From a virus, in IMG/VR virus record IMGVR_UViG_3300028610_000341, positions 1 to 47,060 of that record: 47,060 nt of DNA, one strand, 5' to 3'. A model generated the notes under the pieces. That model was not told where the DNA came from, searched no databases, and saw only the letters and a list, made by a program, of their open reading frames with translations. Made by a program: the position numbers and the translations under genes. Positions 1-47,060 of this stretch are shown piece after piece (position 1 is the first letter of the stretch; each line of letters opens with the position of its first letter).

Positions 1-144
1 CGGGGTGGGCCCTGGTCCTCGCCTTCGTTGTGGTTCCCGGTTCTACCGCTCGGGGACTCTGTCTGTCCCCTGTCGTCCGGCGGGTCTTTGTCGGCAACGG
101 CCCCTGAGGGTCTGCCATCCGGTAGCGGGGTCCGACCCCGCACT
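1..144. repeat. Terminal direct repeat, left copy (144 bp)
   Basis: Bases 1-144 are identical to 46917-47060, the last 144 bases. The match runs exactly from contig start to contig end, as expected for a circular or terminally redundant phage genome assembled with overlapping ends, or for a true direct terminal repeat. It is non-coding and contains two perfect hairpins: GGGGAC/GTCCCC with a 7-nt loop (52-70) and GCGGGGT/ACCCCGC with a CCG loop (125-141). The sequence alone cannot separate an assembly overlap from physical ends. Confidence 0.9.
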
Positions 145-250
145 GCCCTGATATGGAAGGTAGTCAAGTGCCCGCCATGCGCAAGGGGGCCGGGCCATTA
201 CGATGGAACCGCGCGGGAAGCATATATCGTGCCAGGGCCTCTGAGCCGAC

Positions 251-272
251 GAAAAACGGGCCGATATGGCCC
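251..272 (-). terminator. Possible leftward intrinsic terminator
   Basis: Read on the minus strand, GGGCC-ATATC-GGCCC is a 5-bp G/C stem followed at once by G and five T residues. It would stop leftward transcription before it reaches the early leader, so the early promoter would have to lie to its left. The stem is short, so this is tentative. Confidence 0.3.
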
Positions 273-428
273 CTGGACCCAGGTGGGTGCTCAGACCCGA
301 AACGTCGCTCCTGGGCCATCCTGGGCCGCCTGCTGGCGCGTTCTGGTCGCCATTCTGGGGTGGCTCAACGGGCGGGATCGTGCGTCCAGGGGGCCGGACA
401 GTCCTTGTCCTCTATACCCGAAGCCTTA

Positions 429-528
429 CGAAGCTTCGCTCCCATTGCCGACCTTCGGTAAATGCTATGTAATAGTGCTACATAGGGTACCCTCTACGTG
501 TAGGCGGGGCAGTGGCACCGAAGCTTCG
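429..528. promoter_or_regulatory. Cluster of palindromes, possible operator, promoter or origin
   Basis: Two identical 10-bp palindromes CGAAGCTTCG (429-438 and 519-528) stand exactly 90 bp apart. Between them lie an inverted repeat CTATGTA-7nt-TACATAG (465-485), the palindrome GGGTACCC (485-492) and the near-palindrome CTACGTGTAG (494-503). The left arm of the 465-485 repeat overlaps an extended -10-like TGcTATGTA (463-471), with TTGCCG at 445-450 as a weak -35 at 15-bp spacing. Symmetric sites of this density usually bind dimeric proteins. The promoter reading is a guess. Confidence 0.4.
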
Positions 529-660
529 TTCCTTCGGGGTCGCTGCTGCGAACGTGCGAGAGACGTAGCCGAACAATGCAACACGATGCGCAGTGTGTGC
601 CTTCGTTCCCTTCGTACGCTTCACCTTTACCCGATTCCAGAGTGTCGGTATTTTCAGTAC

Positions 661-1137
661 ATGGCATCCAGACCCAAGTGGCGCGCGTTCGAGCGTGCAA
701 TCAATCGAGCGGGCGGCATCGAGGCGATCACCGACTTGGTCGTTGACGGCATGACCGTGAAAGCAATCGGCGCCACGTTCAAAGGTTCGCGTCAGTTGGT
801 CTACAAGTACGTGAACGATCCCAAACATCCTGACCGGCGCCCGCTGTTTCAAAAAGCGCGCACCGACAGCGCCGACGCACTCGCCGAGGACGCGATGGAG
901 ATACTCGACGCGCACGCCGACGACAGTGTTGACGTGCAACGCGCGAACAACCGCGCGAGTCACCGCCGTTGGTTAGCGGGACTGCGCGACCGCGCGGGGT
1001 TCGGCACCAAGGCGGAGGTGGGTACACAACAACTCAACATCGGCGAGCTGCACCTGCACGCACTGCAAGGCGCGCAACGTGTCGCACTCCCCGCCCCTGT
1101 GATACCGGAAGCAGAGTTCACCGTCGAAGATGTGTGA
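661..1137 (+). CDS. terS: Terminase small subunit
   Basis: 158 aa. The N-terminal half has a helix-turn-helix-like stretch (AIGATFKGSRQLVYKYV, about residues 38-54). The second half has the pattern common in phage small terminases, DSADALAEDAMEILD followed by VQRANNRASHRRWLAGLRDRAGFG. In the family this protein recognises packaging-site DNA and hands it to the large terminase. It is the first gene of the rightward arm and is separated from terL (3410) by several small genes. The ATG at 661 is chosen because protein-like sequence begins there; no good ribosome binding site is visible, and upstream in-frame ATGs (for example near 584) have none either. Confidence 0.7.
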   Translation: MASRPKWRAFERAINRAGGIEAITDLVVDGMTVKAIGATFKGSRQLVYKYVNDPKHPDRRPLFQKARTDSADALAEDAMEILDAHADDSVDVQRANNRASHRRWLAGLRDRAGFGTKAEVGTQQLNIGELHLHALQGAQRVALPAPVIPEAEFTVEDV

Positions 1138-1243
1138 GCCCCTACTTGAGATGGCGCTCGTGTTCTACCGCGTGCTGTCGATCACCGCTGCGAGCGCCGT
1201 CGTCATGGCCGCGTGCGCAGTCATACGAACATTGCGGAGGTGA
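1130..1243 (+). CDS. Small membrane protein (37 aa)
   Basis: A 37-aa frame starts inside the end of the small terminase gene (ATGTGTGA coupling) and ends just before the next gene. Residues about 8-31 form one hydrophobic membrane helix (MALVFYRVLSITAASAVVMA...), followed by a basic tail VIRTLRR. Translational coupling and the membrane pattern support a real gene. A holin-like or other membrane role is possible but unproven. Confidence 0.45.
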   Translation: MCEPLLEMALVFYRVLSITAASAVVMAACAVIRTLRR

Positions 1244-1246
1244 GTG

Positions 1247-1441
1247 ATGAGCAAGCGAACGAAGGCGGGACCAGCAAAGAAGTCGACGCGCAAGCCAATC
1301 AACATCGCGGGCATCGCGAACGCCGCACTGTCCGCACGTCCGGCACGCACGGCACCCAAGGCGCGCAAGTCAACGGCGCAGGGTAGCACTGCCGCATCAC
1401 GGAGAGCAGCAACAGCAGCCAGCCGAAAGGGGCGCAAGTAA
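1247..1441 (+). CDS. Small very basic, Ala/Lys/Arg-rich protein
   Basis: 64 aa. ATG 1247 is preferred over GTG 1244 because GGAGG at 1236-1240 lies 6 nt upstream. The sequence is low in complexity and strongly cationic (KRTKAGPAKKSTRK at the N-terminus, SRRAATAASRKGRK at the C-terminus) with a short hydrophobic centre, INIAGIANAALSA. The composition resembles histone H1-like tails, which suggests nucleic-acid binding or DNA condensation during packaging. No family is recognised. Confidence 0.6.
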   Translation: MSKRTKAGPAKKSTRKPINIAGIANAALSARPARTAPKARKSTAQGSTAASRRAATAASRKGRK

Positions 1442-1623
1442 TGGAGAGCAAAGCGGGTAAGTGGGCCGCGGTCATCGTGGGGTCAGTGGTTGCATTGATC
1501 GGTGGCTACGGTGTCACCTGGGCCAACCTCAGCGACGTGATGGGTGGTCTGATGCTGGTGCTCGGGCTGGGTGTGGCATTCACCCCGAAGGTGGTGACCA
1601 CGTTCAAGGCATGGCGCAAGTAG
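1441..1623 (+). CDS. Small two-helix membrane protein, holin-like
   Basis: 60 aa, started by TAATG coupling to the previous gene. Two hydrophobic segments (about residues 9-25 and 34-47) are separated by a short turn with N and D, and the protein ends in a basic tail TFKAWRK. The size and topology fit a class II holin, but such proteins cannot be assigned by sequence alone. A second holin candidate is at 14939-15163. Confidence 0.5.
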   Translation: MESKAGKWAAVIVGSVVALIGGYGVTWANLSDVMGGLMLVLGLGVAFTPKVVTTFKAWRK

Positions 1624-1769
1624 AGGCCGAACATGGACACAAGAGCGCGCGGGCCGGGAGCTGGCCCTTACATAATACGCGCGCGTGAGAACACCGTACT
1701 TACTGACATACTGACCACGTGGCACGTACCCAAGTAAGTAAGGACGATCACGAAGCGAGGGGACGCACG

Positions 1770-1862
1770 ATGTCAAGCCCCCAACATCTCAGTCTCGAAG
1801 TGGGTGGACCCCGGTTAGTCAAGGGATACTGCGATGATGGATGGCATGAATCATATTGTTAG
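1770..1862 (+). CDS. Possible 30-aa peptide
   Basis: A short ATG frame has a good ribosome binding site (GAGGGG, 7 nt upstream). It encodes a hydrophilic peptide ending in YCDDGWHESYC with two cysteines. Its stop codon lies inside the iron-box-like palindrome. No family is known and the length is within chance expectation, so this is low confidence. Confidence 0.2.
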   Translation: MSSPQHLSLEVGGPRLVKGYCDDGWHESYC

Positions 1863-1877
1863 GCAAGCCTAACTCAA
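1859..1877. promoter_or_regulatory. DtxR/IdeR iron-box-like palindrome
   Basis: The sequence is TTAGGCAAGCCTAACTCAA. It agrees at 15 of 19 positions with the DtxR consensus as I recall it (TTAGGTTAGCCTAACCTAA), and the core arms TTAGGC/GCCTAA are perfect. The first site half is better conserved than the last five bases. It could be a host iron-regulator site, or simply another phage operator. Confidence 0.3.
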
Positions 1878-2077
1878 GAAGCGTGCGACAAAAGGCGTGC
1901 CACCTCAGTCCCCACGTACCATGCCAGCACGCGGGCACGTATCTTGAAGCCAGTATCTCAGTAGCATGGCACGATTCGTGGTGGAGCTAAGTCGTTGCGC
2001 CACTTACACTTACGGGCCACCCCCTTTGGGGCCCCAAATCGAGGTGTAGTACGGCGCGGCGGTATTGCCCGCTGATC

Positions 2078-2110
2078 CAGAAAAAATATTTTCCATCTTC
2101 TGGAAAATGG
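2078..2110. promoter_or_regulatory. A/T-rich island with inverted repeat
   Basis: ATTTTCCA-TCTTC-TGGAAAAT (2088-2108) is an 8-bp inverted repeat inside a strikingly A/T-rich patch of a G/C-rich genome. An outer pair, CCAGAA/TTCTGG, overlaps it (2078-2103). On the minus strand the hairpin is followed by ATTTTTTC, so it could end leftward transcripts. It could also be an easily melted element. Confidence 0.35.
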
Positions 2111-2201
2111 AAAACGGGCGGTGGGGGCCAGTGAAGTCCCCGGAAAGGGGGCGGGGTGGCCGCCTCGCCGCCACAGCTAAACACTGAAAGGACACGGACT
2201 T

Positions 2202-2321
2202 ATGATCGAAATACTGCTCGTCGCGATATTGGTAGTTCAGCTCTGCGCTCACGGATGCCCGATCTGTAATGGCGTCAGAAAGCGGATCCGGCGACGTGTC
2301 AAGCTCTTGAGGCGCGGGTAA
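2202..2321 (+). CDS. Small membrane protein with CxxC and basic tail (39 aa)
   Basis: The peptide has a hydrophobic N-terminus (about residues 3-14), then CAHGCPIC and a strongly basic end (RKRIRRRVKLLRRG). A purine-rich ribosome binding site GAAAGGA lies upstream, and its stop overlaps the next start (TAATG at 2319-2323). This coupling argues for a real gene. Function is unknown; it is probably membrane-anchored, with a positively charged tail that could bind nucleic acid. Confidence 0.5.
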   Translation: MIEILLVAILVVQLCAHGCPICNGVRKRIRRRVKLLRRG

Positions 2322-2911
2322 TGCCACACGTCAACAGCAACCTGACGGACGCCATCGCGCTCCCGATCAAGGACTACACGTACTCGGCCACCATCCCAAT
2401 CCCACCCACCGAGATGCTCTACAAGAGCTTCACCGTGGACGGCGCTGACCAGGGGTCCATCGACATGGCGGTCGACGGCACCACGCCCATCAGCTTCCGG
2501 TACACGGTGCCAGAGGGCCGTATAGCCCTGCCGCACCGCGTGATCTTCGCGCTGATGGACATCAACATCCAGTACGAGTTCTTCGCCGGGCTCGGCGCGG
2601 TGCTCGCGAACGGCATCCAGATACGCCTGCTCGACACGGACGACTCGGTCCTGCTGGACTTCACGAACGGCGTGCCGATCAAGAGCACGCACGAGTTCGT
2701 CGTTCTCGCGGGCGGGGACGTGAACATCCTGCAGACCAGTCTCGGGGTCGACCCGGACATGGTCGGCATACGCTGGACCCTCGACAAGACGGGCTACGTG
2801 CCGTACCTGACGGCCGGGCAGTCGTTCGAGATTCTCATCAGTGACAACCTTGCGGCGGTCGATCACCTGCACGCGTTCGTGCAGGGGCGGGTCGTATCGC
2901 CCACGCACTAA
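2321..2911 (+). CDS. Hypothetical, probably beta-rich virion protein
   Basis: 196 aa. The sequence alternates hydrophobic and polar residues as in a beta-sandwich, with no signal, membrane segment or catalytic motif. Features include FRYTVPEGRIALPHRVIF near residue 65 and a C-terminal LTAGQSFEILISDNLAAVDHLHAFVQGR. It starts by TAATG overlap with the gene before and lies just ahead of the terminase and structural genes. A decoration or minor structural role is plausible by location, but I do not recognise the family. Confidence 0.6.
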   Translation: MPHVNSNLTDAIALPIKDYTYSATIPIPPTEMLYKSFTVDGADQGSIDMAVDGTTPISFRYTVPEGRIALPHRVIFALMDINIQYEFFAGLGAVLANGIQIRLLDTDDSVLLDFTNGVPIKSTHEFVVLAGGDVNILQTSLGVDPDMVGIRWTLDKTGYVPYLTAGQSFEILISDNLAAVDHLHAFVQGRVVSPTH

Positions 2912-2929
2912 GAGGCTAAGGAGGCCGAC

Positions 2930-3151
2930 ATGGAAAAGATGGGCAAAGCAATCAGCATCACGGACCTGGAAGCGGAGTTGAGCAACGTGCAACCGCACCC
3001 GCGCCTGCAGGACTTGCTGGACGACGGCTGGCAGGTCGTGTCGCAGGTTCGCAGCTTCGGCGACACGACGACGCGATACTACCTCGAACGGAAGCCCGTC
3101 AAGGAGCACGTGCAGCGGCGGAACGTGTGGCGCCCCGCGTGGTGCATGTGA
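2930..3151 (+). CDS. Small hypothetical protein, DUF4177-like pattern
   Basis: 73 aa with a clear ribosome binding site (aaggagg, about 7 nt before ATG 2930). The core LLDDGWQVVSQVRSFGDTTTRYYLERK resembles the short beta-hairpin proteins of the DUF4177 type, in which a conserved GW is followed by strands ending in a basic residue. The match is by eye only. It ends ATGTGA, overlapping the next frame. Confidence 0.55.
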   Translation: MEKMGKAISITDLEAELSNVQPHPRLQDLLDDGWQVVSQVRSFGDTTTRYYLERKPVKEHVQRRNVWRPAWCM

Positions 3152-3420
3152 AGTTCCGTGCAGCGGGCCGACCGCTGGTAGCGTTCTGTCACGATGGCAA
3201 GTACCGGCCGCGCTGGCACACCGTCGAGCGGTGGCGCCGCGAGCAGATCGATGACGCAGAATCTGCGGACTTTGCGCGGCGAATCTCCGCAGTCGTCAAC
3301 CGCCGCGTGACGCTGTGGACTGCCGACCTATACATCCGCGCCGCGTTCCCGCCCCGCATTCTGATGCCGGACGGCAGCGCGCGCCACATGACGAGGGAGA
3401 GGTGCCGCTTTGATCGCTGA
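3127..3420 (+). CDS. Hypothetical protein between small genes and terL
   Basis: Up to 97 aa. No ATG is available; GTG at 3127, 3139, 3142 or 3148 could start it, and none has a strong ribosome binding site. The sequence has RPLVAFCHDGKYRPRWHTVERWRREQ and a basic C-terminus. It overlaps the first 11 bases of terL, so it probably helps couple terL translation. No family is recognised. Confidence 0.5.
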   Translation: MAPRVVHVKFRAAGRPLVAFCHDGKYRPRWHTVERWRREQIDDAESADFARRISAVVNRRVTLWTADLYIRAAFPPRILMPDGSARHMTRERCRFDR

Positions 3421-4903
3421 CAACAATCCGAACGCGGACAAGAACCCATTCGTCGAGTTCGTGAACCGCTTCGGCCCGCCCGCGGGCGAGGAAGGGCCCG
3501 TCAACTTCTGTCGCGAGGTGCTAGGCGTCGATCCAGACGACTGGCAGCTCGTCGTACTGCGTGCGTACGGGCGCGGTGAGCGCAAAATCAGTATCGCATC
3601 ATGCCATGGACCGGGTAAGACCGCCGTAGCAGCGTGGGTGACAGTGCACCAACTGGTGTGCCGGTTCCCGCAGAAGACTGCCGTGACCGCCCCGTCCAAG
3701 GGCCAGATGTACGATGCGTACTACGCGGAGCTGGTGAAGTGGATGAACAAACTGCCGCCCGCGATCCTGTCACTGTACGACATCCGCACGGAGCGCATCA
3801 CGCTCAAGGCGGCGCCGAAGGAATCGTTCGTGTCGGTGCGTACGGCGAAGGCAGACCAACCGGAGGCGCTGCAGGGCATCCATTGTGACGATGGCTGGGT
3901 GCTAATGATCGCCGACGAAGCGTCCGGCGTGCCGGAGAAGGTGTTTGAGGCCGCCATCGGCTCGATGTCCGGCGAGAACGTCACGACGCTGCTGCTGTCG
4001 AACCCTGTCAGAAGCCAGGGGTACTTTTTCAACAGTCAGACGAGCACGAAGGGTTGGATCCGGCTACGGATCACGGCCGTGCCGCCGTCAGACGGCGAAA
4101 CGCTCGATGAGAACGAATACTACTCGGAACGGCCGGGCGCGAAGTTCGTGCAGGACGTTATCGATGAATACGGGCTCGATTCCAACGCGTACCGCATCCG
4201 GGCGCTCGGATTGTTCCCCAAATCGGACGACGACACCATTATCCCGTTCGAGTTGGTCGACGCGGCGCTCACACGCGACGTGGTCGGCTACAGCCGCTCC
4301 CCCATCGTCTGGGGAGTCGACGTAGCGCGCGGGGGCGGCGATTTGAGCACTCTCGCGAAGCGACAGGCGTACATGCAGCTCGAACGCGTCAAGGTGCTGC
4401 CGGAATCGCGCGACATCATGATCGTGACCGGCTGGATCAAGGCGGAGTGGGATATGACGCCCCTGGACTCGCGCCCGGAAGAAATATGCGTCGATGTGAT
4501 CGGCGTGGGCGCTGGTGTCGCGGACAGGCTGAGGGAGTTGGGCCTCCCGGCCCGCGGCATCAACGTCTCGGAGAATAGCGCGCTCAACCGGCAGCGATTC
4601 CGCAATCTGCGGACGGAGCTGTGGTTCAAGATGCAGGAATGGTTCAGGGCGCGTAACTGCAAGATTTTCAAGGATGACAAGCTCATCGCGGAGCTGGTCG
4701 GCCAAAAGTACAAGATCATCGAATCGAACGGCAAGGTCTGGGCGCTGGGCAAGGATGACATGCGCAAACACCTACGCCGCTCGCCGGATCGCGCGGACGC
4801 GTTCATGCTGACGTTCGCGGGCAACGCACTCGCTGCGATGTTCGGCGGGAAACAAAAGAGCTGGGACAAGCCGCTGCGGCGCAAGATAAAGGGGGTTGTA
4901 TAA
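3410..4903 (+). CDS. terL: Terminase large subunit
   Basis: 497 aa. This is the packaging motor ATPase and headful or site-specific nuclease. The N-terminal ATPase has Walker A SCHGPGKT (64-71), Walker B VLMIADE with catalytic Glu about 170, and a coupling motif TLLLSNP (193-199). The C-terminal RNase H-like nuclease shows VWGVDVARGGGD (Asp about 304), EICVDVIG (Asp about 362) and SPDRADA (Asp about 460 and 463), so all the acidic metal ligands are present. Start TTG/ATG choice: translation begins at 3410 inside the end of the previous gene (the codon read is TTG or a near neighbour preceded by gagggagagg). The gene ends TAATG-coupled to the next. Confidence 0.95.
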   Translation: MIADNNPNADKNPFVEFVNRFGPPAGEEGPVNFCREVLGVDPDDWQLVVLRAYGRGERKISIASCHGPGKTAVAAWVTVHQLVCRFPQKTAVTAPSKGQMYDAYYAELVKWMNKLPPAILSLYDIRTERITLKAAPKESFVSVRTAKADQPEALQGIHCDDGWVLMIADEASGVPEKVFEAAIGSMSGENVTTLLLSNPVRSQGYFFNSQTSTKGWIRLRITAVPPSDGETLDENEYYSERPGAKFVQDVIDEYGLDSNAYRIRALGLFPKSDDDTIIPFELVDAALTRDVVGYSRSPIVWGVDVARGGGDLSTLAKRQAYMQLERVKVLPESRDIMIVTGWIKAEWDMTPLDSRPEEICVDVIGVGAGVADRLRELGLPARGINVSENSALNRQRFRNLRTELWFKMQEWFRARNCKIFKDDKLIAELVGQKYKIIESNGKVWALGKDDMRKHLRRSPDRADAFMLTFAGNALAAMFGGKQKSWDKPLRRKIKGVV

Positions 4904-5328
4904 TGGGGAGGAACATAGTTGTGGCGGCGAAGAACGACGGGCTGTCGAGAGCTGATAAGACTGCCATCGTCGAGAGTGTGGTGGCGGACTGCATGACAAT
5001 GCTGCCGTTCCAGCGCGACATCGAAATCGTGTACAAGAACCACCCAAGCGACTTCGCGAACATCTCGACGGAGGGCCGCTACTTCCGCGCGGAAGTCATG
5101 GTAGACATCGACCGGCACAACACGCGCCGGGAGTTGGCCGGGAGCGCGTTCCACGAGATGATGCACCTGTTGATCGAGCCACTCGCCACGCAGGCGGAGC
5201 GTCTTGCGAAAGTCTCGCAAGACCCGAAGGTCCACAAAAAGAATGTGGCCGACGCAATCGAAGCAGCCACGAGCGCCATTGAGAAGATGTTCTTCCCCAC
5301 GGTGTTCCCTGAGTACAACGAGGAGTAG
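4903..5328 (+). CDS. Putative zinc metallopeptidase-like protein (HExxH)
   Basis: 141 aa, coupled to terL by TAATG. It contains HEMMH at residues 84-88, followed by LLIEPLATQAERLAK, so the HExxH helix and a possible third ligand (Glu 92) are visible. The middle has IEIVYKNHPSDF and VMVDIDRH, consistent with the strands that precede an HExxH helix in small zincin-like domains. A protease next to terL is not the usual capsid protease position. It could mature a virion protein or act on a host target, or the zinc site may be structural. Confidence 0.6.
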   Translation: MGRNIVVAAKNDGLSRADKTAIVESVVADCMTMLPFQRDIEIVYKNHPSDFANISTEGRYFRAEVMVDIDRHNTRRELAGSAFHEMMHLLIEPLATQAERLAKVSQDPKVHKKNVADAIEAATSAIEKMFFPTVFPEYNEE

Positions 5329-5331
5329 GAT

Positions 5332-6873
5332 ATGCCATTCACCGTAGTTTCAAACGGCTTGATCGCCCGCGACACGTTCGAGCGCGGCGATAGCGCCACG
5401 GTCGGCAACGACTGGGACGAAACGGTCCGCGGTACGGGGGCGATGAAGATCGAGAGTAACAACCTGGACTCAGGCGTCACGAGCGGCGTCGAGCAGGTCG
5501 TCAAGGAAGGACACGTTGGCGGGCCCATAGAAATTCCGGTGGGCGACACCATCGTGCAGATCAACGGCGACATGAGCTTGGCGGGCGGCGACCGCTGTCA
5601 GATCATGGTGCGTACCAATGAAAAGGTGGCGGGCACAGGGTCCGAGTCCAGTTACCTCGCGTACATGAGCGACGACGCCCAGGGCCTCGCGGTCTACAAG
5701 TATCTCGCTGGTGCGGTGGATGACTCCGCCCTGACCACTTGGTCGGTGGGGAACAGCACGCGCACGTTGCGGTTGGTCCTGGAGGACAACGGTAGTTCGC
5801 ACGTCGTCACGGCCCTCGTGTCAGAGTGGTTGATCGACACGGACGACCTGACGAAGGACTTCACGGCCGCGACCCCCGCGACCATCACGGATAGCGTGTC
5901 GCCCATCGAGGCGACCGGCGATACGACCGACGTTGCCATTCTGACCGTCGACGACGTGCACATGCGGAACCACATCGTCATGGGCCGGGGTGTCACCGTC
6001 ACGGGCCTGCCGACCGGATACAAGGTCAGCGGGAACCAGGGCGTCACAAAGGTCACGGAGAGCGGCGGAAGCGCGACGATCAACGTCGACGCCCTCGCGC
6101 TGCCGATCATGCGCATTGGCGTGTACAGCGACGGGGATGTGCTGCAGGACGTGGACACGCCGGACGCGGACGCATGGGGCGGGGCTACCGTCGCATGGAC
6201 CGCGACGGGCGAGACGACCGAGGGCGATCCGACCGACATCGACTGGGCCATGAACTTCCGAAGCACGGTCGGTTACATCACGGACGGCGCGAACCAGTAC
6301 CACCTTGCCACCGGGGACGAGTACCCGCAAACGCGGGGCGGACTGACGTGTGGTTGGGACGAAGTCGCTTTCGCGGCGTCGATCAGCCTGCGGGACAGGG
6401 ACAATGTCAATGACGTACGGCTGGCGGGGGCGTGGGAGAAGGCAAACACGCACGCGGTGCCGAACGCGCTTCGTATCGACCTGCCGAACGGGTTCTACGA
6501 CGTTTCCCTCGCGGCCGGTGACCACGGGTCCACCGTGTGGGACATGCGGTGCTATGTCGCGGACAGCGGACTGCCACGGATCAGTATCGACACGACGGTC
6601 GACCTTGCGCCGGACAGCTACTGGGACGCGGAGGAGACGGAGCACACGGAATCAACGTGGGTGTCGACGGGCGCGGACGTGAAGGTGCGTATTGAGATCA
6701 CGACTGGCATCATGAGAGTAATACTCGGCGGAACGGGCGAGGGAACGGGACACTCCCGAATCGCGCACTTCCGCATTGAGGGAGTTGCCCCGGTAGTTGC
6801 AGGCGGGGCGGGTGGAACGGGCGGAGCAACGCGGGGGATCATTCTGAGACGCCGCCGTAGACTTGAACGGTAG
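5332..6873 (+). CDS. Large surface or fibre-type virion protein with lectin-like domains
   Basis: 513 aa. The N-terminal half (about 1-220) has the pattern of a LamG or concanavalin-like sandwich: ARDTFERGDSATVGNDW near the start, then YLAYMSDDAQGLAVYKYLAG and TRTLRLVLEDNG. The C-terminal half has a second all-beta domain (GFYDVSLAAGDHGSTVWDMR..., near 380-400) like carbohydrate-binding modules. It ends in a Gly-rich linker GGAGGTGGATRG and a short very basic tail ILRRRRRLER. It probably sits on the virion surface and binds glycans. The Gly-linker plus basic tail resembles a sorting or attachment signal, but this is inference. Confidence 0.6.
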   Translation: MPFTVVSNGLIARDTFERGDSATVGNDWDETVRGTGAMKIESNNLDSGVTSGVEQVVKEGHVGGPIEIPVGDTIVQINGDMSLAGGDRCQIMVRTNEKVAGTGSESSYLAYMSDDAQGLAVYKYLAGAVDDSALTTWSVGNSTRTLRLVLEDNGSSHVVTALVSEWLIDTDDLTKDFTAATPATITDSVSPIEATGDTTDVAILTVDDVHMRNHIVMGRGVTVTGLPTGYKVSGNQGVTKVTESGGSATINVDALALPIMRIGVYSDGDVLQDVDTPDADAWGGATVAWTATGETTEGDPTDIDWAMNFRSTVGYITDGANQYHLATGDEYPQTRGGLTCGWDEVAFAASISLRDRDNVNDVRLAGAWEKANTHAVPNALRIDLPNGFYDVSLAAGDHGSTVWDMRCYVADSGLPRISIDTTVDLAPDSYWDAEETEHTESTWVSTGADVKVRIEITTGIMRVILGGTGEGTGHSRIAHFRIEGVAPVVAGGAGGTGGATRGIILRRRRRLER

Positions 6874-6893
6874 GAACCAAGGAGGAACACACA

Positions 6894-7220
6894 ATGAGAG
6901 ATCAAGAGAGGGAAACCTTCGCGGTTCCCGTAACGAGCGGCCTCGCGCCGGAGAGCATCATACTCTCGCAACCGAACCTGGAAGTCGCGATTCTGGTCGA
7001 AGACCTGGGGCTCGCCACGGACGTGCTCGTCAAGCGGCGCGTTCTGCGCGAGGGCGGGACCGAATCGGTCGCGACCGACTGGATCGACTCCGGCCTGGAC
7101 GACATCACGGCCGTTGGCCTGACGACCTGGACGGGCGTCAGTGGCTTCCCGGTGAAGATCGAGTGCGACAGTGGCGGGACGGCCGGTGACGTAGTCATCA
7201 GCGCCAAGAGCTGGTACTAA
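6894..7220 (+). CDS. Hypothetical small beta-rich structural protein
   Basis: 108 aa with a good ribosome binding site (aaggagg upstream). The sequence is strand-rich (TSGLAPESIILSQPNLEVAILVEDLG; SGFPVKIECDSGGTAGDVVISAKSWY). It lies immediately before the portal gene and after the lectin-like protein. It may be a head decoration or connector accessory protein. No family is recognised. Confidence 0.5.
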   Translation: MRDQERETFAVPVTSGLAPESIILSQPNLEVAILVEDLGLATDVLVKRRVLREGGTESVATDWIDSGLDDITAVGLTTWTGVSGFPVKIECDSGGTAGDVVISAKSWY

Positions 7221-7224
7221 GCCG

Positions 7225-9390
7225 ATGGCCCTTTCGACCATCGCAACGCGGAGCGGAGCATTGACTGACGAGGAGATCGAGGGCCTCGTCGGTACAATGA
7301 TCGACGAGTCGGTGCAGTACTCGACCGACGAGTTGTCCGACGACCGCGAACTGGCGACCAACTACTACCACGCCCGCCCCTTCGGCAACGAGGAGGAAGG
7401 GCGCTCGCAAGTCGTATCCACCGACGTGCGTGAGGCGGTAGCGAAGGTCATGCCGAGTCTGTTGAGAGTGTTCACGGGCTCGGAGCGGTACGTGGAGTTC
7501 AAGCCGCGCGGCCAGGGCGACGAGGCCCAGGCGCGGCAGCAGACGGACTACATCAACCACATCATCACGGAGGACAATCCGGGTTTCATCGAGCTGCACA
7601 GCATCTTCAAGGACGCGCTCATTCGGAAGACCGGCGTGGCGAAGTGGTGGGTGGAGGAGGAGGAGCGCGACGAGTCGACCGAGTACACCGGCCTCACCGA
7701 GGAGCAGGTACTGTTCCTGGAGGAACAGCCGGACGTGGACATCAACCTGACCGGCGCGGAAGCTCCGGTCGCGGAGGGGATGCCGCTCACGTACACCGCG
7801 GAAGTCACGAAGCACTACGGTCTGCAGAAGATCATCGGCTGGGGCGCCGTCCCCAACGAGGAAATCTTCTGGAACCGTTCGGCGCGCAGCTTCGAGGACG
7901 CACGCATCGTCGTGCACGTCTGCGAGAAGCGCCGGGACCAGCTCATTGCGATGGGCTTCTCGGAGGACGACCTGGAAGGGTTGGAGGGCGAGACGTGGCC
8001 CGTCAACGACACCAGTGGCGAGGGCGCCGCACGGCGTCAGGACCAGATGATGCGCAACAACTTCGACGACGAGCAGGACGCGGGAACGCGCCCGATCATC
8101 TTCGCCGAGGCGTACGTGTACCTCACGGTCGACGGCGTGAACGAAGCCGCGTCACTGTGCAAGGTGCAGATGGCTGGCTCGACGTGGAAGTTGCTGGACT
8201 GGGAGAAAGTCTCTCACCGGCCGTTCGCGTTGTTCTGCCCGGACCCGGAGGCACACGAGATGGTAGGAACGTCTCTCGCCGATCTGGTGATGGACATCCA
8301 GCGCATCAAGAGCGCGATCCTGCGGGGCACGCTCGACTCGCTGTCTCTGTCGCTGTACCCGGCCACGGAAGTGGTCGAGGGCATGGTGAACATGCAGGAC
8401 GCCGAGAACACAGAGATCGGACGCCACATCCGCGTACGCGAGCCCGGCCAGATGCGGGAGATCGCGCACAGGTTTGTCGGCCGTGAAAGCTTGCCCGTCG
8501 TGCAGTACTACGACGAGGTGGTGGAGCAGCGTACCGGGCTGTCGCGCGCGAGCCAAGGACTCGACGCCGACGCGATGCAGAGCACGACGAAGGCGGCCGT
8601 TGCCGCGACGTTGTCGGCCGCGCAACAGCGCCTGGAACTGCTGTCGAGGATTTTTGCCGAAACGGGCATGAAGGCGCTGTACAAGGGACTCCTCCGCACG
8701 GTGGTGGAGAACCAGAACAAAGCGCGCACGATTCGGTTGCGGGGCGAGTGGGTCGAGATTGACCCGCGGGCGTGGGATTCGGGGATGGACGTGGTGGTGA
8801 ACGTCGCGCTCGGCCAGGGCATGACCGAGGAGAAGGTCGGCATACTGCTCGGCATCTCCGCGAAGCAGGAACAGATCATCCAACAGCTCGGCCCAACGAA
8901 CCCGCTGGTGAGCGTGTCGCAGTACAGCAACACACTCAAGCGGTTGGTCGAGCTGCAGGGTTTCAAGACGCCGACTGAGTTCTTCTCCACCGTTACACCG
9001 GAGCAGGAACAGCAGATGGCGGAGCAGCAGGCGCAACAGCCGCAGAAGCCGGAACCGGCCGAGATGGTCGCGCAGGCGGAGCTGATTAAGGCTCAGACGG
9101 CGAAGGTGAAGCAGGAGTCCGACGCGCAGCTCGCACAGGCCAAACTGGCACTGGAGCGTGAGCGCATCATGCTTGAGGACGACCGCGAGCGGGACAAAGC
9201 AGCGGCGGTCATGGCCCTCAAGATCGAGGAGATGAACGCGAAGCACTCCGTCACGGTAACCCGTGAGGAGATCGAGCGACGCACCACCCTCGAACGGCAG
9301 CGGCTGGACGGCGACACGCGGGTGAAGGTGGCGAACATCCAGGCCGACGCGACAAAGGAGCGGACCAGTGGAAGCAATGGAGCAGCGTAG
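7225..9390 (+). CDS. Portal protein (P22-like)
   Basis: 721 aa. Portals form the dodecameric channel at one capsid vertex and bind the terminase. The N-terminal portion (DRELATNYYHARPFGNEEEG, RSQVVSTDVREAVAKVMPSLLRVFTGSERYVEFKPRG) is the signature of P22-type portals of short-tailed phages. The clip/stem region includes QYYDEVVEQRTGLSRASQGLDADAMQSTTKAAVAATLSAAQQR (about 428-470). The C-terminus from about residue 590 is a long Gln/Ala/Glu/Lys coiled coil, like the barrel of P22-type portals. It is followed with slight overlap by a small protein and then the scaffold. Confidence 0.9.
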   Translation: MALSTIATRSGALTDEEIEGLVGTMIDESVQYSTDELSDDRELATNYYHARPFGNEEEGRSQVVSTDVREAVAKVMPSLLRVFTGSERYVEFKPRGQGDEAQARQQTDYINHIITEDNPGFIELHSIFKDALIRKTGVAKWWVEEEERDESTEYTGLTEEQVLFLEEQPDVDINLTGAEAPVAEGMPLTYTAEVTKHYGLQKIIGWGAVPNEEIFWNRSARSFEDARIVVHVCEKRRDQLIAMGFSEDDLEGLEGETWPVNDTSGEGAARRQDQMMRNNFDDEQDAGTRPIIFAEAYVYLTVDGVNEAASLCKVQMAGSTWKLLDWEKVSHRPFALFCPDPEAHEMVGTSLADLVMDIQRIKSAILRGTLDSLSLSLYPATEVVEGMVNMQDAENTEIGRHIRVREPGQMREIAHRFVGRESLPVVQYYDEVVEQRTGLSRASQGLDADAMQSTTKAAVAATLSAAQQRLELLSRIFAETGMKALYKGLLRTVVENQNKARTIRLRGEWVEIDPRAWDSGMDVVVNVALGQGMTEEKVGILLGISAKQEQIIQQLGPTNPLVSVSQYSNTLKRLVELQGFKTPTEFFSTVTPEQEQQMAEQQAQQPQKPEPAEMVAQAELIKAQTAKVKQESDAQLAQAKLALERERIMLEDDRERDKAAAVMALKIEEMNAKHSVTVTREEIERRTTLERQRLDGDTRVKVANIQADATKERTSGSNGAA

Positions 9391-9649
9391 CAAAGAGGAC
9401 GAGATCGCTCTCGGCACCAAGGCCGAGAGCGTACTAGAGTCCGAAGCGTTCAAGGAAGCCACGGCCGGGGCACGCGAGAACATCATGATGAAGTGGCGCA
9501 AGTCACAGAAGCCTCATGAGCGGGAGCACTGTCACGCGCAAATCGTTGCGCTGGACGAAGTTGACCGCATGTTGCGCGTGTTCACAGACCGGGGCCGTGA
9601 CGCCCACACCAAGCTCGCCGGACAGCGGCGAGGAGGAAGGCAGCGGTAA
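9368..9649 (+). CDS. Small conserved head-module protein
   Basis: 93 aa from GTG 9368, chosen because AAGGAG lies 7 nt upstream; ATG 9377 is the alternative. The sequence is helical and charged (MKWRKSQKPHEREHCHAQIVALDEVDRMLRVFTDRGRDAHTKLAG). Short helical proteins with this Trp/His/basic pattern often lie between portal and scaffold genes in phages of this type, but their role is unknown. Its stop lies in a perfect hairpin CGGTAAA-CC-TTTACCG (9644-9659), which may tune expression between portal and scaffold. Confidence 0.55.
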   Translation: MEAMEQRSKEDEIALGTKAESVLESEAFKEATAGARENIMMKWRKSQKPHEREHCHAQIVALDEVDRMLRVFTDRGRDAHTKLAGQRRGGRQR

Positions 9650-9670
9650 ACCTTTACCGAGAAAGGAAAA

Positions 9671-10732
9671 GTGGTTATTTTCATGGATAAGAACCAACAG
9701 CAGGAAGCGGCGCCGACCGACGTGACCCCTACCCCGGAGCAGGAACCGGCGGGAATCACACCGGAAGCAGGCGTCGAACAGCTCTTAGCTTCGACCGAGT
9801 TCCTGGCAGACCTTGCCGAGGACGCGGCAAACGAGGGTGATGAGCCGCTGCCCAAAGACGACGAAGACCCGGACGGTGACAAGCCGGTCGAGGACGACGG
9901 CGACGAGGGCAATCAGGACGAGTCCGACGACCCAGACCCTGACGAAGTGCAGATGTACGAAGTCATGGTCAACGGCGAGCCTGTCGAAGTCTCCCTTGAG
10001 GAGATGGGGAAAGGCTACTCGCGGGAAACGGACTACACGCGCAAGACGCAGGCCCATGCGGACAACGTCCGCGCCTTCAACGAATCGAAGGAGACGGAGC
10101 TTGCCGAAACGCGCACCGCCCGCCGGAAGTACGCGGACGGATTGGCGACAATCGAAAAAGCGATGGGCCCCGAACCGACCGACCCCAACTGGGACGAGAT
10201 TCGGCAACAGGACCCGGCCGGTTACCCGAAGAAATTCGCGGACCACACGCTGATGAAGCAGCGGCGCGAAGCTCTCACAGCAGAGCGGCAGCGCACCGCA
10301 CAGGCGGAGATCGAGGACGCAGCGGACCAGCGGCAGAAGTTCATGGCCGCCGAGACTGTGAAGCTCAAAGAGATCTTCCCCGACGCTCACAAGGACACGG
10401 ACACGCTGTCCGCGTTCAACGAGCAACTCCTCGCGTACGGCGAGGTGTCCGGGTTCACGCGGGAGGAAGTCGGCAGCTACATCGATTCGAGGGCGGTCAC
10501 GATTCTGGAGAAAGCGCGTCTGTGGGACGCGAGCCAGAAGAAGACCGGCAAAGCCAAGGAAGACCTGCAGGAGAAGGTACGCAAGCTCCCCACGCTCAAG
10601 CCGGGGGCACGGCGCAACCGCTCGCGCAGGAAGGGCCCGACAAAAGAAGGTGTCGCGGCTCGCAAGCGGCTCGAAACGTCTGGACACGCAAGAGATGCGG
10701 TCAGCGCACTGGAACACCTCGTAGAAGACTAG
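9671..10732 (+). CDS. Capsid scaffolding protein
   Basis: About 350 aa. The N-terminal third is extremely acidic (DEGNQDESDDPDPDEVQMYEV around residues 75-95), followed by a conserved stretch VNGEPVEVSLEEMGKGYSRETDYTRKTQ, typical of scaffolds of this portal type. A long charged helical middle and a very basic C-terminus (GARRNRSRRKGPTKEG) would contact the capsid protein. It lies directly before the major capsid gene, as expected. Start is GTG 9671 or ATG 9683; neither has ideal ribosome binding site spacing. Confidence 0.85.
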   Translation: MVIFMDKNQQQEAAPTDVTPTPEQEPAGITPEAGVEQLLASTEFLADLAEDAANEGDEPLPKDDEDPDGDKPVEDDGDEGNQDESDDPDPDEVQMYEVMVNGEPVEVSLEEMGKGYSRETDYTRKTQAHADNVRAFNESKETELAETRTARRKYADGLATIEKAMGPEPTDPNWDEIRQQDPAGYPKKFADHTLMKQRREALTAERQRTAQAEIEDAADQRQKFMAAETVKLKEIFPDAHKDTDTLSAFNEQLLAYGEVSGFTREEVGSYIDSRAVTILEKARLWDASQKKTGKAKEDLQEKVRKLPTLKPGARRNRSRRKGPTKEGVAARKRLETSGHARDAVSALEHLVED

Positions 10733-10758
10733 GGGACTAACCCCCAAAGGAAACCATC

Positions 10759-11724
10759 ATGACCATCGTAGCAAATACATTTCTGACGTTCGACGCGAAG
10801 GGTATTCGCGAAGAACTCTCCGACGTGATCTACCAGATCTCTCCGGAGGACACGCCTTTCATCTCGATGGCAGGCAAGGAAAAAGTCGGCAACACTCTGT
10901 ACGAGTGGCAGACCGACGAGCTGGGCGCCGTGGACACCACGAACGCTCACCTCGAAGGTGACGACATCGCGTCCTTCTCGGCCGTGACCGCCACCGCGCG
11001 CGTGGGTAACTACGCGCAGATCAGCCGGAAGACGCTCATCATCTCCGGTACCGAGGAAGTCGTTCGCAAGGCCGGACGGCGTTCGGAGTTGGCCTACCAG
11101 ACCGCCCAGCGTGGCAAAGAGCTGAAGCGGGACATGGAAGCAATCGCCCTGCACAACATCGGTGGCGATGCCGGAAACTCGACCACGGCGCGGGACACCG
11201 CGACGATGGGCGCGTGGCTGAAGACCAACGTCGACAAGCACGCGACCGGGACCAACCCGTCGTACACCGCGGGTGTGCCTTCGACCGCTCGTACGGACGG
11301 AACGCAGCGCGCGTTCACCGAGACGATCCTGAAGTCCGTCATCTCGTCCATGTGGACTGAGGGTGGGACTCTCAAGCAGTTGTTCGTCGGTCCGTACAAC
11401 AAGGGCGTCGTGTCGAACTTCGACGGGATCGCAACCACGAACTTTGACCTCAGTCGGCCCCGGCCCGCTGCGATCATCGCTTCGGCGGATGTGTACGTCA
11501 GTGACTTCGGCGTGCTGTCCGTGTTGCCGAACAGGTTCCAGCGTGAGCGTGACGCTTGGTTCCTCGACTTCGAGTTCATCAGCATCGCTCACGTTCGTCC
11601 CTTCCGAGTGACCAAGCTCGCGAAGACCGGCGACGCCGAGAAGCGCCTGATGCTCCTGGAGTGGGGCCTGAAGGTCAAGCAGGAAGCCGCGTTGGGCCTC
11701 GCCGCGGATCTGTCCACCTCCTAA
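10759..11724 (+). CDS. Major capsid protein (SU10/DUF5309 type)
   Basis: 321 aa. The N-terminus (TFLTFDAKGIREELSDVIYQISPEDTPFISMAGKEKVGNTLYEWQTDELG) is the hallmark of the DUF5309 or SU10-type HK97-fold capsid protein. Later parts fit the family: ARVGNYAQISRKTLIISGTEE, RGKELKRDMEAIALHNIGGDAGN, and a C-terminal VLPNRFQRERDAWFLDFEFISIAHVRPF. It needs the scaffold encoded just upstream. A strong RNA hairpin follows the gene at 11757-11778. Confidence 0.95.
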   Translation: MTIVANTFLTFDAKGIREELSDVIYQISPEDTPFISMAGKEKVGNTLYEWQTDELGAVDTTNAHLEGDDIASFSAVTATARVGNYAQISRKTLIISGTEEVVRKAGRRSELAYQTAQRGKELKRDMEAIALHNIGGDAGNSTTARDTATMGAWLKTNVDKHATGTNPSYTAGVPSTARTDGTQRAFTETILKSVISSMWTEGGTLKQLFVGPYNKGVVSNFDGIATTNFDLSRPRPAAIIASADVYVSDFGVLSVLPNRFQRERDAWFLDFEFISIAHVRPFRVTKLAKTGDAEKRLMLLEWGLKVKQEAALGLAADLSTS

Positions 11725-11756
11725 TCCGGGGGGTGACAACAATGCAGTCTAGTGGT

Positions 11757-11778
11757 GGGTCGGCCTAACGGTCGGCCC
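11757..11778 (+). promoter_or_regulatory. RNA hairpin after the major capsid gene
   Basis: In the RNA, GGGTCGGCC-TAAC-GGTCGGCCC folds into a 9-bp stem with two G-U pairs. No T run follows, so it is more likely a transcript-stabilising or processing hairpin than a terminator. A similar hairpin (12302-12331) shares the bases taacggtcgg. Confidence 0.45.
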
Positions 11779-11802
11779 AGCACAGCATCATAGGAGAATA
11801 TC

Positions 11803-12294
11803 ATGGCAAAGCTGGGAACACTCACCCGCGCTATCGGCGTCATCACGAGCGGCACCATTGCCGCGGATGAGACGATCACGGTCGCCGGGAAAGTCTACAC
11901 GTTCGTGGCGGCTCCCTCCGCTGCTGGCGATGTGGATCTCGGGGCCGACGACGACGAGTCGTTGGACAATCTCGCCAAGGCGATCAACCTCAGTGGTACG
12001 GCGGGCACGGAGTACGATACGGACATGGTGGTCAACGAGCACGTCACGGCCGTCTCGGTCGGTGACGGCGCGACGGTGAACGTCATCGCCAAGATGCCGG
12101 GCGTCGTCGGTGGATTCATCCCGATTGCGGAGTCAACGACCGGAGCAACGGTCGACGCCACTCTCGGCGCAGGCACGGCCGGTGCGGGCAACCCCTCCAC
12201 GGCCATCGCGGTGATTCTGGACACGATGCAGCTCAACAGCGAAGTGATTGCCGCGCTCGACAAGCTCGACGCGTCAGCTTCCGCAGGCGTGTAA
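11803..12294 (+). CDS. Putative capsid decoration or structural protein
   Basis: 163 aa, starting just after a taggag ribosome binding site. It has the pattern TIAADETITVAGKVYTFV...GDVDLGADDDESLDNLAKAINL, then repeated Gly/Ala/Thr-rich strands. This domain pattern recurs in phage virion proteins that are exposed on heads or tails. It follows the capsid gene and is flanked by RNA hairpins, suggesting high expression. A head decoration role is inferred from location. Confidence 0.6.
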   Translation: MAKLGTLTRAIGVITSGTIAADETITVAGKVYTFVAAPSAAGDVDLGADDDESLDNLAKAINLSGTAGTEYDTDMVVNEHVTAVSVGDGATVNVIAKMPGVVGGFIPIAESTTGATVDATLGAGTAGAGNPSTAIAVILDTMQLNSEVIAALDKLDASASAGV

Positions 12295-12301
12295 TCTGGG
12301 A

Positions 12302-12331
12302 GCCCCGGCTTAACTTTAACGGTCGGGGCAT
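12302..12331 (+). promoter_or_regulatory. Intercistronic RNA hairpin
   Basis: GCCCCGGC-12 nt-GTCGGGGC forms an 8-bp stem with one G-U pair, followed by atttc. It lies 8 bases after the stop of the decoration-like gene. It may act as a weak attenuator or stabiliser separating high-level capsid expression from downstream genes. Confidence 0.4.
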
Positions 12332-12353
12332 TTCAGTTCATAGGAGGAGGAAC

Positions 12354-12677
12354 ATGGCTTCCCGTATTTTTGACGTGGATGGGTTCACTCGCAGTCGCAG
12401 GATATGGCACGAGAACTACGACGGTGACGTAGTGATCGAGACGGACACCGATGTCACCGAGGCTTTGAAGGACGCGGAACGGGCCAACAACGCACACACG
12501 CAGGGGCGCAAGTCCCGGTGGAGTGACTCGCTGACCGGCAACCGCGTAGCTTCCATCCCGCTCGTGATCTACATGCAGTTAGAACGAGAGGGCATCCTCG
12601 CCGACCCAGATCGATTCAAGGCGTGGCTCAATGACCCGGACAACAGCGCGTGGCGCTGTCGGCCTGGGAAACTATAG
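12354..12677 (+). CDS. Conserved hypothetical phage head-module protein
   Basis: 107 aa with an excellent ribosome binding site (aggaggagg). It has VVIETDTDVTEALKDAERANN in the first half and VASIPLVIYMQLEREGILADPDRFKAWLNDPDN near the end, a pattern I recall from small proteins next to capsid genes in many phages. No catalytic motif is seen and the function is unknown. Confidence 0.6.
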   Translation: MASRIFDVDGFTRSRRIWHENYDGDVVIETDTDVTEALKDAERANNAHTQGRKSRWSDSLTGNRVASIPLVIYMQLEREGILADPDRFKAWLNDPDNSAWRCRPGKL

Positions 12678-12689
12678 GAGAACAACCTC

Positions 12690-13445
12690 ATGACTTCTCT
12701 GACGAAGGAGGAAGCACCAAGCATCAAGGTAGCGATCTGCTGGCCGACCGGGGGACACCCCAAGCACGGCTTCACGTATGACTACGGGCAGCTCATGGCA
12801 CAGACCGCGTTCTACGCGGCCGAACGCCGCGACCTTGACTTCTGCGCTGCCGTCCAGGCGTCGAGTTATCTTCACCAGAACCGTAACGGACTCGTTATGG
12901 GCCACCTGAGAGATGACGCGATCACCCACTTCCTGTTCCTGGATGACGACATGCGCTTTCCGAAGGACACGCTCCTTCGGCTACTCGAACGAAACAAAGA
13001 GATCGTTGGCGCCAACTACACGAGCCGTGGGGGCGTACCCCGTCCGATGGCCGTGAAGGATATGACCTACGACAAGGGCGGCGAGAGCAAACTGCTCTAC
13101 ACGTACGAAGGCTCACACGGGTGTGAGAAGGTCGACACGATGGGGCTCGGCGTGACGCTCATCATGCGCCACGTGTTCGACAGCATCGCGTTCCCCTGGT
13201 TCGACTTCAACTTCAACATGGAGCTGAGTCGGCACGAGGGCGAGGACACCACGTTCTTCGAGAAGGCGCGCACCGCCGGGTACGATGTGTACGTGGACCA
13301 TGACCTGTCCAAGGAAATCGGCCACGACGGCGACATGACATTCACGATGGACCACGCGGTCCAATTCGAGGAGGAGAAGAAGAATGGGACTTTCGACCTA
13401 CACGGAGCTGCAGGCGACGATAGCGGACACGCTGAATCGGAGTGA
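12690..13445 (+). CDS. Glycosyltransferase-like protein (GT-A fold)
   Basis: 251 aa. The first 90 residues form the nucleotide-sugar-binding half of a GT-A enzyme: IKVAICWPTGGHP, then THFLFLDDDMRFPKDTL with the metal-binding DxD-type motif DDD at about 85-87. The second half has IVGANYTSRGGVPRP and VDTMGLGVTLIMRHVFDSI, with GEDTTFFEKARTAGYDVYVDHDLSKEIGH at the acceptor side. Embedded in the head genes, it may glycosylate a virion protein or host surface polymer. Its last 62 bases overlap the adaptor gene. Confidence 0.75.
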   Translation: MTSLTKEEAPSIKVAICWPTGGHPKHGFTYDYGQLMAQTAFYAAERRDLDFCAAVQASSYLHQNRNGLVMGHLRDDAITHFLFLDDDMRFPKDTLLRLLERNKEIVGANYTSRGGVPRPMAVKDMTYDKGGESKLLYTYEGSHGCEKVDTMGLGVTLIMRHVFDSIAFPWFDFNFNMELSRHEGEDTTFFEKARTAGYDVYVDHDLSKEIGHDGDMTFTMDHAVQFEEEKKNGTFDLHGAAGDDSGHAESE

Positions 13446-14013
13446 TCTGACGACGCAGATCGTCGACTTCATCACACTGCTGGAGAACGAGCTGGACCGC
13501 CACCCGGCGGTCGAGTTCGAGAAGACGGCGAACCTGACGCTCACGGCGTCCCCGCACGTGCTGCCATCCGACCTGCGCGAGCTTACGTCGTTGTACTACG
13601 ACGACAGCGTGCGCAAGGGACCGATTGACCTCACGTCGCCGGAGCGGCTGGCCGTGTACAAGCGGCAGCTCGGGCTCACGGGGTACCCACGGTACGCCGC
13701 TGTGACGGTCAACGGCACAGAGCTGTTGCTGTCGCCGGAACCGGACCAGTCGTACGTCGTGAAGTCGCAGTACATCACGCAGCTCGACCGACTCGGTGGC
13801 TCGACGCCGTCGAATTGGGTGCTGGACGATCACTCTGACCTGTACTTGTATGGGTCGCTGCTTCACTCGGCGCCGTTCCTCAAGGACGACAACCGCGCCC
13901 CGATGTGGAAAGCGTTCAAGGACGAAGGACTCGCGCAGCTCGACAGTCTTGTCAGGCGGCGCAAGTGGTCGGCGAATACGGCCACCACGCGGCCCCCGCG
14001 GGCGATAGGATAA
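13384..14013 (+). CDS. Head-to-tail adaptor protein
   Basis: 209 aa. The N-terminus STYTELQATIADTLNRSDLTTQIVDFITLLENELDRHP and the later LTASPHVLPSDLREL, with LGLTGYPRYAAVTVNGTELLLSPEPDQSYVVKSQYITQLDRL, match the adaptor family that docks under the portal of P22- and SU10-like phages. The C-terminal helices (LLHSAPFLKDDNRAPMWKAFKDEGLAQLD) are typical. Ribosome binding site GGAGGAG lies in the end of the glycosyltransferase gene. Confidence 0.8.
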   Translation: MGLSTYTELQATIADTLNRSDLTTQIVDFITLLENELDRHPAVEFEKTANLTLTASPHVLPSDLRELTSLYYDDSVRKGPIDLTSPERLAVYKRQLGLTGYPRYAAVTVNGTELLLSPEPDQSYVVKSQYITQLDRLGGSTPSNWVLDDHSDLYLYGSLLHSAPFLKDDNRAPMWKAFKDEGLAQLDSLVRRRKWSANTATTRPPRAIG

Positions 14014-14016
14014 ATC

Positions 14017-14547
14017 ATGGCTGAAACACTGACCACCAACTACTCGATGAAGAAGCCGGAGGACGGTGCGTCCACTGGCGTCTGGGGCCCGTTCATCAAC
14101 GATGGCCTGGACATCGCCGACACGCAGATGAAGGTCAACGAGGACGCCGCGGCGACCGCGCAGGCCGCCGCTGATGCGTCACTCGCGAAGGCGGGTGGGG
14201 TGATGTCCGGCGAGATCGACGTGCTCACCGCGCGCATGGAGTTGTCCGCGTTGGGTAACTGGACAGGCGGGTCAAACGAGATCGACCTGGACGTGGCGAA
14301 CGCTTTCACGGCGACCGTGACGGCCACCTGTACGGTGACCATCGCGAACGCGGAGGCCAGTCACATGCTAGCCTTCTCGGTGCGGATCACCAACGCGGGC
14401 GCATTCGTTATCACGTGGCCCGCCACAGTCAAGTGGCCGGGCGGATCACAGCCGTCGTGGACCGCGAGCGGCACCGACGTTGTAACGATGCTGTCCTTCG
14501 ACGGTGGCACCACGTGGCAGGCGAACGCTGTGCTGGACCTGTCGTAA
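14017..14547 (+). CDS. Tail fibre-type protein
   Basis: 176 aa. The start LTTNYSMKKPEDGASTGVWGPFINDGLDIADTQ is the conserved N-terminal motif of many phage fibre proteins, usually written as a Gly-x-x-x-x-Trp-x-x-x-Ile-Asn pattern. After an Ala-rich helix it turns into beta strands, ending WPGGSQPSWTASGTDVVTMLSFDGGTTWQANA, a common fibre C-terminal motif. It is short, so it may be an attachment or minor fibre. Confidence 0.65.
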   Translation: MAETLTTNYSMKKPEDGASTGVWGPFINDGLDIADTQMKVNEDAAATAQAAADASLAKAGGVMSGEIDVLTARMELSALGNWTGGSNEIDLDVANAFTATVTATCTVTIANAEASHMLAFSVRITNAGAFVITWPATVKWPGGSQPSWTASGTDVVTMLSFDGGTTWQANAVLDLS

Positions 14548-14927
14548 TGTTGATCCATCTTCTAGGCGGCGGCTTCTGGGTGAGCGCGGACGCGCCCCCC
14601 GAACCCGTTCCGCCCGATGGTCCGCCGACGAACCTGAGCATCGGCACCTGGGGCTCGCCTGTGTCGTGGTCAGTCGCCTGGGACAACGGCGACCCGCTCG
14701 CGTACACGCGCGTGCACCGCGCGGAGCATAGCGGCACCTTCGGCAGCTCGATCTTCGTCGGCAGCATAAACCCCGGTGGGGCGGAGTTGCTCACGGACGA
14801 CGCGACGGAAGGCGCAGAGTTCTTCCCTGGCCCCTCGCCGGTCGAGGGCGACTACACCTACTGGGTGTATCACAGACGCGACGGTATCGATTCCACTGAA
14901 GTGGAAATCGACACGACGACGGTATAA
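14547..14927 (+). CDS. Small fibronectin III-like virion protein
   Basis: 126 aa, TAATG-coupled to the fibre. After a short hydrophobic start (MLIHLLGGGFWVSA) and a Pro-rich linker (PPEPVPPDGPP), the rest resembles one fibronectin type III domain (SWSVAWDNGDPLAYTRVHRAEHSG...GDYTYWVYHRRDG). Such domains are common surface add-ons in phage tails and may aid adhesion. Confidence 0.5.
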   Translation: MLIHLLGGGFWVSADAPPEPVPPDGPPTNLSIGTWGSPVSWSVAWDNGDPLAYTRVHRAEHSGTFGSSIFVGSINPGGAELLTDDATEGAEFFPGPSPVEGDYTYWVYHRRDGIDSTEVEIDTTTV

Positions 14928-14938
14928 TGGAGGCGCGC

Positions 14939-15163
14939 ATGGAGGAGTTCATACGGGAGCAACTGGGCTTGGTGTTGACAGAACAGCGCGCCATGCGTGA
15001 GGACTTCACGCAGTTTCAGATTGGGAACGAACACCGACTGACGAAGGTCGAGGAGAGTGCCTCTCGGTCCGCAAAGCGGAGCGGCGCCCTGTGGGGCGCG
15101 ATCACGTCCGTCGTCACGGCCATCGGTCTGCTGGTGCTCGCACTCGTGAAAGGGGTGATATAA
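14939..15163 (+). CDS. Small membrane protein, coiled coil plus C-terminal helix (holin candidate)
   Basis: 74 aa from ATG 14939. This start is preferred over ATG 14927 because GGAGG at 14929-14933 lies 5 nt before it. The N-terminal part is amphipathic (FIREQLGLVLTEQRAMREDFTQFQ), and the C-terminus is one membrane helix (LWGAITSVVTAIGLLVLALV). This resembles XhlA-type haemolysin/holin proteins. It is TAATG-coupled to the DUF5675 gene. Confidence 0.6.
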   Translation: MEEFIREQLGLVLTEQRAMREDFTQFQIGNEHRLTKVEESASRSAKRSGALWGAITSVVTAIGLLVLALVKGVI

Positions 15164-15597
15164 TGCGCAACGTAGTGGTGGAACGGTTTCTGGACTGCGA
15201 CCACGGCACGTTCGGTTTCTTCCACGTGAAGGGGTTCACCTTCTTCTCGTTGGAACCAGAGTGGAGAGAGAACGCGCAGGGTGTCTCCTGCATACCGCCC
15301 GGCGAGTACTTGCTGCGGCGCACGATCTACAATCGGTACAACTACCCCACGTACGAGATCGTGGATGTGCCGGACCGCACGCGGGTGCTGATTCACCCCG
15401 GCAACACAGAGGAAGACACAGAAGCGTGCGTGCTACTTGGCATGACGCTCGGCGTGCTCACGGTAGAGCGCGACCAGGACACCGGCAAACGAAACAAGAA
15501 AGTCGCCGTGCTGCAGTCTCGGAAGGCGTTCGATCAGTTCATGCGGTTGATGGACGGCGTCACCGAGGCGACCATCACGGTGGTGGGAGACGAATAG
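15163..15597 (+). CDS. DUF5675 family protein
   Basis: 144 aa. The motif CIPPGEYLLRR...YPTYEIVDVPDRTRVLIHPGNTEEDTEACVLLG is characteristic of DUF5675, found in many phages. The function is not established; its frequent position beside holin-like genes has suggested a cell-wall or lysis role. Here it follows a holin candidate by TAATG overlap, which agrees with that, though the phage also has a lytic transglycosylase in the other arm. Confidence 0.7.
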   Translation: MRNVVVERFLDCDHGTFGFFHVKGFTFFSLEPEWRENAQGVSCIPPGEYLLRRTIYNRYNYPTYEIVDVPDRTRVLIHPGNTEEDTEACVLLGMTLGVLTVERDQDTGKRNKKVAVLQSRKAFDQFMRLMDGVTEATITVVGDE

Positions 15598-17109
15598 ATG
15601 ACGCTCACAGCTCTGAAGATCCCGCCCGGCGTATGGCGGAACGGGACGCAGTACCAGGGGAAGGGCCGATGGAAGCAGTCGCAGCTCGTGCGCTTCACGG
15701 AGGGCACGAAGCAGCCGGTCGGTGGGTGGCAAACGGTGCAGGCTGGCGGCGCGGACATATCCTTCACGGGCGTCTGCCGCAAACTACTCGGGTGGTCATT
15801 CGGCCAAGCGCCGACGCTCGCCATTGGCACAAACAGCCATCTGTACACGTTCGTACAGGGCGCGCTTACCGACCGCACGCCCGCGTCCTTCACGCCCGGC
15901 GGAGTGGACACGGAAATTGCGACGGGTCAGTTCGGCTCGGGCGCGTGGGGCGCTGGCAACTACGGCGAGGGCGACCCGGCCCAGTCGGCACAGACGGAAG
16001 CCGGTTCCTGGCAGCTTGACACGTTCGGGAACCAGCTTGTGGGCGTGCACAACATCGACGGGAACCTAGTGACATGGGACACGGGCGGCGGACTGGCAGT
16101 CAAGCCGACCGCCACGTCCGGCTCTGTGCCAGTATCGAACGTGGGCGTCGTCGTGACGCCCGAACGGTTCGTGGTGTGCCTTGGCGCGGGGGGCGATGAT
16201 CGTCTGCTGCAGTGGGGCGACCGCGAGTCACTGGTGAAGTGGGATCCGATTGAGGCAGGTTCGTCGGCCGGGGATTACCCGCTCGCCGGACAGGGCAAGC
16301 TCATGACGGGCGCGCGCGGCAAGAACGAAACGCTGATCTGGACCGACCAGGATCTCTGGGCGATGCAGTTCATCGGCGGGGCGCTCGTGTACTCCGTCAA
16401 GCAAATCGGTACGAAGTGCGGGATCATCTCACGGCACGCGAAGGCGGTCGTGGACGGTCGCGCCATATGGATGGGTCAGCGTGGGTTCTTCGCGTACGAC
16501 GGGTTCGTCAAGTCCCTGCCGTCCGAGGTGAGTGACTACGTGTTCGGCGACTTCAACCGCACGCAGCGCGCGAAGTGTCACGCGATGCCACTCCCGAACT
16601 TCGGGGAGGTGTGGTTCTTCTACTGCTCGGCCGCATCAATCGAGCCGGACAGGTACGTGATATACAACTACCTGGAGAACCATTGGAGTCTTGGTGACAT
16701 GGAGCGCACGGCTGGCATCGACCAGGGCGCATTCGAGTACCCGATGATGGCCGACACGACGCTGGTCTATGACCACGAGCGGGGCACGTCGCGCACGGGT
16801 GTGACGGCTCCCTTCTTGGAGAGCGGCCCCATCGAGATTGGGGACGGCGACCAGTTCATAGATGTGACGGGGATGGTGCCGGACGAGTCAACGAGCGCGG
16901 GGCAAGTGCTCGGCTCAACGACCGCGAAGTTCTTCGTGACGAAGCACCCGGACGAGGCGGAGGTGGAGTACGGCCCGTTCACGATGGGGAATCCCACGGA
17001 CGTGCGCCTATCGGCGCGGCAGATCCGTATGAGAATCGACGAAGCAGTGGAGGGCGCTTGGCGAGTGGGGGAACCCCGGCTCGACATGCAGCCCGGAAGC
17101 CGGAGATAG
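15598..17109 (+). CDS. Tail nozzle/stabilisation protein (P22 gp10-like)
   Basis: 503 aa. The N-terminal GVWRNGTQYQGKGRWKQSQLVRFTEGTKQPVGGWQ is the signature of P22 gp10-type stabilisation proteins, the nozzle that closes the portal-adaptor tube. Blade-like repeats follow (AIGTNSHLYTF, FGNQLVGVHNIDGNLVTWD, ETLIWTDQDLWAMQFIGG), consistent with a beta-propeller. The start codon abuts the previous stop. Confidence 0.85.
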   Translation: MTLTALKIPPGVWRNGTQYQGKGRWKQSQLVRFTEGTKQPVGGWQTVQAGGADISFTGVCRKLLGWSFGQAPTLAIGTNSHLYTFVQGALTDRTPASFTPGGVDTEIATGQFGSGAWGAGNYGEGDPAQSAQTEAGSWQLDTFGNQLVGVHNIDGNLVTWDTGGGLAVKPTATSGSVPVSNVGVVVTPERFVVCLGAGGDDRLLQWGDRESLVKWDPIEAGSSAGDYPLAGQGKLMTGARGKNETLIWTDQDLWAMQFIGGALVYSVKQIGTKCGIISRHAKAVVDGRAIWMGQRGFFAYDGFVKSLPSEVSDYVFGDFNRTQRAKCHAMPLPNFGEVWFFYCSAASIEPDRYVIYNYLENHWSLGDMERTAGIDQGAFEYPMMADTTLVYDHERGTSRTGVTAPFLESGPIEIGDGDQFIDVTGMVPDESTSAGQVLGSTTAKFFVTKHPDEAEVEYGPFTMGNPTDVRLSARQIRMRIDEAVEGAWRVGEPRLDMQPGSRR

Positions 17110-18360
17110 ATGGCCCTCGATCATGGCGTAGCGGTACCCAACTTCGGCTCCCCGGCCGTCCAGTACGACCGGGAGAACGAGTCGCAGTTCCGTCGCGAGA
17201 TGGAGCGTATGCTCACCAGCATGGTTGCGTTCGTGGAGCAGGTCGCAAGCGATCCGTCCGCGTTCGCCGCGCACGAGCTGGCGAGCAGCACGGCGCTGGG
17301 CGACCAGCACACGGTCGCTGGCCTGACGGCCGGGCACGTCCTGACCGCCGACAGCGCAACGGCCGCGAGCTTCCAGGCGTTCAGCTTGCCGTCGCATACG
17401 CACAACGCGGACGACGTGAACGCGGGCACGCTCGCGGACGCGCGCATTCCGTCGCTGAACGCGTCGAAGATCACGGCCGGGACGTTCTCGGTGTCGCGCA
17501 TACCGGACCTGAACGCGAGCAAGATCGACGCCGGTACATTCGGTACTGGCAACTACTCGTTCCCTGGCACGCTCACCGTGGCAGGGAGTGTCAACTTGAA
17601 TGGTGGGCTGTGCACGCTGGGCAACAGCACGGCCGACCAAGTGCTATTCACGGCGCGGGTAGGGTCCGACATCGACCCCTCGACCAACAACGCTCGGGCG
17701 CTCGGCTCCTCCTCACTCGCGTGGAAGGAAGTGTACTGGGCTGCTGGTGGTGCGCTGCGGGACGATCAAGGCGGCTCGATAGAGCTTGGTGACACCGGGT
17801 CCTTCACGCCGTTCATTGACTGGCACAGTCACAGCACGTCGAAGGATTATGATTACCGAATGATCGCGGTCGGTGGTACGACCAGCAATGGGGGCGGGCG
17901 GATGTCCTACATCGGCCTCACTCACCAGTTCGAGACTGGCGGCCTCACGGTCGGCGTACCGACCGGCGGGCAGAAGGGGAACGGAACGATCAACGTCCGT
18001 ACCAACATCTACCGGCAAAACTCGACATACAACCACCCGGATTATGTGTTCGAGGAACACTTCATCGGGCCGGGAGAAGGTCCGAGTCGACGCCCACACG
18101 AGCCCCGCGGTGATGACGGCGAGGACGATGAGGGTTGGTACTACCCTGGCCGCAGAACACTGGCACAGGTGAAAGCACACATCGCGGTTCACCACCAGAT
18201 GCCGAACATCCGCGGCGGTCCGATGGGTATCTTCGACCGCACTGACGTACTGTTGGAGATGCTGGAGGAGGGTGTGCTGTACGACATCGAACACAACGAA
18301 GCCATCGAGGCACTGCAGCAGAGGGTTGTGGCGCTTGAGGCTGGACAAACACCGGAGTAA
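17110..18360 (+). CDS. Tail fibre with C-terminal intramolecular-chaperone-like domain
   Basis: 416 aa. It has an N-terminal helix, then 20-residue beta repeats (ADARIPSLNASKITAGTF and RIPDLNASKIDAGTF) typical of fibre shafts, and receptor-region strands. The C-terminus has DYVFEEHF about residue 313, a spacer, LAQVKAHIAVHHQMPNI, and a coiled coil LLEMLEEGVLYDIEHNEAIEALQQRVVALE. This is the order of the S74-like trimerisation domains at fibre ends. I do not see the Ser-Lys dyad clearly, so self-cleavage is uncertain. It likely binds the host receptor. Confidence 0.75.
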   Translation: MALDHGVAVPNFGSPAVQYDRENESQFRREMERMLTSMVAFVEQVASDPSAFAAHELASSTALGDQHTVAGLTAGHVLTADSATAASFQAFSLPSHTHNADDVNAGTLADARIPSLNASKITAGTFSVSRIPDLNASKIDAGTFGTGNYSFPGTLTVAGSVNLNGGLCTLGNSTADQVLFTARVGSDIDPSTNNARALGSSSLAWKEVYWAAGGALRDDQGGSIELGDTGSFTPFIDWHSHSTSKDYDYRMIAVGGTTSNGGGRMSYIGLTHQFETGGLTVGVPTGGQKGNGTINVRTNIYRQNSTYNHPDYVFEEHFIGPGEGPSRRPHEPRGDDGEDDEGWYYPGRRTLAQVKAHIAVHHQMPNIRGGPMGIFDRTDVLLEMLEEGVLYDIEHNEAIEALQQRVVALEAGQTPE

Positions 18361-18373
18361 TAAGGAGGCAGAC

Positions 18374-18634
18374 ATGGAACGCAAGGTTCTGGTAGCACTC
18401 GACGCGAAGGAGTTGAACTTACTACGTGGACTCAACAGTGCGGTGGACGAAGCTCACCTGCGGTACAACACCGCGCTCGGGTTCGTGGCGGCACGTGAGG
18501 CCGTCAACGATGACCCAGACGCACGCTTCGACATCACGACTGGAGAGTTTTACCTGGACGTGGAGGGCACCGCCGCCCTCGCCCCGGAAGACAAACCGGA
18601 GGTTGTAGGGGACGGCCCCAATGACAACGGATAG
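18374..18634 (+). CDS. Small hypothetical protein
   Basis: 86 aa. ATG 18374 has the ribosome binding site AAGGAGG at 18363-18369. It contains a helical heptad-like start KVLVALDAKELNLLRGLNSAVDEAHLRYNTALGFVAAREAV and an acidic C-terminus. It overlaps the following gene by 14 bases. Function unknown. Confidence 0.55.
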   Translation: MERKVLVALDAKELNLLRGLNSAVDEAHLRYNTALGFVAAREAVNDDPDARFDITTGEFYLDVEGTAALAPEDKPEVVGDGPNDNG

Positions 18635-18983
18635 TTTGTCAGCACAGATCCAACGTGCACTGGCGCATGATGTGCACAGTGGCTACACGGCGCACGACGT
18701 GCTGAACGCCGTCATCGACGGTGACATGCAGCTCTGGACGAACGGCGAGTCGGTCATCGTCACCCAGCTAATTAAGGAACCGCGGGCAGTGCGCCTGCAC
18801 TTCTTTGTTGCGGCCGGTGACCTGCAGGAGATACAAGAGTTGTACCCCGAGGTGGAAGCCTGGGGGCGAGGCATGGGCGCAACGAGCGCCACGTTCATTG
18901 GCCGCAAGGGTTGGGCCCGGACTTTCCTGACACGTGAGGAAGGGTGGAACACCACACTAGCACTATTTGAGAAGGGACTCTAA
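18621..18983 (+). CDS. Small conserved protein near internal virion genes
   Basis: 120 aa. The pattern runs GYTAHDVLNAVIDGDMQLWTNGESVIVTQLIKEP, then LHFFVAAGDLQEIQELYPEVEAWGRGMGATSATFIGRKGWARTFLTREEGW. I recall such a GR-GW ending from a small phage protein family often placed just before the internal virion (ejection) proteins. Some members have been annotated as acetyltransferase-like or as internal virion protein A, but the function is not proven. Confidence 0.6.
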   Translation: MTTDSLSAQIQRALAHDVHSGYTAHDVLNAVIDGDMQLWTNGESVIVTQLIKEPRAVRLHFFVAAGDLQEIQELYPEVEAWGRGMGATSATFIGRKGWARTFLTREEGWNTTLALFEKGL

Positions 18984-18988
18984 ACATC

Positions 18989-19720
18989 ATGGGGAAAGGC
19001 GCAGGCAACCAGACCATCACGACCAAGAACGAGCTGGATCCAGCGACGAGGGCGAACTTGGATCAGTTCCGCGCTGCGTCTCAAGGACAGTTCGACAAGT
19101 TCGCGGGCGGGCAGATGAACGCCGCGACGCAGTCGTTTCTACAGAACGCCGGGCTACTGACCGGCGGGCTCGCGACTGGGATGCAGACCGGCCTCGCCGG
19201 TATCAGTCAGTTCACGAATCCGCATGAGGCGTCAGTCATCGCGGGGATCCAGGGCGACGAACAGCGTCAGCTCGCGGGCGTGCAGAAGTCGGCGGGGGAT
19301 GCTGCGCAGGCAGCGAACGCGTTCGGCGGATCGAGGGCGGCGGTGTTGCAGGCGGCCGGGCAGCGGGACGTGCGCCAAGGCGCAGCGGACCGAATCGCCG
19401 GGGTGCGGCAACAGGGCTTCCAGAACTCGGTGCAGTCGCTCATGCAAGAGCGTGCACGCTTGGGCCAGCTCGGCGCGGCGGGCGCTGGCATGTTTGGACA
19501 GGCCGGACGATCCATGGATCAGAACACGTTGCAGGCGCTCGGCATCTTCGGTGATGCATCGATGGCGGGGCAGACGGGTACGGAGACTTCCACCCAGCCT
19601 CTCAACAAGGACGTGCTCGGCGGCGCCGTTGGCGGTGCCATGGCTGGCGCGTCATTCGGTGGACCCATCGGCGGCGCAATCGGCGGCGGCATCGGTCTGC
19701 TCGGAGGGTTGTTCGGATAA
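18989..19720 (+). CDS. Internal virion/DNA ejection protein, small
   Basis: 243 aa. It is Ala/Gln/Gly-rich and mostly helical. The middle has HEASVIAGIQGDEQRQLAGVQKSAGDAAQAANAFGGSRAAVLQAAG (about 77-120). The C-terminus is a glycine-zipper membrane segment (GGAVGGAMAGASFGGPIGGAIGGGIGLLGGLFG). Ejection proteins of short-tailed phages have this composition and insert in the cell envelope. TAATG coupling leads to the next such gene. Confidence 0.65.
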   Translation: MGKGAGNQTITTKNELDPATRANLDQFRAASQGQFDKFAGGQMNAATQSFLQNAGLLTGGLATGMQTGLAGISQFTNPHEASVIAGIQGDEQRQLAGVQKSAGDAAQAANAFGGSRAAVLQAAGQRDVRQGAADRIAGVRQQGFQNSVQSLMQERARLGQLGAAGAGMFGQAGRSMDQNTLQALGIFGDASMAGQTGTETSTQPLNKDVLGGAVGGAMAGASFGGPIGGAIGGGIGLLGGLFG

Positions 19721-20856
19721 TGACGAATCCACCTTTCATACTACCTGCGTTCCAGAACCTGATGGCGCCGGGGCAGAGGCCGGACGTGCAGCAGCAGGTG
19801 ATGCAGGGGAGCACCCCCCAGCCGGAGCGGGGCCCTGGCATCTTCGACCGCGTGTTCGGCACGACCGACATCCGCGCGTCGGAGCGGGAACCTGCGCGGG
19901 ACGCCGGGCTGCTCTCGGCCGGGCTGTCGCTGTTGAAGTCGAGCGGACCGACCACCGAACCCCAGAGCTTCCTTGGCAACCTCGCGGGCGCCATCGAGGC
20001 AGGGCGTGGGGCGGCCGTAGGCTCGCTCGCAAGGAACACGGCGCTCGCCAGTCGGCGCGTGCTGCAGGACGCCATGGAGAACAAGGAGGAGGGCGTGCCC
20101 CTCGACTTGGTGAAGGTCTATGAGGAGATGCTGTCGACTGGCGATCTTGCCGGTGCCAAGACCGTGTCGGAAATGATCGCGTCGCAGGGTGGCAGCTCCA
20201 ACCTTATCCAGGTGCGAGCGGGCAACCGTGTCGAGCTGCGTAACCCGGTGACGGGCGCGCTTGTGCATACGGTTGACATCGCCACGGACCCGGACAAGAT
20301 GGTGACCGAAACGCTCGCGATGCTCGGACAGTTCCGCAGTCAGACGAAGGAGTCGGCCGCGATGGCGGACAACTTCCGCAAGATGCAGGTCAACGCGTCC
20401 GGCACACCGGCCGCCGATGTGGCGCTCGTCTTCGCGTTCATGAAGATGATCGATCCCACCTCGACGGTGCGAGAGTCGGAGCAGGCACAGGCACGTAACG
20501 CGGCAGGTATCCCCACGCGTATCCGGGCGTGGTACAACAACGCGCTCAAGGGTACCACCCTGGAGGACGAGACGCGGTTGGATCTGCTCAACCAAGCGCG
20601 CGGCATGGCCGCAGCGCAACAGACGAGCTTCGAGATCGTGCGCCAGGACTTCGGCCGCTTGGCGGAAGCTTTTGAATTGGACCCAGAGGATGTCACCATC
20701 GACTTCTTCGAGGGGTTCAAGTTCACGGACGAAGACCGCGCGATGGGGCAGGACGCACCGCCCGGTCCGGCGGAGCTTGAGCTGTCCGAGATCCTGGAGG
20801 AGGAAGACATGCAGGCCATCTTGGATGCAGCGAGGAAAGTGAGCGGTAACAAATAA
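19720..20856 (+). CDS. Internal virion/ejection-type protein
   Basis: 378 aa. The N-terminus is Pro/Gln-rich (FILPAFQNLMAPGQRPD), followed by long helices (SAGLSLLKSSGPTTEPQSFLGNLAGAIEAGRGAAVGSLARNTALASRRVLQDAMENKEEG). It has no signal or catalytic motif. It lies second in the four-gene block coupled by TAATG. Assignment rests on position and helical, Ala/Gln-rich composition. Confidence 0.55.
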   Translation: MTNPPFILPAFQNLMAPGQRPDVQQQVMQGSTPQPERGPGIFDRVFGTTDIRASEREPARDAGLLSAGLSLLKSSGPTTEPQSFLGNLAGAIEAGRGAAVGSLARNTALASRRVLQDAMENKEEGVPLDLVKVYEEMLSTGDLAGAKTVSEMIASQGGSSNLIQVRAGNRVELRNPVTGALVHTVDIATDPDKMVTETLAMLGQFRSQTKESAAMADNFRKMQVNASGTPAADVALVFAFMKMIDPTSTVRESEQAQARNAAGIPTRIRAWYNNALKGTTLEDETRLDLLNQARGMAAAQQTSFEIVRQDFGRLAEAFELDPEDVTIDFFEGFKFTDEDRAMGQDAPPGPAELELSEILEEEDMQAILDAARKVSGNK

Positions 20857-22613
20857 TGGATCCTCAAGAAGTAGGCGCCCTACTGTCGACGCTCAACACC
20901 GCGCGGCAGAACGGCGCATCGATTGGACAGCTCAACGCGTTGCTGCGTGAGGACGGACACGACTTCACGTACAACGAGCTGGCCGCGATGGCGAAGGCTT
21001 CCCTGGACGATCCGCCCGTGGACCCGAAGTCCCGCCCCGTCACCACCAAGGACATCCTGGTGGCGGAAGGGCAGGGCGCGACCGCGAGCTTCCTGGACGA
21101 GCTGATGGGCGGACTGGCAACGGCGCCGCTGCCCGGCATGATACACGACTTCGAGAGCGCGGAGCGTCAGCTCCGCATCGGCGAGGCAGTGAAGGAAGAC
21201 ATTCGGGAGACGACCGATCAGTTCAGAGAAGCGCACCCAGTCGCCGCGTTCGCGTCGGAGGTTGGGGGCGGACTCATGGTTCCTGGTGTTGGCCTGGGGC
21301 GCGTGGTACAACAGACGAAGACCGCCGCGGGGCGTGTCATGACGGGCATGGGAGTCAGCGCCGCCATTGGTGCACTGGCCGGGGCTGGCGAAGCGGAGAC
21401 ACTGGAGGAGATGCCGTCCATGGTGTTGGGCGGCGCTGGGTACGGCGCACTCCTTGGCGGTGCACTCACTGGCGCAGGGCAGGCCATCGGTGCCGTTGCG
21501 GCCCCGGTATTCATGCACATGGCTGGGAACTTTGCCACGACGCGGGTCGGACGGTTCGCCGTTGCGCAAGCATTGCACGAGGCGGCCAGGAAAGCTGGGA
21601 TGACGGGTGACGACTTCCGCGCCATCTTCCAGGAGCTGAACGACGCGCGCAGCGGTCAGGTGGTACCGGCCGACGTATCGCGCACACTACAAGACTTGCT
21701 GGTTCGCAGTCTCGGCCGTACGCAAGACGACGTTGGCGAGATGGTTAGTCGTATCCGTGAGCGTCCGGGCGGGGCACCAGACCGCATGGCCCGTGACCTG
21801 CAGTGGCTCGCCGACTGGGAGGGACTGTCGAACGCCACGGCCAAGACCATCGCGGGAGAGGTAACGGGCCGCACGCCGCAGGGTGGGCGCGCTGCCGTTG
21901 CATTCGAGCGCGGGCAGGAAGCGTACCGCTCGCAGCTCACCGGGCCCAGGTTCGACGCGGAGATGACGACGCTCTCCCGTGAAGCGGGCGAGCGCGCCGC
22001 CGAAGTAATGGAGGCATACCGCTTCGGGCTCGTGACCGAGATGTACCAGGACATAATCAACACGCCGCGCGGTTCACAGAACATCGGCCAAGCGTTCTCC
22101 ATGGGAGCAGAGTCAGGCATGAGTCCCGCACGCGCAGGTCTTATCCGGCGTGCGTTCCCGAACGAGAAAGCGTACCGCGATTTTGTAGCAGGCGCAGAGA
22201 TAGAGGACGCGTTCTTCAAGCTGCGCAATCTCAGCGAAGCGGGTGCGATGGAGGGCGCGGACGAAGCGGGCGCTCGCATGTTCCAGGCCGCACGTACGGG
22301 CTCGGTGTGGGGACTGCGCGCCATGACGTTCGCGCTCCTGTCCGGTCAGAACGCCGCGGTACGGCGTGCGACTTCCAAGCAACTTGTGGAGATGCTGCTG
22401 ACCCCTGGCGATGTGAACGCAGTCAACGTGGCGGCGTTTATTAACGCGAGGATGGGTGGGCGCACAGCGCGTCTGATGTCCGGCGCGGGAGCGGCGGCCA
22501 GTGCAACGGCTATGACTCAGTCCCAACGGATGGGCGTGAGAGATCTTGAGACGATGGACTTCAACCGCGGCAACGCCGGACTGGAAGCAATACTTGGCGG
22601 GGGGAATCAATAA
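20856..22613 (+). CDS. Internal virion/ejection-type protein with glycine-rich membrane segments
   Basis: 585 aa. Residues about 130-215 contain several Gly/Ala-rich hydrophobic stretches (AFASEVGGGLMVPGVGLGRVV, VSAAIGALAGAGEAE, LGGAGYGALLGGALTGAGQAIGAVAAPVF) of glycine-zipper type. The rest is long amphipathic helix. This suits a protein stored in the head and ejected to form a channel. It is coupled by TAATG to both neighbours. Confidence 0.6.
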   Translation: MDPQEVGALLSTLNTARQNGASIGQLNALLREDGHDFTYNELAAMAKASLDDPPVDPKSRPVTTKDILVAEGQGATASFLDELMGGLATAPLPGMIHDFESAERQLRIGEAVKEDIRETTDQFREAHPVAAFASEVGGGLMVPGVGLGRVVQQTKTAAGRVMTGMGVSAAIGALAGAGEAETLEEMPSMVLGGAGYGALLGGALTGAGQAIGAVAAPVFMHMAGNFATTRVGRFAVAQALHEAARKAGMTGDDFRAIFQELNDARSGQVVPADVSRTLQDLLVRSLGRTQDDVGEMVSRIRERPGGAPDRMARDLQWLADWEGLSNATAKTIAGEVTGRTPQGGRAAVAFERGQEAYRSQLTGPRFDAEMTTLSREAGERAAEVMEAYRFGLVTEMYQDIINTPRGSQNIGQAFSMGAESGMSPARAGLIRRAFPNEKAYRDFVAGAEIEDAFFKLRNLSEAGAMEGADEAGARMFQAARTGSVWGLRAMTFALLSGQNAAVRRATSKQLVEMLLTPGDVNAVNVAAFINARMGGRTARLMSGAGAAASATAMTQSQRMGVRDLETMDFNRGNAGLEAILGGGNQ

Positions 22614-24910
22614 TGGATCCAGAACTTCTGAAACTGCTGGCGCAGATGGCGCAGGGCGGACCGGGGGCAGTAGACGCTGCCAGTGCGGCGGCACCGGACG
22701 CTACGAGTGCGCCGCAGGGTGCACCGCAGGCAGGCCCAGACTCGCAAGAGGCTCGGCTGAACCGTACCCTGACGCCCGAAGGTGTCGAGCAGGCGCAGGC
22801 GCAGGAAGCGCGTATGCAGACGACCATAGGTCGTCACCTCAACGAGTCGTCCAGGCGGCGCTCGCAGGCGTACACTCAACTTTTCGAGCAACAGCTCGCC
22901 GAGAACAGAGCGCGCGTGGAAGGCACCAACGAGGTGATGATGGACGTGCTGAAGAATCAGATGGTCCCCACGACCATGGAGGAGGCACAGGAAGCTCTCC
23001 TCGCCATGACTTCCCTCGACCGTGATCGGTTGCGGGACGCGCACGGTACCATCGTGCCGGAGATCCTGGCTGGGTTCCTGGCGCCGGTCGGTGTGGCGCA
23101 GGGCGTTCGTGATGTGACCATGGATGTGCTGGCGGGTGAGGTAGGGTGGGGCACTGGGCTCATCGGACTGGCGTCCATGATCCCGCTGTTCGGTCCTGTC
23201 GGCAAGGCAGTCGGCCGGGCGACCGGGCGTATCTCGCGGCAGGTTGACAACGCGTCGGCCGCGATCCTCGCAGCACGACACCTGTCGGACGGTGGCCTGA
23301 CCATCAACGCGGCCGGGCGAGTGCCGACGAGTGGGTACGCGGTTGGCATGTTCCCAGAGCGGTCGCTGACGCTGACGCACGCACCCACGCCGGACGACAT
23401 CGCGCAGTACCTGCGGTCGAACCAGGATCTACTCGCCGACCCGAAGAACCACTTCGGCACGTGGCACAACAAGCCGAACGGCGAGCACGTGATGGACATC
23501 ACCGCCGTCGAGGACAACCTTGACGCGGCCATGGACATCGCACGCCGGAACAAGGAGGACGCCATCTTCAACCTTGGCACCTTCGAGGAGATCCCGGTCG
23601 AGCAGATGTCACAGACTGGCGATCTGATTACCACGCAGCAAGCCATCCGGCAAGCGAAGGAACTTGTGGGAGAGAACGAGCTTCGCCGGTTGGCGGACGT
23701 GTACATGGAGGAACGGGGTGGAGTGGACTCGTTCGGTACTCTCGGACGGGGGAACGCCTTCGAGACAGTAGCGCGTCAAGCAGTATTCGACGACGAGCTG
23801 CGCATAGCACGGCAGGCGGGACACACTGCGAACCCGGAAGGGATCCAGGCCGCAGAGGACGTGCTGCGCAACGGCATGGACGTGGACGCGATCCCGGCAG
23901 ACCTGGGCACGCCGCGCTTGTCCTCTGCGACTGGCTCGACGCGTAGGTTGACGGACGCGCTCATCGCGGACGAGACGCAGTACATCTCGTCGCAGGGCAT
24001 CCGCGCCACGAACGATCTGGGGAATACGATCCCGTCCGTCGAGCAGTTCTCGGCGGGGGCTATCGCTGGCAGCATCAAGAAGGGTTGGTATGCGAACAGT
24101 GCCAAGGCGTTCGTGGATGTGCACGGGCCTGACGCGCCGCGCTTTGCTGCGCTCGTGTCTGCACTGTCGCCGCGTCAGCTCACGACCAGCAACCTGGAGC
24201 ACGCCATGACGGTGTGGGAAGCATTCAGAGCCCTGCCGTCCAACGCGAGCCCGGCTATGATTAAGCGGATGCTCGGACTGCAGGTCGGCATGATGCCGTC
24301 CAGGCTGAACAACGCAGTGCGCGCACTGACGACCAGTGACCCCGGCCTGTTGATGCGGTTGTCCGGTCCGAAGGTGCACGCGTTCCACAAGAACCTGCTG
24401 GGGGATGTTATCCAGGTAACGAACGACACGTGGATGGCGAAGCTAGCGGGAAGACCTCTGGGGGATGCGCTGCAGCGGAAGATCGGCGGGGAAGTGATAC
24501 GCGTGCCGAACGCGACGTACCTCGCCCTGGCGGGCAGGGTGCGCGAGACGGCCGAGGCTCTAACGCAATCGACCGGGCGTCTGTGGACGCCAGCGGAAGT
24601 GCAGGAGACTCTGTGGTCATGGGGTAAGGCACTCGGGGAGGAAGCTGAGAGGCAGGGCGTGCGTGCTGCGTCACTCGCGTCACGCTTGCCGGAGAACTTG
24701 GTGGAGGGAGTTGAAGACTTCGGGCAGATGCTGCAGGGTCGGCCGGACATCCTCGATGCGCTCGACCGGCTGAGTCTGGATCCGCCGAAGACGCCGCCAA
24801 TGCCGAAGGCGGCGCCCGGCGCAATCGCAGGTGCAGATGTTGACCCCAAGCTGTTGGAACAGCTCGGGGAGAACCTCGACAAGATGCGGGGGCTAGGAGA
24901 GGGAAGCTAA
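22613..24910 (+). CDS. Large virion-associated polyvalent protein with DUF7178-like region
   Basis: 765 aa, last gene of the rightward arm. It has an N-terminal coiled region and a hydrophobic stretch near 180-205. Next comes a domain with TSGYAVGMFPERS...YLRSNQDLLADPKNHFGTWHNKPNGEHVMDI and IARRNKEDAIFNLGTFEEIP, which I recall from polyvalent phage proteins. The C-terminal third (FAALVSALSPRQLTTSNLEHAMTVWEAF; SGPKVHAFHKNLLGDVIQVTNDTW; GRLWTPAEVQETLWSWGKAL) resembles the DUF7178 pattern and a helical DNA-glycosylase-like layout. Probably ejected with the DNA. An enzymatic role is inference. Confidence 0.6.
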   Translation: MDPELLKLLAQMAQGGPGAVDAASAAAPDATSAPQGAPQAGPDSQEARLNRTLTPEGVEQAQAQEARMQTTIGRHLNESSRRRSQAYTQLFEQQLAENRARVEGTNEVMMDVLKNQMVPTTMEEAQEALLAMTSLDRDRLRDAHGTIVPEILAGFLAPVGVAQGVRDVTMDVLAGEVGWGTGLIGLASMIPLFGPVGKAVGRATGRISRQVDNASAAILAARHLSDGGLTINAAGRVPTSGYAVGMFPERSLTLTHAPTPDDIAQYLRSNQDLLADPKNHFGTWHNKPNGEHVMDITAVEDNLDAAMDIARRNKEDAIFNLGTFEEIPVEQMSQTGDLITTQQAIRQAKELVGENELRRLADVYMEERGGVDSFGTLGRGNAFETVARQAVFDDELRIARQAGHTANPEGIQAAEDVLRNGMDVDAIPADLGTPRLSSATGSTRRLTDALIADETQYISSQGIRATNDLGNTIPSVEQFSAGAIAGSIKKGWYANSAKAFVDVHGPDAPRFAALVSALSPRQLTTSNLEHAMTVWEAFRALPSNASPAMIKRMLGLQVGMMPSRLNNAVRALTTSDPGLLMRLSGPKVHAFHKNLLGDVIQVTNDTWMAKLAGRPLGDALQRKIGGEVIRVPNATYLALAGRVRETAEALTQSTGRLWTPAEVQETLWSWGKALGEEAERQGVRAASLASRLPENLVEGVEDFGQMLQGRPDILDALDRLSLDPPKTPPMPKAAPGAIAGADVDPKLLEQLGENLDKMRGLGEGS

Positions 24911-25174
24911 CCCTCTCCGCACCTTTTTCTTTTTCGTCTTCGGACGGACGACGGGGGTGAGCACAGTCTCGCGCTCCCACCGTGACATCTTACGAAGCTT
25001 GAGTACGCCGTCCTTCACCGTCAGGTTGAGGTGCGGCGTTTCTCTTGGCCGTGCCGGGCGGTACATCGTACCGCCGACGATGTACGCGAAGTGACCCCAC
25101 GGTTTGTTCGCCGTCCAGATCACGCGCGTGTCGCCCATCGCCAGCTCGATTGCTACGTCCTTGTGTTCGGTCAT
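24893..25174 (-). CDS. Small hypothetical protein, last gene of the leftward arm
   Basis: 93 aa. It has beta-rich TRVIWTANKPWGHFAYIVGGTMYRPARP, then HLNLTVKDGVLKLRKM, and a very basic C-terminus (RPKTKKKKVRRG). ATGA overlap couples it to the gene before. Its 3' end overlaps the end of the rightward arm by 18 bases. No family recognised; the basic tail suggests nucleic-acid contact. Confidence 0.5.
   Translation of the reverse strand: MTEHKDVAIELAMGDTRVIWTANKPWGHFAYIVGGTMYRPARPRETPHLNLTVKDGVLKLRKMSRWERETVLTPVVRPKTKKKKVRRGLASLS
24896..24918 (+). terminator. Terminator at the meeting point of the two arms
   Basis: GGAGAGGG-AAGCTAA-CCCTCTCC is a perfect 8-bp stem with a 7-nt loop. It is followed by gcacctttttcttttt, a T-rich tail for rightward transcripts. 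The stem overlaps the stop codon of the last rightward gene and lies in the final codons of the last leftward gene, so convergent transcription ends here. Confidence 0.75.
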
Positions 25175-25293
25175 CGCATCCTCCGGTTGGTGTACACTCT
25201 AAATTTAACACCCCTGTCAAGTGCGTCCAGCATTTGTATCTGCCAGAACTGCAATTCGATGCCGAGGAACGCGGCAAACTCCACGAAGCTCAT
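25171..25293 (-). CDS. Small hypothetical protein (40 aa)
   Basis: It starts by ATGA overlap with the DUF5664 gene and ends by ATGA overlap with the next. The sequence is SFVEFAAFLGIELQFWQ, then IQMLDALDRGVKFRVYTNRRMR. The start looks like a short helix-rich peptide with a basic end. The double coupling is the main evidence that it is translated. Confidence 0.4.
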   Translation of the reverse strand: MSFVEFAAFLGIELQFWQIQMLDALDRGVKFRVYTNRRMR

Positions 25294-25967
25294 GGGGTCT
25301 TCTTCCAGAGCCGGAACATCTCGGCAGCGTTGCCCGGCATCGGCCGGTCGTCGACGAGCGTCCCCATCTCTTTCGCGTCCGCCCAGAGTGCGAGGCACGC
25401 CATCGCGTGACCGAGGTGAGGCACGCCGGAGTCAGCGTCCAACCACTCGCCGTCCCACACCGCCATGATGTGACGCATGGCAGCGTCGACGTACACGCTC
25501 GCGTAGATCTTCGTCTCGCGCCAGTTGTACGGACCGTACCCTAAGCTGCCGTCCTTCTTGATCGCCTCGAAGGCACCGTACCGCATGGCGAGAGCGATGT
25601 ACGTGATCGCGGTCGTCGGCACGACTGACAGTATCGGCACCTTGCTGACACCCATCGCGTGCTTCGGGTTCTCGCCGTCGCCCATCATCTGGTCCGTGAT
25701 CTTGTCGGCCGCCGCGCGCACTTCCGCGTTGCGCTTCTTCGCTTCCGCCACGCGGTACTCCTCCAGGAGCCCGTCCGTTGGCCGAGGGACTGGCGGCGCG
25801 CACATCACGCTGCAGTACCCGTGCCCTTCCCCGTCCACAACGTGAGGGCCGAAAGGCATTCGCTTGCTGCACCTCACGCACAGTGGTGTGCCCGGCTCGC
25901 CTACGTCCGGCGCCGTGCTGGGGACGTGCTCTGTTGGTTGTACGAAGTGTTCGTCCTGATCTCTCAT
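25290..25967 (-). CDS. DUF5664, dATP/dGTP diphosphohydrolase-like protein
   Basis: 225 aa, ATGA-coupled to the primase-helicase. The N-terminus carries a four-cysteine zinc site (LCVRCSKRMPF...GHGYCSVMC, about 32-60). The C-terminal half matches the DUF5664 signature: YGAFEAIKKDGSLGYGPYNWRETKIYASVYVDAAMRHIMAVWDGEWLDADSGVPHLGHAMACLALWAD. Family members hydrolyse purine deoxynucleotides and shape the dNTP pool. The zinc-site fusion is notable. Confidence 0.7.
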   Translation of the reverse strand: MRDQDEHFVQPTEHVPSTAPDVGEPGTPLCVRCSKRMPFGPHVVDGEGHGYCSVMCAPPVPRPTDGLLEEYRVAEAKKRNAEVRAAADKITDQMMGDGENPKHAMGVSKVPILSVVPTTAITYIALAMRYGAFEAIKKDGSLGYGPYNWRETKIYASVYVDAAMRHIMAVWDGEWLDADSGVPHLGHAMACLALWADAKEMGTLVDDRPMPGNAAEMFRLWKKTP

Positions 25968-28351
25968 AGTTGATCCTCCAGTGCAGTTGCAGGTAGAATG
26001 GTGACGGCGCGCAGTCCGGTGAATTGCACGCGGCGTGTCTTGTGGTGCTTCCTCTTGCTGTACTTCTTGGCGGTCAGCTTCGCGGACAGCTCTTTGGTCT
26101 TGCCGACCCACTCGCCGCGCTCGTTCGCCCACTCCGTCCACGACTGGTACAGCTCGCGAAGGTCGGACGTGTGCTCACCCTCCTCGCAGCACTCCTCGAT
26201 CCAACGACCGACCGGATCCTCATCCTCGAAGTAGTCGAGCGTCGCCTCCGCGATGACTGTCGGCTTGCCGAGTCCGTGCTGCTGCCAGTCCACGCACCCC
26301 TGGATCATCCATGCGAGGATGCCAGGGTACTCGGCGCGCAACTTCTCCGACAGCGTCGTGTCGATCTCTGCAGGCTCGACCACGAAGGGCACGAGGTGCA
26401 GGCGTCGCTTCATCGCTGCGTCAATGTTGCGGATCTCTGGCTTGTGGTTGCCGATGAACACGAGCGTGAACTGCGGCATGTAGGTGAAGAAATCCTGGCG
26501 CATGAACCGCGCAGTGATCTGGTCGCCGCCCGTCATCGCCTTCAGCCGCTGCTCGTCCCACCGTCGCCCGCTCTGCGTCTCGGACGCCGTGACCAACCGC
26601 GCGCCCACCAGCTTGGCAAGGTCGGCCGGGTGCTTGTCGGTGTTGCTGGAGGTGAAGGTGTCCATCGCTGCGGTCTGTGCGTACTCGTGGAGTATCGCGG
26701 TGACGGCGTTGAGGAACACGCCCTTCCCGTTCCCGCCCGGTCCCCAGATGAACGCGAGCATCTGTTCTTCAACGCTGCCGGTCAGTGCGTACCCGGCGAG
26801 GCGTTGCATGTAGAGCTGCAGGTCCAGGTCCCCGGCCGTCGCCTCGATCATGAAGCGGTCCCACTCGGGTGTCTTCATGTCGAAGTCCGGCGTGACTGAT
26901 GTGGTGCGTGAGCACATCGCGTCCGGGTCGTGCGGGTGCACGGACCCTTCCTTCAGCTCCACCATGCAGCCCGGCGTGTTGAGCACCCAGATGTCCGCGT
27001 CGAACGCGTCCGTGCGCGCGGTGATGCGCGGGTCGGACGTGAGGAATTGCAGCGCGGCGCGGTGTGTACCGGCGCTGCACATCTTCAACGCCTTCGCGAG
27101 GAAGTTGCGCTTCTCCGGTTCGGTCGCTCCCATCCGTGAGAGGATGACCGCCTGCCGCTGGAGCGTCCGGGACACCAGACTCTCCGCAAGCTTCTCGCCG
27201 TCCTTCACCCACGCCGATCCATCCCAGACGTACCACCTACCCTCCGCCGGAACGTACCGTATGTGCACGCCGTGCTCCTCCACGACCTTGTCCGCGATCC
27301 AGATGTCCGAGTACTGCTGCGGCCCCAGGTCTTCCTCGCGCTGTGCGTCCATCGCATCGAGCGCGTCAAACTCAAACTGTGCCGCGTTGAAGTCCGGGGA
27401 CGCCTGCTCCGTGAGCCAGGACCAACCGACAGAGAACGGTCCGTACATGCGCCGCCAGTCTTCGCGCGCCGTCTCGGGGTTACCCTCGACGCGGTCGCTG
27501 TCCGACCGGCCGCACCACTCGGCGAACACTTCGTATCCTTCCTCCTCATTCTCCCCGGCCGCCGCCTTGATGGCGCACCCCATCTTGATGTATGACTCGC
27601 GGTCCGGGAACAGGTCGTCGCTGTTCGGCGTGGCCTCGACCACCTGCTGCAGTGCCTCCAGGTCCGGGGCGAGCAAGTCCTGCTGCGGTTGATTGCCACG
27701 CTCGCGGATCGTGCCGTCCCCCACCCGCTTCACGTCGTACCCGTACGCTTCGGACAGGGCAGTGACGCGGTCGAAGAACGCTTCCACGTCCGCCTGCGTG
27801 ATCTGCACGAGGCCCTGCGGTCCGTGCTCTGCTATGTCCGTGTCCCACGAGTACCGTGAGCCGGACGGGTGCAGGCCGTGCACGAGGTACTGACGCCCAG
27901 CCCCTAGCACCTCCACGAGGTGGTCCGTCTCGCCGTCATTGATGACGAGCGCCATGCGCGCGAACGGCACGGCGGTCCTGTACATCAACAGTTGCTTGGG
28001 CGCGCGACCGACACGTGCCGGTGCTTCACCCAGCACCTCGCGCGCTATGCCCGCGACGAAGTTGCTGATGCGCTCGTCGAGTGAGTCGATGTCGACGCCG
28101 GGGTAGTACTCGGCGAGGATGCCGATGTTCGCGCCGTCCCGTGCCCATTGCGCTGTGTCCGCTTCGGACGCGACGTGCTTCAGCCAGCCGTACCCTCCCC
28201 ACGTTCCGTTGTCGTACTTGATGCCGGGCGTCTTGCCAAGCTGGGACGGTTGGATCCGTGAGGACGGGGCCAGTTGTGCCAGCGGTGGTATGACGCTCAC
28301 GAGCGGTAGGAAGCCGGACTCCCTGAGTCGTACTGCTTCGGGTTTGCTCAT
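25964..28351 (-). CDS. Primase-polymerase/SF3 helicase (P4/D5-like)
   Basis: 795 aa. ATG 28351 follows AGGAGACAC. The N-terminal domain is a bifunctional primase/polymerase: GVDIDSLD has the catalytic acidic pair (87 and 89), and LVEVLGAGRQYLVHGLHPSG holds the conserved His near 158-161. A D5-type middle leads to an SF3 helicase with Walker A IWGPGGNGKGVF (about 537-546), then ASETQSGRRWDEQRLKAMTGGDQITARFMRQ and LVFIGNHKPEIRNIDAAMKRRLHLVPF. It should prime and unwind at the fork with the neighbouring PolA-type polymerase. Confidence 0.9.
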   Translation of the reverse strand: MSKPEAVRLRESGFLPLVSVIPPLAQLAPSSRIQPSQLGKTPGIKYDNGTWGGYGWLKHVASEADTAQWARDGANIGILAEYYPGVDIDSLDERISNFVAGIAREVLGEAPARVGRAPKQLLMYRTAVPFARMALVINDGETDHLVEVLGAGRQYLVHGLHPSGSRYSWDTDIAEHGPQGLVQITQADVEAFFDRVTALSEAYGYDVKRVGDGTIRERGNQPQQDLLAPDLEALQQVVEATPNSDDLFPDRESYIKMGCAIKAAAGENEEEGYEVFAEWCGRSDSDRVEGNPETAREDWRRMYGPFSVGWSWLTEQASPDFNAAQFEFDALDAMDAQREEDLGPQQYSDIWIADKVVEEHGVHIRYVPAEGRWYVWDGSAWVKDGEKLAESLVSRTLQRQAVILSRMGATEPEKRNFLAKALKMCSAGTHRAALQFLTSDPRITARTDAFDADIWVLNTPGCMVELKEGSVHPHDPDAMCSRTTSVTPDFDMKTPEWDRFMIEATAGDLDLQLYMQRLAGYALTGSVEEQMLAFIWGPGGNGKGVFLNAVTAILHEYAQTAAMDTFTSSNTDKHPADLAKLVGARLVTASETQSGRRWDEQRLKAMTGGDQITARFMRQDFFTYMPQFTLVFIGNHKPEIRNIDAAMKRRLHLVPFVVEPAEIDTTLSEKLRAEYPGILAWMIQGCVDWQQHGLGKPTVIAEATLDYFEDEDPVGRWIEECCEEGEHTSDLRELYQSWTEWANERGEWVGKTKELSAKLTAKKYSKRKHHKTRRVQFTGLRAVTILPATALEDQL

Positions 28352-28358
28352 GTGTCTC

Positions 28359-29180
28359 CTATTTCTTGTAGCGTAGTGCGGTGAATGCCTCAACGCCGAC
28401 CGGGCAACCTTCCGCCCAGTCCGGTACGATCTCCATCAGTCGCGTGTAATCCTCCACACTACCGAAACTCTCGGGCGTCTCCGCGACAACTTCATCGTGC
28501 ACCGAGAGGATGTTGGTGTATCCCTTCGCTTCCGTGCGCAGCATCGCGCCCATCATCAAGTCCCGCGCGATGGCCTGCACGATGTTCTCCGTCCAGAGCC
28601 CGCCGTACGTGTGGCGCGTCTCCCACTTGCGTGACTGGCTGTTCACCTGCCAGTGGTACAGCGTGTTCTTCAGGTCCTTCCACGGCGTCTCTGTCATCTT
28701 GAAGAACGGCGCCGCATAGCAGAGCGGTCGCCCGCTCGGCAGGATGATCCAGAGGTACCCGCCCTTCATGAGGAAGCGGCACTTGTTCGTGCTGACAAGT
28801 CGGCCGGGCTTCTCCACGGCCAGCTCGGCCGCGTCGTTGTACGACTTCCACAGCTTGACGATCATCTGGTTGCGCGCGCGGTAGTTGTCCACCACTTCCT
28901 TCGCGCGGTCCAGATCGATGTCGACGCCGTACTGCTTCTTTGACTGGCGCTTGAACGTCTCGTGCCCCATCCCGAATCCGCACCCCAGGATCTGCGCCTT
29001 GCCTAGCTGGCGCTCGTCGCTGCCCTTCACGATGGTTGACGCGGGAACGCCATAGATGCGCGAGGCTGCTTCCTCATACACCTTCCCGCCGCTCGCGAAC
29101 AGTTGCAGCATGTCGGTCTGTCCGGCGAGCCACGCGGTGACGCGCGCCTCGATTGCCGCGAAGTCGCCGACGTACAGCAC
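28359..29180 (-). CDS. DNA polymerase I-type, C-terminal (palm/fingers) part after a frameshift
   Basis: 273 aa from GTG 29180. The matching frame stays open upstream to about 29210, where it lines up with the N-terminal part. Motif A is LYVGDFAAIEARVTAWLAG, motif B RQLGKAQILGCGFGMG and motif C ILSVHDEVVAE, so the catalytic acids (GDF, HDE) are intact. Skipping one G at about 29211 joins it to the 5' part and yields SSLL-RGHIRAPEGHVLYVGDF, the expected polymerase sequence. The whole would be about 675 aa. It ends 7 bases before the primase-helicase start. Confidence 0.85.
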   Translation of the reverse strand: MLYVGDFAAIEARVTAWLAGQTDMLQLFASGGKVYEEAASRIYGVPASTIVKGSDERQLGKAQILGCGFGMGHETFKRQSKKQYGVDIDLDRAKEVVDNYRARNQMIVKLWKSYNDAAELAVEKPGRLVSTNKCRFLMKGGYLWIILPSGRPLCYAAPFFKMTETPWKDLKNTLYHWQVNSQSRKWETRHTYGGLWTENIVQAIARDLMMGAMLRTEAKGYTNILSVHDEVVAETPESFGSVEDYTRLMEIVPDWAEGCPVGVEAFTALRYKK

Positions 29181-30387
29181 ATGACCCTCCGGCGCACGGA
29201 TGTGTCCGCGCCAGCAGGGACGACACCACCGCGAGGGGTGGGGCCACCATGTCGATCATGTCAAACTGCCCGGCCAGGATCCACTCGATGTACTCCTCCA
29301 CGTCCTTGACTTCACCGCGCGGGAAGTTGTGCGGCTGCAGAAGCTTCCCGGCCCAGCGGCCTGTGCCCGCGCCGTGGTAGAGCAGCAGGCCACGCGCTCG
29401 GGCATCCCTGCACGCCACCTGGAACATCTTGTCGAGCTTGGCAGTGCTGGAGCGTGCGCCTTCCGCGCGCGCCTCCAGTACGAGCCGTGCGTGACTGGGC
29501 AGCTCGCCCGCCAGCATGGATGTCACCGCGTCCTTCGCCACGCTCTCTGTATCCACTCCCTCGCCGCGTAGCCACTCGGCAAGGCGCGCGTGTTGTGTCA
29601 CGGCCGTCACGTCCCCGCCGGTAGCGGCGGCGATCACGCCGTTGATCTGCTCCAGCCCCTGGCGCACGATCCCCTGGCTCGCTCGCGCGAGCGGCAGGTC
29701 GAGCAGCACGCCGCGGTCGTTGATGCGCTGATCGAGCAGGTACACCTCACGCTCGTCGGCGCCGAGTTTGCGGAGCACCTTGCCAACCGCACGCTCGGCG
29801 CGCACGTCGTCGTTGCAGTAGCTGTACAGGTCCCTGTGCTTCGCCGGGTTGTCCGCCGCGTTCCACCAGACGATGTGGCCGCCCTTCTCCACCTTGCGGG
29901 GTCGGCACATGCGCATCATGAGCGCGTGCCCCTTCGTGTCCTTCTGGTGCTCGACCTTGAGCACCGTCGCGCACTGTCCCAGGTGGCGGGGCAGCGCCAT
30001 TGCCGCGGCGTCCGCGGCCGTGTCGTACCACTGCTCCAGCTCCACCGCGGGGAAGTCGTGCTTCGCCGTGCCGACGACGTTCCACATGATGCGCTCGAAC
30101 TGTGCGTTCCACGCGCGGATCGCTCCACCCATCTCAATGTGCATTCGCAGGGGTGCGGGGAGAGGTTGTCCGGGAATCCAGATCTCCGGCTCGTCGTCCC
30201 CTATCGCCCACGACATGCACCAGATGTCGGTGGTGGGATCTTCCGCGTACTTGTAGACTCCGCACAACGGCAGGTTGCACGTTGAGTACGTCTCGAAGTC
30301 AATGCTCGCTTCTACCACTGGCACCATCCTTTCGCTGATGTGCTTCAGCCCGTGGGCCTGACGGCCCCGATCTTTTGGTTCATTCAT
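29074..30387 (-). CDS. DNA polymerase I-type, N-terminal (3'-5' exonuclease) part, frame broken
   Basis: The open frame spans 437 aa, but real polymerase sequence ends near residue 392 (base 29212). The exonuclease motifs are SIDFETYS (Asp 30, Glu 32), AWNAQFERI, and YSYCNDD (Asp 194). The polymerase thumb has RINDRGVLLD and GTGRWAGKLLQPHNFPR. The tail after 392 is out of frame. The start is uncertain: ATG 30387 has no ribosome binding site and lies 6 nt after a T-loop hairpin, whereas GTG 30318 has AAAGGA 8 nt upstream and directly precedes the exonuclease domain. Confidence 0.85.
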   Translation of the reverse strand: MNEPKDRGRQAHGLKHISERMVPVVEASIDFETYSTCNLPLCGVYKYAEDPTTDIWCMSWAIGDDEPEIWIPGQPLPAPLRMHIEMGGAIRAWNAQFERIMWNVVGTAKHDFPAVELEQWYDTAADAAAMALPRHLGQCATVLKVEHQKDTKGHALMMRMCRPRKVEKGGHIVWWNAADNPAKHRDLYSYCNDDVRAERAVGKVLRKLGADEREVYLLDQRINDRGVLLDLPLARASQGIVRQGLEQINGVIAAATGGDVTAVTQHARLAEWLRGEGVDTESVAKDAVTSMLAGELPSHARLVLEARAEGARSSTAKLDKMFQVACRDARARGLLLYHGAGTGRWAGKLLQPHNFPRGEVKDVEEYIEWILAGQFDMIDMVAPPLAVVSSLLARTHPCAGGSCAVRRRLRGNRGARHRVARRTDRHAATVRERREGV

Positions 30388-30393
30388 AAGATG

Positions 30394-30418
30394 CGCCGGG
30401 GGGATCGAACCCCCGGCG
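30394..30418 (-). repeat. tRNA T-arm-like hairpin before the polymerase gene
   Basis: Minus-strand RNA: CGCCGGGGG, loop TTCGATC, CCCCCGGCG. This is 9 perfect base pairs closed by G-C around a canonical T-loop. It starts 7 nt after the stop of the DUF2815 gene. A C bulge on the 3' side and two weak pairs could extend it, echoing the early-operon cassettes, but the start-associated sequence is missing. A further hairpin GGGCC-GTCA-GGCCC (30354-30367) lies between it and the likely polymerase start. Confidence 0.7.
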
Positions 30419-30425
30419 ACTGATC

Positions 30426-31031
30426 CTACACGAGGTTGTCCAAGTCGACGGCTTCCTTCGCCAACTCCGCCTCGAACTCCACTTCGGCCGCGACGCGGTT
30501 GTCCAACCGCTCGCCGTCACCCATCTTCTGGATGTTGTTCAGCGCGAAGCTCACGCCCTTGTTCCCCTTGCGGTCATACGCGAAAGCGGTCAGGCTCGCA
30601 CGCACTCGCACGCCGGGGTAGATCTCGGACTCGTCCGTGATGATGGCCGCGCGCTCCGTCGCCGGGTCGGCGTAACGGGACACGACGCCGGGCTTCCGGT
30701 TCGTGCGCGCGTTGAGGAACACGCTCCCCGCCTTGTAACCCTTGCGCTCCGCGTCCTTACGGAACGGAAACTTCAGGTCGTCCATGCGCATCATCTCCTC
30801 GACCGCGCTGCCCCACTTCTCTTTCGCAGCGTACACGGCCGCCGTCTTCAGCGCGGACAGGTCCGCACCGGGATCGAACACGAACGCGCCGGAGTACTTC
30901 AGGTCTTCGCCCGCGCCTTCCTGCCCAGACTTCGGACCGGGGGCTGGCTTGAAGATGTGCGGGTACGACAGGGTGCACTCGGGGGTCATGACTCGCCGGG
31001 CTTCGGCGCTCTCTTGCTTTGCGTTGCTCAT
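30426..31031 (-). CDS. DUF2815 single-stranded DNA-binding protein
   Basis: 201 aa. The sequence MTPECTLSYPHIFKPAP, YSGAFVFDPGADLSALKTAAVYAAKEKWG, and FPFRKDAERKGYKAGSVFLNARTNRKPGVV are the pattern of DUF2815, a family of phage ssDNA-binding proteins. An acidic C-terminal tail (EFEAELAKEAVDLDNLV) is like those of SSBs that recruit partners. It lies between the DUF2800 nuclease and the polymerase, as these genes often do. Confidence 0.85.
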   Translation of the reverse strand: MSNAKQESAEARRVMTPECTLSYPHIFKPAPGPKSGQEGAGEDLKYSGAFVFDPGADLSALKTAAVYAAKEKWGSAVEEMMRMDDLKFPFRKDAERKGYKAGSVFLNARTNRKPGVVSRYADPATERAAIITDESEIYPGVRVRASLTAFAYDRKGNKGVSFALNNIQKMGDGERLDNRVAAEVEFEAELAKEAVDLDNLV

Positions 31032-31051
31032 TGACTGTTTCTCCTCGTTAC

Positions 31052-32293
31052 CTAGACTAGATCGTCCAGGTCAAGCTCGGCCTCAAACTCGGCAGGTCCG
31101 AGTAGTGCAGCCTCGCGTTTGTCCGACTCCCGCACCAGCGAGTAGCCAGAGGACGGCGCGTGTACCAAGTCCTTCGGCAGCGTGAGCTTGTCGCCACGCT
31201 TGCGCGTCCTGTTCAGCTTCTTCAGTGCGCCCTCCGCTTGCGCGGGACTCTTGATCTTTGGCACACTGTACCTCTCCTCGATGCCAAGCTCCGACATGCC
31301 TGCCAGGGCTTCGGCCTCGTTCTTCCACTTCCGGTTCGCACGCTTGGCGACCAGCTTCCAGCCGGGTACCTCCACCCCTGCCTCCAGGGTGCCGAACACA
31401 TACGCTCTTACATCCTTGAGCCACTGGTCAAGGATAGGCGCACCGTCGAGCACGTCGAGCAGTGTGGTCATTGGTAGCGTCTCCGGCCGGGGCGGCGCGT
31501 CCGGCATGACATCGAACTCGGACTGTGCTATGGACACAGACTCCGCCATCAGTGCGGGGCACACAGCGGACGCCTTGCAGAAGCGGCAGTGCGTCCCCGC
31601 GACAAGCGGGGCGTCAGGCTTCTGCGTTGCGCGTGCGTACTCCATCAGATCGATGGCGAAGTCCACCACGTCCATGTACGATACTTCCCACGAACGTATC
31701 GGACCGTCCGCGTGCGGAGCGCGGGGCTGCACGATGGTGATGCGCACCACCTTGATCTGCCCACGGAACTCCGGGTACTCTTTCTCGATGGCGAGCGCGG
31801 CACCCAGAGCATAGTACAGAAGCTGCGGGTTGTTCACCACGTCGACCACCACGCCCTGACCGAACTTCAGGTCGATGACTTCGAGCACGCCCGTCGTCTC
31901 GTCAAAGACAACGGCGTCCGCCGTGCCGAACATCGACGCGGGAGGTTTCAGGTCCATGAGGTTAAACTTCTTCTCGCACCAGAAGAAGGACCCCTCCGCG
32001 ATGGCGTTGTCCACGTAGTCGACGTACGTCTGCACGTGGTCCGCCATGTCCTGCGTCACCTCCACTCCCGCGATCACCTTGCCCACGAACGGACTGGTGT
32101 CGAAGTCCGCGCCGTCGTCCATGGAGAGGGCGGCCACCTCATGGGCGACCGTCCCTTCCAAGGCGTACGGGCTCGTGCTGTCAGGCATCCCGCTCGCGAA
32201 GTTGATCGAGCCGGGACACCCTATCCACCGTGACGCACCGGACGCGCCGAGGCGCGAGTGCTCGGTGGGTACGAGCTGCGTGCTGTCACTCAC
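31052..32293 (-). CDS. DUF2800, Cas4/RecB-like nuclease
   Basis: 413 aa. HSRLGASGASRWIGCPGSINFA starts the family motif. The PD-(D/E)xK core is VLEVIDLKFGQGVVVDV near residues 130-150, and QLLYYALGAAL follows. HCRFCKASAVCPAL (about 225-240) with the early Cys forms the probable iron-sulfur cluster of Cas4-like exonucleases. DUF2800 genes pair with DUF2815 in many phages. The acidic C-terminal end (EFEAELDLDDLV) closely resembles that of the DUF2815 protein next to it. Confidence 0.85.
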   Translation of the reverse strand: MSDSTQLVPTEHSRLGASGASRWIGCPGSINFASGMPDSTSPYALEGTVAHEVAALSMDDGADFDTSPFVGKVIAGVEVTQDMADHVQTYVDYVDNAIAEGSFFWCEKKFNLMDLKPPASMFGTADAVVFDETTGVLEVIDLKFGQGVVVDVVNNPQLLYYALGAALAIEKEYPEFRGQIKVVRITIVQPRAPHADGPIRSWEVSYMDVVDFAIDLMEYARATQKPDAPLVAGTHCRFCKASAVCPALMAESVSIAQSEFDVMPDAPPRPETLPMTTLLDVLDGAPILDQWLKDVRAYVFGTLEAGVEVPGWKLVAKRANRKWKNEAEALAGMSELGIEERYSVPKIKSPAQAEGALKKLNRTRKRGDKLTLPKDLVHAPSSGYSLVRESDKREAALLGPAEFEAELDLDDLV

Positions 32294-32757
32294 GAGAGCG
32301 ACGCCACGAACGCGAGCTGACCTTCGATTGGCAGGTCAGTGACGCGCTTCCCCGTCTTGCCACCCACTCCTGCGGCGGCCATGCGCTCCATGAGAGCGGG
32401 CGAACCGTTCGCCGCGAGGTACGTGTCCATCGCCGCGCGGATCTCTGCTGGCGTGGGTCCGTCGCCCGGTGCGGGGGCGTCCGGTGCGGGAGCCTCCGGT
32501 GCGGGAGCTTCGGCCGCTGCCTTCTCGGCCTCCTCCGCTCGCTTCTGCGCTGCCGTCTTGCGCGGCTTGCGCGGCTTCTTCGGCTTGTCGGCCACGGGCT
32601 CGGCCGGTGCGGGGGTGTCCGCGACGGGCTCGGACGGCGTCACGTCCACCGACACGGGCGGGGCCATGCCACTGTTCACCGCGAGGTAATCCGCGACCAG
32701 CTTGGCAACGAACCCGTTGTACTCGTCCAGTGACTCAAAGGTCATGTGAATCTGCAT
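32290..32757 (-). CDS. Hypothetical protein with Pro/Ala-rich linker
   Basis: 155 aa. The N-terminal part is QIHMTFESLDEYNGFVAKLV, then a long disordered stretch with repeats of APAPEAPAPDAPAPG and basic KPKKPRKPRKTAAQKRAEEAEKAAAEAP. The C-terminus is PTPAEIRAAMDTYLAANGSPALMERMAAAGVGGKTGKRVTDL, a small helical domain. It is TAATG-coupled to the helicase and ATGA-coupled to DUF2800, so it probably works in replication or recombination, perhaps as an adaptor. Confidence 0.6.
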   Translation of the reverse strand: MQIHMTFESLDEYNGFVAKLVADYLAVNSGMAPPVSVDVTPSEPVADTPAPAEPVADKPKKPRKPRKTAAQKRAEEAEKAAAEAPAPEAPAPDAPAPGDGPTPAEIRAAMDTYLAANGSPALMERMAAAGVGGKTGKRVTDLPIEGQLAFVASLS

Positions 32758-34010
32758 TACAATACCTCCTGTGTTTCGGGGAGAGTAGCCTCGATCATGT
32801 TCAGCTTGTTGACTAGCGATCTCTGCTGCTTCTCGTCCATGGTTCCGGGCAGGGAGAACACGCGCGCTCTGCACGCCAGTCCCTGTCCGATGCGGTGAAT
32901 GCGCTTCACCGCTTGGTGGTTGTCCATCGGTGCCCACATCTGCTCGACCAGTGCTACCTCATGCGCCGAGGTTAAGGTGATAGCGTGCCCGGCAGCTTGG
33001 AGCTGGCCCAGGAACACGCGGTAGTGTTCGTTCTCTTGAAACTCACGCTCGGCGATGGTGCGCTGCGTCTCGTTCAAGCTGCCGTCGTAACGCATGACGC
33101 CGAAGTCCTGCAGGTGCTCCTCCAGGTATGTCAGCACGTCGAGGTGGTACGCGAAGACCACGATCTTCTCGTACGCACCGTCCCGCAGCTCGTCCGCAAT
33201 GATCTCCGACACGAGCGGCGCCTTCACGTCGCCGAGGGTAGACCACATCGCCGCCTTCACCTCGTCGTGACCGAACACTTGCTGCAGCTTCGCGTCCCAC
33301 TCCAGCCCGGCCTCCCGCTCTTTGATGCGGCGGAAGTCTTCCGGCGACACGTTGAGCTGCACGTGGTCATAGCGCAGGGGCGGGAGCTGACTGCCCACCT
33401 CCGCCCAGTCACGCACCAACATCATGCGCGTGAGCAGGCCCTGCAGCTCGCGTTCGTTCCGCGAGCCAACAACCTTCGGGCCCCACCGTCCTTGCCGCAC
33501 CTTGCAGAAGCGCGCGTCGAACGAGTCCTTGCTGTCGACCCCCAGCTCTCGCAGGTAGTCCGGCCACACCGCGCGCAGTATCGGGTACAGCTCCCCCGGA
33601 TTGTTGGGCTCGGGTGTACCGGACAGTGCCCACACTTGGCGTGCAGTGTGTGCAGCGCCCAGCGATTCGCGGGTCCTGTCGGCCCCAAAATTCTTCGCGT
33701 AGTGCGCCTCGTCCAGGATCAACAGCTCGGCGGGCGCCAACAGCAGCGCGCGCTGAAACTCATTGTAGGAGAAGACGCGCATGTTCACGGCCGTGGCAGG
33801 CGCACCCCACTCCGCCCACGTGCGGCGCCACACTGGGCGCGCGCTCGCAGGACATACAATGATGGGGTGCGTGATACCCAGCTCAGTGGCGGCGACGACC
33901 GCTTGCACGGTCTTGCCGAGGCCGCAACCGTCCGCAAGGTACGCACGCGTGCGAGCCTTGAGCCAGTTGATGCCTTCGCGTTGAAAGGGGTAAAGTTTAA
34001 GAGGAGCCAG
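32757..34010 (-). CDS. SNF2-like DEAH helicase (probable CTG start)
   Basis: About 417 aa from CTG 34010. The start is KLYPFQREGINWLKARTRAYLADGCGLGKT, with the Q-like motif and P-loop (GLGKT about 30-34). DEAH is in LLILDEAHYAKNF, motif III GTPEPNNP, and motif VI KRIHRIGQG. The first standard start (GTG 33908) comes after the P-loop and would remove it. An in-frame TGA lies at 34013-34011, so the start must be between; GGAGG at 34017-34021 is 6 nt from CTG 34010. This is a helicase/translocase of the branch-migration type, coupled to the resolvase gene. Confidence 0.85.
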   Translation of the reverse strand: MAPLKLYPFQREGINWLKARTRAYLADGCGLGKTVQAVVAATELGITHPIIVCPASARPVWRRTWAEWGAPATAVNMRVFSYNEFQRALLLAPAELLILDEAHYAKNFGADRTRESLGAAHTARQVWALSGTPEPNNPGELYPILRAVWPDYLRELGVDSKDSFDARFCKVRQGRWGPKVVGSRNERELQGLLTRMMLVRDWAEVGSQLPPLRYDHVQLNVSPEDFRRIKEREAGLEWDAKLQQVFGHDEVKAAMWSTLGDVKAPLVSEIIADELRDGAYEKIVVFAYHLDVLTYLEEHLQDFGVMRYDGSLNETQRTIAEREFQENEHYRVFLGQLQAAGHAITLTSAHEVALVEQMWAPMDNHQAVKRIHRIGQGLACRARVFSLPGTMDEKQQRSLVNKLNMIEATLPETQEVL

Positions 34011-34347
34011 TCAGTACCTCCGCGCTGAGTCGATTGATGTCTGCCAACCGGATCACGAGGAGAGACTCCTCGTTGTCGCCGCGTAGGATCACGACCGGGA
34101 TCTTCTCCCCGGTCACGTAGCCTAAGCCGCACGCCGTGATGCACTGGCGCATCCAGTTGTAAAGGGTCGTCATACTTTTCCGTCTCTTGCACTCAATCAC
34201 TAGGTTGCCTGTGCCCTCCAGATCCTCGCCTCCGTCGCGGGTCTGATCCAGCTTGCGTACGATGCCAGAGAGGGCGAGCAACTTCGACAGTTGCTTCGCC
34301 ACCTCCAGCTCGTATGATGCGCCCTTGCGGCGCTGTGATGCACCCAT
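33997..34347 (-). CDS. Hjc-like Holliday-junction resolvase (PD-D/ExK)
   Basis: 116 aa. KGASYELEVAKQLSKLL carries the first Glu. RDGGEDLEGTGNLVIECKRRK has the Asp and E-x-K core (E about 52, K about 54), and the end has IPVVILRGDNEESLLVIRLADI. The order and length match archaeal Hjc-type and phage junction resolvases. It is TAATG-coupled to the preceding gene and overlaps the helicase start. Confidence 0.75.
   Translation of the reverse strand: MGASQRRKGASYELEVAKQLSKLLALSGIVRKLDQTRDGGEDLEGTGNLVIECKRRKSMTTLYNWMRQCITACGLGYVTGEKIPVVILRGDNEESLLVIRLADINRLSAEVLTGSS
34008..34021 (-). promoter_or_regulatory. Ribosome binding site and CTG start of the helicase
   Basis: Minus strand: GGAGG (34021-34017), 6 nt, CTG (34010-34008). 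The stop TGA in the helicase frame is 34013-34011, so no ATG, GTG or TTG exists between it and the P-loop. The spacing is ideal for translation initiation at CTG. A one-base error (for example ATG read as CTG) is the alternative. Confidence 0.6.
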
Positions 34348-34568
34348 TACCTGCGGCGCTTTTTGTTTGCACTGCGGACCCGTTGCACGTGCTTGCGCAC
34401 CGGGTTGGTGAGTTTGCGGAAGGCGTTGTACGCCTGTGGTGACACGTCGCGAGGGTTGGGTGCCCCGCCGGACATCATCCGCTTGGTGAATTTTGCCTCG
34501 ATCTCGTCGAGGATGTCGTACAAGGCGAACGCTTCCTCGTTGGTGAGGGTTTGGCGTACGTCGATCAT
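34347..34568 (-). CDS. Small helical protein
   Basis: 73 aa. It has a helical start IDVRQTLTNEEAFALYDILDEIEAKFTKRMMSGGAP and a basic C-terminus HVQRVRSANKKRRR. It is coupled to its neighbours by ATGA and TAATG. Function unknown; the basic tail suggests nucleic-acid binding. Confidence 0.5.
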   Translation of the reverse strand: MIDVRQTLTNEEAFALYDILDEIEAKFTKRMMSGGAPNPRDVSPQAYNAFRKLTNPVRKHVQRVRSANKKRRR

Positions 34569-34678
34569 TCTTCCTCCACTGTTGGGGTAAGGTTGGGTGC
34601 TCGTGTTCCACACTGCGGACACACCACAGTGCTCTTGCTCGTCGGCTCCATTGGCACGCCGCACTCGTTGCAGGTCAT
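34565..34678 (-). CDS. Zinc-ribbon microprotein (37 aa)
   Basis: The peptide starts MTCNECGVPMEPTSK and continues STVVCPQCGTRAPNL. Two CxxC pairs form a textbook zinc ribbon. It is ATGA-coupled at both ends (with the coiled-coil gene and the next). The function is unknown, but such ribbons often bind nucleic acid or protein partners. Confidence 0.7.
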   Translation of the reverse strand: MTCNECGVPMEPTSKSTVVCPQCGTRAPNLTPTVEEE

Positions 34679-35346
34679 CGGATCAGCTCCTCTATAATGC
34701 AAGTCGCGAAGCCTATCCCCGCGCCCACGAGAAGCTTACCACCCATCGCTGCGGCGGTCAAGGTTCCACCTGCCACGCACACGGCGCGGCCCTTCAGGTT
34801 GCCAAACAGGTTGAAGCGTAGCCGCTGCTCATGTCGCTCGACCAGATCCATCGCAGTATCGCGTTGGTTGATGGTCAGGACAAGGAGCCGGTCAGCGTCG
34901 TCCAGACGTTGCTCAAGGCGAGCTGCATATTCACGGGAAGCTTCGAGAAGCTCCGCCAGAATATCGCGCTCGGCGAGCGCCGATACCGCCACTTCCCGTT
35001 CCGCTTGCATAAGGGCGAGAATGCGCGGATCAATCTCTGTACCAACCAGTCCGGCCTCCAGAGAATCGCGTCGAACTGTTGCCTCTGCTGTTCGCGTGCC
35101 TTGTCTGTCGAGCTGGCGTGTGAGCTGTGCATTCGCCTCCTCCAGTTGTTGCGCGTACGTCGAGTCGAGCGTACGCAGGTGATGGTACTCGCCAAGCTCC
35201 ACGTCGAGAGAGTCGCGGTCGACGCGGAGCACACTCATTTCGTTTCGCAATTCTGTGAGGGTCGAATCGTTCAGCCTCACGAAAATTCCGAACCCTACCA
35301 CCGCCACGGCGGCAATCGCCAAAACTGCACGGGAGAATTTACTCAT
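34675..35346 (-). CDS. Membrane-anchored coiled-coil protein, spanin-like
   Basis: 223 aa. The N-terminus has a membrane anchor (FSRAVLAIAAVAVVGFGIFV), followed by about 130 residues of coiled coil (ELRNEMSVLRVDRDSLDVELGEY...). A second hydrophobic, Gly-rich segment near the C-terminus (AAAMGGKLLVGAGIGFATCI) may also enter the membrane. The design resembles i-spanins (Rz), but the second hydrophobic segment is unusual for one. It overlaps the secreted protein gene by 8 bases. Confidence 0.5.
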   Translation of the reverse strand: MSKFSRAVLAIAAVAVVGFGIFVRLNDSTLTELRNEMSVLRVDRDSLDVELGEYHHLRTLDSTYAQQLEEANAQLTRQLDRQGTRTAEATVRRDSLEAGLVGTEIDPRILALMQAEREVAVSALAERDILAELLEASREYAARLEQRLDDADRLLVLTINQRDTAMDLVERHEQRLRFNLFGNLKGRAVCVAGGTLTAAAMGGKLLVGAGIGFATCIIEELIR

Positions 35347-35695
35347 TTTCAGATTCCAATCCTTCCGGCCACTTGACGCACGCCTTCGTGTCGCCGTTGT
35401 TGATGACCCATGCGCAGAACGTCATGGGGCGCGCTATGCGCAGCGGGTACGTCACGGCGACGGTCGTGCTCGCCAGTGAATCCGTCTGCAGCCAACCGGC
35501 CTCAATGATGTCCACGCTCCATGACACCCCCGCCGCCATGTCGTTGAAGTCGCGTGCGAAGAACACCACCGTGGTGTCCCGCTCGACGACCATCACGCGC
35601 ATGTCGTACGGCGTGGGCTCGGGGGCGGTCATCTCGGCGCACGCTACGCCGACGAACATCCCTATGAGGAACAGCTCCACGTGGATGCGCTTCAT
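35339..35695 (-). CDS. Secreted hypothetical protein
   Basis: 118 aa. It begins with a signal peptide (MKRIHVELFLIGMFVGVACA), with a cleavage site after ACA or a weak lipobox at Cys 19. The remainder is beta-rich (RVMVVERDTTVVFFARDFND, VSWSVDIIEAGWLQTD), with two Cys late that could form a disulfide. ATGA overlap couples it to the HD gene. It could be an envelope or superinfection-exclusion factor or part of the lysis machinery. Confidence 0.5.
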   Translation of the reverse strand: MKRIHVELFLIGMFVGVACAEMTAPEPTPYDMRVMVVERDTTVVFFARDFNDMAAGVSWSVDIIEAGWLQTDSLASTTVAVTYPLRIARPMTFCAWVINNGDTKACVKWPEGLESENE

Positions 35696-36285
35696 AGCAA
35701 CTCCTCCCGTTTCGCGGCGCTGCACTCCTCCAGCAACTCGTGCGCCTTGTTGACGAACGCGCGCTGAACCTCGCGGGAGCACATGTAGTCGCGCCCCACG
35801 AACCGCGTGTCGCTCTCGCGCTGCCCCTCCGCCCTGTCGGCCGCCTTGATAAGCACCTGCCACGTGTACGGGATAAACTTGCGCACCCCGAAGTACACGT
35901 GGATGGCCGTGTCGAGCCCCAGCTTGATCGCCGCCACGCGCTGCGCACCGAGTGCGTACGCCGCGGGGGTGGGGATGTCGCCGAGGTATGCCTCGTGCGC
36001 GTCGTGCAACAGCGCGGCCAGCTCCAGCTCCGGGAGACACCCGGCCTCCGCGATTCGCGCCGCGACGCGGAGCGAGTGCTCTGCGACCGTGAGCGTATGC
36101 CCCGCGTCACCGTCCTTGATGTGCCCATTCCATCGCACGATCCGCGAGAGCGAGTGCGCGATGTCTTCCAGGCTCACATCATCCGCGCGCGGGTTCAGCA
36201 GGTACATCATCCGCCCGGTGATGGTGCCAATGTGGGGGCGCACCTTGTCAAACTGCGCGCCCTCCACTTCGTGTCCGTCGATCAT
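35692..36285 (-). CDS. HD-domain phosphohydrolase (YfbR-like)
   Basis: 197 aa with a strong ribosome binding site (AGGAGGG). HSLSRIVRWNGHI, VAEHSLRVAARI (His 70), LLHDAHEAYLGDIPTP (His 94 and Asp 95) form the HD metal site of the family that hydrolyses nucleoside monophosphates or dNTPs. It probably remodels nucleotide pools for phage synthesis. ATGA-coupled to the secreted protein gene. Confidence 0.8.
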   Translation of the reverse strand: MIDGHEVEGAQFDKVRPHIGTITGRMMYLLNPRADDVSLEDIAHSLSRIVRWNGHIKDGDAGHTLTVAEHSLRVAARIAEAGCLPELELAALLHDAHEAYLGDIPTPAAYALGAQRVAAIKLGLDTAIHVYFGVRKFIPYTWQVLIKAADRAEGQRESDTRFVGRDYMCSREVQRAFVNKAHELLEECSAAKREELL

Positions 36286-36293
36286 GTTCCCTC

Positions 36294-37727
36294 CTATTGT
36301 ATGACGTTCATGGGGTCGCCGAATGCGGCCCCTGGCATTGCAGACGGACCCACGATCTCGATCCGCTTTCCGAAGGGGGGCTCCCACTCCCCGGCGATCA
36401 TCGCTTCCTCACGCTTGTCGTCGCGCAAGCCAATGGGGATCTCCATCTGGCGACCGAACCGCTCGCTGAACATCAGCAGCGACTGCGAGGGTTTGTTGCC
36501 GACCGACAGTTGGTTGAGCGCGTACCCGTCCGTCATGTACCACGCGCCAGAGTGCCACGCCTCGCCCTGTGCGGCCGGACGTTTCATCGGCGTGTGGAAG
36601 TGGCCGTAGAAGAAGTAGTCGATCACTTCCCCCTTGTACGCGGCGAGACGCGACACGCGCCCCTCCCGCTTCTCGAAGCCATACCACGGAATCCCCATCT
36701 GGCCGGTCACGCCGTGCCCGTGGTTGAGGTGACAGCTCCAGCCACGCACCGACACGTGCGCGCTCCAGGCTTGCGGTGCGATGATCTGCACGCGGTCCGC
36801 CCACTCGCCACCCTCGAAGCGCAAGCGCATCGTCTCCATCACCAGATAGTCGACGTTGTCGTGCGGGTCTTCCCACTGGTTCATGCGGGTGGTGCGCCCG
36901 TGGTTGCCGCTCACGCCAACGACGACGATGCGGCGGAAGAACGGAGCGAGGTACGCCAGCGCCTGTGCTTGCGCGTCGCCGATCTCGATGGCCGCCTTGA
37001 GCGTGTTCTGAAAATGGTTCTTGTGCTTCATGTCATGAATGTCGCCGTTCGCTGCGTCGCCCAGGTGCCAAACCCAGAGCGTGTCGAAGTAGTAATTGGG
37101 AAGGTGGTGCTGCGTGTATCTCTGTATCACCTTCGCCCACTCCCACAGGCGACAGCGGAAGATGTTGAAGTCATACCGCTCCAGCCCCCAGGTGTGCTCG
37201 GGGAAGATCACGCGGTCCGCGTGCTGGTCACTGAGCGTGACGACGGCGTCCACTTCCTCGCGCCCGTCTTGGTGCTTGCGGCCGGTCATCTCGATGTCCG
37301 GGTAGGGTATCGGCTGCACTAGGTTGGGCAGCTCGTCCGTGAGGGACATCACGATGCCATGCTTCCGGTCGTCGTGCTTCAGTTTCGCGCGCAGTGCTGA
37401 AAGCTCGTCGCCCTGCTTGACGGTCTTCCGTTCCAGCTTGCGCACACGCTCGTCGGTGGGGTCGGCCGGTTCCTGCGCTGCGATGTACGCGCGCCCGGCG
37501 TCCGCCTTCTTGTCCCGAAGCCACTGCGCGTTGCGCGCCTCCGCTTCCTTCTGCAGCACGTCCCAGTTAAGGGTGGCGGTGATGCGGTTGCTGAGTGTCT
37601 TTGACGACATGCCCAGCTCCTCCGCCGCGCGTTTCCACGCGCCGCGCTTGCCGCCCCGCTCGCACTCTTTGAGGTACATGCTCGCCGCTGCTAGGACATA
37701 CTTGGGTGTCCATTTCGTTTTTGCCAT
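36294..37727 (-). CDS. Metallophosphoesterase with N-terminal helix-turn-helix
   Basis: 477 aa. Residues about 8-52 look like a helix-turn-helix (MSSKTLSNRITATLN). The calcineurin-like core has LSDQHADRV (Asp 167, His 169), WHLGDAANGDIHD (Asp 224), SGNHGR (Asn 275, His 276) and, near the end, YGHFHTP, giving the full two-metal set. Such phage phosphoesterases are suspected nucleases or repair phosphatases. It starts by TAATG coupling with a ribosome binding site GGAAG. Confidence 0.85.
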   Translation of the reverse strand: MAKTKWTPKYVLAAASMYLKECERGGKRGAWKRAAEELGMSSKTLSNRITATLNWDVLQKEAEARNAQWLRDKKADAGRAYIAAQEPADPTDERVRKLERKTVKQGDELSALRAKLKHDDRKHGIVMSLTDELPNLVQPIPYPDIEMTGRKHQDGREEVDAVVTLSDQHADRVIFPEHTWGLERYDFNIFRCRLWEWAKVIQRYTQHHLPNYYFDTLWVWHLGDAANGDIHDMKHKNHFQNTLKAAIEIGDAQAQALAYLAPFFRRIVVVGVSGNHGRTTRMNQWEDPHDNVDYLVMETMRLRFEGGEWADRVQIIAPQAWSAHVSVRGWSCHLNHGHGVTGQMGIPWYGFEKREGRVSRLAAYKGEVIDYFFYGHFHTPMKRPAAQGEAWHSGAWYMTDGYALNQLSVGNKPSQSLLMFSERFGRQMEIPIGLRDDKREEAMIAGEWEPPFGKRIEIVGPSAMPGAAFGDPMNVIQ

Positions 37728-37945
37728 TACTTCCTCCGATGTAGTGGTACTGGTCTGCCCGTCGCCTTCAGAGCCTTCAGCTCGGGGTGTCCCCAGTGCC
37801 TTTTGCACACCGGGCAGATGTGAATCTTGCCGTGTCCTACAACCAATGAGCACGCGCAGATGTGCGCGCGCTGTTTCGCGCTCTGGCCGTGCACCGCATC
37901 ATACTCGGGGCACGGAGAGCTGAAGCTCCGGGGTCGTCTAGCCAT
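37727..37945 (-). CDS. Small Cys/His-rich protein
   Basis: 72 aa. It has basic ends, ICACS and ICPVC pairs, and several His, so it could bind zinc (AHICACSLVVGHGKIHICPVCKRHWGH). It overlaps the previous gene's end and TAATG-couples to the phosphoesterase. Function unknown. Confidence 0.5.
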   Translation of the reverse strand: MARRPRSFSSPCPEYDAVHGQSAKQRAHICACSLVVGHGKIHICPVCKRHWGHPELKALKATGRPVPLHRRK

Positions 37946-38189
37946 GAGCGTGCCCCGTTAGCGCGCCGCTGCCCGCCTTCCCTACCATGCGGGACTTACG
38001 TTGACGCCGCTTGCTCGGCCTCGACCGCTTTACCACGTAGCAGCGGCAGTCGTCCTGCGCGTGAAACGGCACGATGCGCACGAACGTCTCGATCATGTCC
38101 AGCGCAATGCGTGGCTGGAACATCATGCGCCCCTTGCACGTCTTGCAGCGCCCCGCCCTGAGTCCTTTCCTACCGTCCCTGAATCGCAT
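37938..38189 (-). CDS. Small zinc-ribbon-like basic protein
   Basis: 83 aa. CKTCKGRMMF and DDCRCYVV provide two Cys pairs about 31 residues apart (16-19 and 48-50). The C-terminus is very basic (KRSRPSKRRQRKSR). It resembles RNA- or DNA-binding zinc ribbons. Overlaps its neighbours by 8 and 20 bases. Confidence 0.5.
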   Translation of the reverse strand: MRFRDGRKGLRAGRCKTCKGRMMFQPRIALDMIETFVRIVPFHAQDDCRCYVVKRSRPSKRRQRKSRMVGKAGSGALTGHAHG

Positions 38190-38367
38190 GTTGCATCCTC
38201 CGGTAAAGTGTCCAGCAGGCCCGGCACCCACAGCGGGGCCGGAAGATTCCTTGATACGCCTCGAAGTACGCGCACTCCTCGCGCCGGATGGGATCGGCGA
38301 AGATGCGGTCGTGCCCCTTCTCATACTCTGTCTCGTCGCTCTCGCGCTGGCGGATGCCTTTACTCAT
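38170..38367 (-). CDS. Small hypothetical protein with Cys-rich C-terminus
   Basis: 65 aa. A charged start MSKGIRQRESDETEYEKGHDRIFADPIRREECAYFEAYQ is followed by a C-terminal FRPRCGCRACWTLYRRMQH. Cys residues (CGCRAC plus an earlier EEC) may bind zinc. Small overlaps on both sides support translation. Function unknown. Confidence 0.45.
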   Translation of the reverse strand: MSKGIRQRESDETEYEKGHDRIFADPIRREECAYFEAYQGIFRPRCGCRACWTLYRRMQHAIQGR

Positions 38368-38563
38368 GCGGCCACGCTAGGGGTTTGTCGAAGTTGCTGC
38401 TGTAGGTGAGCGCGCGATGCTCCGCCCTTAACTGCAGGGCCTGGAAGAACGCAAGCTCTCGCTGACGGCGCCGCTGCCGCACCCGGTCCCGCACCAGAAC
38501 GTACACGCCGCCCAGGATGCCGCCGACCAGCGTCCAGAGGAACACTGATAGATAGAACGTCAT
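38360..38563 (-). CDS. Small membrane protein in the lysis cluster
   Basis: 67 aa from ATG 38563 (ATGA overlap); ATG 38575 is possible. One membrane helix (LSVFLWTLVGGILGGVYVLV) is followed by a basic juxtamembrane segment RDRVRQRRRQRELAFFQ and a helical tail. Placed directly after the lytic transglycosylase it could be a holin or antiholin, though phage membrane peptides are hard to assign. Confidence 0.5.
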   Translation of the reverse strand: MTFYLSVFLWTLVGGILGGVYVLVRDRVRQRRRQRELAFFQALQLRAEHRALTYSSNFDKPLAWPHE

Positions 38564-39117
38564 AGTGCTAGCCATTCCTTTCCCACGTCGCTCACGTAGC
38601 GGTCGCCCACGGCGATGTTGTACCGTTGGCCGACGTACTTGCGAAGTGAACATTCGATGTTGAAGTTGCACGGCACCAACTTCGAGCGCCAGATGTAGGC
38701 GCCGTAGCAGACGTTGATGCGCATACTGTGAATGAAGTCAGAGCCCTCACACTCGGTGTCGTAGTCGCCGTAGTGGCGCACGTTCACTTGCATGGCGCCG
38801 ACGCAGCACCCGGTGCTCGACCACGCGTACGGGAGCGCACGGGTGTTCTCCGTGCGGCTTATCGCGTACAACCATTGCGGGTCTACACCTGCCTGTCGCG
38901 CGTACAAGGCCACCCAGTGAGCCCGTGCCAGCTCCAATGCTTCGAGCGTCACGAGCGTATCCAATTCGGCGGGGGGCTCTACCTCGACAGTGTCCACAGC
39001 GGTAGGGAGGTTCCGCAATTCATTGTCGAGGCGCACGCCCTCCGCGGCGGCATAAGCTATGACTATTAAAAACGCCCCCCAGAAATAAGTCATAGCTTTT
39101 GATTGTGTCTTGGTCAT
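38560..39117 (-). CDS. Lytic transglycosylase-like lysis enzyme with N-terminal anchor
   Basis: 185 aa from ATG 39117, ATGA-coupled to the lipoprotein gene. Residues about 11-26 form a signal-anchor (YFWGAFLIVIAYAAAEG). A periplasmic SLT-type domain follows: QWLYAISRTENTRALPYAWSSTGCCVGAMQVN with catalytic Glu 90, and later SDFIHSMRINVCYGAYIWR. The enzyme cleaves glycan strands of peptidoglycan. The weak anchor resembles SAR endolysins, which stay inactive until released. Several Cys pairs may form disulfides. Confidence 0.75.
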   Translation of the reverse strand: MTKTQSKAMTYFWGAFLIVIAYAAAEGVRLDNELRNLPTAVDTVEVEPPAELDTLVTLEALELARAHWVALYARQAGVDPQWLYAISRTENTRALPYAWSSTGCCVGAMQVNVRHYGDYDTECEGSDFIHSMRINVCYGAYIWRSKLVPCNFNIECSLRKYVGQRYNIAVGDRYVSDVGKEWLAL

Positions 39118-39542
39118 TGCACCCATGCCTGTGAGGAGATTAGCCGCGACCAGATCTGGATGTGCAACTCGCGGCCGTCAAGGACGAACGTGCCAAGCTC
39201 GATGCTCCCGGCCCCGCCAATCAACTCCACGAGCACGGTCGAGGCGTTCCCTACCATGCTCACGCTCAGAGTGTCGAGGGTGTGCCCCGTCACGCTGCCG
39301 ATGCGCCGCCCGTCGATGCGGATCTTGGCATCGTAAAAATTGCGGTTGTCCACGATGACGGGCGTGCTCTGCACGCCGCGGTGGAACTGGCCGGTAGCGC
39401 ACCCGGCCAGCAGGAACAGCAGCACGTACGGTGTCAGCTTGGCGCTGCACCGCAGGCACTTGGTCACGCTCTGTCCATGCTGCAGGTCGCGCGGTTTGCA
39501 GCCGAACAGCGAACAGATGAAACTGGAAAGTGCATGGAGCAT
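39114..39542 (-). CDS. Lipoprotein in the lysis cluster, with extra N-terminal Cys region
   Basis: 142 aa from ATG 39542, chosen for GAGG 5 nt upstream; GTG 39548 also fits. A lipobox, PYVLLFLLAGC (Cys 48), is preceded by an unusual 35-residue region with CKPRDLQHGQSVTKCLRC that looks like a small zinc site. The lipoprotein might also begin at an internal GTG before VTKCLRC. The mature part is beta-rich (TPVIVDNRNFYDAKIRIDGRRIGSV). It may be an outer-membrane spanin-like or surface lipoprotein. Confidence 0.5.
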   Translation of the reverse strand: MLHALSSFICSLFGCKPRDLQHGQSVTKCLRCSAKLTPYVLLFLLAGCATGQFHRGVQSTPVIVDNRNFYDAKIRIDGRRIGSVTGHTLDTLSVSMVGNASTVLVELIGGAGSIELGTFVLDGRELHIQIWSRLISSQAWVQ

Positions 39543-39549
39543 GGTCACC

Positions 39550-40812
39550 TCACTTGTAAGGGTCGTATTCGGTGTCGCCCGCCATCACCACAATCTGCGG
39601 CGTGAGCGTATGCAACACGTTGATGGTGTCCGCGTGCACGGCGAGCACGTCCGGCAGTCGTCGGTACGCCTGCGGTGCCTCGTCCAGCCCGCCGCCCCGA
39701 AGGACAACGTCTTCCTTCTGTAGCCAGCCGTACATCATCTGCGGCGAGATAAGGCCGGGCGTCTTGCACTCGCCAGTGCGGCGGTGGTACTTGCCCTTCG
39801 CCTTCGTGCGCGACATGACGCGCCCCGCCCCATGCACCGTGCTCCACATCGTCGCCTCCGCCATGCGCTTCGCGTCCATGCTCTCTGGCACGCGCCCCTC
39901 CACTATCACGGCGTTGTCGCCCATAGAGCCGCCGATGAAACCGCGCTGCCCGGCCCAGGCGGGCGTGGCACCCTTCCGCACGACCACGACGCTCTGCAGA
40001 CTCCAGCCGGTGTTGCCCGGCTCGTCCGTGGGGATGTAATGTGATTCCTTCCACGCGTCGTTGTGGTTGTTCTCGACCGTGTCCACGATCATGACATGGT
40101 CGCCGAGGATGCTGCGCACCTTGTCACACACCCACGCCCGGCCGATGCGTGCGTACTCGGACGCCAGCTCTTTGCCGGTCCAGTAGAAGTCGCCGAGGGG
40201 CGTGTCCAGGTCGAGGAGCGTCTCCGCTTCCTTCACCTTGTCGGTGTACTTCATGCCCTGCGCGAGCGCCATCGTTCCCATCGCGTGCTTCCACCCGAAC
40301 CCGCGCGAACCGAAGTGCACGCCGATCCACACGCAGTCGTCTTCATCGGTGAAGATGTCGACGTAGTGATTGCCGGAACCTATAGTCCCAAGCTGCGCCC
40401 TAGCACGCTGGACATAAGTCCCTCGCTCGATGCTGTTCCGAGAAATTTCATCCCACCAGGGGTGCTCGAAGATGCCCCCGCCATCTGGGAGAACAGCGCA
40501 TCGATTGGATTGCCCAATCCCGAAGCTAATTGTGCTTGCGATCTCATCCGCGATTGCATGTCGGTGCAGGCGCAGGTCGGTGGCGGGGTAGTTGGTTTTG
40601 ACGGCGGTGTTTCCGCAACCGATGTCGAACCCCACCCCCGCGACCGAGACTTGATTAGGATAAGCCGCGACTCCTCCGACTGGCATAACATAGCCAAGGT
40701 GTCCATCGGCCATGATGGAAACTCTAGACGCGCGTGTTGCAACGTCGTCAAGTTGGGCGAGCGTGTTGGCGTCATGGGTGCCGAAGATTGCGATTCGGTT
40801 ATGGTAGTGCAT
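39550..40812 (-). CDS. rtcB: RNA ligase RtcB
   Basis: 420 aa. The signature motifs are VSIMADGHLGYVMPVGGVAA, VAGVGFDIGCG (Asp 63, Cys 66), GSGNHYVD (about 146-152), HFGSRG, GFIGGSMGDN, and VHGAGRVMSRTKAKG with the guanylylated His at about 327. RtcB joins RNA ends bearing 2',3'-cyclic phosphate or 3'-phosphate to 5'-OH ends using GTP and Mn. Phages use it to repair cleaved tRNA or other RNA. It has AGAGGGGGACC before ATG and lies in the same leftward arm as the tRNA-Ser and T-arm hairpins. Confidence 0.9.
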   Translation of the reverse strand: MHYHNRIAIFGTHDANTLAQLDDVATRASRVSIMADGHLGYVMPVGGVAAYPNQVSVAGVGFDIGCGNTAVKTNYPATDLRLHRHAIADEIASTISFGIGQSNRCAVLPDGGGIFEHPWWDEISRNSIERGTYVQRARAQLGTIGSGNHYVDIFTDEDDCVWIGVHFGSRGFGWKHAMGTMALAQGMKYTDKVKEAETLLDLDTPLGDFYWTGKELASEYARIGRAWVCDKVRSILGDHVMIVDTVENNHNDAWKESHYIPTDEPGNTGWSLQSVVVVRKGATPAWAGQRGFIGGSMGDNAVIVEGRVPESMDAKRMAEATMWSTVHGAGRVMSRTKAKGKYHRRTGECKTPGLISPQMMYGWLQKEDVVLRGGGLDEAPQAYRRLPDVLAVHADTINVLHTLTPQIVVMAGDTEYDPYK

Positions 40813-41312
40813 GGTCCCCCTCTCAGAAGGTCTTCCTCCAGTTGTGCTAAGGCGTCGAGGTACGGTTGATCCGTTCTCTCGGGTGCGACTTCAATTTCTG
40901 GAATTTTGAATCGGTCCCAGAGCCATCGATTCAGTGCACGTGCCCAGCGCACCGTGGTCCAATGCTGCCACCAGGGCGGGATCTTAACCTTAGCGGGGGC
41001 CGGGTGCACGGTCAAGGTGTTGCTGACCGGGGCGCCCTTCATGGCGCGGTACTGGGCGTGCTCCAGGGACACCCGGCGGGCGCGCTCGTAGTCGCGCTGG
41101 CTCTGCGTGACGCGCTCGCCCTCCATGGGGCCAGTCGCCCAGCGGTGCACGCCCACCCTGTCCTGGTAGCTCGCGACGCCGTCACGGTACGTCACGTCGT
41201 GCTCGCCCCAGTCGTCCCGGTACACGGCCTTGGTGGCGCGCCTGGGCAGCGTGTATGGGCTGTCGTCCGGGTCGTACACCGGGGCACCTGGGGAGAAGGA
41301 GCCTACTGCCAT
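40380..41312 (-). CDS. Hypothetical protein; 3' part overlaps rtcB
   Basis: The frame is 310 aa, but only the first about 165 aa look protein-like: SFSPGAPVYDPDDSPYTLPRRATKAVYRDDWGEHDVTYRDGVASYQDRVGVHRW and later PPWWQHWTTVRWARALNRWLWDRFK. From 40812 the frame runs 433 bases within rtcB and has shadow-like composition. A stop (TTC TGA) lies in another frame just before rtcB, so a one-base indel or a frameshift would end the gene at about 40825. ATG 41312 overlaps the stop of the preceding gene. Confidence 0.55.
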   Translation of the reverse strand: MAVGSFSPGAPVYDPDDSPYTLPRRATKAVYRDDWGEHDVTYRDGVASYQDRVGVHRWATGPMEGERVTQSQRDYERARRVSLEHAQYRAMKGAPVSNTLTVHPAPAKVKIPPWWQHWTTVRWARALNRWLWDRFKIPEIEVAPERTDQPYLDALAQLEEDLLRGGPCTTITESQSSAPMTPTRSPNLTTLQHARLEFPSWPMDTLAMLCQSEESRLILIKSRSRGWGSTSVAETPPSKPTTPPPTCACTDMQSRMRSQAQLASGLGNPIDALFSQMAGASSSTPGGMKFLGTASSEGLMSSVLGRSLGL

Positions 41313-41569
41313 GGCTCGGGCGCGTCGCCGACGTTCTCCCATCGCCCCTCCGGCGGTTGCGCGCCCGGCCGGTCCGTCAGCTCGGGCGACTGCAGGCGCA
41401 CCATCAGCGCGCGGTCCCACACTGCCCTGGAGGGCGTGCGCACGGGGTGCTCTGAACATGCGTCACCGCACGTCCAGTACTCCGACCACTCGACCAGTAT
41501 CTCCAGCCAGTCTTCGTAGCTGCAGGTCACGCGCGGCGTGTCGGTTGATACTCCGTAGGTGCTAAACAT
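41303..41569 (-). CDS. Small hypothetical protein
   Basis: 88 aa. It has SYEDWLEILVEWSEYWTCGDACSEHPV near the start, and a Pro/Arg-rich C-terminus (DRPGAQPPEGRWENV). The Trp/Tyr-rich segment with two Cys is distinctive but unassigned. It overlaps both neighbours by 8-10 bases, typical of this arm. Confidence 0.5.
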   Translation of the reverse strand: MFSTYGVSTDTPRVTCSYEDWLEILVEWSEYWTCGDACSEHPVRTPSRAVWDRALMVRLQSPELTDRPGAQPPEGRWENVGDAPEPWQ

Positions 41570-41876
41570 GGTTGTGAAACCTTTCCTTGATGGCGCGGAG
41601 CGCGCTCCACAATCTCATGCGGGCGACGTTCCAGCAGTGGTGATCGATGTACACGTTCCCCCAGAACCCGCGCGTCTTCTCCTCCGCTTCCTCCATCCCA
41701 TAGAACCAAAACTCGCGGCCGTTGATGTCGTCGAGCATGGCCGCGAGGCGCGGGATCAGTGACAGCGCGTACTGCGTGGTGTGCGCGATGATGATGTTGC
41801 GACGGGTAGTAGAACGCGCCACCCGCCGCAGCATCCTCTCGGTGCGGCCTGTCTGTCGGCCGCCGTACTCAGCCAT
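41562..41876 (-). CDS. Small P-loop-like protein (Walker A variant GRQTGRT)
   Basis: 104 aa from ATG 41876, overlapping the previous gene by 8 bases. EYGGRQTGRTERMLRRVARSTTRRNIIIAHTTQYALSLIPRL resembles a P-loop (G-x4-GxT) with Arg in the place of the usual Lys, followed by a strand and helices. EFWFYGMEEAEEKTRGFWGNVYIDHHCWN resembles a Walker B-like strand region. It may be a small NTP-binding or host-takeover protein. The Arg substitution makes ATPase activity uncertain. Confidence 0.5.
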   Translation of the reverse strand: MAEYGGRQTGRTERMLRRVARSTTRRNIIIAHTTQYALSLIPRLAAMLDDINGREFWFYGMEEAEEKTRGFWGNVYIDHHCWNVARMRLWSALRAIKERFHNHV

Positions 41877-42246
41877 CCCGCAAACCTTCGACGCGGGACA
41901 GGTCGAACATGAGCGCACGCGTCTGGAACTTCGGCGCGATGGCGCGCGGGATCAAGCGGTGCGTCGCGTTGATGGCTTCCACCTTGTCCTGGATGTCGGC
42001 CAAGTCGGCCATGTACCCGTTACGCTGGTCACGCACGATCTCCAGCTCTGCGCTCAACTCCGCGAGGCGAGCCCGCTGCGCCGCGATCAGGTTGTCCTTG
42101 ATGCGCATGGTGCGCGCGTCACCCTCCACGCGGCCCTTGTACAGATTGATCTTCGCGTCCCGGATGCGAAGTTGCTCGCGCAGTCCGGCGTTCCGCGTGG
42201 TCATGGCGTGGAGCTGCGCGCGCAGTCCCCTGAAAATTTTGAACAT
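41869..42246 (-). CDS. Coiled-coil protein
   Basis: 125 aa. Almost the whole protein is heptad-rich (RGLRAQLHAMTTRNAGLREQLRIRDAKINLYKGRVEGDARTMRIKDNLIAAQRARLAELSAELEIVRDQRNGYMADLADIQDKVEAINATH). The C-terminus (KFQTRALMFDLSRVEGLRDG) breaks the coil. It could oligomerise or scaffold early phage complexes. No family recognised. Confidence 0.5.
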   Translation of the reverse strand: MFKIFRGLRAQLHAMTTRNAGLREQLRIRDAKINLYKGRVEGDARTMRIKDNLIAAQRARLAELSAELEIVRDQRNGYMADLADIQDKVEAINATHRLIPRAIAPKFQTRALMFDLSRVEGLRDG

Positions 42247-42249
42247 GAT

Positions 42250-42462
42250 TCAGATCTCCCCATTGATGTGGTCGCCGCAGTCAACGATGACCAAGTCACC
42301 GGACTCCACCAACGCACGGAGTGTGCGCTGGTAGGAGCCCTGCAGGTGGTAGATGGTGCCGTCCGCGACTAGCTCGCCGAACAGCTCCACAACTTCGTCG
42401 TGGTCCAGCTCTCCGTCTTCGTACGAACAGATGCGGGACACGATGTCAGCGGACGGTTTCAT
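42250..42462 (-). CDS. Conserved small phage protein (DUF7417-like pattern)
   Basis: 70 aa. ICSYEDGELDHDEVVELFGELVADGTIYHLQGSYQRTLRALVESGDL is a widely shared phage motif, with E-x-G-E-L, EVVELF and LQGSY-R. The family is common in phage early regions and its function is unknown. ATG 42462 overlaps the previous stop. Confidence 0.65.
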   Translation of the reverse strand: MKPSADIVSRICSYEDGELDHDEVVELFGELVADGTIYHLQGSYQRTLRALVESGDLVIVDCGDHINGEI

Positions 42463-42653
42463 GTGTTGCTCCACATCTCCACGCTTACGGCGCGGATCAG
42501 TTTGTTGACGAGCAAGCTCTGAGCGTGCGCGCCAGTGGCGTTCGCGAATCGAACGCGCAGTGATTCGTAGTACACGGCCCCCGCGGTGGCGACGGGACGA
42601 ACCCGCAGGTCGTCGCAGTCGTCGCACACCGATTCATGGCAGAGGGTACACAT
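42459..42653 (-). CDS. Small zinc-site protein
   Basis: 64 aa. It opens MCTLCHESVCDDCDDLRV, with CxxC pairs that suggest a zinc knuckle. The rest is SLRVRFANATGAHAQSLLVNKLIRAV. It overlaps the DUF7417-like gene by 4 bases. Function unknown. Confidence 0.5.
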   Translation of the reverse strand: MCTLCHESVCDDCDDLRVRPVATAGAVYYESLRVRFANATGAHAQSLLVNKLIRAVSVEMWSNT

Positions 42654-42664
42654 GTCCTTTGGCA

Positions 42665-42973
42665 CTACCGCGGGTTGCTGCGCGGCAGGGTAGCCTCGCG
42701 CTTGCGGTAACACTCGCGGTTGCGGAGCATGGAGAGCAGGTCGCTCGCCCGTTCCGCGTCGTAGCAAGTGCACACATCGTAATCGATGGTTGCGTCCTTG
42801 CGCTTCTCGCTGATGGGCTGGCCCTGGCGGTTGAGCGGGTACAGCCAGATGGTGCGCCGCTCGCTGATGTGCCACTGGTCGTTGCTCTTGTCGTGCTCCA
42901 ACCAGAACGCGGACTTCGGCTGCTCGATCATGTCGTCGTACAGCTCTTTGGCTTCTGCGGGTGATACATGCAT
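42665..42973 (-). CDS. Hypothetical early protein
   Basis: 102 aa. It has HVSPAEAKELYDDMIEQPKSAFWLEHDKSNDQWHISERRTIWLYP, a beta-rich stretch, and DATIDYDVCTCYDAERASDLLSML. The basic C-terminus reads ECYRKREATLPRSNPR. No family recognised. It follows the previous gene after three bases. Confidence 0.45.
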   Translation of the reverse strand: MHVSPAEAKELYDDMIEQPKSAFWLEHDKSNDQWHISERRTIWLYPLNRQGQPISEKRKDATIDYDVCTCYDAERASDLLSMLRNRECYRKREATLPRSNPR

Positions 42974-42976
42974 GGC

Positions 42977-43153
42977 TTACGCCTCCAGTGTGTAGCGCCA
43001 CTCGGGGCGCTGTGATGTCCGCTTCTCAACGTACTCCTGCACGGTGTCCACCTTCCACGTCTCCAGCTCCTGCAACGTGATGGGCATGGACAGCGTCTCC
43101 CCGGACGCAATGTGCGTCCGGGTCATCGTGGCGAGCGTGTCGGCGAAGTCCAT
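42977..43153 (-). CDS. Small hypothetical protein
   Basis: 58 aa from ATG 43153, which overlaps the preceding stop (TGATG). The sequence is MDFADTLATMTRTHIASGETLSMPITLQELETWKVDTVQEYVEKRTSQRPEWRYTLEA in character: helical then a C-terminal strand. Unknown. Confidence 0.45.
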   Translation of the reverse strand: MDFADTLATMTRTHIASGETLSMPITLQELETWKVDTVQEYVEKRTSQRPEWRYTLEA

Positions 43154-43407
43154 CACCCGCCATCCTTCAGCTCGCTCGCGAGCTTGTCGCTGTCGTTGAT
43201 CTCCGGGTCCAGCTCGGCGATCAGCGCGTTCACCTTCTTGAGCCCGTGCTCCATGTTGGAGCGCAGCGCCTGCAGCGTGCGCAGCGCCTTGGTCGCGTTC
43301 CCTTCGTTGGCGGCCGTGTCGAGCGTGCCGCCTTGCAGGTTGATGTTGTCGCTGATGACGACGACCGCGCGGATCGTGCGTAGGAAGTCGCTGAATGTCA
43401 TCCTCAT
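43153..43407 (-). CDS. Hypothetical early protein
   Basis: 84 aa. Start MTFSDFLRTIRAVVVISDNINLQGGTLDT, then a helical second half ATKALRTLQALRSNMEHGLKKVNALIAELDPEIN. Coupled to neighbours by a 4-base overlap and TGATG. No recognised family. Confidence 0.5.
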   Translation of the reverse strand: MRMTFSDFLRTIRAVVVISDNINLQGGTLDTAANEGNATKALRTLQALRSNMEHGLKKVNALIAELDPEINDSDKLASELKDGG

Positions 43408-43634
43408 GTGAGTTTCCTCTCGGTTGTTTCAAGGTTGCAGGACAGACAGCCCTGCGAGTGAGTGCGGAAGTCCACGTCAACGACTTGGTTGCCGCCGAAG
43501 TGTTTGCCGCCGTGTCGTACGCCAACCACGCGCCCCACCATGAACGGCAGGTCGCCCGTGAGGCATCCGGTGCTCTTGAGGAACGCCGCCGTGAAACGAA
43601 CGTGCGTGCCTTCCTTCAGGTCAGTATGAGGCAT
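43404..43634 (-). CDS. Small hypothetical protein with SH3-like pattern
   Basis: 76 aa. The strands KEGTHVRFTAAFLKSTG, FMVGRVVGVRHGG and NQVVDVDFRTHSQGCLSCNLE look like a small barrel with a late CLSC pair. ATG 43634 overlaps the next frame. No family is assigned. Confidence 0.5.
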   Translation of the reverse strand: MPHTDLKEGTHVRFTAAFLKSTGCLTGDLPFMVGRVVGVRHGGKHFGGNQVVDVDFRTHSQGCLSCNLETTERKLT

Positions 43635-43878
43635 GGTATCGCTCCATCACTTTGAGAAAGTTGTCCGTCGCAGCGTCGCAGCGCGCGGCGGCTTCGATGT
43701 CGAGTGCACGACGGCACGAGGCCGCGTACTCCCGCTCCCTGCGTGCCTGCTCCTGCTCTTGCTTGTACCGTGCCTCCCCCAGGGCCGCGAACGGCGCGTA
43801 GGCGAGTGCTACTGCGGCGGTGACTGCGAACACCACGGCGAACGCCAGCAGTGCGAGCTTGATGAACAGCCAGATCAT
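43621..43878 (-). CDS. Small membrane-anchored coiled-coil protein
   Basis: 85 aa. One long membrane helix (WLFIKLALLAFAVVFAVTAAVALAYAPFA) leads into a charged helix ARYKQEQEQARREREYAASCRRALDIEAAARC. ATG 43878 has GGGAGG upstream. The topology suggests a membrane protein with a cytoplasmic coil. Role unknown. Confidence 0.55.
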   Translation of the reverse strand: MIWLFIKLALLAFAVVFAVTAAVALAYAPFAALGEARYKQEQEQARREREYAASCRRALDIEAAARCDAATDNFLKVMERYHASY

Positions 43879-43897
43879 TTGCGTGCCTCCCTCATGG

Positions 43898-44074
43898 TTA
43901 GATGGTCTGCGCGCAGTCTTCCGTGCAGTGCGCGCAGCAGTTGCACTCGGCTTCGTCGTCGTCGATCTCTTGCGAGAACGGGCAAGGGTGATACTCGTGC
44001 TCCGTCTCCTCACACTTGCAGTGCTTGCAGTCGTAGCACTCGGGGTCGTGTTCGTCGTGCTGTTGGCATGGCAT
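43898..44074 (-). CDS. Cysteine-rich small protein (58 aa, 10-11 Cys)
   Basis: The peptide starts PCQQHDEHDPECYDCKHCKCEETEHEYHPCPF and ends DEAECNCCAHCTEDCAQ. Cys, His and acidic residues dominate, as in multi-metal zinc or metal-chelating microproteins. ATG 44074 follows the previous stop after 2 bases. No family recognised. It is one of the more striking early proteins. Confidence 0.6.
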   Translation of the reverse strand: MPCQQHDEHDPECYDCKHCKCEETEHEYHPCPFSQEIDDDEAECNCCAHCTEDCAQTI

Positions 44075-44076
44075 TG

Positions 44077-44280
44077 TTAACGCTCCAGGTAGTAGGTCCA
44101 GCGTGTGGGGTCGCCTTCGTTCCAGCGCGCCACCAACTCGGCGGCGGTGTTGACGCCGTGCTGCTGCAGGTCGGCGTGCGTGATGGGCTGGGTCGTCTGC
44201 GTGCGTGTCGCGTCGCCGGGCCCGTGGTACACGCGGGTGAAGTACGCGATGGTCGGTGCGTTCCAGTCGTAGCCTTTCAT
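44077..44280 (-). CDS. Small early protein
   Basis: 67 aa. It begins KGYDWNAPTIAYFTRVYHGPGDATRTQT and ends HADLQQHGVNTAAELVARWNEGDPTRWTYYLER. It is preceded by the full start-associated sequence, with its GGAGG 5 nt from ATG 44280. Unknown function. Confidence 0.55.
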   Translation of the reverse strand: MKGYDWNAPTIAYFTRVYHGPGDATRTQTTQPITHADLQQHGVNTAAELVARWNEGDPTRWTYYLER

Positions 44281-44282
44281 GA

Positions 44283-44334
44283 TGCCTCCAGGCGTTGTGG
44301 TGATGCGGCGTAGCGGAATCGAACCGCGCGGCCG
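44283..44334 (-). repeat. Early cassette 5: degenerate T-arm hairpin plus start-associated sequence
   Basis: The invariant 19-nt sequence ACCACAACGCCTGGAGGCA is intact (44301-44283). The hairpin (44334-44306) keeps the T-loop TTCGATT and a 4-bp stem GCGG/CCGC, but a 3x3 internal mismatch interrupts it before an outer CGGC/GCCG stem. It is therefore a worn copy. It lies between the 5-codon frame at 44352-44369 and the gene at 44077-44280. Confidence 0.75.
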
Positions 44335-44351
44335 TGGCCTGCCGCCGGGCG

Positions 44352-44369
44352 TTACCCCGGCGTGTGCAT
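44352..44369 (-). CDS. Five-codon frame with strong ribosome binding site (MHTPG)
   Basis: ATG CAC ACG CCG GGG TAA follows CGCGGGAGGCATC, a relic of the start-associated sequence (AACGC...GGAGGCATC). It lies after the tRNA-Ser and overlaps a GCCGGG/CCCGGC hairpin (44344-44361). It may be a leader peptide, or all that is left of a deleted early gene between two cassettes. Confidence 0.3.
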   Translation of the reverse strand: MHTPG

Positions 44370-44413
44370 GATGCCTCCCGCGTTGAGTGAGAAGGAAGCC
44401 GCGTCATGCGGCA

Positions 44414-44499
44414 AGGAAGCGGTGGGACTCGAACCCACAGGCCACCGCAGTGGCCTACCACCTTAGCAAGGTGGCCCCTGATCCAGCCGGATCGCTTCC
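44414..44499 (-). tRNA. tRNA-Ser(GCU)
   Basis: Folded by eye: acceptor GGAAGCG/CGCTTCC, anticodon stem CCACC/GGTGG with loop TTGCTAA (anticodon GCU), long variable arm GGCCAC/GTGGCC, and T arm GTGGG-TTCGAGT-CCCAC. The long variable arm and anticodon fit serine (AGC/AGU codons). The discriminator is U and no CCA is encoded. It lies 8 bases after an early gene and is followed by relic start-associated sequence, the slot that the T-arm cassettes occupy elsewhere. Confidence 0.9.
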
Positions 44500-44507
44500 G
44501 ACGTGCG

Positions 44508-44915
44508 CTAGCTGTTGCTCTCCGCTTCCATCTTGCGGAGCTTGAGCACGGCCAGCTCCAGCTTCGACACCGTCTCGCGCGCATTGCGCAGGTCGGCGTA
44601 GAGCTGCGACGTGGCGTACGTGCCGAGGAAGTCCTGGCTCGCGTCGCGCAGGTTGCGCACGATGCGACGTTGGCGCACGATGTCGGCGCCAGTGTAGCGT
44701 GGCACCTCGCGCGTGTTGTTCACCAGGAAGTCGCGCAGGTTGACCACCTCGAAGACGCCGTCTTCCTCGATGTCCCGCACGAGTGAGCGGATCGCCTTCG
44801 CGTCGCCCTTCATGCAGAACACGCCGCCGCGGAGCTGGTTGCCTTCGCTCCAGACGGTGTAGTGCGCGACCTTGTTGCCCTTGCTCTCGGTGTGGATGAA
44901 TGCTGATGTTCTCAT
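44508..44915 (-). CDS. Early protein, helical C-terminus
   Basis: 135 aa. Strand-rich start SAFIHTESKGNKVAHYTVWSEGNQLRGGVFCMKGDAKAIRSLVRDIEEDGVFEVV; the second half is helical, RRIVRNLRDASQDFLGTYATSQLYADLRNARETVSKLELAVLKLRKMEAE. Ribosome binding site GGGGG. It is followed by the tRNA-Ser. Unknown function. Confidence 0.55.
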   Translation of the reverse strand: MRTSAFIHTESKGNKVAHYTVWSEGNQLRGGVFCMKGDAKAIRSLVRDIEEDGVFEVVNLRDFLVNNTREVPRYTGADIVRQRRIVRNLRDASQDFLGTYATSQLYADLRNARETVSKLELAVLKLRKMEAESNS

Positions 44916-44927
44916 GGTGCGTTCCCC

Positions 44928-45338
44928 CTAGTTGTCGTTGATGATAATCAGCGCGTCCGGGAACATCCGGATGCGGCTCGTGAGTGCTTCGGGTGTGGTG
45001 TCGCGGGTAAAGATCATCGGCTCGCCGTTACGGTCGAGCACGGGCCGCTTCTGATGGTAGTCGTATGCGATGTAATACGACCACGGCGCGGGCGGGTAGT
45101 CGTTGTGGTCGTCGCGCTCGATGCAGCCAAGCTCGCCGTCGTAGTTCTCCACGATGTAACCGAACGACTCCGCCTTGAGCACGGCCTGTACGAGCGCGTC
45201 GTGCTGGTGGCTGATGCTGCCACTCTTGGCGAACGTCTGTGCGAACACGACACCGTCGCCGTCGTCGTCGTTGCTCACGATGTAACCGTTGACATCTGCG
45301 TCGTACCAAACGAATGCGCTCTCTGCGCGGTCGGTCAT
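44928..45338 (-). CDS. Early protein
   Basis: 136 aa from ATG 45338, directly after a start-associated sequence. FVWYDADVNGYIVSNDDDGDGVVFAQTFAKSGSISHQHDALVQAVLKAESFGYIVENYDGELGCIERDD, then PAPWSYYIAYDYHQKRPVLDRNGEPMIFTRD. It is acidic, aromatic-rich and probably globular. No family recognised; perhaps a host-takeover factor. Confidence 0.55.
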   Translation of the reverse strand: MTDRAESAFVWYDADVNGYIVSNDDDGDGVVFAQTFAKSGSISHQHDALVQAVLKAESFGYIVENYDGELGCIERDDHNDYPPAPWSYYIAYDYHQKRPVLDRNGEPMIFTRDTTPEALTSRIRMFPDALIIINDN

Positions 45339-45341
45339 GAT

Positions 45342-45395
45342 TGCCTCCAGGCGTTGTGGTGAAGCGGGACGTGGGGGATCGAACCCCACGCCCGC
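45342..45395 (-). repeat. Early cassette 4: T-arm hairpin plus start-associated sequence
   Basis: Hairpin 45395-45364 in RNA: GCGGG-CGTGGGG, loop TTCGATC, CCCCACG-T-CCCGC. Seven pairs next to the loop, one bulged T on the 3' side, five outer pairs. It starts 3 nt after a stop codon. The 19-nt start-associated sequence (45360-45342) follows, ending 3 nt before ATG 45338. Confidence 0.85.
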
Positions 45396-45398
45396 GTG

Positions 45399-45785
45399 CT
45401 ACACCTGCGTGACGGGACCGACGAAGTCAAAGTTCTTGACGGCCCGCTTGCGAGCGGCGTTGATGTACTTGTGGATCGCCTTCTGCCGTAGCGCGGCGGT
45501 CGCGAAGTCGCGAGGTGCCTGCCACGCGCCGAAGTTGTCACCGCCGCGCGTCGCGCTGCAGTGGAGCGTGTAGTACGTGCCGGGCGCCGTGTCATAGCCG
45601 AGGAAACCCTTGTCCAGTTCCTCCTGCGGGGTGGGCTCGTACGTCGTCAGCGACGTGGAGTAACGCGCGCCGACCGTGCGGCCCTTGTTGTCAGCGACGC
45701 CGAAGTTGATGTAGAACGTCTCGCTCGGGACGTTGCTCGCGATGCGGCAGTACTCGTACTTGGCCGCGATGTGCGGTGCCTTCAT
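45399..45785 (-). CDS. Early protein
   Basis: 128 aa from ATG 45785, just after a start-associated sequence. It reads KAPHIAAKYEYCRIASNVPSETFYINFGVADNKGRTVGARYSTSLTTYEPTPQEELDKGFLGYDTAPGTYYTLHCSATRGGDNFGAWQ in part, with a basic helical C-terminus AALRQKAIHKYINAARKRAVKNFDFV. No recognised family. Confidence 0.55.
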   Translation of the reverse strand: MKAPHIAAKYEYCRIASNVPSETFYINFGVADNKGRTVGARYSTSLTTYEPTPQEELDKGFLGYDTAPGTYYTLHCSATRGGDNFGAWQAPRDFATAALRQKAIHKYINAARKRAVKNFDFVGPVTQV

Positions 45786-45789
45786 GGTG

Positions 45790-45843
45790 TGCCTCCAGGC
45801 GTTGTGGTGAGGTGGGACGCACGGAATCGAACCGTGCGCCCAC
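45790..45843 (-). repeat. Early cassette 3: T-arm hairpin plus start-associated sequence
   Basis: Hairpin 45843-45812 in RNA: GTGGG-CGCACGG, loop TTCGATT, CCGTGCG-T-CCCAC. Seven pairs, bulged T, five pairs, as in cassette 4 but with a different stem sequence, so base changes are compensated. It starts 3 nt after the stop of the gene at 45847. The start-associated sequence is 45808-45790. Confidence 0.85.
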
Positions 45844-45846
45844 GTG

Positions 45847-46353
45847 CTACCACTCAGTCGTTTCGGGTGCGTCATTGAACGGGCGCGTGTCCAAGAACTT
45901 GATCGCGTCGTTGAGCGTGTCGAAGAACTCCATGTCCGCATCACCTGCGTTGTACTGCTTGAGCACCGTGAATTGATCGTCAACGGTGTCGAGCATTCCC
46001 TTCTCGAACGTCGGCACCTTCACGCACAGGCGGCCACCCAGTATCTCGGTGTGGTCGTCGCCAGCGAACGCGAAGATCTCGATGGCGTCGCCCGTCTCAT
46101 TGGACACGGTGAAGCCATGCATCGCGAGCGCCTTGCCCAGGTCGTCGTTGGTGAAGGGCAGGTCTTCCTTGACCGCGCTCTGCATGGTCAGGTACTCGGG
46201 TGTCGCGTCCATGTTGTCCATGTCGCCGACGATGCCGTCCAGCGCCGCGATGAAGATCGTCGCGTTGCCCAAGCTACTCGGTGCGTCCAGTGCCTTGCGT
46301 GCTTGGTCGGCCAAGTAAATGATGCTGTCGAGTAGTTCGCGTGCGTTTGCCAT
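45847..46353 (-). CDS. Early protein
   Basis: 168 aa from ATG 46353. Start ANARELLDSIIYLADQARKALDAPSSLGNATIFIAALDGIVGDMDNMDATPEYLTMQSAVKEDLPFTNDDLGKALAMHGFTVSN, then FAFAGDDHTEILGGRLCVKVPTF, and an acidic helical C-terminus. Directly follows a start-associated sequence. Unknown function. Confidence 0.55.
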   Translation of the reverse strand: MANARELLDSIIYLADQARKALDAPSSLGNATIFIAALDGIVGDMDNMDATPEYLTMQSAVKEDLPFTNDDLGKALAMHGFTVSNETGDAIEIFAFAGDDHTEILGGRLCVKVPTFEKGMLDTVDDQFTVLKQYNAGDADMEFFDTLNDAIKFLDTRPFNDAPETTEW

Positions 46354-46355
46354 GG

Positions 46356-46408
46356 TGCCTCCAGGCGTTGTGGTGATGCGGCGAGCGCGGAATCGAACCG
46401 CGCTGCCG
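46356..46408 (-). repeat. Early cassette 2: T-arm hairpin plus start-associated sequence
   Basis: Hairpin 46408-46379 in RNA: CGGC-AGCGCGG, loop TTCGATT, CCGCGCT-C-GCCG. Seven pairs, bulged C, four pairs (a terminal A-C mismatch would be the fifth). It is identical to cassette 1 in the hairpin. The start-associated sequence is 46374-46356. Confidence 0.85.
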
Positions 46409-46415
46409 TGTCTGC

Positions 46416-46742
46416 TTACGCTGTGATGTCCCAGTAGCCGGACCCGCCCGCGGGGAAGCAGCGGAACCAACGCTGCGAGCCGTCGTTCCAAACAACCTTC
46501 GTCAGCACACCGTCCAACTCCACGATGGCGTGCAGCACTTTCATTCCGTCCATCCAACCATCACTCTCCATGTACGTGTTGTGCACTCTGTACCCGGCGT
46601 TGGTGAAGGTGGCGAGATCGATGTGCGCCGCCGCGTTGTGCCATTCGATGTACGAGGTGGGGATGGCGGTGAATCCTGCGCGCCACGCCTTCATCGCGTC
46701 CTCGATGGCGGTCGGCAGTGCCAGCTTCTTGCGTGCGGTCAT
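46416..46742 (-). CDS. First early protein
   Basis: 108 aa from ATG 46742, with GGAGG in the start-associated sequence. It is TARKKLALPTAIEDAMKAWRAGFTAIPTSYIEWHNAAAHIDLATFTNAGYRVHNTYMESDGWMDGMKVLHAIVELDGVLTKVVWN in part, rich in Trp and Tyr. First gene of the leftward operon, so probably the earliest made. No family recognised. Confidence 0.55.
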   Translation of the reverse strand: MTARKKLALPTAIEDAMKAWRAGFTAIPTSYIEWHNAAAHIDLATFTNAGYRVHNTYMESDGWMDGMKVLHAIVELDGVLTKVVWNDGSQRWFRCFPAGGSGYWDITA

Positions 46743-46745
46743 GAT

Positions 46746-46798
46746 TGCCTCCAGGCGTTGTGGTAAAGCGGCGAGCGCGGAATCGAACCGCGCTGCCG
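46746..46798 (-). repeat. Early cassette 1: T-arm hairpin plus start-associated sequence in the leader
   Basis: Hairpin 46798-46769 in RNA: CGGC-AGCGCGG, loop TTCGATT, CCGCGCT-C-GCCG, identical to cassette 2. Start-associated sequence 46764-46746, ending 3 nt before ATG 46742. As the first element of the leader it shows that the hairpin is not only an inter-gene spacer. Confidence 0.85.
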
Positions 46799-47060
46799 TT
46801 CGTTCTGTTTCGTTGCGTCACTCCGGCGGTTGTCAGTTCCCCTGCGCGCCCTGCGCTTCGATCCCCGTTGGGTTGCTGCGGTCGTCCGGTGCGGTGTCAG
46901 TGCACGGTCCCGCGAGCGGGGTGGGCCCTGGTCCTCGCCTTCGTTGTGGTTCCCGGTTCTACCGCTCGGGGACTCTGTCTGTCCCCTGTCGTCCGGCGGG
47001 TCTTTGTCGGCAACGGCCCCTGAGGGTCTGCCATCCGGTAGCGGGGTCCGACCCCGCACT
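46799..47060. other. Non-coding leader of the early operon, right part, with terminal repeat
   Basis: No gene is credible here; a frame crossing it on the minus strand lacks a natural start and has random-like composition. It is the 5' side of the leftward early operon. In the last 144 bases (46917-47060, same as 1-144) the minus strand has ACCACAACGAAGGCGAGG, which echoes the start-associated sequence, after a GGGGAC/GTCCCC hairpin. No clear sigma-70 promoter could be picked out. Confidence 0.65.
46917..47060. repeat. Terminal direct repeat, right copy (144 bp)
   Basis: Identical to bases 1-144. Together they show the contig closes on itself or carries terminal redundancy, giving a unique length of about 46,916 bp. 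Confidence 0.9.

Follow-up and report, generated by a model that had tools for sequence, protein, structure and literature searches.

Acceptor/T-arm-like hairpins at the gene junctions of a virus and a putative class of viral RNA elements

Promoters, terminators, RNase E or RNase III are the usual explanation for the separate fates of neighbouring phage genes on one transcript. The t-elements of plant mitochondria lie at mRNA ends, where RNase P and RNase Z cleave them (PMC11658184, citing Forner et al. 2007). Hairpins of acceptor stem, T-stem and T-loop are model substrates of the bacterial RNase P, and the phage RNAs cut by this enzyme include T4 gene 32 mRNA, phage M3 RNA and P1/P7 C4 RNA (PMC11143913). 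Start-associated sequences (SAS) and their extended form (ESAS) are known from cluster K mycobacteriophages, where the SAS, with the consensus GGGATAGGAGCCC, lies before start codons; the function of SAS and ESAS is unknown (PMC3203893).

The window analysed here is a viral stretch of 47,060 nucleotides, positions 1-47,060 of IMGVR_UViG_3300028610_000341. It has five cassettes of 52-54 nt, all on the minus strand, before or between genes of the early region, just where an earlier note had located them. The genes are called early from their position. The proteins adjoining the cassettes have no confident match in Pfam or PHROG, and no relatives were found for the first early protein (P0001).

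Cassettes and other tRNA-like features of the window

Each cassette couples a minihelix to a start-associated sequence of 19 nt. Two further tRNA-like features and a degenerate start-associated sequence are included below.

46769..46798, minus strand: minihelix 1, in the operon leader; 11 bp, loop TTCGATT, 3' bulge C
46746..46764, minus strand: start-associated 19-mer with Shine-Dalgarno sequence, cassette 1; precedes ORF 46416-46742
46379..46408, minus strand: minihelix 2; 11 bp, loop TTCGATT, 3' bulge C; stop codon 7 nt upstream
46356..46374, minus strand: start-associated 19-mer, cassette 2; precedes ORF 45847-46353
45812..45843, minus strand: minihelix 3; 12 bp, loop TTCGATT, 3' bulge T; stop codon 3 nt upstream
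45790..45808, minus strand: start-associated 19-mer, cassette 3; precedes ORF 45399-45785
45364..45395, minus strand: minihelix 4; 12 bp, loop TTCGATC, 3' bulge T; stop codon 3 nt upstream
45342..45360, minus strand: start-associated 19-mer, cassette 4; precedes ORF 44928-45338
44415..44499, minus strand: tRNA-Ser(GCT)-like sequence with a 4-nt D-loop, 8 nt past a stop codon
44370..44390, minus strand: degenerate start-associated sequence TCACTCAACGCGGGAGGCATC, after the tRNA-like sequence and before a 5-codon ORF (44352-44369)
44306..44334, minus strand: minihelix 5, degenerate; 4 bp, 3x3 internal loop, 4 bp; loop TTCGATT
44283..44301, minus strand: start-associated 19-mer, cassette 5; precedes ORF 44077-44280
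30394..30418, minus strand: further T-loop hairpin of 9 bp, loop TTCGATC, lacking the 19-mer

Folding of the five cassettes agrees with the earlier note on the main structural features. The T-loop is the canonical seven-nucleotide TTCGATY closed by a G-C pair, the stems have 11 bp in cassettes 1-2 and 12 bp in cassettes 3-4 with one base bulged out on the 3' side beyond the seventh pair from the loop, and both the D arm and the anticodon arm are absent. Cassette 5 forms a weaker, broken helix. The hairpins are GC-rich, with predicted stabilities of -15.8 to -28.4 kcal/mol. No other loop is as frequent as TTCGATY among the roughly 150 window hairpins with seven-nucleotide loops and stems of at least 7 bp; its 5 cases all belong to the minus strand. 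The cassettes do not qualify as functional tRNAs; ARAGORN finds no tRNA in the window, and zero cassettes match Rfam at the gathering score.

The stems change between copies in a compensatory manner, as had been claimed. Six pairs are altered on both sides, compared with 2.3 in shuffles, and 93% of cells pair across the five copies, compared with 79%. The covariation score of the five copies is 0.45 (0.19 in shuffles), a value reached by none of 500 shuffles. A stop codon just upstream of the 5' strand, also claimed earlier, is present for copies 2-4 (7, 3 and 3 nt), while cassette 1 belongs to the leader. Cassette 5 is placed after the tRNA-like sequence and the 5-codon ORF. That tRNA-like sequence occupies a gene junction, as the cassettes do. 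It is missed by ARAGORN and is the only window match in Rfam, where it scores 40.8 bits with the tRNA-Sec model, below the cut-off of 47. The hairpin at 30394-30418 lies between an SSB-like gene and a DNA polymerase gene, upstream of the latter. A gene for an RtcB RNA ligase is also present in the window.

The invariant 19-mer, ACCACAACGCCTGGAGGCA, is exact in all five cassettes (0.03 expected in shuffles), and a scan of the window at up to three mismatches finds no site beyond these five. It bears the ribosome binding site, follows every minihelix, and differs from the cluster K SAS consensus. A phage or host protein that reads T-arms, such as an enzyme akin to TruB or TrmA or a regulator of the phage, could bind such a site and control translation of the next gene. 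The linkage of a T-loop to a start-associated sequence before several genes fits this idea, and so does its resemblance to the SAS/ESAS arrangement of cluster K mycobacteriophages. We find it rather improbable. The unrelated viruses that carry the wider class described below differ in their gene sets, which makes a phage-specific regulator unlikely; a host T-arm protein may still be involved.

The known determinants of RNase P recognition include G+1/C+72 plus RCCA. The earlier note had seen a CCA at a fixed distance and took it to support a minimal RNase P substrate. The distance is indeed fixed, but it is 17 nt past the T-loop (16 in cassette 5), compared with 13 in a tRNA. Because it sits 3-4 nt too far from the stem, the CCA belongs to the start-associated sequence instead of forming the 3' end of a tRNA. 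The argument from the CCA thus fails, and the window cassettes lack the RCCA that a minimal substrate has directly 3' of its acceptor stem. Other features also count against a t-element-like nature: the bulge in the acceptor part of the hairpins, the lack of a linker resembling a D-loop, the match of their T-arm half only to the model of the wider class described below and, in cassettes 1-2, a stem of 11 bp with no G-C pair at its base.

A wider class of acceptor/T-arm elements

The exact cassette is confined to the window in the searches made. IMG/VR has no match to the 19-mer or to the hairpin pattern of cassettes 3/4, and the 14-mer core of the ribosome binding site sequence gives chance matches only. 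None of the 37 records of portal-protein relatives scanned with model R1 has cassettes, including a syntenic 48-kb relative (G027). Megablast and blastn searches of annotated phages with the window region and several element-bearing contigs return nothing. The concatenated elements as a query yield four Gordonia phages at E = 0.05, which were then confirmed by structure. A structure-aware search for covarying copies in other phages, the check proposed in the earlier note, is positive for a wider class and negative for the exact cassette.

This class was uncovered by searches starting from the window T-arm. Its members are found in unrelated viral contigs, four cultured Gordonia phages and one haloarchaeal genome. 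They consist of an acceptor stem of 6-7 bp, a linker, usually of 10-14 nt and containing GG, and a T-arm, and they have no anticodon arm. In this commoner form, the linker with its GG dinucleotide resembles a D-loop. Elements occupy the gap from a stop codon to the ribosome binding site that follows, with up to about ten per genome; 30 of 38 start within -15 to +8 nt of the stop codon, as do 15% of random positions. In IMG/VR, the CTTGGAGC linker followed by a T-arm occurs at 75 sites, six of them inside tRNAs, and the acceptor is 6/7 or 7/7 paired in 62 of the 69 sites outside tRNAs. With fixed registers, 32 of 47 non-redundant sites reach at least six of seven Watson-Crick acceptor pairs, when 1.9 (maximum 7) are expected from re-pairing the strands of different phages. 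The covariation score of the class is 0.80 as opposed to 0.17 +/- 0.02 for shuffled data, with 144 compensatory cells.

In bacterial and archaeal genomes, the linker/T-arm pattern marks real tRNAs in 48 of 80 cases and few convincing elements, so the class is mainly viral. Rfam gives no element match for ten other loci, and one unrelated tRNA match. Since neither ARAGORN nor Rfam reports the elements, they could be overlooked, and they apparently constitute a previously undescribed RNA class. The window cassettes are a linker-free variant of this class, with the same loop, stack of about 12 bp and position. They share its canonical 7-nt T-loop closed by G-C, the stacked acceptor helix (11-12 bp in four of five, broken in cassette 5) and the occurrence of several copies at stop-codon/ribosome binding site junctions. 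The GG linker between the acceptor 5' strand and the T-arm is absent, and the class model R2 matches the window copies only at positions 18-36 of 42, the T-arm half, with about 20 bits.

Several phages have a second, variable stem-loop directly after the element. It is not supported as a general feature, with z < -1 in 13 of 40 cases versus 7 of 39 upstream. Such stem-loops, and the stable GC-rich hairpins at the junctions, are in line with an uncut structural insulator. Such a hairpin would stand in the way of exonucleases and of ribosomes reading over, and would hold the next ribosome binding site accessible, with the T-loop serving only as a compact and stable cap. Any stable hairpin would suffice for this purpose, yet the loop is that of a tRNA and the stack has about 12 bp. 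The acceptor helix formed across a GG-containing linker in other viruses is best explained by tRNA mimicry, and we regard an uncut insulator as unlikely.

Gordonia phage Cafasso has 11 T-arms, 10 of which are intergenic, in a genome that is 92.5% coding and 7.5% non-coding. Most of its elements lie close to the upstream CDS, starting no more than about 10 nt from its end, and the distance from there to the next start is 34-54 nt. Gene content between the copies is mosaic in the Gordonia phages. This mosaicism, the look of the linkers as D-loop remnants and the nearly complete tRNA at one window junction might mean that the elements have no RNA function and are what is left of tRNA genes, or sites where gene modules have recombined. 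Relics free of selection would not keep acceptor and T stems paired through compensatory changes, and the chance of this origin is very slight. Covariation was also the ground for rejecting tRNA-integration sites and homing modules.

Putative processing at gene junctions

Structures, covariation, position and recurrence in unrelated viruses are the observed basis for reading the cassettes as punctuation. They probably resemble t-elements and serve as targets of the host's RNase P, and perhaps of RNase Z. In the transcript each cassette would fold like a tRNA reduced to its acceptor/T-arm half, with about 12 bp stacked beneath the T-loop, and this minihelix may be recognised by the tRNA-processing enzymes of the host. 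Cleavage by RNase P would fall on its 5' side, just past the stop codon of the upstream gene, and the 3' side may be processed by RNase Z or by trimming nucleases. The polycistronic message would thereby be split, so that the upstream unit ends shortly past its stop codon and the downstream unit begins a short way ahead of the CA-rich leader and the ribosome binding site that belong to it. The benefit could be independent stability and translation of each gene.

The earlier note had proposed an acceptor-T minihelix with a role in processing or insulation. Its interpretation as a whole is partly supported; the minihelix reading and this role gain strong comparative support from the class, because unrelated viruses have a covarying acceptor and T-arm at the stop-codon/ribosome binding site junction. 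It had also offered a decoy, which is not favoured. Multiple tRNA-like copies per genome and an RtcB encoded in the window are compatible with a sponge for tRNA-directed host enzymes or defence nucleases. However, the elements offer no anticodon arm to anticodon nucleases, and a decoy would not need to be fixed to the junctions; we consider this role highly improbable.

Differently built copies at the same spot in many unrelated viruses suggest that viral messages may be cut into single-gene pieces. On sequence evidence, the chances seem evenly balanced that a widespread, undescribed class of viral RNAs mimics the acceptor/T-arm at gene junctions and has host tRNA enzymes cut polycistronic mRNA, in bacteriophages and probably also in viruses of haloarchaea, the window carrying its most reduced, linker-free form. 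If so, the borrowing of essential tRNA-processing enzymes would be a general, host-independent means of separating gene fates and a viral parallel to the tRNA punctuation of organelles. Intergenic stretches without annotation in cultured SEA-PHAGES isolates would then become RNA sites that can be tested.

Comparison with known systems

Like plant mitochondrial t-elements, the viral elements are tRNA-like structures that are not functional tRNAs. The t-elements are mostly degenerate, of tRNA length and organellar (PMC11658184), whereas the viral elements have the acceptor and T-arm only, occur in many copies per genome, and their cleavage is putative. The window copies share with model RNase P substrates a single hairpin of acceptor stem, T-stem and T-loop. 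Those substrates are synthetic, with RCCA directly after the stem, whereas the window copies have a 3' bulge and a CCA 3-4 nt further (PMC11143913). The cluster K SAS is likewise a repeated, conserved sequence that includes the Shine-Dalgarno and precedes non-structural genes, often with an upstream inverted repeat; these repeats of the ESAS are 17-mers conserved in sequence, and no T-loop or acceptor-T structure has been reported for them (PMC3203893). T4 gene 32 mRNA, M3 RNA and P1/P7 C4 RNA (PMC11143913) are single cases, in contrast to the repeated intergenic elements between early genes described here.

Cassettes and gene layout of the window

The cassettes occupy the leading part of a leftward operon that encodes a primase, DNA polymerase, an SSB-like protein, exonucleases, a helicase and an RtcB ligase. 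The structural genes, terminase, portal (phrog_1216) and capsid, run rightward. The 47,060-base IMG/VR virus record has 63% G+C. Its ends share an identical 144-base direct repeat (1-144 = 46917-47060), which makes a complete circular assembly probable. The nearest phage copies of the RtcB-type RNA ligase (39550-40812, minus strand) are about 45% identical and belong to Microcystis, Tunturiibacter and Sinorhizobium phages.

All five cassettes described in the earlier note are present. The 19-mer that it called invariant is the same in 5 of 5, against a chance expectation of 0.03 matches, and four hairpins do have 11-12 bp with a single 3' bulge, the fifth being degenerate. The proposed covariation between copies was borne out, as the sequence types retain pairing (score 0.45 versus 0.19 shuffled, with 0 of 500 as high). 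The T-loop heptamer is the most frequent loop among window hairpins of at least 7 bp. A fixed-distance CCA had been read as a tRNA feature. This reading fails, because the distance from the T-loop to the start of the CCA is 17 nt (16 nt in the fifth cassette), where a tRNA has 13. Two related features occur elsewhere in the window:

30394-30418, minus strand: additional T-loop hairpin of 9 bp, directly ahead of the DNA polymerase gene; no 19-mer accompanies it
44415-44499, minus strand: a sequence resembling tRNA-Ser(GCT), with a D-loop of 4 nt and lacking a CCA, found, as the cassettes are, at a junction between genes

The tRNA-Ser-like sequence was missed by ARAGORN, scored under the Rfam tRNA-Sec cut-off, and is followed by a degenerate 19-mer.

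Structure, position and recurrence of linker-bearing elements

The exact cassette was confined to the window's lineage within the sequence collections searched. In the syntenic relative G027, a 631-aa ORF (L180:8126-10021, plus strand) resembles by eye a metallophosphoesterase with a candidate intein interruption. A looser pattern, a T-arm followed by CCACAACG, retrieved contigs with acceptor and T-arm structures not called by ARAGORN. At loci so chosen, a fully Watson-Crick acceptor (7/7) lay within 30 nt of 11 non-tRNA T-arms, versus 0.14 expected from shuffled upstream sequence; loci chosen by an unrelated 14-mer gave 0 of 9. Contig G038 carries eight elements (AACCTAG-CTTGGAGCAGGA-AGGGG[TTCGATT]CCCCT-T-CTAGGTT and variants); a stop codon lies no more than about 20 nt from the beginning of seven, and a start follows each of the eight at 20-40 nt. 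In G039 there are four, and a related start-associated sequence comes after each; the six of G042 form an array in noncoding DNA.

The G042 array (L250:19245-19900, L251:150-195) consists of about six near-identical tandem mini-tRNAs (GCGAGCC AATGGTTAGA GCAGG..) away from gene junctions; the noncoding DNA that holds them has many AACATAAC-like repeats. In G041 (L249:17989-18068, minus strand), a tRNA-like element has one long hairpin in place of its D and anticodon arms, with a start codon 27 nt downstream. Between two and four elements occur on each of the contigs L323, L325, L411 and L444; their linkers differ, and stem-loops follow them directly.

The structure of these elements is under selection, and both their position and their form recur across viruses. 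A search of viral contigs for linker CTTGGAGC plus T-arm gave 75 sites, 6 of them within tRNAs; 62 of the other 69 had at least 6/7 acceptor pairs. Because this count takes the best register per site, a second count used 47 non-redundant sites and four fixed registers. Watson-Crick pairing reached 6/7 in 32 and 7/7 in 19; with the 5' strand of one phage matched to the 3' strand of another, the corresponding means were 1.9 and 0.7. In an alignment of 34 sequences, pre-selected for at least 5/7 pairing, 92.6% of cells are paired and 144 are compensatory versus 48.6 shuffled; shifting the partner by one column abolishes the signal. Elements start at -15 to +8 nt from the upstream ORF's stop codon in 30 of 38 cases, many overlapping it, compared with 15% of random positions. 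These counts do not give the prevalence of the class, which is not estimable because contigs were selected by T-arm patterns.

Cultured phages and other hosts

Matches occur in the Gordonia phages Cafasso, Aleemily, ObLaDi and Morgana, and reading of the sequences confirmed elements in Cafasso, ObLaDi and Morgana; the record stretches read from these three carry no annotation of them. Ten of the 11 T-arms in the entire Cafasso genome, which is 92.5% coding, are intergenic, as are all seven with a 6/6 Watson-Crick acceptor. At several of these elements, the sequence ahead of the ribosome binding site is a recurring ACCCAACA leader, comparable to ACCACAACG in the window. A second stem-loop of variable stem sequence directly follows the element in Cafasso, G038, L411 and L444; across 40 elements this is a tendency only.

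Bacterial and archaeal genomes yielded mostly genuine tRNAs with the linker/T-arm pattern (48 of 80), and the class is therefore mainly viral. A Halorubrum aquaticum contig (L473) carries two mini-tRNA elements (at 2586 and 7180, minus strand), one followed by a CCCC..GGGG stem-loop, which suggests that they are used by archaeal viruses as well.

Relation of the cassettes to the class and possible function

The window cassettes match the class in their T-loop, in a stack close to 12 bp long, in where they sit and in the leader. The cassettes have no linker, and the covariance model of the linker-bearing class (R2) fits their T-arm part only, at 20 bits. We treat them as a variant without the linker that would act in the same manner, which does not imply common descent. 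The 5 Mb of sequence fetched, which had not been chosen for that form, contained no clear further example of it. Literature text searches, with subscription journals mostly outside their coverage, returned no earlier description of such elements, and a prior report is possible.

In the simplest account, the elements would punctuate polycistronic viral mRNA. Enzymes would presumably recognize and cleave them, to some benefit. CCA immediately 3' of the discriminator base deters RNase Z in some bacteria, and most elements of the class have no CCA right after the discriminator position. Plant mitochondrial t-elements, tRNA-like structures at mRNA ends, undergo cleavage by RNase P and RNase Z, carry a CCA tail and lack aminoacylation (PMC11658184).
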